Assembly (NCBI GenBank): GCA_012270585.1
Contig: JAAXIB010000089.1
Location: 1 to 39,470, forward strand
Source: Nitrospirales bacterium
GTDB taxonomy: Bacteria > Nitrospirota > Nitrospiria > Nitrospirales > UBA8639
Direction: 5' to 3'
DNA length: 39,470 bases
Shown here: one piece after another, positions 1 to 39,470 of the stretch
How the letters are laid out: every line of letters starts with the position of its first letter
How positions within the stretch are numbered: the first letter of the stretch is position 1
The notes under the pieces: model-generated
What the model was told of the DNA's origin: nothing
The model's database searches: none
The model's input: only the letters and a program-made list of their open reading frames with translations
Program-made: the position numbers and the translations under genes

Positions 1-1
1 G

Positions 2-202
2 GTGCGGCGGGCCCTCTACATGGCGGCCTTGTCGGTGATCCGGACGAACACGGACTTGGGCTGGTTTTATCAGCGGTTACGGCGGTGGGGGAAGCCGGGC
101 AAAGTGGCGGTGGTAGCCGTGATGCGGAAGCTGCTATTGCGGCTGCATGCGCTGGCGTGGCGGGGGACGCCGTGGGTCCCCGAGGGGGCGCTGGCCTCAT
201 AA
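2..202 (+). mobile_element. IS110-family transposase, C-terminal fragment (cut by window edge)
   Basis: About 66 residues of the C-terminus of an IS110/IS116/IS902-type transposase. The segment runs from RRALYMAALSVIR through FYQRLRRWGKPGKVAVVAVMRKLL, the conserved end of the second transposase domain (transposase 20) that follows the helix-hairpin-helix part. The reading frame is open at base 2, so the true start lies outside the window and the apparent GTG start is an artefact of the edge. IS110 elements use a DEDD-type recombinase and usually lack terminal inverted repeats, so I cannot place the element's right end. Palindromic repeats begin shortly after the stop. Whether the full element is intact cannot be judged here. 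Confidence 0.8.
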
Positions 203-225
203 AAAAAGATTGACTTCAAACACAG

Positions 226-340
226 ATACTCCTGCGAAAGCAGGAATCCAGGGTCGTTCTCTTTGGAAAGAGAAGGAAAAAGCAAAGACACTGGATCCTC
301 GATTACTAATGTCGAGGACAGGCGTCGAGGATGGCAGATA
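226..340. repeat. Two intergenic palindromic repeats of the CTGGATTC family
   Basis: A short hairpin copy lies at about 228-250 (CTCCTGCGAAAGCAGGAATCC). A long copy at 290-340 starts ACTGGATCCTCGATTAC and has the loop ATTACTAATGT followed by GTCGAGGA; a second GTCGAGGATGGCAGA half follows. The family recurs at 8354, 17518, 17578, 23198, 23293, 23378 and 39109. All copies are between genes. Confidence 0.8.
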
Positions 341-482
341 GAGGTAGAGGTCGCTCCCTTGCAGTGTGCCTATGGAATAGGATAGGGTAGTTAGCCAGCC
401 AAGGCGGCGTCGGCTCATCGCTTCTCGAGGAGCGAAGCCCCTCCCTTCTGACAAAAAATCGCCCTGTATAAAGGAGGACACC

Positions 483-572
483 ATGAATCCACTCGACTCG
501 ATCCCCGGAACGATAGCCGCAGGATTCGTGCTGACCGTGGTTCTGTATTTTGTGGTGAAAATGCTTGTCTAG
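483..572 (+). CDS. 29-residue single-span membrane peptide
   Basis: An ATG preceded by a near-perfect Shine-Dalgarno (AAAGGAGGACACC) opens a 29-codon frame ending in TAG. The peptide starts MNPLDSIPGTIAAG and has one hydrophobic stretch at about residues 10-25 (TIAAGFVLTVVLYFVV) followed by KMLV. It sits 39 bp upstream of the PuuD-like membrane protein, in the same direction. It may be a small subunit or assembly factor of that protein, much as tiny single-span subunits accompany oxidases. I recognise no named family. The strong ribosome site and the clean membrane span are the support. Confidence 0.6.
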   Translation: MNPLDSIPGTIAAGFVLTVVLYFVVKMLV

Positions 573-611
573 TTTTCTGCTGACCTGAACTTAACCCGAA
601 GAGGATATATC

Positions 612-1091
612 ATGGAAACCTTATTGGCATGGGGACATTTTCTGGCGGGTATCACCTGGATCGGTATTTTGTATTATTTCAATTTCATTCAAGTTCCGTT
701 TCTGGGAAAAGTCACCCCTGAAACCAAGGCGGAAGCCTTTCAACATTTGGTCCCGAATGCGCTCTGGTGGTTCCGTTGGGGCGCCTTGGCCACGTGGTTG
801 TTCGGTGCCTTGCTCCTGATGAACCAAGGCCGGTTCGGGTCGGCGTTCGCCCTGCAGGGACAGGATGCCATTATCGGGATGGGGGCGTGGCTGGGCACCA
901 TTATGCTTTTCAACGTCTGGGGCATCATCTGGCCCAATCAGAAAAAGGTGCTGGGTCTCAAAGAAGCCTCGGCGGATGAAAAGAAACAGTCCGCCCGCAT
1001 GGCCCTTCTGGCTTCACGGACCAATACGATGCTTTCCATTCCCATGTTGTTCTTCATGGCATCGTCCGGACATGCGTCCGGTCTGTTTTAA
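612..1091 (+). CDS. PuuD-like (urate oxidase N-terminal domain) membrane protein
   Basis: A 159-residue protein with four likely membrane spans (about residues 5-25, 53-72, 84-104 and 135-152). Its opening, GHFLAGITWIGILYYFNFIQVP, matches the membrane domain found at the N-terminus of urate hydroxylase PuuD (Pfam urate_ox_N). It lacks the C-terminal cytochrome c domain of full PuuD. H8 in the first span and W62 or W82 could be cofactor neighbours, but no binding site is certain. RBS GAAGAGGATATATC precedes the ATG. Membrane-only versions of this family are common in autotrophs and their substrate is unknown, so I do not propose urate oxidation. It is probably cotranscribed with the 29-residue peptide upstream. 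Confidence 0.7.
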   Translation: METLLAWGHFLAGITWIGILYYFNFIQVPFLGKVTPETKAEAFQHLVPNALWWFRWGALATWLFGALLLMNQGRFGSAFALQGQDAIIGMGAWLGTIMLFNVWGIIWPNQKKVLGLKEASADEKKQSARMALLASRTNTMLSIPMLFFMASSGHASGLF

Positions 1092-1207
1092 GCGGATTGA
1101 TTGTGGAAAGCAGCGCCTGATGGCTAACGGCACTCCCCGACACAAGCCGTTGTCTCGCGCGACTCCGGGTTATTCCCGTCATCACATTTCTTACGAAAGA
1201 GGAAACC

Positions 1208-1636
1208 ATGAGCAAGACTCTCAAGGGCACACAAAGCCATGATAATCTGAAAGCCGCGTTTGCCGGCGAATCCCAGGCGAATCGCCGGTATCTCTATTTT
1301 GCGCGTCGCGCCGATATCGAAGGGTACCCGGACATCGGCGGCTTGTTCCGCGACACCTCCGAAGCCGAAACCGGCCATGCCTTCGGGCACCTGGATTTTC
1401 TGAAGGAAGTCGGCGACCCCGCCACGGGCGAACCCATCGGGAGCACCGAATCGAATCTCAAGTCGGCCATTGAAGGCGAGACCTATGAGTACACGCAGAT
1501 GTACCCGGGCATGGCTAAGACCGCGCGTGAAGAAGGCTTTGAGGAATTGGCGGAATGGTTCGAGACCCTGGCCAAGGCGGAACGCTCCCACGCCAACCGT
1601 TTCACCAAGGGCCTGGAATCGTTAGGCAACGCGTAA
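1208..1636 (+). CDS. Rubrerythrin-family diiron protein without rubredoxin domain
   Basis: A 142-residue ferritin-like four-helix protein. The diiron ligands are visible as two ExxH motifs, E54-T-G-H57 and E125-R-S-H128, with further carboxylates at E21, E91 and E94. Classical rubrerythrin is about 190 residues and ends in a rubredoxin domain with two CxxC knuckles. This protein stops before that domain, so it must receive electrons from a partner. The next gene, a GlpC-like iron-sulfur protein, is the obvious candidate donor. The family reduces hydrogen peroxide in the cytoplasm. RBS GAAAGAGGAAACC lies just before the ATG. Confidence 0.9.
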
Positions 1637-1667
1637 TTGGCATAAAAATACCCAAGCATACCCCGAA

Positions 1668-1756
1668 TCTGTCATTCCGCGAGCGAAGCGAGGAATCTCT
1701 CACTCAACAACCGAGCGCCTCAACGACGAGATCCTTTCGCTTCGCTCAGGATGACA
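1668..1756. repeat. MITE-like palindromic element between rubrerythrin and GlpC-like gene
   Basis: The ends are inverted: TGTCATTCC at 1670 and GGATGACA at 1749-1756. Between them lie two GCGAAGCG/CGCTTCGC-rich half hairpins (GAGCGAAGCGAGGAATCTC and GAGATCCTTTCGCTTCGC). Its right end contains the ATG used as start of the next gene. Confidence 0.7.
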
Positions 1757-3055
1757 ACGCGGGCGCGTGACACCTCCTTCTTGAAAAGCATTCACCTCAT
1801 TTCCCCTGATTGGACGCGGGACGATCTCGTCCGGGAGACGAATCGCGTGTTCGACGTCTGCGACGGCTGTCGTCGCTGTTTCAACCTCTGTCCTTCCTTC
1901 AACACGCTGCTGGACCGGATCGACGAGTATGAAAGCGACGTCTCCCGCCTGACCGCCGCGGATTATGAGCAGGTCGAAAAGGAATGTTATTACTGCAAGC
2001 TCTGTTACAACCACTGCCCGTACACGCCGCCCCATGACTACGGGATCGATTTCCCGCGACTCATGGCCGCGTGGAAGAAGCAACGGGTCAAGGAACAGGG
2101 CGCTTCCTGGCGCGATCGCCTGCTCATCAAAACGGATCTCATCGGGAAACTCGGCGGCCTGACGGCCCCGCTGACCAACCGGATACTCTCGACGCGGTGG
2201 ATCCGGACCCTGCTGGAACCGATCATCGGGCTGCACCGGGACCGGCGCGTGCTGGCCTTTTCCCGGGAAAACTTTCCCGCGTGGTGGCGCAAACGCGGCC
2301 CGGCGCTGAAACCCGCGGTGGCCAAGCAGAAAGTCGTGCTGTTCCCGAGTTGTCTGGTGAACTATCAGGCCGTCGATATCGGGAAAGCCACGGTACAGGT
2401 GCTCGTCAAGAACAACGTGGAGGTGGTGGTGCCAGCGGGACAACGCTGTTGCAGCATGCCGTCCTTTGATCTCGGGGATACGGAAACCATGGCGCAGACC
2501 GCCACGCACCATCTACGACTGTTCAAGCCGTATCTCCAACAAGGATACGATCTCGTCGTCCCCACCCCCAGTTGCAGTCTCATGTTCAAACGGGAATATC
2601 CGTATCTGGTACCGACGCGCGACATGACTACGTTGGCCGACCGCACGTTCGATATTTGTGAGTATCTGATGCGACTCAAGAAAGACGGGGCGTTGTCCAC
2701 GGAATTCAGGCAGACGCCACAGCGCATCTCGTATCAGGTGCCCTGTCATTTGCGCGATCAGAACATCGGCTTCAAATCCAAAGAGCTCATGGAACTCACG
2801 GGCGCCCGGGTCGAGGTGATTGAAAAATGTTCCGGCCACGACGGCTCCTGGGGCGCCAAGGTGGAATTTTTCGATCGTTCGATGAAGATCGCGCGAAAGG
2901 CGGTCCGCGCGGTTGCCGATTGCGAGCCGGACCTGGTGGCGTCGGACTGCCCGCTTTCGGCCCTGCAACTCGATCAGGCCGGAGCGACGTCGTCGAAAGA
3001 CGGGACCCGGCATCCCATTCAAATCGTTCGCGACGCGTACGACCTGCCCTCATGA
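1751..3055 (+). CDS. GlpC/HdrD-like iron-sulfur oxidoreductase subunit
   Basis: A 434-residue protein with two [4Fe-4S] motifs near the N-terminus (CDGCRRCFNLCP at about 37-48 and CYYCKLCYNHCP at about 78-89). Two CCG (cysteine-rich) domains follow, seen around PSCLVNY with QRCCSMPSF and around PCHLRDQ with EKCSGHDGSWG. This is the architecture of the GlpC subunit of glycerol-3-phosphate dehydrogenase and of heterodisulfide reductase HdrD. Sandwiched between rubrerythrin and DUF3501, it probably passes electrons to the rubrerythrin rather than serving glycerol metabolism. That is inference from context. The first ATG of the frame lies inside the repeat at 1668-1756 and has no Shine-Dalgarno; an in-frame TTG at 1781 is no better supported. 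The stop overlaps the next start as ATGA. Confidence 0.85.
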   Translation: MTTRARDTSFLKSIHLISPDWTRDDLVRETNRVFDVCDGCRRCFNLCPSFNTLLDRIDEYESDVSRLTAADYEQVEKECYYCKLCYNHCPYTPPHDYGIDFPRLMAAWKKQRVKEQGASWRDRLLIKTDLIGKLGGLTAPLTNRILSTRWIRTLLEPIIGLHRDRRVLAFSRENFPAWWRKRGPALKPAVAKQKVVLFPSCLVNYQAVDIGKATVQVLVKNNVEVVVPAGQRCCSMPSFDLGDTETMAQTATHHLRLFKPYLQQGYDLVVPTPSCSLMFKREYPYLVPTRDMTTLADRTFDICEYLMRLKKDGALSTEFRQTPQRISYQVPCHLRDQNIGFKSKELMELTGARVEVIEKCSGHDGSWGAKVEFFDRSMKIARKAVRAVADCEPDLVASDCPLSALQLDQAGATSSKDGTRHPIQIVRDAYDLPS

Positions 3056-3636
3056 ACCCGTTGACGCAAGCCGATCTCCTCTCCCACGCGGACTACGAAG
3101 CGCAACGCGCGACGTTTCGGCAGGAGATTATCGCCCTCAAGAAACGCCGCCGGATCGAGGTCGGTCCCCTGGTCACGCTGGTCTTCGAGAATCAACGGAC
3201 GCTGCTGTTTCAAGTTCAGGAGATGATTCGCGCCGAACGTATTTTCGAGCCGTCGAAAATCCAGGATGAGCTGGACGTGTACAATGCCCTGCTGCCTCAC
3301 ACGGGCGAACTCAGCGCCACCGTGATGATCGAAATTACGGCTCAGGAGCGCATCAAGGAAATCCTGGATTCTTTCCAGCGTTTCGACCGGCCGGATACCC
3401 TGGCGCTCATTGTCGACGACCAGGCCGTGTTCGCCGACTTTGAAGCCGGGCACAGCAAGGAGGATAAAATCAGCGCGGTCCATTTTGTCCGGTTCACGGT
3501 TCCTCCGCCTTTTGTGCAGGCGCTTCAAGCGGATGAGGCTCACGCCGGCATCCGAATTACCCATGAGCACTACAGGGCAACGGCAAAAGTCCCACTTGCC
3601 CTGCGGGACGAGTGGCTGAAGGACCTGCAGGCCTGA
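3052..3636 (+). CDS. DUF3501 family protein
   Basis: A 194-residue soluble protein starting MNPLTQADLLSHADYEAQR. It resembles DUF3501, a family I know mainly from three-gene clusters with rubrerythrin and a GlpC-like iron-sulfur protein, as here. The conserved core is RRIEVGPLVTLVFENQRTLL, then QVQEMIRAERI. No cysteine cluster or nucleotide-binding motif is visible. The start is fixed by a 4-bp ATGA overlap with the upstream stop, which indicates translational coupling. Its biochemical role is unknown; a chaperone or regulatory role for the upstream pair is possible but unsupported by sequence. Confidence 0.8.
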   Translation: MNPLTQADLLSHADYEAQRATFRQEIIALKKRRRIEVGPLVTLVFENQRTLLFQVQEMIRAERIFEPSKIQDELDVYNALLPHTGELSATVMIEITAQERIKEILDSFQRFDRPDTLALIVDDQAVFADFEAGHSKEDKISAVHFVRFTVPPPFVQALQADEAHAGIRITHEHYRATAKVPLALRDEWLKDLQA

Positions 3637-3665
3637 GGTTTTTCGGATTTTTCTTGCTCGACAAA

Positions 3666-3694
3666 TTGACAACCGCCGGGGTGGTGGTTATTAT
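3666..3694 (+). promoter_or_regulatory. Sigma-70-type promoter for erpA
   Basis: TTGACA at 3666-3671 and TATTAT at 3689-3694 are separated by exactly 17 bp. The pair lies 86 bp upstream of the ErpA-type gene start and just after the DUF3501 stop. Confidence 0.75.
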
Positions 3695-3779
3695 TTATCT
3701 CCAGAAGGAGAATGTTCTGGATTTTCGAGAATCCGGGAAACAGGATACCTATTCATTTCATATTTGAGCGGAGGGATTC

Positions 3780-4103
3780 ATGGTTACAATCACCCCCATT
3801 GCGGAAGAGAAAATCAAAGAGTTGATCCACGATGAGGAAGAGGACATCGTCGGATTGCGGATTTACGTCAAGGGCGGCGGCTGCAGCGGCTATCAATATG
3901 GGATGTCCTTTGAATCCAAAATGGATGACGACGACACGGTGATTGAAAAAGGCGACGTGAAAGTCATCGTGGATTCGCAAAGCGCTCCCATGCTGAACGG
4001 CGCGGAAGTCGATTACGTCGACAGCCTGCAAGGCTCCGGGTTTGCGATCAAGAACCCGCAAGCGAAGAGCACGTGCGGTTGCGGCAGTTCCTTCAGCACC
4101 TGA
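3780..4103 (+). CDS. erpA: A-type iron-sulfur carrier ErpA
   Basis: A 107-residue HesB/IscA-family carrier that hands [4Fe-4S] clusters to target enzymes. The three cluster-binding cysteines are C35 (KGGGCSGYQY), C99 and C101 (KSTCGCGSSF). The ending GFAIKNPQAKSTCGCGSSF resembles ErpA more than IscA, and a separate IscA sits in the ISC operon at 26457, so this is the likely ErpA. RBS GCGGAGGGATTC precedes the ATG. It has its own near-consensus promoter and a strong terminator, so it is monocistronic. It stands next to the rubrerythrin operon and about 22 kb from ISC. Confidence 0.88.
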   Translation: MVTITPIAEEKIKELIHDEEEDIVGLRIYVKGGGCSGYQYGMSFESKMDDDDTVIEKGDVKVIVDSQSAPMLNGAEVDYVDSLQGSGFAIKNPQAKSTCGCGSSFST

Positions 4104-4125
4104 CCGCATCGCATTCGACCTCACC

Positions 4126-4169
4126 AAGGCCAGGCTTCTCGCCTCTCAGGCGGAATTCCTGGCCTTTTT
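4126..4169 (+). terminator. Rho-independent terminator after erpA
   Basis: AAGGCCAGG at 4126-4134 pairs with CCTGGCCTT at 4158-4166. An inner CGCCT/AGGCG hairpin lies within, and the stem runs into TTTTT. Confidence 0.85.
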
Positions 4170-4198
4170 CTTCAGCGCCGGGTTCCTTTCATTCGAAC

Positions 4199-4975
4199 AT
4201 GGCACGATCAACCCTCACGAAACGGATCGAGTTTTCCGCTTCCCACCGGTATTTCAACGAGGAGTGGGACGAAGAGCGCAACAGGCGGGTCTTCGGCCCC
4301 TGCTTCCAGGAGCATGGACACAATTATCTGCTTGAAGTGACCCTCGGCGGGCGGGTCGATCCCGTCACGGGCATGATTATCAATCTGTACGACCTGAAAC
4401 AGATCGTGACGGACGTACTCGAAGAGTTCGACCACAAACACCTCAACTTCGATATGCCCTACTTTGAACGGCTTGTGCCCACCACTGAAAACCTGACCCT
4501 GGTGCTGTGGCGGAAATTCCGCGAGCGCCCCGAAACCCGGGACATCGCATCGATACGGCTTGGCGAGGGAGAAAACCTGTGGGCCGAACTCCATCAGCCG
4601 AACGACCCGGACAATGTGGAACCGACCGAGGCGCTGCTGACTCGCCGGTATGCCCTGACGGTGCGGCGAAACGCCGATGCTTCCCACGTGGAGACGTGGC
4701 CCCTTTCCCTGGACGTCACGCTTCGAGGCCCGATTGACCCCGTCACGGGCCGCGTCACGGATATCAGGGCGTTGGACGAGCGAGTCCGGGCGCAGGTCCT
4801 CGACACCCTGACGGGCACGAATGTGTCGCAACATCCGGAATTGGCTGACCAGCCGGTTACTCTCCCCACCCTGGCCAAAGTCCTCTGGTCCCGCTTGCTC
4901 AACGTTGCCGATGCGCAACTCGAACGACTCCGGCTCACGGATCATCAGGGCCTGACCCTGGATTATTCGGCATAG
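4199..4975 (+). CDS. Tandem 6-pyruvoyltetrahydropterin synthase/QueD-like protein
   Basis: A 258-residue protein made of two PTPS-like halves. The N-terminal half has the full active site: zinc ligands H16 (FSASHRY), H39 and H41 (EHGHNY), the catalytic cysteine C35 four residues before HGH, and a DH pair in EEFDHKHLNF. The C-terminal half (about 143-258) repeats the fold pattern: LDVTLRGPIDPVTGRVTDIRAL mirrors the first half's LEVTLGGRVDPVTGMIINLYDL, but it has no HGH or cysteine. Single-domain QueD is about 120 residues. The first half could make 6-carboxytetrahydropterin (queuosine) or tetrahydropterin. No queC, queE or folE neighbour is in view, so the product is open. I chose ATG 4199 because translation upstream runs through the terminator and the domain begins directly after it. 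Confidence 0.8.
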   Translation: MARSTLTKRIEFSASHRYFNEEWDEERNRRVFGPCFQEHGHNYLLEVTLGGRVDPVTGMIINLYDLKQIVTDVLEEFDHKHLNFDMPYFERLVPTTENLTLVLWRKFRERPETRDIASIRLGEGENLWAELHQPNDPDNVEPTEALLTRRYALTVRRNADASHVETWPLSLDVTLRGPIDPVTGRVTDIRALDERVRAQVLDTLTGTNVSQHPELADQPVTLPTLAKVLWSRLLNVADAQLERLRLTDHQGLTLDYSA

Positions 4976-5043
4976 GCAGCCGGGCCTAAAACTCTTCTCC
5001 CCTTTTTATTCTTCCCCAAAATTCAACATATTAAAGGCTACCT

Positions 5044-5072
5044 TTGACAATAGAGAATTATCTCTCTATATT
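5044..5072 (+). promoter_or_regulatory. Promoter P1 of fic, with palindrome in the spacer
   Basis: TTGACA (5044-5049), 17 bp, TATATT (5067-5072). The spacer holds the inverted repeat AGAGA/TCTCT (5052-5056 and 5061-5065), a plausible operator. Confidence 0.7.
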
Positions 5073-5083
5073 AAATATAACAT

Positions 5084-5112
5084 TTAACAATAGCGTAAAT
5101 TTTATTTATAAT
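5084..5112 (+). promoter_or_regulatory. Promoter P2 of fic
   Basis: TTAACA (5084-5089), 17 bp, TATAAT (5107-5112): a perfect -10 box exactly 40 bp downstream of P1. Confidence 0.7.
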
Positions 5113-5122
5113 AAAGACAGCT

Positions 5123-5151
5123 TTTACTATAAATTAGCCAAGTCGTTATAG
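5123..5151 (+). promoter_or_regulatory. Possible promoter P3 of fic
   Basis: TTTACT (5123-5128), 17 bp, TTATAG (5146-5151). It is weaker than P1 and P2 but in register with them, and would start transcription about 10 bp before the ATG. Confidence 0.45.
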
Positions 5152-5168
5152 GAAAGCTACGGTTCACT

Positions 5169-6347
5169 ATGGAAAGCCATTCCACAACTTCAGCCCGGGC
5201 AGGACGATATGTTGCCCAGGCGAACGGGTACCGAGCCTTCATTCCGGCACCATTGCCGCCCAACCCGCCCGTTCAGTTCACCGGAGAGTTACACGTGTTA
5301 CTCTCTCAGGCCGACATTGCCCTAGGCCGTCTCGACGGCTCTATACAGACGCTACCCAACCCCGATCTCTTCGTACTCATGTACATCCGCAAAGAGGCGG
5401 TCCTATCGAGCCAAATTGAAGGGACTCAAAGCTCGTTGCAGGACCTGCTCGCGGCCGAAGCTCAAATCTTTTCGCCGAATCAACCCCGGGATGTCGATGA
5501 AGTGGTGAACTACGTCAGGGCCATGAACCTGGGCATCGAACGCCTCAAGGAACTTCCGATCTCGACTCGGCTGATCCGCGAAATTCACGCAAAGCTACTG
5601 CAAGGCGTACGCGGCTCCCGTTTCTCACCTGGCGAACTGCGAACCAGCCAGAACTGGATCGGCCCTGCCGGCTGTACATTGAGCGAAGCCACCTTTGTCC
5701 CACCGCCGCATCATGAAGTGCCACAGAAGCTGGCCGAACTGGAAATCTTTCTCCACACCGACACAAAACTGCCATTGCTGCTCAAGATCGGGCTGGTTCA
5801 CGCCCAGTTCGAGACGATTCACCCGTTTCTGGACGGCAACGGCCGCGTCGGAAGGTTGCTCATCACCTTCTTGCTCTGCGAACGAGAGGTATTGCAAAAG
5901 CCGGCCCTCTACCTGTCCTGGTTCTTCAAGCGGCACCGCCAACAGTATTACGAGGAACTGCAATCGGTGCGTACCAACGGGACGTGGGAACAATGGCTCG
6001 TTTTTTTTCTGCGCGGGATTGTAGAGGTCAGCAAACAGGCGACCGACACCGCTCGGCAAATCCTCACCCTGCGCGAAAGACATCGTCATGTGATAACCGA
6101 TAAACTTGGCGGCACTGTCGGCAATGGGCACAGGCTGCTGGAATATCTTTACGAACATCCTATTGTTTCGGTAAACGTGGTGCAGGATTTGATCGGAACC
6201 ACCTATCCACCAGCCAATAACTTAGTCACCCGTATGGTTGATTGCGGTATTTTGCAGAAATTCACCGGCCACTCACGCAACCGAATGTTTCGATATAAGG
6301 ACTACATCGAGTTGTTCCACGACATCGAGTCGAGAGAGAATGGATGA
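5169..6347 (+). CDS. Fic family protein (AMP-transferase type) with C-terminal winged helix
   Basis: A 392-residue protein with an N-terminal Fic_N region, a Fic core and a C-terminal helix-turn-helix. The catalytic motif HPFLDGNGRVGR begins at H218. The autoinhibitory motif S80-S-Q-I-E84-G85 lies in the N-terminal region, which makes this a class II Fic protein that holds itself inactive and needs no separate antitoxin. Such proteins transfer AMP from ATP to hydroxyl groups of target proteins; the target here is unknown. The C-terminal winged helix (about 310-385) is typical of Fic proteins that bind their own promoter, and the phased repeats upstream are a natural binding site. Accessory neighbours (DarT/DarG) suggest a defence or toxin-type locus. 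Confidence 0.9.
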   Translation: MESHSTTSARAGRYVAQANGYRAFIPAPLPPNPPVQFTGELHVLLSQADIALGRLDGSIQTLPNPDLFVLMYIRKEAVLSSQIEGTQSSLQDLLAAEAQIFSPNQPRDVDEVVNYVRAMNLGIERLKELPISTRLIREIHAKLLQGVRGSRFSPGELRTSQNWIGPAGCTLSEATFVPPPHHEVPQKLAELEIFLHTDTKLPLLLKIGLVHAQFETIHPFLDGNGRVGRLLITFLLCEREVLQKPALYLSWFFKRHRQQYYEELQSVRTNGTWEQWLVFFLRGIVEVSKQATDTARQILTLRERHRHVITDKLGGTVGNGHRLLEYLYEHPIVSVNVVQDLIGTTYPPANNLVTRMVDCGILQKFTGHSRNRMFRYKDYIELFHDIESRENG

Positions 6348-6408
6348 CCGCCTTCACCGATGTACACGCTGGAGGAAATCCCACGGCCCCACATCCGGAG
6401 TGAATCTC

Positions 6409-6507
6409 ATGTTGAATCCGACAACACACACCACCGAACACGACCCGGAACGGCTGGTCTGGGGCGTCCAGCCCGGCGTGGCATGCGAAACGATCTGGAG
6501 CATTTGA
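6409..6507 (+). CDS. Possible 32-residue peptide between fic and darT
   Basis: The frame opens MLNPTTHTTEHDPERLVWGV and ends in TIWSI, with a GGAG eight bases before the ATG. It lies between the fic stop and the darT start in the same direction. I recognise no family. It could be a leader peptide, a remnant, or chance. Coding support is only the ribosome site and position. Confidence 0.25.
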   Translation: MLNPTTHTTEHDPERLVWGVQPGVACETIWSI

Positions 6508-6516
6508 AGCTTAACC

Positions 6517-7155
6517 ATGCCGGTACCCGAGGAGCCGAAGATATACCACATCGTCCATGTAGACCGGCTCGCCTCCATTGTTGCAGACAACTGTCTCTGG
6601 TGCGACGCAAAGATAGCAACGAGACCGCCAAGCGGCACGATAATTGGCATGAACAGCATCAAGCAGCGGCGTCACACGAATGACCTGAATAGCCATCCAG
6701 ATGTATGCGTGGGCAAGTGCGTCCCGTTCTATTTCTGTCCGCGATCCGTCATGCTCTACGTCATCTCCCAGGCAAACCATCTCGAATTGGAGTATCGCGG
6801 CGGACAAGACCCGATTGTTCATCTGGAAGCAGACTTGCGACGGACTGTAGCTTGGGCGAATCGAAAGAACCGGCGCTGGACATTTACGACTTCAAATGCA
6901 GGCTCTCGATTCTTTGACGATTACTCCGACCTCACCCATCTGGACAAAATTGACTGGAACGCTGTGCAAGCCAGGGACTGACGTCTGTGCAAGGATGGCA
7001 AGCAGGCGGAATTCCTTGTCGAGCACTCATTCCCATGGGAGATGGTGTCACGGGTCGGTATCAAGTCACGAAGTATTTATGCTAGAGTACGGAGCGCGTT
7101 GCATGAGGCACACCATCATCCAACGATAGAAGTCAGGCCGGACTGGTATTACTGA
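6517..7155 (+). pseudogene. darT: DarT-type DNA ADP-ribosyltransferase toxin with in-frame TGA
   Basis: DarT (DUF4433) toxins transfer ADP-ribose from NAD to bases in single-stranded DNA. The frame starts MPVPEEPKIYHIVHVDRLAS and holds the conserved CVPFYFCPRSVMLYVI region. It runs 154 codons to a TGA at 6979-6981, then continues in the same frame for another 57 codons to TGA at 7153-7155. The continuation carries the family's C-terminal part: KQAEFLVE at 162-169, whose E165 aligns with the catalytic glutamate, and the end VRPDWYY. The full length of 212 codons matches DarT. The stop falls where W is usual (RD-W-R), so one G-to-A change (TGG to TGA) explains it. The truncated product would lack E165 and should be inactive. 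darG follows 23 bp on. Alternatives are a sequencing error or stop readthrough. Confidence 0.85.
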
Positions 7156-7178
7156 TCTAGGGAAAGAGGCACCCGAGA

Positions 7179-8228
7179 ATGATCGAATACAAGACTGGCG
7201 ATATTCTTTCCGAAGAAGCCGAAGCCCTAGTCAATAGCGTCAACTGCGTGGGTGTCATGGGGCGCGGTATAGCGCTTCAATTTAAAAAAACCTTCCCCGA
7301 GAACTTCAACGCCTACGTTGCCCGATGCAAGCGCAATGAGATGCAACCCGGGCGTGTGTTCGTCTTCGAGACGGGCGAAACGATTTTCCCCCGCTACATC
7401 ATCAACTTCCCAACCAAGCGGCATTGGCGCGGCAAGAGCCGTATCGAGGACATCGAGTCCGGTTTGACATCACTGACGAAGGAGATCCGGTCGCACGGCA
7501 TCCGTTCAATTGCCATCCCGCCGCTCGGCAGCGGGCTGGGTGGATTGCACTGGCCGGAGGTGCGCGCCCGTTTAGAAACGGCTCTGAAAGCATTCGAAGA
7601 CGTCAAGGTCGTGATATTCGAGCCGGGCGGTGGACCGGCGGATGACCGTGCTAACCGTTCGAGTAACGTCCCGCAAATGACGGCAGCGCGAGCTGCGCTG
7701 GTCGGGCTGATGAATCGGTATCTTTTGGCCCTACTGGACCCATTCGTGACGCTCCTAGAAGTACACAAGCTCCTGTACTTCATGCAGGAGGCTGGCGAGC
7801 GGTTACGGCTCAACTATCAAAAGGCACCGTATGGACCTTACGCCGAGAATCTGCGGCACCTTCTGCACAAAGTTGAAGGCCATTTCATCTCCGGCTACAC
7901 CGACGGCGGCGATGCGCCTGACAAGCAATTAGAACTGGTGCCTGGTGCCGTTGAAGATGCGAACGCTTTCCTTGCGCGCCACCCGGAAACACACCGACGT
8001 TTCAACAAAGTCGTCAATCTCATCGAAGGGTTCGAGTCTTCATTCGGCCTGGAACTTTTGTCCACGGTTCATTGGGTCGCGAGCAAGGAACAAGCCCAAA
8101 TCATCGATGACGTGGCGCAACGCACCTACGCCTGGAATGACCGGAAGAAGCAGTTTTCCCGGCGTCAGATTGATCTTGCAGTTGAGGTGCTGTCACAGAA
8201 GAAGTGGATTGACAACCTGAACATATGA
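7179..8228 (+). CDS. darG: DarG-type macrodomain antitoxin
   Basis: A 349-residue protein with an N-terminal macrodomain (about 1-155), seen in MIEYKTGDILSEEAEALVNS, the binding loop GVMGRGIALQFKK and the second loop PPLGSGLGGL. This domain removes ADP-ribose from DNA modified by DarT. The C-terminal part (about 165-349), including HKLLYFMQEAGERLRLNYQK, is the region that in DarG binds and blocks the toxin directly. The gene is intact although its partner upstream is interrupted, so it can still act as a solitary antitoxin against related DarT toxins. RBS AAAGAGG lies 13 bp before the ATG. Both genes were probably one transcript. Confidence 0.9.
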   Translation: MIEYKTGDILSEEAEALVNSVNCVGVMGRGIALQFKKTFPENFNAYVARCKRNEMQPGRVFVFETGETIFPRYIINFPTKRHWRGKSRIEDIESGLTSLTKEIRSHGIRSIAIPPLGSGLGGLHWPEVRARLETALKAFEDVKVVIFEPGGGPADDRANRSSNVPQMTAARAALVGLMNRYLLALLDPFVTLLEVHKLLYFMQEAGERLRLNYQKAPYGPYAENLRHLLHKVEGHFISGYTDGGDAPDKQLELVPGAVEDANAFLARHPETHRRFNKVVNLIEGFESSFGLELLSTVHWVASKEQAQIIDDVAQRTYAWNDRKKQFSRRQIDLAVEVLSQKKWIDNLNI

Positions 8229-8353
8229 GTCAGGCGTGGCCACCGATGCCAGTAAAAAAAGCCTTAAGAGTTTGGGAATTATATACTTCTTTACCCATAT
8301 CGCCTTTGGTTAAGATGAAACGCCATGAGATGCCGCGGCTACAACTACAAAGG

Positions 8354-8398
8354 CCCTGGATTCTCGATTACTAATGTCGAGAATGACAGATAGGGACA
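8354..8398. repeat. Palindromic repeat, CTGGATTC family
   Basis: The copy starts CCTGGATTCTCGATTACTAA and ends GAGAATGACAGATAGGG, with stem ATTCTCG/CGAGAAT. It lies in the convergent gap between darG and the cupredoxin-like gene. Confidence 0.85.
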
Positions 8399-8423
8399 GG
8401 GGGCTGGGGAGGAGCGGCCGGGG

Positions 8424-9335
8424 TTAGCGGGTTTGTTGTTCTACGATCGGGATGATTTTTGAATCTCCGAGCAGTTCTGTGCCGAATCTGGTGTTTTCCT
8501 GGGCTTGATTGGCATATAACCTGCCTTTGGGCGCGTCAAACTTCATGTTGAGCGTTCTGGTCGCACCCGCTTCGATCGTGACGGTCACCTCCCGGGTCAG
8601 CATGGGATGCCACGCGATCACGCGGTAGGTGCCGGCGGGAATGTCGGTAATGTCATAAGCGCCATCATGTCGACTCATCGCAAAATAGGGATTGTCGACC
8701 GCCAGGCCCCAACTTTCCATGTAGGCGTGGAACCCGCATTGCATCACAAACACGTTTCTTCCTTTCCTCATCCTGACGGGTTGCATCATGACTTTGCCTG
8801 CTCGATTTTTCACCAGTCGCCCAGCCATAAAGTCGTTTTTCTGTAAACGGCGGCTCATGGGTAAAGGAACGTTGAATAACACCCGCGCCCCGAGATGGGA
8901 CGTTTCGTAGGCCTGAATGTCGTGCATGACAGGATCCAGGTTCACCACTTCTACCTTATCCCGATCTCGCACGACCGTAATATAGGGAACAAATTGACAG
9001 TCCAATGCCTCGATCCTGGGGGTTTCAAATTCAAACGATTTTCCCTTTTTGATATTTTGAATAAACACCACGACGTCTTTCAGCCCATTCCCCACCCCCA
9101 CTTGAAACGGCTGAAGCAATCGCCATCCTTTTCCATCCGATATCCGTCCGCAAAAGAAGGGGTCGGGAAACGTGACGAGGTTGTATCCTTTGGGGGCGGG
9201 GACGGCTCCCGCCAGGATGATTCTCCCCATGAGGGTTCCTCCATTTTCAACGGTGACTTCCTCGTAGCCCCAGCTCAATGACACGGGCATGATGCATCCT
9301 ATGATGAAGATGAACTTGAAGAGTCGTCGGCACAT
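8424..9335 (-). CDS. Secreted cupredoxin-like protein with carboxypeptidase-regulatory-like domain
   Basis: A 303-residue protein with a signal peptide (MCRRLFKFIFIIGCIMPVSLSWG, cleavage near residue 24). The middle has a blue-copper-like pattern: the first His in LDPVMHDIQAY, then C-G-F-H-A-Y-M in VMQCGFHAYMESW, giving the His, Cys, His and Met set of type 1 sites. A C-terminal beta-sandwich (DGAYDITDIPAGTYRVIAWHP to NMKFDAP) resembles carboxypeptidase-regulatory-like domains, as in proteins labelled methylamine utilization. The frame extends upstream to 9653 but that part overlaps the oxidase. ATG 9335 begins the signal peptide and has GAGGGGG before it. It lies just downstream of the multicopper oxidase on the same strand and is a candidate periplasmic electron partner for it. 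Confidence 0.75.
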   Translation of the reverse strand: MCRRLFKFIFIIGCIMPVSLSWGYEEVTVENGGTLMGRIILAGAVPAPKGYNLVTFPDPFFCGRISDGKGWRLLQPFQVGVGNGLKDVVVFIQNIKKGKSFEFETPRIEALDCQFVPYITVVRDRDKVEVVNLDPVMHDIQAYETSHLGARVLFNVPLPMSRRLQKNDFMAGRLVKNRAGKVMMQPVRMRKGRNVFVMQCGFHAYMESWGLAVDNPYFAMSRHDGAYDITDIPAGTYRVIAWHPMLTREVTVTIEAGATRTLNMKFDAPKGRLYANQAQENTRFGTELLGDSKIIPIVEQQTR

Positions 9336-9361
9336 GGTTTCCCCCTCACGTGTCTGAAAAT

Positions 9362-9389
9362 AATGGGGGAGCCGGACGGCTCCCCCATT
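9362..9389 (-). terminator. Hairpin between multicopper oxidase and cupredoxin-like gene
   Basis: AATGGGGGAGCC and GGCTCCCCCATT form a perfect 12-bp stem with a 4-nt loop. On the minus strand it is followed by ATTTTC. It could end the oxidase transcript or attenuate readthrough into the downstream gene. Confidence 0.7.
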
Positions 9390-9408
9390 CCCACTGATCC
9401 GCCCCCCG

Positions 9409-12400
9409 TTACTTGAAGGACGCCGGTGTGGCTTTGAGGCTTTCAGATGGATCAGCCTCCACCTGGCGCAGGATTGGCGATCCCCCGCCGAGTGGCAGAA
9501 CTCGCTGGTCGTTGGCAGGGAGCACCCTGAGGTACCCCCATTGACCTGATTGAGAGTAGGGCAGCCGTCCGTTGCTCCACACATAATCCCCGGCCAGCGC
9601 CCATCTCCCCCCGGCCGACGGCAGGAACACGTCCAAGCCTTCCGAACCGGCAAACTCCACGGTACTGATCATATCCGCTCCGGGAAGGAAGGGTTCAATG
9701 GGCCATTCGTGTTTTTCCACCGTGAACATCCCGTTCTGTTCGCTACTGGCCCCGAACACGTGGATACGGACTTGATCTCCCGCATGCGCCTCAATGATCG
9801 GCGTGACGGGATCCTGCGGATTATCAACTTCACAGGGCTGGAACATGCGACCGAGCGAGCACCCTGCTTCTTCACGATACAGGTACGGCTCCGCTCGATA
9901 GTTCACCCCCGTCAACCCGGCCACGTTTTGCACGTAGGGCATGAAGCTGGTCCCGATGATGTTATCCTCGTCCTGGAAATACAACGCCACGTCACGATAG
10001 TTTTCGCGGCCTTCGTTCCCCGGAATGGTGCGATCCACCATGACGTCGGCCCGCCAACTGTTTTTCAGGGAAACGTCTTTCCCGGTCCTGGGATCGCGGT
10101 ACGTCGAGCCCTTGGGGCCGATAATGACTCCGCCGAACAACCCGTTCCGAGGATTGGTGGTCACGTTCCCCCAGTCCCACACCAACGTTTGCCCTTCTCC
10201 ATTAAAGGGGTCGGCGTAGTAGGTGTAGAGGCGAGACTTCCCGGGAGCCACGGTTTGATCTCCGGGGTTGTTGCCGAGGTTGACCCCCTGGGAATCTTTC
10301 GGGTCAAACGCCAAGCCAAAGGCTGAGAACGACGCCCGCCCCTCCTTGAGCTTATTCGTGAGCTTGATTTTGAGGCAGTCGCCCACGTTGGCCCGAAGGG
10401 TCAACGGCATGGGTTGCGCATCCCCGGAAATCGTTCTGACGTCATTCTCAAGCACGTAAATCTTGGCTTCCGGATTGCGCAGTTTGATCTTGCGTTCAAA
10501 GTCGACTTCAATGGCCTCCGGCGCATTGGAATTGAAGCTCATGTCCGGATGATCCATCGCCACCACGTTAAATTGCTTCACCGGCGCATCCGATGGACAA
10601 ACCGGGAGCGATTCCGGAATGCCTTCCCTGCCGTATGCTTTGTTGGGCAGCGGTTGAAGATCGGAGACCGGGGCATCCAACACTCTGATGATACCCCACG
10701 CCCCTTCCGAGAACTTGGAATTCCGCCCATTGAAGAACATGTAATCGCCAGGCCGATGGCGAGGGCCGCCGGCTTCGGCAATCACCAGGTCATAGCGCTC
10801 GGCGATGCCGACGTGCAGGGCATTCTTTCGATTGGCTTCCTCCGCGTACCGTTCCGACCAGAACGTATGCCCGGAGATGGTAAACACGTTGCTCTCGTTC
10901 ATCGTAACGTCCAGCAACCGGAACACGATGGCGTCGCCCAGATACGCACGCAGCATCGCCGTACTCGGATCACCGTGCACGCGACTGCTGAATAGCTTTG
11001 CAGGATCCGGGTCGTTTGCCAAACGCTGGGCAAACGGCTCGGCACGAAAATTCAGTGCCCCCCCTGTGGTATGTGTCCCTCCATTGAGGAAGGGCATGGG
11101 GGTCATTTTGATCGTCTCGTTGGGCGGCATCTGGAACGACACGGTACGACCCGCTTCCAACGCGACTTCCACCGGTTGCCCCGGTGGATTCCCGGCCGTC
11201 ACCACGTTCACCGTATGCGGGACGGTATCCATGATGTGCACCATCAATTCACGGAAACTGCCGGCGACGTCATGGCCGACCCGTTCCGTTGCATGAATAT
11301 CCGCAACCGGCCCGGTCCTGATCCGTTTGCCTGTTTTGGGATCATGCCAGGTGGAGCCGAACGGCTCGGCAATCATCGTGCCCACGGCACCGTGCGGCCA
11401 GGTCGTCCCACCAAAGGCGTGGTCGTGCCAGAAGACGCTGCCCACGTCCGCATCCACCCAGAACCGTTGCCGGACGTACTCCACCGTGACAATATCGCCG
11501 GCCGGATGCGCATGTTCCAGCGGTGTATCAAACGTGAGGGTCTTCTCGCCGATTGCGGCGATACGAAGCACTTCCTTCCCCTCCACGTTATCCGCTCCCA
11601 CTAAAATGGGAATGCCCACGTGATATTGCCCGGCATTCGTCACGTGAATGGTTTTGTCTCCCTTCTTCGCCGCCTTGACGACTTTCGCATTCATGGGTAC
11701 GGGCAACCCTTTCTCGGTGTCTTTCGTAAACTGCGTAAAGGGTCGCATTGATTGCTCGTACGACATGCCCGAAATCACGCCGTCGGAGGCTTGATTGTCA
11801 AACTGGAAAAAATGGAAATGCGTATTGATCTTGGAGGATTGGAAATTGGTAAAGTCATCATCCAACCACTCACTGGTCAGCGTCCAATCAATACAATCGT
11901 ACACGTTCGCTCGAACGACCAGTGGAAACCTTTTGTCGTTGTCGGCTCGAACGTCCGCCTCTTCTTCATGAACCACGTAGAGCAACCCGTTGGGATCAAC
12001 GATGGCCGGCTCCTTGCCTTGGGCCGCGGACAATTCAATCGGCAGTTTGATGAAATGAATATTATAATCCTGGGACCCTGCCCGATCCGGACACAGGCTC
12101 CAGTTCCCGTTTTCTCCCGGCTTGGCCGGTCCCACCGACCGGGTTCCGTCGTCGTTGAGTCGAATCATTTCCAACCACGGGGCCGGATTATGATCGTTGG
12201 AAAACGGTGCGCGTTTTCCAAAATGCGGCGTCAACCACGGCCACGCGACTTTCCCCGTCGCGGGCTCAAACCAGATGGGGCGGCGTTTTCCGGGTTCATA
12301 GCCTTGCCATTCGGGCTGATACTTCGGATTCTCGCCGATAGCGGCTTCTTTTTCGCTCACCGCGCGATTCCCCTGCCACACCCAATCGACCACCGTGGCA

Positions 12401-14313
12401 TCATAGGCCTTGAGCTGGCCGAGTTCGTCGTCCTGATGGCCCGGTTTGCCTTGATTGCTGAGCTGCATGGACACCCAGTCTTTCAGCGTGACCACCGGAG
12501 GGTCGGCTTTCCAATTGCTCGTTCCGCCCTCCACGATCCTGAATTGACTTCCAAACCAATTCACGGTCGCCCCGACTAATTGATCCGACGTCACGGGCTT
12601 GTTGATTCGTCCAAGCCGGTCCGGCAATTCCCGCAAGGGCGCCATCACGTCATTTTGAATTCCGGGAATTTGCAGGGTGTTGTAGACTCTCCAATACCCC
12701 CACATTCCCGCGACGTAGTGATGGGCAACGTGGCAGTGAAACAGGAAATCCCCGGCCAGCCATTGACACAACCCGGACCCGCATTCCGTTTCCAGATCCA
12801 GGGCTTCCGAGGGTCCGATCACCTCCACGTCCACGCGGTCCGATTTGGTGCGGACCACCGGATACTTCACGGGCCCGTTCTGGCCGGTGCTCCACACGGG
12901 CATTTGCGTAGCCCGCGGGCTGCGCTGCCACCGAATGGCTCCGCCATGCGGATGGTGGGAATGGAACACTTCCGATCCGCCGTGTACGACGCGAAACTTC
13001 GCGGGATCCCCCAAATAGCTGCGTGGAATCGTCGGCGCCGCGTCGCCGAACGTATACGAGCCATACGCCATGGATTCATCTTCAAACCCGAAATATTCGT
13101 GTTGCACGTGCATGTTGTTGATACCGAACGGTTCGCTGCGATAGTTCAAGGCCCGTGCTCCCGGACGATAGGCGTCCGTCAGCGGGTCGCGTTGAGGCAG
13201 GAAGTCACCGTGCTTGTTCACCGGACGAAACGCTTCATCACCCACCTCGTGATAAATCAACACGAACTCGCGAAAATCCGGGCCCGTGCCGTTTTTGATC
13301 ATCGTCTGCCAGCCGCTTCGGTCTTTCGTGGCAGGACCCATTCCCAACGGATCATAGTACTCCGACCCGCGCGGCTCGACGACAAACACCCCAAACAACC
13401 CCATGACCGTCAGTTCCCGGTCATTACTATAGGTATGGAATTGTCGTCCACCCTCCTGGGTCTCCGGATGGATGTACCATTCCATCTCAATGGCCTCTCC
13501 GACACAATTCTCTTCACAATCTTCGGGAGGACCGCCCGCCACCGAATCCGGATTGGTCGTGGTCGCCGGCTGCCCGGTTTTACTCATGACCATATCGGAT
13601 CCATTGACGTGGAGGCTGACCTCTTCGCCGAATTCCAACACATTCCGAAGCGTGATTTTCACGCAATCGCCCTGGTTGCCACGAATCACCAAGGGCTGAA
13701 TCCATTGATCCTGGATCCCATTTTTGACGCCACCGGGATCATGATGGCCTTCTTTCTCCCGGGCCGCCGCGTTCTTTGCTTCTTCTGCACGAATTTTGGG
13801 AATGTCTTCGGTAAGGGCATACATATAGCCGGGATAGAAATCCAACCATTGATTCAAGGTGATCTCCACGTTGATCGCGGAGATGTCATAGTGCCTCACC
13901 GGTCCGGTTTTGGGGCACAAGCCCCCCTTCATCGAAACCGGCTCGACATCGGAATTGGAGGCCAGTAACCCGTTGGCCGGTCCGGCCCCGTACTGGTGCA
14001 TCATCGACATGGCATTGAAGGCGCCCGACGTGTCGCCCTTGTGCTGCACGTCTTTTTGCATCTGCTGCATCAAACGCTGGTGTTGCAACTCAACCAGCGC
14101 TGCGCGCTCAGCGCGTCCTTCCACTGCGTTTTCCATGATGGTTTGGCCTTTGAGCCGTTCGGCCCACCCTGGTGACCCGGAAGACATGGACACCTGATGG
14201 ACGGCAGGAGACGCCTCTTGCGCCTCGGCCAAAGCCTGCATGCCGAACGGCATGGCCCCAACGGCCAAGGCCACCGTTACCGTAAACAGGAACCGTGTCG
14301 CGTAACACATCAT
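9409..14313 (-). CDS. Giant six-domain multicopper oxidase (MofA/MnxG-like size), secreted
   Basis: A 1634-residue exported protein with signal peptide MMCYATRFLFTVTVALAVG. The copper motifs are complete but permuted: HxxHxH (H451, H454, H456 in FHSHHPHGG) and the type 1 motif HCH-x3-H-x4-M (H526 to M537) come first. The HxH motifs H832/H834 (NTHFHFF) and H963/H965 (FWHDHAFGG) come later. In laccases the HxH pair is N-terminal. Repeated units RAEPF, LRANVGDC and GDYMFFNGR/GDYVWSNGR mark about six cupredoxin domains in three pairs. Size and layout recall the manganese oxidases MofA and MnxG; the substrate here is unproven. AGGAGG lies 4 bp before ATG 14313 and 7 bp before the adjacent ATG 14310. 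It lies downstream of a sigma-54-type promoter and a matching two-component system. Confidence 0.88.
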   Translation of the reverse strand: MMCYATRFLFTVTVALAVGAMPFGMQALAEAQEASPAVHQVSMSSGSPGWAERLKGQTIMENAVEGRAERAALVELQHQRLMQQMQKDVQHKGDTSGAFNAMSMMHQYGAGPANGLLASNSDVEPVSMKGGLCPKTGPVRHYDISAINVEITLNQWLDFYPGYMYALTEDIPKIRAEEAKNAAAREKEGHHDPGGVKNGIQDQWIQPLVIRGNQGDCVKITLRNVLEFGEEVSLHVNGSDMVMSKTGQPATTTNPDSVAGGPPEDCEENCVGEAIEMEWYIHPETQEGGRQFHTYSNDRELTVMGLFGVFVVEPRGSEYYDPLGMGPATKDRSGWQTMIKNGTGPDFREFVLIYHEVGDEAFRPVNKHGDFLPQRDPLTDAYRPGARALNYRSEPFGINNMHVQHEYFGFEDESMAYGSYTFGDAAPTIPRSYLGDPAKFRVVHGGSEVFHSHHPHGGAIRWQRSPRATQMPVWSTGQNGPVKYPVVRTKSDRVDVEVIGPSEALDLETECGSGLCQWLAGDFLFHCHVAHHYVAGMWGYWRVYNTLQIPGIQNDVMAPLRELPDRLGRINKPVTSDQLVGATVNWFGSQFRIVEGGTSNWKADPPVVTLKDWVSMQLSNQGKPGHQDDELGQLKAYDATVVDWVWQGNRAVSEKEAAIGENPKYQPEWQGYEPGKRRPIWFEPATGKVAWPWLTPHFGKRAPFSNDHNPAPWLEMIRLNDDGTRSVGPAKPGENGNWSLCPDRAGSQDYNIHFIKLPIELSAAQGKEPAIVDPNGLLYVVHEEEADVRADNDKRFPLVVRANVYDCIDWTLTSEWLDDDFTNFQSSKINTHFHFFQFDNQASDGVISGMSYEQSMRPFTQFTKDTEKGLPVPMNAKVVKAAKKGDKTIHVTNAGQYHVGIPILVGADNVEGKEVLRIAAIGEKTLTFDTPLEHAHPAGDIVTVEYVRQRFWVDADVGSVFWHDHAFGGTTWPHGAVGTMIAEPFGSTWHDPKTGKRIRTGPVADIHATERVGHDVAGSFRELMVHIMDTVPHTVNVVTAGNPPGQPVEVALEAGRTVSFQMPPNETIKMTPMPFLNGGTHTTGGALNFRAEPFAQRLANDPDPAKLFSSRVHGDPSTAMLRAYLGDAIVFRLLDVTMNESNVFTISGHTFWSERYAEEANRKNALHVGIAERYDLVIAEAGGPRHRPGDYMFFNGRNSKFSEGAWGIIRVLDAPVSDLQPLPNKAYGREGIPESLPVCPSDAPVKQFNVVAMDHPDMSFNSNAPEAIEVDFERKIKLRNPEAKIYVLENDVRTISGDAQPMPLTLRANVGDCLKIKLTNKLKEGRASFSAFGLAFDPKDSQGVNLGNNPGDQTVAPGKSRLYTYYADPFNGEGQTLVWDWGNVTTNPRNGLFGGVIIGPKGSTYRDPRTGKDVSLKNSWRADVMVDRTIPGNEGRENYRDVALYFQDEDNIIGTSFMPYVQNVAGLTGVNYRAEPYLYREEAGCSLGRMFQPCEVDNPQDPVTPIIEAHAGDQVRIHVFGASSEQNGMFTVEKHEWPIEPFLPGADMISTVEFAGSEGLDVFLPSAGGRWALAGDYVWSNGRLPYSQSGQWGYLRVLPANDQRVLPLGGGSPILRQVEADPSESLKATPASFK

Positions 14314-14401
14314 CTCACCTCCTGACCACAAATAGGTGAATAAAAACCTTATTCCTTCACAGTCGGATAAAGGTATGGCAGAGCACTTAATGAGAAAGAT
14401 C

Positions 14402-14417
14402 TGCAAGGATGATGCCT
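14402..14417 (-). promoter_or_regulatory. Sigma-54 (-24/-12) promoter for the multicopper oxidase
   Basis: On the minus strand AGGCATCATCCTTGCA has GG (14416-14415), exactly 10 bp, then GC (14404-14403). It agrees with the TGGCAC-N5-TTGC consensus at most key bases. It lies about 90 bp before the oxidase start. Confidence 0.7.
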
Positions 14418-14488
14418 CAAGAGAGCTTTTGGGGCACTTCATGCAACTGGCTGAATGTAAAAAGAAATGGCTGAATGAACGGGATCGT

Positions 14489-14517
14489 GCTTGTGGCCAA
14501 AAGCGTCAGCCACAAGC
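14489..14517. promoter_or_regulatory. Candidate activator-binding inverted repeat (UAS)
   Basis: GCTTGTGGC at 14489-14497 and GCCACAAGC at 14509-14517 are a perfect 9-bp inverted repeat with an 11-bp spacer. It is centred about 100 bp upstream of the -12 element, the usual place for NtrC-type binding sites. No T-run follows on either strand, so a terminator is less likely. Confidence 0.5.
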
Positions 14518-14590
14518 AACCGGGTGGGGCAGGAAGGGACACCCGTGAACCGGGAAGCAACGGGTGAACGTGGGAAACGGAAGCAACCGG

Positions 14591-15778
14591 CTAGGATGAC
14601 GTGCCGGCCTGATGGACGGGTAGGCCAATATGAAACGTCGTGCCCTGTCCGGGTTCACTTTCCACCGTAATGGAACCCTGATGCTCCTCGATAATGCCGT
14701 GAACAACCGTGAGTCCCAACCCCGTCCCTTCCCCCACCTCTTTGGTGGAAAAAAATGGCGTGAAGAGTTTCGGAAGGTGCTCGGGAGGAATACCGCAGCC
14801 CGTATCGGAGACCGACAGATGCACGTGATCGTTGCGGCAACGGAGTCTGAGGGATAGGAACCCGCCCCCGGGCATCGCCTGAATGGCGTTGACGATTAAA
14901 TTCAAGAGAACCTGTCCCATCTGATCCCGGTCGGCCAACACTTTCGGGCAGTTCGGCTCCAGGTCCACCTCAAGCTGGATGCCTCGTTTTTCCAGTCGTT
15001 CTTGAATCACGTCCACGATATCATGCACCACCAGAGACACGGCGAGCGGGCGGCGTTCAATGGGTTTTTGTCTGGCAAAACTCAACAACTGATTCATGAT
15101 TTTCGTGATACGCTCGACCTGCGCCACAATGGTGATTAATCCTTTCCTGGTCGATTCATCCGAAGCCTTTCGCATCAGGTACTCGGCTCGCCCGAGAATA
15201 ACGTTCATGGGCGTTCCGATTTCATGAGCCATGCCGGCAGCCAGCGTGCCCAATTCAGCCAATCGTTCGGCCTGACGCAGTTGACTTTCCAATCCCTTCC
15301 GTTCCGTGATATCCCGAAGGATCACGGTAAAAAATCGTTGCTCGCCTTTTTTGAATTGAGAAATAGACGCCTCAATGGGAAATTCTTCTCCATTGGCACG
15401 CAGCCCCGATACCGCACCCAAGGCTCCCATGCGACGGTCTGTGGCTTGGGCTTTTCCAAAACGCTTCACGTGTTGATGATGCACGGTGCGAAACCGATCC
15501 GGAAGAAACCGGTCGATGGAATGCCCCATGGCGTCCCTGGCCGAACAGCCGAACATGGTTTCCGCAGCCGCATTAAACTGCACCACGCGTTGTTTATCAT
15601 TGATGGTGATGATGGCATCCATGGCCGACTGGATAATCCCGGCCAGTTGGGGCTCAACGGCTTGCAATCCTTTTGCAGGCCCATGACGGACGACTGCCCG
15701 GGATCGCAGTTCGGCGAGTTCCCGGCGAAGAGTTTCGACCTCTTTCACAAGTTGGGCTTTAGAGGGGGACAGCGCCAT
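14591..15778 (-). CDS. PAS-domain sensor histidine kinase
   Basis: A 395-residue soluble kinase. A short coiled N-terminus (about 7-30) leads into a PAS domain (about 45-160, ending RDITERKGLE), then HisKA with the phosphorylated H185 in GMAHEIGTPMN, then HATPase_c with the N-box (NLIVNAIQAM), G1 (DTGCGIPP) and G2 (GTGLGL). No membrane segment is present, so it senses a cytoplasmic signal, perhaps redox or a ligand in PAS. This is the NtrB/ZraS-like layout. It starts 21 bp after the stop of the sigma-54 response regulator, in one operon, and is its evident partner. The gene order regulator-kinase-oxidase points to control of the oxidase. Confidence 0.92.
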   Translation of the reverse strand: MALSPSKAQLVKEVETLRRELAELRSRAVVRHGPAKGLQAVEPQLAGIIQSAMDAIITINDKQRVVQFNAAAETMFGCSARDAMGHSIDRFLPDRFRTVHHQHVKRFGKAQATDRRMGALGAVSGLRANGEEFPIEASISQFKKGEQRFFTVILRDITERKGLESQLRQAERLAELGTLAAGMAHEIGTPMNVILGRAEYLMRKASDESTRKGLITIVAQVERITKIMNQLLSFARQKPIERRPLAVSLVVHDIVDVIQERLEKRGIQLEVDLEPNCPKVLADRDQMGQVLLNLIVNAIQAMPGGGFLSLRLRCRNDHVHLSVSDTGCGIPPEHLPKLFTPFFSTKEVGEGTGLGLTVVHGIIEEHQGSITVESEPGQGTTFHIGLPVHQAGTSS

Positions 15779-15799
15779 GCCACGTGTCCAATGGGGTCT

Positions 15800-17170
15800 T
15801 CAGGAGGCTGATCGTTCCATTTCTTCCAATTTCCGGTAGAGGGTCTTCCGGTCGATTCCCAGGATCTGCGCCGCTTGAAATTTATTGCCTCGAGTCTTTT
15901 CCAAAATCCTTTTGATATACACGCGCTCGACTTCTTCCATCGAAAGCGACCGTTCGACTCCATCCTCAATCAACCGTCGTGCGCCATTGGCCTCGCGAAT
16001 GATGGGGGGTAACGCTTCGACGGTCACGCTGTCCCCCGACGCCAGGGTGACGGCGCGCTCGATCACGTTTTCCAATTCCCGAACGTTGCCGGGCCAGTTG
16101 TAATCCATCAACAACCCAAGTGCCGATTCGGCGATTCCCGTCAGCGGCTTGTCCCGTCCTCTCGCCATCCTGTGAAGCAACGTCTCGCAGAGCAGGGGAA
16201 TATCTTCTTTGCGTTCACGCAAGGGAGGAAGCCGAATTTCAATGACGTTCAGACGGTAGTACAAGTCTTCCCGAAACCGTTTGGCGTGCACTTCCTCCGC
16301 CAACAACAAATTCGTGGCCGCGATGATCCGGACATTCACGGGAATGGATTGCGTCGCGCCCACCCGACGAATTTCCCGTTCCTGGACGACACGCAATAAT
16401 TTTGCTTGCAGCAGCATCGGCATTTCACTGATTTCATCCAAAAACAGCGTGCCCTTCTGAGCTTCTTCGAACAACCCGCGTTTATCGGATCTGGCATCGG
16501 TAAAGGCCCCTTTCACGTGCCCGAACAATTCGCTTTCCAGAAGCTGTTCGGGAATCGCCGCACAATTCACCGGAATAAACGGGGCATCCTTGCGGCGACT
16601 GTTAAAATGTATGGCCTTGGCCACCAACTCTTTTCCCGTCCCGCTTTCGCCGGTAATGAGTATATTCGCCTGGGAGTCGGCCACGCGGCGAATAAGATCG
16701 AACACCTCTCGCATGGGCTTGCTTTTCCCAAGAATCTGGTCAAAGGAATACTCACGATTGACCTGTTTCCGCAGGTGAGCCACTTCCCGGCGCAGGGAAG
16801 CCTCTTTGAGCGCTTTATCAATCGTCACCAGCAATTCATCCGTTTTGATGGGTTTCGTCAGATAATCGAATGCCCCCTGTTTCATTGCATTAACGGCCGA
16901 CTCCACGCTGCCGAAGGCCGTCATCATGATGGTGTTACAGGCGGGGTGGCGTTGGACAAGCTCGTGCAAAAGATCAGATCCATCCATGCCCTTCATCCGG
17001 AGATCGGTCAGCACGACGAGATATTCGTCCCTTCCCAGATGTTCAAGGGCTTCTCCTCCCTCTCGCGCAACGGCGACCTGATAGCCGTGATCTTCCAATG
17101 TGTCTTTGAGAAGGTCCCGCATTTCCTGTTCATCATCGACAATTAAGATTGAATTGGTGTGTGCTGCCAT
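15800..17170 (-). CDS. NtrC-family sigma-54-dependent response regulator
   Basis: A 456-residue activator with three domains. The receiver domain (1-120) has phospho-acceptor D56 in VVLTDLRM, acidic pair D12/D13 and K106. The AAA+ sigma-54 activation domain (about 145-380) has Walker A GESGTGKE (174-181), Walker B GTLFLDEI and the sigma-54 contact loop GAFTDA (221-226; the consensus is GAFTGA). A C-terminal Fis-type helix-turn-helix (about 415-450) ends in NKFQAAQILGIDRKTLYRKL. It is cotranscribed with the histidine kinase just downstream. The -24/-12 promoter in front of the adjacent oxidase is the obvious target. The G-to-D change in GAFTGA is also seen in other regulators and need not abolish activity. 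Confidence 0.93.
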   Translation of the reverse strand: MAAHTNSILIVDDEQEMRDLLKDTLEDHGYQVAVAREGGEALEHLGRDEYLVVLTDLRMKGMDGSDLLHELVQRHPACNTIMMTAFGSVESAVNAMKQGAFDYLTKPIKTDELLVTIDKALKEASLRREVAHLRKQVNREYSFDQILGKSKPMREVFDLIRRVADSQANILITGESGTGKELVAKAIHFNSRRKDAPFIPVNCAAIPEQLLESELFGHVKGAFTDARSDKRGLFEEAQKGTLFLDEISEMPMLLQAKLLRVVQEREIRRVGATQSIPVNVRIIAATNLLLAEEVHAKRFREDLYYRLNVIEIRLPPLRERKEDIPLLCETLLHRMARGRDKPLTGIAESALGLLMDYNWPGNVRELENVIERAVTLASGDSVTVEALPPIIREANGARRLIEDGVERSLSMEEVERVYIKRILEKTRGNKFQAAQILGIDRKTLYRKLEEMERSAS

Positions 17171-17672
17171 GGGTCACCTGCATGGATTATGACTGGACAA
17201 CATAACCATTATGTGGAGATTTGAGACATGAAATTCACTGTGTGTCAAATTTCCACACCGGGCCGGAACCGTTGTTTCTCTTTCACCCGTGCCTTTTGAG
17301 ACCACAAATGCCTGCGAATTCCCATACAATCCCTGAAATGCAGGCACCTGTGAACGTGCGAGGCGGCCTTGGCCGGACCGACCCGATCTTCCCATCCTGT
17401 CTACGCTCTTGCACATTCCGGGCCACGGAGGGGCGGGATCAAATCATTTCAGACAACATCGGATCACCACGATGGATGGACTGGCCGGGGGAAAGCTTGT
17501 AAAGAGAAGGGAAAAACCCCCTGGATCCTCGATTACTAATGTCGAGGATGACAGATAGGGAGGAAGAAAAAAAAGACACTGGATTCTCGATTACTAATGT
17601 CGAGAATGACAGATAGGGACAAAGGCAAAAGCGGGGGCAAGGGGAAGGGAGGCGGTCCTGTTTCGGGGGGGG
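17171..17672. other. Intergenic region with a long inverted repeat and two tandem palindromic repeats
   Basis: No gene is evident. TGTGGAGATTTGA (17212-17224) and TCAAATTTCCACA (17245-17257) form a 13-bp inverted repeat with one G-T pair, 42-87 bp upstream of the response regulator start. The CTGGATTC-family repeats follow at 17518-17560 and 17578-17618. Confidence 0.6.
17518..17618. repeat. Two tandem copies of the CTGGATTC-family palindrome
   Basis: Copy 1 starts CCCTGGATCCTCGATTACTA; copy 2 starts CACTGGATTCTCGATTACTA. Each ends GACAGATAGGGA. The change C-to-T in one arm (ATCCTCG to ATTCTCG) is matched by G-to-A in the other (CGAGGAT to CGAGAAT), so the stem is preserved. Confidence 0.9.
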
Positions 17673-18008
17673 TCAGGAATCGGGCAGGTGTTGCCTGATG
17701 AGGGAGAGCAGTTCGTCTTCTTCGAGTTTGCCTTCGCGGGTCAGTAGCAGAGTCCCTCGGGAATAGAGGTGCGTGGTGGGGTACGTTTCAAACTGGTGTT
17801 GTTTTTTGATTGCACGACAACGGCCCGGCACGTGCATCTTGGCTTTGCCGATGCGAATGTCGGGCAGCTTCCGGGCCACCTCTTCCAGGATGGGATCATA
17901 GGCCGCACAGGGTTCGCAGGCCGCAATGCCGTAGGCCACCACGGTCGCCTGGGCTCCTTTCAGTTCTTCGTAATTGTCGTCCGTGACGTTTTCCACGGTG
18001 CCGGCCAT
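17673..18008 (-). CDS. Thioredoxin-like protein with CEPC active site
   Basis: A 111-residue thioredoxin-fold protein. The redox motif is C31-E-P-C34 in IAACEPCAAYDP, replacing the usual WCGPC. The cis-proline segment TYPTTHLYSRG is present. Length and fold fit a single cytoplasmic thioredoxin-like domain with no signal peptide. It lies 105 bp downstream of the peroxiredoxin gene on the same strand, so it is a plausible reductant for that enzyme. The changed residues around CxxC would shift its redox potential and partner choice. An inverted repeat GGGGGAT/ATCCCCC sits in the gap between the two genes. Confidence 0.85.
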   Translation of the reverse strand: MAGTVENVTDDNYEELKGAQATVVAYGIAACEPCAAYDPILEEVARKLPDIRIGKAKMHVPGRCRAIKKQHQFETYPTTHLYSRGTLLLTREGKLEEDELLSLIRQHLPDS

Positions 18009-18113
18009 CCGGAATCCCCTTCCCGTTCATGAAAAGCAAGGGGGATCCCCTGTTCATGGAATCCCCCCTCAACGCACTTCGACGCGGCCGCGTAGGGCCC
18101 CCCCGTGGTTGTC

Positions 18114-18581
18114 CTACAGCGCTTTCAACGCGTCCAGAATTTCCTTGTCATCCCGAGCCGTCTTGATCTCCTGCACCTTGACGTAGGCGGCCTTGCCTTC
18201 CTTGTCCACAATCACCGTGGCTCGTTTGGAACAATTGAGATCCGGGAAATACAAGCCGTACGCCTTGCAGACTTCACGGTGCATATCGGCCAACAAGGTA
18301 TGTTTCAGGTCGAGGGAGTCGGCCCAGGCCTTGTGGGAAAAAAAGCTGTCCGTGCTGATACCGAGCAGTTCGGCATTGGCATCGGAAAAGCTCGGGAAAT
18401 CGTCCGTCAAACATTTATTTTCGTTTGTGCAGACCGGACTCCAATCGAGGGGGTAAAAGGCCAGGACCACGTTCTTTTGACCTTTAAAACTGCTTAACGT
18501 GACTTCGTTGCCATCCTGATTTTTCAGGGTAAAATCCGGGGCGGCGTCGCCTACTTTTATTTCTGGAGCAACATCAGACAT
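18114..18581 (-). CDS. Peroxiredoxin (AhpC/TSA family)
   Basis: A 155-residue peroxiredoxin that reduces peroxides. The peroxidatic cysteine is C51 in the motif P-V-C-T ([12 protein letters not shown]), with T52 and R120 as the supporting active-site residues. A second cysteine C57 lies six residues on; PrxQ/BCP has C-x4-C, so this spacing is not the classical PrxQ one. C105 and C117 are further possible resolving cysteines. A strong RBS (AAGGAGG) precedes the ATG. The subfamily is unsettled (AhpE-like or PrxQ-like). It belongs with the thioredoxin-like gene downstream. Confidence 0.9.
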
Positions 18582-18659
18582 GAAACAGCCTCCTTCTTGA
18601 ATGCGTTATGGATGATGGAAACAGGTGGAACGTGAAACCTTTTCACTTGCAGGGCTTTT

Positions 18660-18689
18660 TTCGTAGCACGCCCCTTCGAAGTTTGTCAA
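18660..18689 (-). promoter_or_regulatory. Promoter of the peroxiredoxin gene
   Basis: TTGACA (18689-18684) and TACGAA (18665-18660) with an 18-bp spacer on the minus strand, about 80 bp before the ATG. A CCGGGC/GCCCGG hairpin abuts the -35 box. Confidence 0.5.
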
Positions 18690-18855
18690 CCGGGCAAAAG
18701 GCCCGGGAGCCGAAGCCTTGAAGCGTTCCCGGCTCACGCCCAAAAACACCTGCCGGCGATAGGCGCATCACGAATCGACCGCGAGGAACTTGTGTTTTGC
18801 GTCAACCGAGGGTATCGTCATTTTATAGACGCCTTATCCACTAGACGACCTGACC

Positions 18856-21225
18856 ATGCGCGAGTTGCTGTCTCGTCTCCGGGCCTCTCTCCACGACCAT
18901 CGGTTCACCAAACGCCTCCTGTGGCTCGTTCTGATTGTCGGCGGCCTGGCAATCGGAGGAGCGGCGGCAGTGGCCTGGCATATCGCAACCGGACTTCCAT
19001 CGCTCGGCGGGCTCCGGGATTACCAGCCAAGCCTGATTACAAAAGTCAGGGCGGATAACCGCCAGGTCATCGGGCAATTCTACGTGGAACGCAGGGTTTT
19101 GACCCCCCTTCGTGCAATGCCCCAGGATTTGATCGACGCCGTCATCGCGGTTGAAGATTCCAGGTTTTATGAGCACCCGGGACTGGACGTGTGGGGTATC
19201 CTTCGGGCCACATGGACGAATTTCAAGCGTGGGGGAAAGGTTGAAGGCGCCAGTACGATCACCCAGCAACTGGCGAGATCCCTGTTCCTAACTCCGGAGC
19301 GGACCTTCCAGCGTAAAATTCGGGAACTCTTCCTTGCCCTGAAAATGGAATTTATTCTGACGAAGGAACAAATTCTGGAGATGTATCTCAATCAGACCTA
19401 CTTCGGCCATGGGGCCTATGGGGTGGGCACCGCGTCCTTGACGTATTTCGGTAAAGCGTTGTCCGAATTGGAGCTGCCCGAGTCGGCCTTTCTCGCCGGA
19501 CTGCTGAAGGCCCCCAATACCTATTCTCCTTACAAGAACTACGACCTCGCAAAGAAACGCCAGAAACACGTGCTGGGACGGATGGTCCAAGCCGGTTTTC
19601 TCACGGAGCCCCTCGCCCGGGAGGCGAGTGAGACCCCGCTGGCCTTCACACGTCAAGCCATTGAACGTGTGGCGCCGTATTTTCTTGAAGACGTTCGCCA
19701 ACACCTGGTCAACGAATACGGGGAGGCCATGGCGTATAAAGGCGGGTTACAAGTGTCCACAACCCTGAACATTGACATACAACACCTGGCCGAGGAAGCT
19801 ATCAGGAGGGGACTGCGCGAACTCGATAAACGACAGGGCTGGCGCGGGCCGCTCCGTCAGGAGGAACCGCCGGCAACGCTGCCCGAAGAACCGCCCGCGA
19901 CTTTTCCGGCGCCTGAGGACATCGTGGAAGGCCTCGTCCTGAACGTCTCTGAAGAGGAAGTGACGGTCCTGGCCCAGGATCTGGTCGGCACCATCGGCTT
20001 GCCGGACATGCTCTGGGCCGAGCGCCGGCTCTCCGAAGGCGTGTCCGTCACCGAAGCGGAGGTGACTCCCATTGTTTCGGCCCGGCAATTGGTTCAACCG
20101 GGAGACGTCATTGAAGTCTCGTTGAAATCGACCCGCAACGATACGATCCGATTCCGGCTGGATCAGACCCCCTTGGTCGAAGGCGCCCTGATTGCGATCG
20201 ATCCCAGGACCGGCGCGATTCGAGCGATGGTCGGCGGGTACAATTTCGAACGAAGTCAATTCAATCGCGCGTTGCTGGCCATCCGGCAACCCGGGTCCGC
20301 GTTCAAACCGATCATTTATGCCACGGCCATCGACCAGGGGCTGACACCCGCCACGCTCGTTCTCGATGCGCCCGTGGTCTACGAGGAGGAAGAGCCCGGC
20401 AAGACCTGGAAACCGGAGAATTATGAAAAACGCTTTTTCGGTCCCATCACCCTGCGGGAAGCCTTACGCCACTCCAGAAACGCGGCAACGGTTCGCCTGC
20501 TCGAACAGATCGGCGTTCCCCGCGTCATCGACTTTTCACGCTCACTCGGCATTCGAAGCCCATTAAGCCCTGACCTGTCATTGGCGCTCGGCTCGTCGGG
20601 CGTGACGCTTCAAGAGCTCACCTCGACGTACGGGGTGTTTGCCAACCAGGGACTGGCACTGAACTCCTATACCATTTCCCTGATCAAAGATCAGCATGAC
20701 CACATCCTGGAACACCACGTGTTCGAACCCCGGCAAGTGATCTCCAAACAAACCGCCTATTTGATCACGCACATGATGATGGACGTCATTCAGAGCGGAA
20801 CGGGCAAACGCGCCCGTTCGATCGGGCGACCCCTGGCCGGCAAAACCGGCACCACCAACAGCTACCGCGACGCGTGGTTCGTCGGATACGCGCCGAATCT
20901 CGCCACCGGGGTTTGGGTGGGATTCGACAGCGTGGAGACACTCGGGAAACTGGAATCAGGCGCCCATGCCGCCCTACCCATCTGGACGGACTTCATGGCG
21001 AGGGCTCTCAAACGGCTGCCCGTCCTGACCTTCTCGGTTCCGGACGGGATTCAATTCGCTGAGATCGATCAAAAAACCGGCACCCTGGTCGACGAGCCCT
21101 CGAAGGGCACCGCGACGGAAGCCTTTGCAGCCGGAACGGTTCCTCAACGTCCTGCCCGCCCGCCCGCCGATCCCCTGGATTTTTACGAGTTCGACCAACT
21201 CGACCCGGACGGGGAAGCCCGCTGA
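18856..21225 (+). CDS. mrcA: Bifunctional penicillin-binding protein 1A
   Basis: A 789-residue class A penicillin-binding protein that polymerises and cross-links peptidoglycan at the inner membrane. There is one N-terminal span (about 20-42). The glycosyltransferase (GT51) domain follows, with catalytic E100 in VEDSRFYEHPG and the GASTITQQLAR motif. After an OB-like insert, the transpeptidase has S481-x-x-K484 (PGSAFKPI), SRN (HSRNAATVRL) and K663-T-G (GKTGTTNSYRDAW). The length is normal for PBP1A. It is monocistronic, divergent from the peroxiredoxin gene. An outer-edge segment rich in proline and glutamate (about 335-355) sits between the domains. Confidence 0.95.
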   Translation: MRELLSRLRASLHDHRFTKRLLWLVLIVGGLAIGGAAAVAWHIATGLPSLGGLRDYQPSLITKVRADNRQVIGQFYVERRVLTPLRAMPQDLIDAVIAVEDSRFYEHPGLDVWGILRATWTNFKRGGKVEGASTITQQLARSLFLTPERTFQRKIRELFLALKMEFILTKEQILEMYLNQTYFGHGAYGVGTASLTYFGKALSELELPESAFLAGLLKAPNTYSPYKNYDLAKKRQKHVLGRMVQAGFLTEPLAREASETPLAFTRQAIERVAPYFLEDVRQHLVNEYGEAMAYKGGLQVSTTLNIDIQHLAEEAIRRGLRELDKRQGWRGPLRQEEPPATLPEEPPATFPAPEDIVEGLVLNVSEEEVTVLAQDLVGTIGLPDMLWAERRLSEGVSVTEAEVTPIVSARQLVQPGDVIEVSLKSTRNDTIRFRLDQTPLVEGALIAIDPRTGAIRAMVGGYNFERSQFNRALLAIRQPGSAFKPIIYATAIDQGLTPATLVLDAPVVYEEEEPGKTWKPENYEKRFFGPITLREALRHSRNAATVRLLEQIGVPRVIDFSRSLGIRSPLSPDLSLALGSSGVTLQELTSTYGVFANQGLALNSYTISLIKDQHDHILEHHVFEPRQVISKQTAYLITHMMMDVIQSGTGKRARSIGRPLAGKTGTTNSYRDAWFVGYAPNLATGVWVGFDSVETLGKLESGAHAALPIWTDFMARALKRLPVLTFSVPDGIQFAEIDQKTGTLVDEPSKGTATEAFAAGTVPQRPARPPADPLDFYEFDQLDPDGEAR

Positions 21226-21336
21226 ATAAGAACAACGCGGGAACGCCCAAACATCGCCGCCACACGAACAGATCGCCCAAAAGCACGGCCATCTTTCACA
21301 GACTTACCTGTAATTATGCCAAATAAAAATTAAAGT

Positions 21337-21365
21337 TTGATATAGCCTATTTTATAGGGTAAAAT
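21337..21365 (+). promoter_or_regulatory. Promoter for the DUF4143 ATPase, implying a leaderless mRNA
   Basis: TTGATA (21337-21342), 17 bp, TAAAAT (21360-21365). Transcription should start at about 21372-21374, and the ATG is at 21374. No Shine-Dalgarno is present. Confidence 0.65.
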
Positions 21366-21373
21366 GATGGCTC

Positions 21374-23068
21374 ATGATGATCGTTCGAGACCTCACGCCA
21401 AAACTAATCCGGGCAGCAACCCAAGCACCTGCCATCACGCTCACCGGGCCTCGACAAAGCGGCAAGACCACGTTATGCCGATCCGTGTTTCCACGGCATC
21501 CATACGCGACGCTTGAGGCTCCGGATACGCGCGCGTTCGCAGCAGAAGACCCCAGGGCATTTTTGGCTCAGTTCCCGGAAGGTGCCATCATTGACGAGGT
21601 GCAACGCGTCCCGGACCTGCTCTCGTATCTCCAAGGTATCATCGACGATGATCCGGCACCAGGGCGCTGGATTCTCAGCGGCTCGCAAAACTTGTCCTTG
21701 CTGAAGTCGATCAGCCAGTCGTTAGCCGGACGGACGGCGATCCATCATCTGTTGCCGTTGACCCGGGGCGAAATCACGCGCTTTGCTCAACATCCCACCA
21801 GTCTCGACGAAACCATGTTTGCCGGCGGATATCCCCGCATCTTTGATCGCCAACTCAACCCGGCAGACTGGCTCCGCTCGTATGTCGCCACCTATCTCGA
21901 ACGGGACGTGCGAACCATCAGCAACGTCGGCGATCTTGTGACGTTTCAACGGTTCGTCGAATTGTGCGCCGGTCGTACCGCGCAATTACTCAACTATTCG
22001 TCACTGGCCAACGACTGCGGCATCTCACAGCCGACCGCCAAGGCTTGGCTCGGCATACTGGAGGCCGGTTTTGTTGTTTTTCGTCTGCCGGTGTTTCACG
22101 CAAACTTGCGTAAACGACTCGTGAAGATGCCGAAGCTGTATTTTTACGATACCGGTCTGGTTTGCTGGCTCCTGGGGGCCCGTGAGCCGGAGCAACTTCG
22201 TTCGCATCCGCTTCGCGGGCCGATCTTTGAGACTTGGGTTGTCTCGGAGACCATGAAACACCGAACCAACCTGGGCAAGGCTGGCAGGTTGTCGTTCTAC
22301 CGCGATCGCAACGGAGCCGAAGTCGATCTCGTCATCGAGCAACCGGACAGCGTCGTGCTGGTCGAAGCCAAGTCCTCCACAACCGCATCGTCGAGCTTGT
22401 TCGCCGGCGCCAAGCGTGTTCAACGGCATTTCGACCACTTGCCTCCTTCATGTGATGTCGCGGTTGTCTATGGCGGCGATTACTTTCAACAGCACGCGGA
22501 CGGTGGGCTGATACCCTGGCGAATGCTGCGCGCGGCAAGTCTACCGAATTCCGATCACGTCATTTCCGTCTTTGCCGGCGGCCAACCGATTGCCGGCGCC
22601 GACGTCCTAGGGCTGTTTCCGAACAAGACCTGGAAACACGTCACCACCGGCGAGAACGGCGAGGCCATACTCGACCTGCATTCCGTTCACTTGCCAATGA
22701 CCGTCTTCGTGGCCGCCGAAGGGGTTACGGCGCATGTGGAACATGACTGGGTCCCGGCCGAACGGGTGCTCCATATCGAACTGAGCACGATGCCCAATGG
22801 TGGCGCCGTCATCTTCCCCGAGGCTAAAGGCACACTGCCAAGGCTCAAGGGCAGATTGAATCCCATCCGCGATACTCTTGACCGGACCTACCTGTATGCG
22901 TCGAATATCGCCATCAACGAAGGCCTGCAACAACAGCCGGTGGCATTTGTTCCCGGTGAAGAGCTGCGATTGACCGATGCCGACGGCAATGAACTGCTGG
23001 CACGCATCATTGCTATCGTCGGCCGCTCGTCACTGATAGAGTATTACACTGGAGGCCGCAAGAAGTGA
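21374..23068 (+). CDS. AAA-type ATPase with DUF4143 and an extra C-terminal beta-rich domain
   Basis: A 564-residue protein. The N-terminal ATPase has Walker [10 protein letters not shown] (about 25-33) and Walker B-like [13 protein letters not shown]4143 follows, with the winged-helix segment and the nuclease-like end [15 protein letters not shown] then VLVEAKSS (D, E and K as in PD-(D/E)XK enzymes). Relatives of this type are usually about 380-430 residues. Here about 170 residues are added: a carboxypeptidase-regulatory-like segment ([19 protein letters not shown] to FVAAEG), then [17 protein letters not shown] to [10 protein letters not shown]. The function of the family is uncertain, with toxin or defence roles often suspected. 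Promoter spacing suggests translation from the 5' end of the mRNA. Confidence 0.8.
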
Positions 23069-23561
23069 CGACTTGATGTCACAATTTGTGACCTCAAGTT
23101 GGGGCGGCAGGCGCTATCCGCCTTATGCGTTCACTGAACAGGGTATTGCAATGCTCTTCAGCGTTCTGCGCAGTAAGAACGGAGGGCAAGGCAAAAACTC
23201 TGGATCCCCGATCAGAGCCTGTCCTTGACGTTTGTAATCGAGGATCGGGGATCCAGAGCCTTTGCTTTTTCCTGACGGCTGTGAAGAGAACGACACTGGA
23301 TTCCCGATTACTAACGTCGGGAATGACAGATTAGAGGATCCAGGGTCGTTGTTTTTTCTGCGGTTGCGAGGAGAAAGACCCTGGATCCTCGCGTTCGCAA
23401 GGATGACAGAAAAAGCAATCGGGAGGCTTTATCTGTCAACGAATTGCTGAACACATACAGGGATGACAACAGAAGAAGAGAAGGACGGCCGGTTTACTCG
23501 GCACTACCGGTCGACTGGGATAGCTTGAAGGTGCGAGAAATGATTGTCGCCCAAGGCGGGG
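23069..23561. other. Gene-free stretch with a palindrome and three repeat copies
   Basis: A near-perfect palindrome follows the ATPase stop: ACTTGATGTCACA and TGTGACCTCAAGT around ATT (23071-23099). Repeats of the CTGGATTC family occupy 23198-23412. I see no gene. Confidence 0.65.
23198..23412. repeat. Cluster of three CTGGATTC-family palindromes
   Basis: Copy 1 has a 16-bp perfect stem: CTCTGGATCCCCGATC (23198-23213) with GATCGGGGATCCAGAG (23243-23258). Copy 2 (23293-23332) starts CACTGGATTCCCGATTAC, with CGGGAATGACAGATTAG closing. Copy 3 (23378-23412) has stem ATCCTCGCG/CGCAAGGAT. All three lie in the gap between the ATPase and iscX. Confidence 0.85.
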
Positions 23562-23777
23562 CTACTGCGCGTCCTGATATTCTTCGTGCCAGGCCATCTG
23601 AATGGCTTCGAGCTTTTTTTCGTTGGACGCCTTGGGGTCATCCGTGAATTCCGGCCACGCCACGATCCACGCGTGCAGGTCGGTAAAACGGACCGTCAGC
23701 GGATCGAGGTCCGGATGCTCTTCGTGAAGCCGAATCGCGATGTCTTCGGCCATATCCCACGTTAATTCTTGAGACAT
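23562..23777 (-). CDS. iscX: IscX, small acidic ISC protein
   Basis: A 71-residue acidic protein ending the ISC operon. The segment HPDLDPLTVRFTDLHAWIVAWPEFTDDP followed by ASNEKKLEAIQMAW is the IscX/YfhJ signature, with a conserved acidic surface. IscX binds IscS and iron and modulates cluster assembly. It starts about 30 bp after hscA, with GAGGAG before the ATG. The usual fdx between hscA and iscX is absent; a ferredoxin gene sits on the other side of iscR instead. Confidence 0.9.
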   Translation of the reverse strand: MSQELTWDMAEDIAIRLHEEHPDLDPLTVRFTDLHAWIVAWPEFTDDPKASNEKKLEAIQMAWHEEYQDAQ

Positions 23778-23808
23778 GCAGGGCTCCTCAGGGCGGATAG
23801 CCGCAGGT

Positions 23809-25632
23809 TCAATCCGTGACTTCAGACAGTTTTTTGCTTTCCAGCGCTTCCTTGAGCGTGGCGTCCATCAACACTTCGGCCAGGTGATGGGTCACTTTTT
23901 CCACGTCGGCGATCCCGGCCCGGATCAGTCGATGGTCCTCCTGCTCTTTGGCGACGCGCAGGGCCTCGATGGCATTGCGAATGGACCGGATTTCTTCCGC
24001 CGCGATCAGGCCCGTCCCCCGTTTCAGCGCCTTCTCGGTGGCCATGATGATGGCATCGGCCTCCGTTCTCGCCTCGATCACCTGACGCGCCTTGATATCC
24101 TCCGCCGCGAATTGGAATGATTCCCGAATCATGGTTTCGACTTCGTCATCCGTGAGCCCGTAGGAGGGTTTGATTTGCACGGACTGCGATTCGCCGGTCC
24201 GGATATCGGATGCCGTGACGTTCAGCATACCGTTCGCGTCGATCAGAAAGGTCACTTCGATGCGAGGAACGGCCGCGGGCAACGGCGGGACTTTGAGTTG
24301 GAACCGGGCCAGGCTCCTGTTGTCTTTGACCAGCTCGCGTTCGCCTTGCAACACGTGAATGTCCACGCCGGTTTGGCCGTCCACGTAGGTGGTGAACATT
24401 TCCTTGGCACTCGTCGGGATGGTCGTATTCCGGCGGATGAGGGTGCTCATGACGTTGCCCATGGTTTCAATGCCCAGTGACAGCGGGGTCACGTCGAGCA
24501 GGAGCATGTCCTTGTTCTCACCGGCCAGAATACCGGCCTGGACCGCGGCCCCGAGCGCCACCACTTCATCGGGATTCAGGTCACAGTGGGGCGACTTCCC
24601 GAACAGTTCCTGCACGCGGGAGCGAATCAACGGCATCCGGGTGCTGCCGCCGACCAGAACCACCTCGTCGATGTGACCGGTCTCCAAGCCCGCGTCGCTC
24701 AACGCACGGCGACAGGGGGTCATGGTTTGCTCAGCCAGGTCCAGGACCAAAGCTTCGAATTCATCGCGTGACCACGTCCGTTCATACGTCCCTTTTTCGT
24801 GGGGAAGGGAGAAGGCCATACGGGCTTCATGCTCGTCCGACAACAGGATTTTGGTCTTCTCGGCTTCGAGCCGAACCGTTTGCATCAGTTCCGGCGAATC
24901 TTCCACCTTCACGCCGTGCCGGGCGTCCACGTCCCGGATGACCGCGTCCACCAGCCGCCGGTCGAAATCATCCCCGCCGAGATGCGTATTCCCATTGGTC
25001 GCCAGCACCTCGAAGATGCCGTCCTTGAGTTTCAGGATGGAGATGTCGAAGGTGCCGCCTCCGAGGTCATAGACGGCCACGAAGCCCTGGGTGTTCTTTT
25101 GCAGCCCATAGGCCAACGACGCCGCGGTCGGTTCATTGATGATACGCAGCACGTCCAGGCCGGCAATGAGGCCGGCGTCTTTCGTCGCCTGTCGCTGGCT
25201 GTCGTTGAAATACGCCGGGACCGTAATCACGGCCTTGGTAATTTCCTGACCGAGGTGCGCTTCCGCCCGCAGCTTGAGTTCCTTTAAAATCATGGCGGAG
25301 ATTTGGGGAGGAGAATAGGTTTTCTCTCCGACCTGGATGCGGATCACGCCGCCTTTTTCCTTCAAGGCGTACGGGAAATATTTCAACTCTTCCGCCACGT
25401 CCGCCACGGCTTTCCCCATGAACCGCTTCACGGAATAAATCGTTCGGGAGGGATCGCGGACGAGATATTCCTTGGCCGGGTCTCCGACCAACAGACCATT
25501 ATCCGTGAGGCCGACGATCGAGGGAACTTTGGCTTGGCCGCGCGTGCCGGTTATGACCCGCGGACCGCCGCCGGCCATGTAGGCGACCAATGAATTCGTC
25601 GTTCCAAGGTCAATGCCGACGATCAATGCCAT
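23809..25632 (-). CDS. hscA: HscA, Hsp70-type chaperone for Fe-S cluster transfer
   Basis: A 607-residue Hsp70 family ATPase. The nucleotide-binding domain opens with GIDLGTTNSLVAY and has YDLGGGTFDIS and VLVGGSTRMP. The substrate domain follows from about 380 (LLLDVTPLSLGIETMGNVMSTLI). It is shorter than DnaK (about 640) and matches HscA in length. HscA acts with HscB on IscU, whose LPPVK loop is visible in the IscU encoded upstream. The start overlaps the hscB stop by 10 bp, with AAGGAG before it, so translation is coupled. Confidence 0.93.
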   Translation of the reverse strand: MALIVGIDLGTTNSLVAYMAGGGPRVITGTRGQAKVPSIVGLTDNGLLVGDPAKEYLVRDPSRTIYSVKRFMGKAVADVAEELKYFPYALKEKGGVIRIQVGEKTYSPPQISAMILKELKLRAEAHLGQEITKAVITVPAYFNDSQRQATKDAGLIAGLDVLRIINEPTAASLAYGLQKNTQGFVAVYDLGGGTFDISILKLKDGIFEVLATNGNTHLGGDDFDRRLVDAVIRDVDARHGVKVEDSPELMQTVRLEAEKTKILLSDEHEARMAFSLPHEKGTYERTWSRDEFEALVLDLAEQTMTPCRRALSDAGLETGHIDEVVLVGGSTRMPLIRSRVQELFGKSPHCDLNPDEVVALGAAVQAGILAGENKDMLLLDVTPLSLGIETMGNVMSTLIRRNTTIPTSAKEMFTTYVDGQTGVDIHVLQGERELVKDNRSLARFQLKVPPLPAAVPRIEVTFLIDANGMLNVTASDIRTGESQSVQIKPSYGLTDDEVETMIRESFQFAAEDIKARQVIEARTEADAIIMATEKALKRGTGLIAAEEIRSIRNAIEALRVAKEQEDHRLIRAGIADVEKVTHHLAEVLMDATLKEALESKKLSEVTD

Positions 25633-26378
25633 GCACTCCTTCCGGGTTCGGCCGTCGGGCTCGTCGCCGCCACCAGGTCATTGACGATGTTCTTGACGTA
25701 CGTGCGGTTCGACAGGATTTCCTGCATGCCCGTGAGCACCGCGTCTTTTTGCGCCTGCACGGTGGCATCGCCTTCGGCCAGCAGGGCGTCCCAACGGCTG
25801 AACTGCTCCCGCAGTTTTTCTTCCATTTGGGTTTTTCGCGCTTCGAGCGTCCGGCGGTCGGCCTGCAATTTCTCCAGGAGTTCCTGCCTGCGGTCGCCGG
25901 ACTCCTCGGCGGACAGGGACCGGAACTCGTCCAGATCCTCCTGCAACTCCAGGATTTCATCGAACAGGTCGGCGGGAGGGGAGGTCCGAATATCCTTGGC
26001 TGACCCCGCCTCGAGACGAATGAGGTACTCGGCCCGTTGCACGGGGTCCTTCAACGTCCGATAAGCCGTATTCAACAACGCCGTGTTTCCGAGACTGATC
26101 GCCTGTTCGCTGTCGTCTTTCGTCGCGAAATAGTCAGGATGAAAGCTCCGGCTCAAGGCGTAGAAGGTCTCTTCAAGCGCCTTTTCGTCGAGGTTCAATT
26201 TGCGAGGCAGGTTCAGGCAGGTGAAATAGTCGAGTTCCCTGGAAAGCGGCTGTACCTTGACGCACCGGCCACAAAAGTATTCGCCGGTCATTTCGGATTG
26301 ACAATGCCAGCACATGCTGCGGGCCATCGGCAGGTCGCGGGTCCGCCCTGAATCCGGTTGATGGGTGTGCTCGCTCAT
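25623..26378 (-). CDS. hscB: HscB J-domain co-chaperone with N-terminal zinc finger
   Basis: A 251-residue J-protein that stimulates HscA and delivers IscU. An N-terminal four-cysteine motif, C23-W-H-C26 and C36-G-R-C39, precedes the J domain, as in eukaryotic HSCB; E. coli HscB (171 residues) has none. The J domain has HPD in SFHPDYFATKDD. The C-terminal helical part binds IscU and is longer than usual, with charged coiled-coil-like sequence (about 150-215). I prefer the ATG at 26378, with GAGG in front; a longer frame begins at 26402. It overlaps hscA by 10 bp. Confidence 0.88.
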   Translation of the reverse strand: MSEHTHQPDSGRTRDLPMARSMCWHCQSEMTGEYFCGRCVKVQPLSRELDYFTCLNLPRKLNLDEKALEETFYALSRSFHPDYFATKDDSEQAISLGNTALLNTAYRTLKDPVQRAEYLIRLEAGSAKDIRTSPPADLFDEILELQEDLDEFRSLSAEESGDRRQELLEKLQADRRTLEARKTQMEEKLREQFSRWDALLAEGDATVQAQKDAVLTGMQEILSNRTYVKNIVNDLVAATSPTAEPGRSAWH

Positions 26379-26456
26379 TTTCCTCACTCGCACAACGGGC
26401 ATGGTAGGACTTCACCATGCCCGCCGGCTTGATCCCCGATTGTCACGCAACCCCGT

Positions 26457-26828
26457 TTACGCTGAAAACGATTCCCCGCACCCACAGGTCTTGGACGCGT
26501 TGGGATTGAGGAACTTGAATCCCCCGCTGACCAGGTCCTTCTGATAATCCAACTGCATGCCTTCCAGATAAATGGCGCTCTTCGCATCGACAATGACTTT
26601 CACGCCGTCCTGTTCACACACCGTATCGAACTCGCCGATTTTCTCGTCGAAATTGATTGTATAACTCAACCCGGAACATCCTCCCCCCTTGACGCCCAGA
26701 CGAAGGCCGCCTTCGGTCAGATCCTGAACGTCCATGAGCCGTTTCACTTCGGCAACCGCCGTCTCCGTCAGCGTGACGAGGGGGGCCTGCGTGGTTGGTG
26801 AGGATTCAGTCGTTTGTGTCGTCTCCAT
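26457..26828 (-). CDS. iscA: IscA, A-type iron-sulfur carrier
   Basis: A 123-residue HesB-family protein. Cluster cysteines are C51 (KGGGCSGLSY), C115 and C117 (KTCGCGESF). A polar N-terminal tail of about 15 residues, rich in T, S and Q, is added relative to E. coli IscA (107 residues). A GTG codon lies directly before the ATG, but the ATG at 26828 has AAGGAG at ideal distance. It sits between iscU and hscB in the standard order. It works alongside the ErpA encoded at 3780. Confidence 0.92.
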   Translation of the reverse strand: METTQTTESSPTTQAPLVTLTETAVAEVKRLMDVQDLTEGGLRLGVKGGGCSGLSYTINFDEKIGEFDTVCEQDGVKVIVDAKSAIYLEGMQLDYQKDLVSGGFKFLNPNASKTCGCGESFSA

Positions 26829-26846
26829 CACTACGCTCCTTGCAGG

Positions 26847-27260
26847 TCAGGCGGGCGTGGCCGCCTCTTCGGTCTCGCCTTCGGTTTCCGCTTTCTTTTT
26901 GTAATCGTTCAACGCGGCTTTGATCGCATCTTCCGCCAGCACGGAACAGTGGATTTTGACCGGGGGCAGGTTCAACTCCTGCACGATCTCGGTATTCTTG
27001 ATCTGTCCCGCTTCATCCACGGTCTTGCCCTTCAACCACTCCGTGGCCAAACTGGAACTGGCGATCGCCGACCCGCACCCGAAGGTCTTGAATTTCGCAT
27101 CCACGATGGTGTCGTCTTCCACCTTGATCTGCAATTTCATCACGTCACCGCATTCCGGAGCCCCGACGATGCCGGTCCCCACGCCCTCTTCGTCTTTCTT
27201 GAACGATCCCATGTTGCGCGGATTGTTGTAATGGTCGATCACTTTTTCACTGTATGCCAT
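26847..27260 (-). CDS. iscU: IscU, Fe-S cluster scaffold
   Basis: A 137-residue scaffold protein. Cluster ligands are C37 (PECGD, with D39), C62 (FGCGSAI), and H104/C105 in the LPPVKIHCSVLAEDAI segment. LPPVK at 98-102 is the HscA recognition site, so this IscU is served by the HscA/HscB pair downstream. The C-terminal tail after about 122 (KKKAETEGETEEAATPA) is longer and more acidic than in E. coli. RBS AAGGAGGGTGGTATC precedes the ATG. Confidence 0.95.
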   Translation of the reverse strand: MAYSEKVIDHYNNPRNMGSFKKDEEGVGTGIVGAPECGDVMKLQIKVEDDTIVDAKFKTFGCGSAIASSSLATEWLKGKTVDEAGQIKNTEIVQELNLPPVKIHCSVLAEDAIKAALNDYKKKAETEGETEEAATPA

Positions 27261-27320
27261 GATACCACCCTCCTTGTACCCGGAAATTTATAAAGACATT
27301 GTATGCCTTGCACGTCCTGT

Positions 27321-28535
27321 TCAGTGCACCGCCCATTGGACCGTCTTGAGGTCAACCCCTTCCTTCGCCATTTCATAGAGGGGCGACATTTCGCGAAGGT
27401 GGTTGACCGCCTTGATCATCCGGTCAATCGTATATTCTACCTCTTCCGGCGTCGTAAATCGACCGATGCCGAACCGGATCGAGGAATGCGCCAGGTCGGA
27501 TCCGACACCCAAGGCACGAAGGACGTATGACGGCTCAAGGGTGGCCGACGTGCAGGCCGATCCCGACGACAGGGCGATTTCCTTGACTCCCATCAACAAG
27601 GCTTCCCCTTCGACGTACGCAAAACTGATGTTCAAGTTCCCCGGGAGACGCTCCGTCGGGTGGCCGTTGAGATAGACTTCTTCCAGGGCACCCATGATGC
27701 CGTCCTGCAGGCGGTCGCGAAGGGCCATCGTGCGAACGGATTCCTCCGGCATCTCCTGTGCGCACAATTCGACGGCTTTTCCAAAACCGACAATGAGCGG
27801 CACCGGGAGCGTGCCCGACCGCATGCCTCGCTCATGACCGCCGCCGTCGATCATCGGCACCAACCGAACGCGCGGGGCTTTTCGCCGCACGTACAGCGCC
27901 CCGATGCCCTTCGGTCCGTAAATCTTGTGGGCGGTAAACGACATCAGGTCCACGCCCAGTTCCCGGACGTCCACCGGGATTTTCCCGACCCCTTGCGTGG
28001 CGTCGCAATGAAAGAGCACCCCCTTCTCCTTCGCGATCTTCCCGATCTCCGCGATGGGATGAATCGTGCCGATTTCATTGTTCGCCAGCATGATGGAAAT
28101 CAAAATCGTTTTATCCGTGATGGCGTTCCGCACGTCGTCCGGATCGACCCTGCCGGTCTTGTCCACGGGCAGGTACGTCACCTGAATGCCTTTTTTCTCC
28201 AAGGACTTGGCCGCGTCGATCACCGCACGGTGTTCGGTCGAAGTGGTGATGACGTGGTCGCCCTTCTCCTTATACATCTCGACCACGCCTTTCAGCGCCA
28301 GATTGTCGGACTCGGTGGCGCCGCTCGTGAACACGATCTCCTTGGCGTCGGCGTGAATGAGATCGGCAATGTGTTTGCGCGCCTGATCCACGCCCCCTTC
28401 GGCTTCCCAACCGAAGGAATGGTTCCGGCTCGCGGCATTGCCGAATTTTTCGGTGAAATACGGGAGCATCGCATCCACCACGCGAGGATCACAGGGCGTG
28501 GTCGAATGGTTGTCCATATAAATGGGTAACTTCAT
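27321..28535 (-). CDS. iscS: IscS, cysteine desulfurase
   Basis: A 404-residue PLP enzyme that takes sulfur from cysteine to form a persulfide and gives it to IscU. PLP-binding K204 is in [13 protein letters not shown]102 in STEHRAV stacks on the cofactor, and the catalytic cysteine C328 is in [16 protein letters not shown]. The length matches E. coli IscS. The start overlaps the iscR stop by ATGA, so it is coupled to the regulator. It may also supply sulfur for tRNA modification. Confidence 0.96.
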
Positions 28536-29014
28536 GATGGCACTCCTTGTGGCTTTAAAGATTCGACGATAATCAGGGGCGTTTCCTCAACCAATAAATC
28601 TTCGATGGACATGCTGTTCAGCAATTGGAAGATACTTTCCTGAATTTTGAAAAGCGGCGTTCGGATGTTACAGTGATTCATTTGCTCGCACTGGGAATGA
28701 TCGTCTTTTTCATGGGAACAATCCGTCAGTCCCAACGGCCCTTCGATGGCTTCGAGCACTTGGGCCAGGGTAATGTCCTTGGGCTCCCGTCCTAACGCGT
28801 AACCACCTTTGGGTCCGTTATGATGACTTTCGATCAGTTGATGCCTGGCCAGGGTCTGAAGCACTTTCGCCAATAATTCCACGGGGATATTATGTTCTTC
28901 GGCGATTTCCTTGGTATTCACCACACGTGGGTGGGCCTCGATGCCGATCTGAACCGTGGCCATGTACTGAAGCGACAGCAAGGCATAATCGGCTCGTTTG
29001 GAAAATTTCAGCAT
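28532..29014 (-). CDS. iscR: IscR, Rrf2-family Fe-S sensing repressor
   Basis: A 160-residue Rrf2 regulator. The N-terminal winged helix (about 1-70) contains [20 protein letters not shown] and the wing [11 protein letters not shown]. Cysteines C99, C109 and C115 can hold a cluster. E. coli IscR has C-x5-C-x5-C; here the first gap is nine residues and His residues (H101, H106, H114) are nearby, so ligation may differ. It is the first gene of the minus-strand ISC operon. The palindrome at 29079-29099 in its promoter is the likely autoregulatory site. Confidence 0.92.
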
Positions 29015-29069
29015 GATCCCTCACAAAAACGTGGAGTGAATGAATCTCCGACCAAAATCATCGGACTAA

Positions 29070-29108
29070 ATCCTAGCATTGACATTCCTTTCTAGTCAAG
29101 AGTATTCT
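29070..29108. promoter_or_regulatory. Overlapping divergent promoters of iscR and fdx with a palindromic operator
   Basis: TTGAC (29079-29083) and GTCAA (29095-29099) form a dyad with an 11-bp spacer. Each arm is also a -35 box. Plus strand: TTGACA (29079-29084), 18 bp, TATTCT (29103-29108). Minus strand: TTGACT (29099-29094), 18 bp, TAGGAT (29075-29070). Confidence 0.65.
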
Positions 29109-29224
29109 TATCGGAGATTTAAACAGTCGGCGATAAAACCGTCAAGCCGTTTGCACGGCTATCTTATTGAAAGTACGTCATAATTCAATAATTTTTTCCA
29201 AATCCGAGAGAAAAAGGAGAGCAG

Positions 29225-29638
29225 ATGGGCGGCAGTAATCCATATATCGAGCAAGTCGAAGCCAAAACAGCCACGGAACCCTTCACCGTCACCCTTCACA
29301 TGCCGGACGAAACTCTTGATATCCAGGTTGATCCAAGTAAAATTCCGTATGGACCGACCGGCCAGCCCGGCAGCCTGCTGGACATTGCGATGGGAGCGGG
29401 ACTCGACGTGGAACATGCCTGCGGCGGGGTCTGCGCCTGTTCGACCTGTCACGTCATTGTCAAGGAAGGGTTGGATTCCTGCAGCGAGGCCACGGACGAT
29501 GAATTGGACCAGTTGGACGAAGCCCCCGCGATTACGCTGCAATCCCGCCTGGCCTGCCAATGCGTCCCCGACGGGTCCACCAACCTCGTCGTCGAAATCC
29601 CAGAATGGAATAAAAACCTGGTGAAAGAAGGGCACTAG
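29225..29638 (+). CDS. fdx: [2Fe-2S] ferredoxin of the ISC system
   Basis: A 137-residue adrenodoxin-like ferredoxin. The cluster cysteines are visible as [10 protein letters not shown] in [17 protein letters not shown], with the fourth in [12 protein letters not shown] ferredoxin supplies electrons for cluster assembly on IscU. It is longer than E. coli Fdx (111 residues) because of an N-terminal extension of about 15 residues. In E. coli fdx lies inside the isc operon; here it is divergent from iscR and shares the promoter region. RBS AAAAGGAGAGCAG precedes the ATG. A closer alternative promoter, TTGAAA-16 bp-TAATTT, lies at 29167-29194. Confidence 0.9.
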
Positions 29639-29741
29639 TCCCCCGGCTTTTCCAAGACGAGGCAGTGCCTTTGTATTGAGCGAGGTGCTGGGCATTTCAA
29701 GCAAGAGTGAAGTGCCTGATGGCCCTCTTTCTTTCGGTATT

Positions 29742-31580
29742 ATGATGAATCTTCGCAATATCGCCATTGTGGCGCACGTTGACCACGGCAAGACCACGCT
29801 CGTGGACGCGATGCTGTGGCAGAGCGGAACCTTCCGCGAAAACCAGGACGTGGGCGAACGGATTCTGGATTCGATGGACCTCGAGCGCGAGAAGGGCATC
29901 ACGATCATGGCGAAGAACACTGCCATTACCTACGGCGACGTGAAGATCAATATCGTCGACACGCCGGGTCACGCCGATTTCGGCGGCGAGGTCGAACGCA
30001 CCCTGCGGATGGTCGACGGCATCATGTTGCTCGTCGATACAGCGGAAGGCCCGCTGCCCCAGACGCGATTCGTGCTGTCCAAGGCGCTCGAACTGGGACT
30101 GCCCCCTATCGTGGTGATCAACAAGATCGACCGTCACGACGCGCGTCCCTCGGAAGTCCTGAACGAAGTTTACGACCTGTTCATCGACCTGGACGCCACC
30201 GAGCGACAGATAGAATTTCCGGTGATCTATTCCATCGCCCGTGAAGGACGATGCACTCGATCACCAGACGGAGATCTCGGTGACTTGCAGCCGTTGTTCG
30301 AGATGATCATCGAACACATTCCGGCACCCTCCGGGGATCCGGACGACCCTCTCCAGATATTGGTCACCAACGTCGAGCCCGACGACTACCTCGGGCCGCT
30401 GGCGGTCGGCCGCGTCGTGGCCGGCACGGTTCAGAACCGGCAGGCAGTCACCTTATGCCGGCGTAACGGGGCTCAGACTTCGACCTCCGTGACGGAACTG
30501 TTCGTCTACAAAGGCCTTGGGCGAATCACGGTCTCCTCGGCGGGGCCCGGAGAGATCGTGGCGCTGGCGGGGATGAGCGGTATCGGGCTGGGAGAGAGCA
30601 TCGCCGCCGGGGGTGACCCCAAGCCGCTGCCCACGCTCAACGTGGACGAACCCACGTTGTCGATGGAGTTCTCCGTCAACGATTCCCCGTTCAGCGGAAA
30701 GGACGGCCGGTACGTCACCTCGCGCCACCTTCGGGAGCGATTGCTCAAAGAGGCGCGGCACAACCTCGCGATGCGGGTGGAGCCCACCGACTCTCCCGAC
30801 CGTTTCCTGGTGTACGGCCGGGGAGAACTGCAGATGGCAATCCTGATCGAACAGATGCGGCGGGAAGGCTATGAATTTTCAGTCGGCATGCCGCGGGTGT
30901 TGACCCGCTCCGTTCGAGGCGCGACCCACGAACCTTACGAACAGGCGCTCATCGACGTGGCCGAAGAGTACATGGGGCTGGTGGTTCAGAAACTCGGCAC
31001 GCGCAGGGGCGTCATGGTCAAGATGGTGAACCACGGCTCGGGCAGGGTGCGCCTGGAGTTCGGAGTGCCCAGCCGCGGGTTGATCGGCTACCGGACCGAG
31101 TTCCTCACCGATACGAAAGGCACGGGCATCCTCACGCACATGTTCACGGAATACCGGCCTTGGGCGGGCGACATCGTCCATCGAACGACCGGCGCGCTGG
31201 TCGCCGACCGTACCGGCCGCGTCACCGGGTACTCGATGATCAACCTGCAGGTCAGAGGGCAACTGTTCGTCGAACCGACCGACGTGGTGTACGGAGGCAT
31301 GCTCGTCGGGGAGAACAGCCGCGACACGGACCTGGACGTGAATATCACGAAGGAGAAGAAGCAGACGAACATGCGCGCGGTTGGGTCCGATGCCTATGAA
31401 AAGATCGTCCCTCCCCTGCGCATGTCGTTGGAGCAGTCGATCGAGTTCATCCGGCACGATGAACTGATCGAGGTCACGCCGCAACATCTCCGGCTTCGAA
31501 AACGCCACCTCGACCAGAACGCAAGGAAGCAGCTAGCTACCCGCCAAGCCACCGGAACCGACGCCGAAACCGACGAATAG
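29742..31580 (+). CDS. typA: Ribosome-associated GTPase TypA/BipA
   Basis: A 612-residue translational GTPase related to EF-G. The G domain has [14 protein letters not shown] (Walker A), the effector region with [22 protein letters not shown] and [10 protein letters not shown]. The C-terminal BipA-specific half follows ([23 protein letters not shown], then the conserved [13 protein letters not shown]). The usual length is about 605-615. I chose ATG 29742 because the preceding 22 codons are outside the family and the domain starts directly. No clear Shine-Dalgarno is present. BipA aids ribosome assembly at low temperature, and cold-shock-type genes lie nearby on the opposite strand. Confidence 0.94.
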
Positions 31581-31733
31581 CCACCCGGCACCGGCTTGAC
31601 CCGGATTTCTCACCAGCCTCCGCTCCGGGCAGACGAGTCGGTCGTTGAAAACATCGAGTCGGCAGCCGTTGGCCGGCGCTGCCATCCAGCATGTGATCAT
31701 TGGCGCCGCCTTGCAGAGCGTTGTGATCGTCGG

Positions 31734-31934
31734 TTAAACGATTTCGTCGTCTACATGGGGTGGATTGAGCGGGTTCTCCGTAGAGAAGTCGGCGTTGGCT
31801 TCATGTTCGGCAGAGTCGGGAGTTTCTTTTTCGGCCTTTTGCTTCAACTTGGCCTGTAAGCGCTCTGCTTTCTTTTTTGCCTTCGCCCGTTCACGTTCTT
31901 GGCGAGCGAATTTATAATTGGGTTTGCGGGGCAA
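31734..31934 (-). CDS. Small highly charged basic protein
   Basis: A 66-residue protein starting MPRKPNYKFARQERERAKAK. The first 35 residues are almost all charged, helical and rich in K, R, E and A, predicting one long helix. The tail is acidic (DSAEHEANADF). Similar short KPNYKFxRQER proteins of unknown function occur widely in bacteria. It lies about 50 bp downstream of the cold-shock gene on the same strand and converges on typA. A nucleic-acid contact by the basic part is possible but unproven. Confidence 0.65.
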   Translation of the reverse strand: MPRKPNYKFARQERERAKAKKKAERLQAKLKQKAEKETPDSAEHEANADFSTENPLNPPHVDDEIV

Positions 31935-31985
31935 AGCAGGTCCTCATAAAGCAATGGAGCGGTTCTAGACCGCCCCAGAACCAAT

Positions 31986-32195
31986 TCAGTTAGCGATGGA
32001 AAGATTATCCGCCGACATTTTGCCGTCCTTGCCGGGAACGAGGTCAAAAGAAACCCGTTGCCCCTCATTGAGACTCGACAACCCAGCTTTTTCTACGGCG
32101 CTGATGTGCACAAAGGCGTCTTTCGAGCCGTCTTCAGGCTCGATAAAGCCGAAGCCCTTTGATGCATTGAACCATTTTACTGTACCGGTGGTCAT
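31986..32195 (-). CDS. Cold-shock domain protein, CspA family
   Basis: A 69-residue single cold-shock domain. RNP1 is seen in [11 protein letters not shown] and RNP2 in AFVHISAVE, with the opening [15 protein letters not shown]. Such proteins bind single-stranded RNA and melt structure. RBS GAAAGGAAATAATC precedes the ATG. It lies about 120 bp downstream of the DEAD-box helicase, a frequent functional companion in cold adaptation. A 10-bp hairpin (GAAGCGCCGC/GCGGTGCTTC, 32228-32252) lies between the two genes. Confidence 0.95.
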
Positions 32196-32227
32196 GATTA
32201 TTTCCTTTCACGATATAGTGAATAAGC

Positions 32228-32252
32228 GAAGCGCCGCCGCACGCGGTGCTTC
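32228..32252 (-). terminator. Hairpin between the helicase and csp genes
   Basis: GAAGCGCCGC and GCGGTGCTTC pair over 10 bp (one G-T) around CGCAC. No T-run follows on the minus strand, so it may be a weak terminator or an RNA structure in the csp leader. Confidence 0.4.
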
Positions 32253-32318
32253 ATGAAAACGTTCAGTCGGCCGGCAGACCGGCGACTCCTCCAAACAACC
32301 GCGCCAAGAAGGGCGGTC

Positions 32319-33701
32319 TTACCGCTCTCGACGCTGTTCCGGATTACGGTCAATACTCCATGCCTTGCGGGCAAACCGGCGGCCCAGGCTTCGCTCAATC
32401 TCACGCCATTTCCCCTCTTCGTCCGACGTGATGAACGTGACCGCCTCACCGGAGCGGCCCATGCGGCCGGTCCGCCCGACCCGGTGCGTGAAGAGTTGTT
32501 CCGAATCCGGCAGGTCATAGTTGATGACTTGGCCAATGCCTTCAACGTCCAAGCCGCGAGCCGCCACATTGGTCGCCACCAAAATCGGCGCGGCGCCTGA
32601 ACGGAAGTTCAGCATCACCCGCTCACGTGCGTTCTGGCTCAGATTGCCCTGGAGCGCCCCCACGGGATAGCCCAACGTGTCGAGCTTCTTTGCCAGCTTG
32701 GTGACGCCGTGCTTGGTCTTGCCGAAGACAATAACCGGAGCATCGTCCCGCCGGTTCAACAGCGTCTTGAGGGCTTCGATCTTGTCGCTCTTCCGGATGG
32801 TATAGACCAGATGCTCCACCGTGGGCAGCGCGTGCAGGTCTGCATCCACCTTCGCCGAGACGGGGTTGCGCAGGTATTTCTTGGCAGTCTTCGCCACCCA
32901 CTCCGGCATGGTGGCGGAAAGAAGCGCCGTCTGCCGGCCGGAAGGCGTCCGGCTCAGGATGGCTTCAACGTCGCGGGCAAACCCCCGATCCAGCATTTCG
33001 TCCGCTTCATCCAGCACCAGGAAGCGTACGGACCTCAGGTCGAGTGAGCCCTGCCGCAGATGGTCCAGCGTACGGCCCGGCGTGCCGATGATGATCTGGG
33101 CTCCGTTCTTCAACGCCGTGTACTCCGGCCTCAACGACCGGCCGCCGTACAGTAACGTCACACGCAGCCCCTGTGCCGACGCCAGGGCCTTCATGACTCC
33201 CGACACCTGGATCGCCAGTTCCCGGGTGGGCACCAGGACCAGCGCCTGGACCTGACGGACCGACGGGTCGCACTGCTCCGTGAGGGGCACAGCAAACGCC
33301 AGCGTCTTTCCGGACCCCGTGCGCGCCTGCCCGATCAAGTCTTGCCCCGCCAGGAGATGGGGGATGGACTGCTCTTGAATGGGCGTGGGCTCCGATATAT
33401 TCATCCTGGAAATCGCCGCCCTGGTGGCACCATTCAATGCCATGCCGGAAAACGCGGCGCCATCGGCGTGGGCGTTGTCGGTCGGGGTATGATTGGCAGC
33501 AAGGGCTTCACTCACGTTGACCGCTGAAGGAGGACCGTTGTGACGGGCTTTGAAGCACGGGGAACAGTACACCGGCCTGTCCGGGCTCGGCCGGAAGGGG
33601 ACAGTTGTAGATGTATCGCAAACAGCGCACACGGCTTGGTGGCGCCGTGTTCGGCTGGATGGATGTGGACGGGTTGATGTTGATCGAGACTTAAAAGGCA
33701 T
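32319..33701 (-). CDS. DEAD-box RNA helicase with N-terminal zinc ribbon
   Basis: A 460-residue helicase. A four-cysteine domain (C25-x2-C28-x17-C46-x2-C49, CAVCDTSTTVPFRPSPDRP then VYCSPC) precedes the helicase core. It matches the CxxC-x17-CxxC small zinc-ribbon type. Core motifs are the Q motif (PTPIQEQSIP), ARTGSGKT, PTRELA, TPGR, LDEADEM, SAT and HRVGRTGRMG. The C-terminus is short, without the long basic tail of CsdA or RhlE. The frame opens at TTG 33710, but AAGGAG in front of it leaves no spacing; ATG 33701 is more plausible. It unwinds structured RNA, probably in the cold or during ribosome assembly. Confidence 0.9.
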   Translation of the reverse strand: MPFKSRSTSTRPHPSSRTRRHQAVCAVCDTSTTVPFRPSPDRPVYCSPCFKARHNGPPSAVNVSEALAANHTPTDNAHADGAAFSGMALNGATRAAISRMNISEPTPIQEQSIPHLLAGQDLIGQARTGSGKTLAFAVPLTEQCDPSVRQVQALVLVPTRELAIQVSGVMKALASAQGLRVTLLYGGRSLRPEYTALKNGAQIIIGTPGRTLDHLRQGSLDLRSVRFLVLDEADEMLDRGFARDVEAILSRTPSGRQTALLSATMPEWVAKTAKKYLRNPVSAKVDADLHALPTVEHLVYTIRKSDKIEALKTLLNRRDDAPVIVFGKTKHGVTKLAKKLDTLGYPVGALQGNLSQNARERVMLNFRSGAAPILVATNVAARGLDVEGIGQVINYDLPDSEQLFTHRVGRTGRMGRSGEAVTFITSDEEGKWREIERSLGRRFARKAWSIDRNPEQRRER

Positions 33702-33710
33702 AGGGAACAA

Positions 33711-34016
33711 ACTCCTTGGTTATTGAAATCTCTAAGAACCTACCGGGCAGTCGCCTACCGACACTCCCAAGGGGGTTCACTTGATATCACTGTATCCTGA
33801 TCCGCGATCAAGCAGGCGGGTACAGCCGTGCAGTCTTGGCGAAACCTGGCCTTTCTCAAGGCATCGCCATTCCAGGACCGACACCCTGAAGCAGGGCGTC
33901 GAGCGGGCGGCGGCGGATGTCGTCGCCGGCGAGGTGGCCTCCAGAGAACCCCGACGAGGGTCACCCATCGGGGTCTCGCTTGCACTCATAAGCCGCTCAG
34001 ATGAGCGGCTGAAAAT
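33711..34016 (-). other. Long leader between tRNA-Asn and the helicase, with several hairpins
   Basis: No convincing gene. Hairpins are GAACC/GGTTC enclosing 33737-33777, and CCCCGA/TCGGGG near 33952-33978. Frames of about 70 codons exist here but have no ribosome sites or family resemblance. Confidence 0.4.
33991..34010 (-). terminator. Hairpin downstream of tRNA-Asn
   Basis: AGCCGCTC and GAGCGGCT form an 8-bp stem with loop AGAT, 7 bp beyond the encoded CCA. Only TTATGAG follows on the minus strand, so it is a weak terminator or processing hairpin. Confidence 0.5.
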
Positions 34017-34375
34017 TGGCTCCCCGGGCAGGACTCGAACCTGCGACCAATCGGTTACGAGTTTCCCAGCATTTCTACCGGGCTCGGACTATCTCATCAC
34101 CCGCCTGACGCATCAGGTGAGGGTGTCGGGCGCTTGTGAGGTCTTATTGGATTGGGTTCCTCAACCTCTAGTCTCTGCACGTTCTTGCCTACCCAAGACC
34201 CTTCGGCAAGCTTCGCTCAGGATTCCCTTTCCGAGTTCGCCTCGAACCCGGGGAAGGCTTCCCTGAATTCACCCGATTTTTCAACCACAGTTTCCTGTGG
34301 AAGCTGCAATCCGGCGTGCATTTCTCACACGCCTCTCTTTACAGCCGACCGCTCTACCAACTGAGCTACCGAGGA
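34017..34375 (-). tRNA. tRNA-Asn(GUU), interrupted by a group I intron
   Basis: Reading the minus strand, the 5' exon (34375-34341) has acceptor TCCTCGG, D arm GCTC-AGTTGGTA-GAGC and anticodon stem GTCGG with loop start CTGT. The 3' exon (34057-34017) has TAA, stem CCGAT, variable loop TGGTC, T arm GCAGG-TTCGAGT-CCTGC, acceptor CCGGGGA, discriminator G and an encoded CCA. Joined, the anticodon loop is CTGTTAA, giving anticodon GUU (Asn). The acceptor has one G-U pair; all arms close. The intron sits between anticodon positions 35 and 36, so splicing is essential for function. A promoter candidate (34415-34442) precedes the gene. Confidence 0.9.
34058..34340 (-). ncRNA. Group I self-splicing intron in tRNA-Asn, 283 nt
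   Basis: The conserved core elements appear in order on the minus strand: P (AATTCAGGGAAGC, 34269-34257), Q (AATCCTGAGC, 34224-34215), R (GTGCAGAGACTAGA, 34180-34167) and S (GAGATAGTCCGAG, 34095-34083). P4 forms from TCAGG with CCTGA, and P7 from GACTA with TAGTC. P2 is CCACAG-GAAA-CTGTGG with a GNRA loop. The guide GCAGCT (34307-34302) pairs with the exon end GGCTGT, placing the required U-G pair at the 5' splice site. The last intron base is G (34058). P9 pairs CCCGG with CTGGG. No homing endonuclease gene is present. P3 and subgroup are not settled from sequence alone. Confidence 0.92.
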
Positions 34376-34414
34376 ACACGATCGTTGGCTTCTTTTTCCA
34401 CAATGGTGGAATTG

Positions 34415-34442
34415 ATCATAACATAATTTTGAAATGGAGCAA
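34415..34442 (-). promoter_or_regulatory. Candidate promoter of tRNA-Asn
   Basis: TTGCTC (34442-34437), 16 bp, TATGAT (34420-34415) on the minus strand, about 40 bp before the mature 5' end. Confidence 0.45.
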
Positions 34443-34477
34443 CAGATCCTGTTGACAGGTAATGGATCGGTTTGAAT

Positions 34478-34515
34478 TCCCCCTCACCCCAGCCCTCTCC
34501 CTCGTTGGGGAGAGG
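34478..34515. repeat. CCCTCACCCCAGCCCTCTCCC-type hairpin repeat
   Basis: CCCTCTCCC and GGGAGAGGG pair around TCGTTGG. This pattern, preceded by CCCTCACCCCAG, is a widespread intergenic repeat in many bacteria. Confidence 0.75.
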
Positions 34516-34594
34516 GAGTCGGAGGGCGAACGTCGGGGCAGGTCAGATGAACGGCGCGGCGTCCGACACGTCCGGACTCGTCAAACCGCGAAGC

Positions 34595-34622
34595 GGTCAG
34601 GTTACGCTTCGCTCACCTGACC
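34595..34622. repeat. GGTCAGGT/ACCTGACC hairpin repeat
   Basis: GGTCAGGT (34595-34602) and ACCTGACC (34615-34622) pair over 8 bp around TACGCTTCGCTC. It resembles the GTAGGTCGGGTTAGCG class of intergenic repeats. Confidence 0.65.
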
Positions 34623-34690
34623 TACGGGGCTTATGAACCCACCTCACAATTTCAAACTGACCCCCTACCTGCTGACAACTGTTTCATAGA

Positions 34691-34954
34691 CTAAAATTGA
34701 AAATCGTCGGAATCTTCTTCGCCTTCTTCGGCTTCCGCCGCGCCGCCTTCGGATAAGGCGACGTAGTGCCGCGCCCATGATAGATAGATGTTGGCACTGT
34801 CTTTCATGGCATCAGCGCCGATGGTCAATTTTTTGACGACGTCGGGGTCTCCGCCCATGACTTCCATTTCCTTGGCCCGGCTCTCCAACCGGTCGTGGAA
34901 TCTGGTCATGCTCTGGTTGATCTCACCCATGAGTTCTCTGAGGTCTTCGCTCAT
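34691..34954 (-). CDS. Small acidic helical protein downstream of the oxidoreductase operon
   Basis: An 87-residue protein starting MSEDLRELMGEINQSMTRFH. It is predicted almost wholly helical, with an acidic tail (GAAEAEEGEEDSDDFQF). No cofactor motif or membrane span is seen. It lies on the same strand as the 2-oxoacid oxidoreductase genes but is separated from them by a terminator-like hairpin (35006-35048), so it may not be a subunit. RBS GAGGGTGTAAC precedes the ATG. I do not recognise the family; a small accessory subunit remains possible because five-subunit enzymes of this class have small extra chains. Confidence 0.6.
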   Translation of the reverse strand: MSEDLRELMGEINQSMTRFHDRLESRAKEMEVMGGDPDVVKKLTIGADAMKDSANIYLSWARHYVALSEGGAAEAEEGEEDSDDFQF

Positions 34955-35005
34955 GTTACACCCTCTATTCCTGCGAATCGCGTGGGGTTGCTATCGAGAT
35001 AAAAT

Positions 35006-35048
35006 AAAGCCCCGCGACAATCAAAAATGATTCTGCCGCAGGGCCTTT
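35006..35048 (-). terminator. Terminator of the oxidoreductase operon
   Basis: A long imperfect hairpin pairs AAAGGCCCTGCG and GAATCA with TGATT and CGCGGGGCTTT around a T-rich loop. On the minus strand it runs into ATTTTATC. Confidence 0.75.
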
Positions 35049-35078
35049 ATGCTGATAGCCGATACCTGATGTGCGAAA

Positions 35079-35357
35079 CTACCCTTGATAGGCTTGGCCC
35101 AAACCCGCGGATTCGCCGGCCTGGTCCATCAATTGTCCGTTGGCGCTGACCGCCACCATGTCGATGGCTTCATGTTTTGCCGCATCGCAAACCACTTTGC
35201 ACAACTCACAACCCTTGCAGCGATTGATAAAGACTTCCGCTACCAACTTCTCGACGTTCAGGTCTAGGCAATTGGCCTCGGGGCAGTACATGATGCACAA
35301 CCGGCACCCTTTTTTGGCGACACATTTTTCGTCGATCACTTGCGCTACGTTATACAT
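35079..35357 (-). CDS. porD: 2-oxoacid:ferredoxin oxidoreductase, 2x[4Fe-4S] delta subunit
   Basis: A 92-residue bacterial-type ferredoxin subunit. Cluster 1 uses C12, C18, C21 and C25 (KCVAKKGCRLCIMYCP); cluster 2 uses C47, C50, C53 and C57 (CKGCELCKVVC). It carries electrons between external ferredoxin and the TPP-bound centre in the beta subunit. It follows the gamma-subunit gene by about 20 bp. The C-terminal 25 residues (SANGQLMDQAGESAGLGQAYQG) are low-complexity and extend beyond the usual domain. Confidence 0.85.
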   Translation of the reverse strand: MYNVAQVIDEKCVAKKGCRLCIMYCPEANCLDLNVEKLVAEVFINRCKGCELCKVVCDAAKHEAIDMVAVSANGQLMDQAGESAGLGQAYQG

Positions 35358-35376
35358 GAATCCCCGTCTTTCTTAT

Positions 35377-36072
35377 TTATACCGCTGCAACGGCCAGTTC
35401 AATGTTATTCTTTTCCGCCCATTCCGACGCCATTTCGTATGACCGGACGACGGTTTCCAGGTTTTTCTTCAACAGCATTTCTTTCTTGGCGAATTTTTTC
35501 TTGATGGCTTCGTCCAGAGTGGCCGTTCCGCCGGACGCCACGAACTTTTTCCCGAACCGCTCTTGCAGCGCGCCGTCAAGCGCCTCCAGGGACACGCATT
35601 TGGTAATGCCGGCCACCGACCCGATCATGGTCATGTTCGTGGACAACTCCGTGCCGGCCACTTCCAACGCCACCTGGGTGCCCTTAATGTAAAACACCGC
35701 CACATCCAGGTCCTTCAACCGCTTCACGTCCTCATCCGACAACAGCGGCACGTCGGAATTGATGATGACGACGCCGTTTTCTTTGATGCCCGAGTAAAAC
35801 GGCATGGTATAACTCTTGCCCATCGTCACGACTTGCGGATGAAACACCTCGATGACGTCGGGGAACACCAACTCCCCCCGGTCGTAGATCCGGCTCACGC
35901 CGATCCGGCAATAACTCTCGGCCGGCGCCATCCGCTTTTCGGCACCGAAAAATGGATTCGAGATCGCGAATTTGCCATCACGAGACGCGGCCATGGCCAA
36001 CACGTGTGCAGCCGTCACGGCACCCTGTCCTCCAAGACCCGACATGCGAATATTCAATCTCCGCTTGATCAT
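35377..36072 (-). CDS. porG: 2-oxoacid:ferredoxin oxidoreductase gamma subunit
   Basis: A 231-residue gamma (domain III) subunit. The family signature RMSGLGGQGAVTAAHVLA is near the N-terminus, followed by NPFFGAEKRMAPAESYCRIG. In this enzyme class the domain helps bind coenzyme A and holds the alpha and beta parts together. The order alpha-beta-gamma-delta on the minus strand is consistent with one transcript. The C-terminal helix (KKFAKKEMLLKKNLETVVRSYE) is lysine-rich. It starts about 30 bp after the beta-subunit stop. Confidence 0.88.
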   Translation of the reverse strand: MIKRRLNIRMSGLGGQGAVTAAHVLAMAASRDGKFAISNPFFGAEKRMAPAESYCRIGVSRIYDRGELVFPDVIEVFHPQVVTMGKSYTMPFYSGIKENGVVIINSDVPLLSDEDVKRLKDLDVAVFYIKGTQVALEVAGTELSTNMTMIGSVAGITKCVSLEALDGALQERFGKKFVASGGTATLDEAIKKKFAKKEMLLKKNLETVVRSYEMASEWAEKNNIELAVAAV

Positions 36073-36100
36073 GACGATGTCCCCTTTCCGTCGAGAGGGC

Positions 36101-37006
36101 TCAGGCCTTGCCCGCCAGTTGCTTTTTCGCGGCGGCCTTTCGCTCTTTCTCCTTCGCCGCCAGTTCGGTCAACAACTCCTTGGCTTGATCGCTGACGTAC
36201 TCCCTATAAGCAAACCGTTCGGTCGGCTTTTCGGAGTCCCGCATTTCCTGTAGGCCTTCCATGCTGTTCTTCCCGATTTCCAGGATGCACGGGGTATAAA
36301 GCTGCAAATAGGTGGGGCCGATCTCGCGGGCCACGTGGATCGCGTTCTTGATGACCTTTTCAACCAGATTCGGTTTGCTGACCGTACAATTCACCACGTA
36401 GTGGCATCCGGACTCCCTCGCGATTTCCGGCAATTTGACCTTTTCGAATGTTTTGCCCACGGGCGCCATCTTGGCCACGAACCCTTTTTGCATCAAGCCG
36501 CTCTCCTGGCCGCCCGTATTGGCGTAGAGCTCGTTGTCAAAACAGATGGTCGTGAATTTCTCCTGGCGGAACCAGGCTTGCAGCGTCATATCCAGGCCGA
36601 TATCCACCGTGGCTCCGTCACCCGCCAACACCACCACGTCCTTGACCTGTCCCGGGAACCGCACGCTGAGGGCGCGTTTGAGCCCGGAAGCAATCGCGTT
36701 CTGGTTGCCGAAAAGGGAGTGAATGTTGTGGACGCCCACGTGCGGGAAGACCAGGCTGGTGCATCCGGTGGACCCCACCATGACGGTATCTTCCGGTGCC
36801 GGCAACGATGCCAGGATGTACCGGAACGCCATGGACTCCGGGCACCCGGCGCACAAGGAATGCTCTTCAATCAATTCCTTCGAGGTGCCGATATCCTTCC
36901 ACCCGCGGCCATCCTTCCCATAGGTGGCGCGTTCCACCAGATCCTGGTACTCCTCGGGCATGATATCGAACATTTCCGGAGCTATCTTAATTCGTTCCTT
37001 GCTCAT
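36101..37006 (-). CDS. porB: 2-oxoacid:ferredoxin oxidoreductase beta subunit (TPP-binding)
   Basis: A 301-residue beta subunit. LCAGCPES near residue 53 supplies cysteines for the proximal [4Fe-4S] cluster. The TPP/Mg motif is GDGATVDIGLD, about 25 residues before CFDNELYANTGGQESG. The NELYANTG pattern resembles pyruvate oxidoreductase more than the 2-oxoglutarate enzyme, but I cannot separate these surely. Both reactions are carboxylating steps of the reverse TCA cycle. AGGAGGCGACC is a strong ribosome site. The basic C-terminal tail (KEKERKAAAKKQL) is longer than usual. Confidence 0.87.
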   Translation of the reverse strand: MSKERIKIAPEMFDIMPEEYQDLVERATYGKDGRGWKDIGTSKELIEEHSLCAGCPESMAFRYILASLPAPEDTVMVGSTGCTSLVFPHVGVHNIHSLFGNQNAIASGLKRALSVRFPGQVKDVVVLAGDGATVDIGLDMTLQAWFRQEKFTTICFDNELYANTGGQESGLMQKGFVAKMAPVGKTFEKVKLPEIARESGCHYVVNCTVSKPNLVEKVIKNAIHVAREIGPTYLQLYTPCILEIGKNSMEGLQEMRDSEKPTERFAYREYVSDQAKELLTELAAKEKERKAAAKKQLAGKA

Positions 37007-37086
37007 GGTCGCCTCCTAGCGCATATTCAGAAATTTCACGTTCATTCCGCATGCCGGGTTGACGGTAGTGACGGTCGCATGACGCG

Positions 37087-38295
37087 TCAGCTTCCCCGTC
37101 CGGCCAAGCTTTCGGATTTGATGCCCAAATGCTTTTTAATGTCGGCCGCGATGACTTCCGGCGGCATGGTCATGCCTCCGCAGACGTGAGGACCGGCATA
37201 CACGCGATCCGCATCCGTAATCGTGGCCCGAATTTCTTTAGCGAGCCACCCCGTCACGTTGAACTCCGGCACGATGATGTGCTTGGCATGCTTGGTGGCT
37301 TCCCGGATTTCATCTCCGGGCCATGGCCGAAGTACTTTAATTTTTACGATTCCCACCTCGATGCCATCCTCTGCCAAGAGGGACTGGGCTTCACGACCCT
37401 GGGAAACCGCGGTGCCGGACGAGACGATCAAAATGTCGGCATCGGGCTTGTCCACTTCAATCAGGCCATCCAACCACCGGATGGCGTGCTTCCGGGACCG
37501 CTCGATCGCCGCCCAGACCTCCTGCTGCCAGCTCGCATGGGTGGCATAACTGATATAGTTGCTCTTCATCACGAACGGGTCACGCATCATACGAACCGGC
37601 GGGCATTCCATATCCATGCACGGCACGGGCGACCGGTACGGGTCATAGGGCGGCAGGCACATGTCGACTGGCGTCAGGTTCACCACGTCCTTGGTATGGG
37701 TCACGAAAAACCCGTCACAACACAGCGCCAACGGCAAATGCACGTCCGGCTCTTCCGCCACCATGTACCCTTTTAAAATCCAGTCATAAAAATCCTGCGC
37801 CGTCTCGGCGTGCCAGACCAGCATCCCGGTGTTCAACAGATAGGAAATTTCCAAGGTGTCCGGTTGAATGGAGAGGGGGGAGTTGATCCCCCGGCAGGTC
37901 ACGATCATTTGAATGGGTAGTCGCGCCCCGGCCCACATCGGAAAATTTTCCATGGCGCGCATGGTGCCCGGGCCAGCGGTCGTGGTGAACACGCGCGCGC
38001 CGCCGAAGGCCGCCCCGGCGCATTGGGACATCACCGCGAACTCGCTTTCCCCACGAAAGTAGTCACCGATAAACCCTTCGGCAAACAGCTCTCCGATCAA
38101 CGCCGCGGCTTCACTTTGCGGGGTAATCGGATAGGCAATCATGACGTCGCAATTCGCCCGCCGGATCGCTTCCTTGATGACTTCACTGCCCGTAAAAAAA
38201 CACGGGGTTCGCTCGGCTTCATGCAACATCTTCCAGGGATCGGCGACCACCTGGCCGACTCTGTTTTTTGTCCCGACTAACGATTGCGTTGCCAT
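37087..38295 (-). CDS. porA: 2-oxoacid:ferredoxin oxidoreductase alpha subunit
   Basis: A 402-residue alpha subunit. The pyrimidine-binding part has IAYPITPQSEAAALIGEL and YFRGESEFAVMSQCAGAAFGGARVFTTTAGPG; the later transketolase-like half includes ADILIVSSGTAVS and KIKVLRPWPGDEI. With the beta subunit it reductively carboxylates acetyl-CoA or succinyl-CoA using ferredoxin. About 30 residues precede the usual domain start. It has its own promoter (38362-38390) 70-95 bp upstream, separating it from the upstream 204-residue gene. Confidence 0.88.
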   Translation of the reverse strand: MATQSLVGTKNRVGQVVADPWKMLHEAERTPCFFTGSEVIKEAIRRANCDVMIAYPITPQSEAAALIGELFAEGFIGDYFRGESEFAVMSQCAGAAFGGARVFTTTAGPGTMRAMENFPMWAGARLPIQMIVTCRGINSPLSIQPDTLEISYLLNTGMLVWHAETAQDFYDWILKGYMVAEEPDVHLPLALCCDGFFVTHTKDVVNLTPVDMCLPPYDPYRSPVPCMDMECPPVRMMRDPFVMKSNYISYATHASWQQEVWAAIERSRKHAIRWLDGLIEVDKPDADILIVSSGTAVSQGREAQSLLAEDGIEVGIVKIKVLRPWPGDEIREATKHAKHIIVPEFNVTGWLAKEIRATITDADRVYAGPHVCGGMTMPPEVIAADIKKHLGIKSESLAGRGS

Positions 38296-38361
38296 GATTG
38301 CGCCTCCTTCTGTCTTAGGCCTGCCGGCTTTTTCTCACAGGGCGTTTCATCTGAACAACAT

Positions 38362-38390
38362 ATAGTATTGTAGCGCCTTACGAATGTTAA
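38362..38390 (-). promoter_or_regulatory. Promoter upstream of the alpha-subunit gene
   Basis: TTAACA (38390-38385), 17 bp, TACTAT (38367-38362) on the minus strand, inside an AT-rich gap. Confidence 0.65.
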
Positions 38391-38412
38391 ATAAATGAAA
38401 AAATGCTGAGTC

Positions 38413-39027
38413 TCAGTCTTTCGGCGGCTCGACCGACCCTTTTAATTTTTTCACCCAATCGGCCAATTTCATGATCTTGTCGGCCGTGGCATCCCGGAAC
38501 GACACCATGGCATCTTCATGGCCGGCCTGGGCGCACATCGCAATGGTATAACAATAGGTGCCGCCCCGAATAATCTTGAGGGACAGGTTCGCCTGATGGC
38601 AGTGCACGCCGACGAACATGCAGGTGTCGATCTTGTTATGCCAAATGGTGAGATTGGGATGGTTGGGATTGATCTCGATTTCAGGGTTGATTTTCGGATA
38701 CTTGGGCCGGTAATCGGGCATGGGAATGAGCATGGCCTGCTGGGACGGGGTGACACATTCCTTAATCGTTTCGTACAAATGCCTGATCGCCGTGGCTTTT
38801 TTCGCCGCTTTTTCATTCCAGGCCCACAGAACGAGCGGACCGGGAAAAATCGTCGGTACTTTGGCTGACAGGAACTGGCGGGCCGCGACTTCCATGGCCT
38901 CATCCTCATTGACGATTTTCCCATGAATATGAGCCTGCCCCGGGTCCGGCAGACGAATGCCCATACTGGCAGCCGCCGGGGGGAGAAAATGCTCCGGACC
39001 TGGTAATACCTCATACATTGTCGACAT
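38413..39027 (-). CDS. Additional subunit of the 2-oxoacid oxidoreductase (about 23 kDa)
   Basis: A 204-residue soluble protein starting MSTMYEVLPGPEHFLPPAAA. The region VHCHQANLSLKIIRGGTYCYTIAMCAQAGHEDAM is compact and cysteine/histidine-containing. Proteins of this kind stand first in five-subunit 2-oxoacid:ferredoxin oxidoreductase operons of Hydrogenobacter and Nitrospira, and I recall labels referring to a carbon monoxide dehydrogenase beta-subunit family. It has no classical [4Fe-4S] CxxCxxC motif. It probably is the extra subunit found in the oxygen-tolerant form of this enzyme; that is inference from position. A weak upstream promoter (39201-39229) is visible. Confidence 0.65.
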   Translation of the reverse strand: MSTMYEVLPGPEHFLPPAAASMGIRLPDPGQAHIHGKIVNEDEAMEVAARQFLSAKVPTIFPGPLVLWAWNEKAAKKATAIRHLYETIKECVTPSQQAMLIPMPDYRPKYPKINPEIEINPNHPNLTIWHNKIDTCMFVGVHCHQANLSLKIIRGGTYCYTIAMCAQAGHEDAMVSFRDATADKIMKLADWVKKLKGSVEPPKD

Positions 39028-39470
39028 AGGTTTAATTCCCCAATTTCCTCAAGAATCCCTCATGCAGACCTGACGCCTGTACCCCAAGGCACGAAAAGAA
39101 AGAGCAAGGCACTGGATTCCTGCTTCCGCAGGAATGACCGCTGGGATATTTTCATACCGATGACACATTCCGTCTATCGTTGACGATTTTCATGCCAATG
39201 CAAATATTTCCCGATGACTTGAATATCAAGGTACTTTATGCCGCTCAACGGAATTTCGCAACATAGAAAAAGCCCCAACAGACCGGATATTTAGACCATT
39301 GTTCAGTTCGGCTGCATGAGGCTTTTGACCCAGCATTCCCCCGTGCTGCGCCAGTGCATCACTATAGGAATTTCCGAAAGATCCTGTCAATTCACAACCG
39401 GGACATGCTTCATCCCGCCGATCCCCCCAATCTGTCATTGGCACGAAAATAGCTAAGACACCCCCGAACT
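39028..39470. other. Window end: leader of the operon, one repeat, no clear gene
   Basis: A possible promoter on the minus strand, TTGATA-17 bp-TATTTG (39229-39201), precedes the 204-residue gene. A CTGGATTC-family repeat lies at 39109-39137 (ATTCCTGC/GCAGGAAT). A 72-codon minus-strand frame (39226-39444) has no ribosome site or recognisable content. Confidence 0.5.
39109..39137. repeat. Palindromic repeat, CTGGATTC family (short-loop form)
   Basis: ATTCCTGC and GCAGGAAT pair around TTCC, with flanks CACTGG and GACC. Confidence 0.8.

Follow-up and report, generated by a model that had tools for sequence, protein, structure and literature searches.

The window, by which we mean the whole 39,470 nt stretch of the Nitrospirales contig analyzed here, harbors a gene for a giant six-domain multicopper oxidase (9409..14313, minus strand) whose product is a secreted protein of 1634 aa, in agreement with the original prediction on coordinates. 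Its ATG, at 14313 in the window sequence, lies directly 3′ of a strong ribosome-binding site, TCAGGAGGTGAG, and the N-terminus of the 1634-aa oxidase is signal-peptide-like. On the same strand, 73 bp downstream, a second gene (8424..9335) encodes a 303-aa secreted protein in which a plastocyanin-fold domain is inserted in a carboxypeptidase-regulatory/TTR-like domain. Upstream, also on the minus strand, are genes for a PAS sensor histidine kinase (14591..15778) and a sigma-54-type response regulator resembling AtoC/NtrC (15800..17170). The plus strand of the window additionally encodes, near the cupredoxin gene, a DarG-type antitoxin with a macro domain (7179-8228; NCBIfam NF048014, 452.9 bits against a cut-off of 250).

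Four putative copper motifs lie in the oxidase at exactly the residues predicted earlier. The first, HxxHxH (residues 451-456, HSHHPH; 12946..12963, minus strand), is invariant and would by homology provide the T1 His and two trinuclear His. The second, HCHxxxHxxxxM (residues 526-537, HCHVAHHYVAGM; 12703..12738, minus strand), would contribute in order a T3 His, the T1 Cys, a T3 His, the T1 His and the T1 Met, roles that are likewise assigned by homology. Further trinuclear ligands are expected, on the same grounds, from two HxH motifs at residues 832-834 (HFH; 11812..11820, minus strand) and 963-965 (HDH; 11419..11427, minus strand). All 12 putative ligands (H451, H454, H456, H526, C527, H528, H532, M537, H832, H834, H963 and H965) are invariant across 15 proteins of the class, the most divergent of which is 51% identical to the window protein (alignment A1), and the occurrence of these four presumptive copper motifs is therefore far beyond chance.

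The motif order is indeed permuted with respect to three-domain enzymes, as had been pointed out, but it is no distinguishing oddity. The ligands are also aligned in MnxG and in the Streptomyces, haloarchaeal and Sphingobium homologues, and the motif set and its order recur in the Priestia megaterium plasmid MnxG and in homologues from Streptomyces, Halalkalicoccus, Sphingobium, Indioceanicola and Hymenobacter. Since the six-domain oxidases aligned here share this order, bona fide MnxG included, it is not special to the window protein and we rejected it as a novelty; it is the norm among bacterial six-domain oxidases, for which a 2013 analysis put the mononuclear site in domain 2 and the trinuclear one between domains 2 and 3 (PMC3600357). 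Exceptions concern the ligands themselves: Phe replaces the T1 Met in a Rubrobacter homologue and several ligands are lost in a Pseudonocardia plasmid homologue. The window oxidase has the full T1 and trinuclear set in the order HxxHxH, HCH, HxH, HxH, in domains 2 then 3, which is the six-domain plan of the MnxG superfamily. An assignment to three-domain laccases or copper-resistance oxidases was rejected, given that the window protein shows neither their HxH-first order nor their size of ~500 aa. The protein is thus a member of a known superfamily, of a kind already noted in Nitrospira, and the kind of protein is not new.

Within that superfamily, MnxG of Bacillus sp. PL-12 (PDB 9bxa) gives the best match among solved proteins, at E 1.2e-76 by sequence and E 6.7e-122 by profile. 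No other solved protein covers most of the oxidase chain, which MnxG matches in five segments within residues 204-1415, while small "copper oxidases" trail far behind at about 1e-8 or weaker. AlphaFold modelled domains 1-4 (residues 122-1232) poorly, at pLDDT 58, with domain 2 almost unmodelled and no ligand distances that could be drawn; the top Foldseek match of this weak model is again MnxG (E 4.5e-33, rmsd 12.3), a result usable as an overall match alone. A general plan of the MnxG type, as originally proposed, is accordingly found by sequence, profile and Foldseek, with ordinary small oxidases far behind. The roughly six cupredoxin repeats of the original prediction are supported indirectly, through the five segments matching MnxG; the poor fold of domains 1-4 did not confirm them directly. 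Because of that poor model, the geometry of the copper cluster is taken from sequence homology to MnxG. H532 of the window oxidase aligns with MnxG H340, a position occupied by Ala in 9bxa, since the entry title names the Mnx H340A mutant.

The likeness to MnxG (9bxa and the Priestia megaterium plasmid homologue, which scores 1705 bits against 9bxa) thus comprises the six-domain plan, the 12 ligands in the same order and homology along most of the chain. MnxG differs in being ~400 aa shorter, in identity (32% over 1120 columns between the window oxidase and the Priestia MnxG), in falling in a separate clade and in having other neighbor genes. The window oxidase scores 125.6 bits against the MnxG equivalog NCBIfam NF041487, whose cut-off is 3100; the Bacillus-type MnxG of Priestia itself reaches only 332.6 bits, also far under that cut-off. 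A maximum-likelihood tree placed all nine Nitrospiria proteins in one group with 100/100 support, the nearest outside row being Streptomyces, and a 100/100 branch separated MnxG and the Sphingobium protein from this group. The tree had the Sphingobium homologue as a stand-in for MofA and did not include the named MofA, McoA or P. putida MnxG sequences. The Nitrospiria oxidases form a clade of their own, apart from MnxG.

OmpB/MofA of Geobacter and Leptothrix (PMC5566968) resemble the window oxidase in being large extracellular multicopper proteins linked to metals, but differ in their neighbors, which are mofB, cytochrome c or SCO genes, and are set apart here by description. The Mof type is a cluster with mofB and the cytochrome-c gene mofC (PMC5566968). 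Close 3′ of the Sphingobium homologue we find an SCO gene and a cytochrome-c gene, an arrangement that resembles the Mof type described in that paper. No mnxEF-like or mofBC-like genes were recognized beside the window oxidase, where the neighbors are instead the cupredoxin, the kinase and the regulator.

Across a phylum sample, a match to the oxidase is present in 115/296 genomes, all but one of them in the class of the window. A sample of that class returned matches in 193 of the 197 genomes (164/166 when considering good-quality genomes), many of which hold two copies. N. moscoviensis and Ca. N. defluvii are among the named carriers, and the closest relatives come from Nitrospira-like MAGs; none were found in viral contigs. 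With N. moscoviensis nxrA as query, a same-sized class sample gave only 129/197 matches, and an enzyme specific to nitrite oxidation was rejected because the oxidase is more widespread than nxrA. Two contigs labelled as Nitrosomonas and Opitutales MAGs (L070 and L066) carry oxidases 84-86% identical and are probably Nitrospiria contigs binned wrongly.

The genome of the window itself has a second copy on another contig (C64, L033:5048-10222), 77-79% identical, which carries a LysM insertion in domain 3, between the HxH motifs. In this copy Cys replaces the Trp before HDH. The LysM insertion is seen at the same place in two further loci (L076 and L135), which suggests that the LysM-bearing oxidase is a peptidoglycan-bound version.

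In the 303-aa protein encoded downstream of the oxidase, Pfam returned a weak carboxypeptidase-regulatory domain and nothing else. Its AlphaFold model (pLDDT 80) shows a domain, residues 79-191, inserted in another one, and this predicted domain (8694..9032, minus strand) superposes on plastocyanin 1bxu with Z 11.3 and rmsd 1.9. The candidate ligands are an H at 8922-8924 and the CGFHAYM stretch at 8718-8738; in mature numbering, H115, C177, H180 and M183 are invariant in 48 relatives, and C-x2-H-x2-M is an amicyanin-type loop. By its plastocyanin-like fold, as predicted, together with the His, Cys, His and Met ligands, the partner is a cupredoxin.

A gene of the partner family, defined by at least 40% identity, lies on the same strand within 2.5 kb downstream in 50 of the 61 oxidase copies with enough flank, and 23 of these 61 have two such genes in tandem. 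Of the loci with enough flank, the three nearest to the window copy (L062, L063 and L073; oxidase 94% identical) have no cupredoxin gene downstream. The family is multi-copy, with seven matches in the window's genome. A third, more distant partner relative (~26-32% identical) occurs a few kb further downstream at L129:18161-18958 and at comparable positions in many genomes. In several Nitrospira genomes (L034, L043 and L047), the oxidase and cupredoxin genes are interspersed with genes whose secreted products contain an FGE-sulfatase (formylglycine-generating-like) domain.

Sigma-54-type regulators of this family are encoded close to the oxidase in several relatives, and in N. moscoviensis a sigma-54 activator separates nxrAB from an oxidase copy ~4-5 kb downstream. 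A search for a sigma-54 promoter upstream of the oxidase gave no convincing candidate in the window or its relatives, so that control of the oxidase by the neighboring sigma-54 regulator is suggested by position alone.

Such an oxidase has been reported before. Luecker et al. (2013; PMC3578206) described a multicopper oxidase, conserved in Nitrospina gracilis and Ca. N. defluvii, that resembles the Bacillus SG-1 Mn oxidase, and placed it in the NXR gene region, whose cluster also holds two cupredoxin-like genes. An N. defluvii homologue (L129) shares 69% identity with the window protein. What we add is that the oxidase is near-universal in the class, forms a clade of its own and is conservedly paired with the cupredoxin family; the class-wide spread and the pairing go beyond the passages of that paper considered here. 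Two novel MCOs are described in all Manganitrophaceae, with the remark that a lithotrophic role would need a periplasmic electron carrier (PMC9040806). Ca. Manganitrophaceae belong to the same class; since homologues are present in its other orders, the two MCOs are likely members of the family described here. For the periplasmic carrier required by that proposal, the conserved cupredoxin offers a candidate.

Taken as a secreted six-domain oxidase of the MnxG superfamily, the window protein would hold one T1 copper and one trinuclear cluster, reduce O2 with electrons from a metal donor and work with the cupredoxin as partner, a reading to which we assign a probability of about 0.5. By homology, H451, C527, H532 and M537 would bind the T1 copper in domain 2, and H454, H456, H526, H528, H832, H834, H963 and H965, from domains 2 and 3, would build the single trinuclear cluster. 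Once copper-loaded, the enzyme would accept electrons one at a time at T1 and use them at the domain 2/3 cluster to turn O2 into water. A metal ion in the periplasm or at the surface would most likely be the donor, with Mn(II) ahead of Cu(I) and Fe(II). Mn(II) leads only because the solved relative is an Mn oxidase; we found no assay of any Nitrospiria member. The secreted blue-copper protein may contact the oxidase and would be its partner in electron exchange or copper handling, and the cupredoxin could serve as electron donor, electron acceptor or copper carrier. The match to MnxG, the conserved ligands, the class-wide presence and the gene pairing speak for this reading; the 32% identity to MnxG, the score under the equivalog cut-off, the lack of recognized mnxEF-like or mofBC-like neighbors, the three nearest loci missing the cupredoxin gene and the poor model of domains 1-4 speak against it.

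An alternative on which we look with some doubt is a function in oxidative stress, in which an Mn(II) oxidase makes Mn(III) and thereby removes superoxide in SOD-poor cells, the Mn(III)-based ROS defence that Luecker et al. proposed for Nitrospina and N. defluvii (PMC3578206). In a search confined to Fe/Mn-SOD, neither the window's genome nor two further genomes of its genus gave a hit, and the enzyme was present in 21/58 class genomes vs 12/14 controls. These counts fit the ROS proposal without proving it, but 20 of the 21 SOD-bearing genomes retain the oxidase too.

Oxidation of Cu(I) is common among multicopper oxidases, and the window enzyme could instead convert Cu(I) to Cu(II) in periplasmic copper handling, as CueO or PcoA do, with the cupredoxin as a copper-binding partner. 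The fold and ligands of the partner are consistent with this scheme and some distant homologues lie near CopC/CopD-type genes. However, no copper exporter or CopC was recognized among the tested genes beside the window copy, and typical copper-resistance oxidases are three-domain proteins weakly similar to the window protein, so that we regard it as unlikely.

A respiratory role, with oxidase and cupredoxin forming an electron path tied to nitrite oxidation, would suit the copy near nxrAB in N. moscoviensis, the similarly close copies in several other genomes and the location of the oxidase gene within the NXR region of Nitrospira and Nitrospina given by Luecker et al. It is made improbable by the many class genomes that carry the oxidase without detected nxrA (193 vs 129 of 197) and by the window's genome, in which nxrA lies on a contig other than the window's.

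The energetic interest of an extracellular metal oxidase, raised in the original prediction, is speculation: we found nothing to show that electrons reach the respiratory chain, and the protein retains an intact set of ligands for O2 reduction. It is very improbable, in our judgment, that electrons taken from a metal are handed by the oxidase to the co-encoded cupredoxin, and from there to the respiratory chain, and not only to O2; if true, an MnxG-type enzyme would serve lithotrophy in the class Nitrospiria.

Returning to the secreted MnxG-superfamily oxidase that reduces O2 with a metal donor, its significance lies in an MnxG-type oxidase being near-universal in the class that holds both major nitrite oxidizers and the manganese lithotroph Ca. 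Manganitrophus. The conserved cupredoxin partner offers a concrete, testable electron route and gives grounds for assaying nitrifiers for oxidation of Mn, Cu and Fe.
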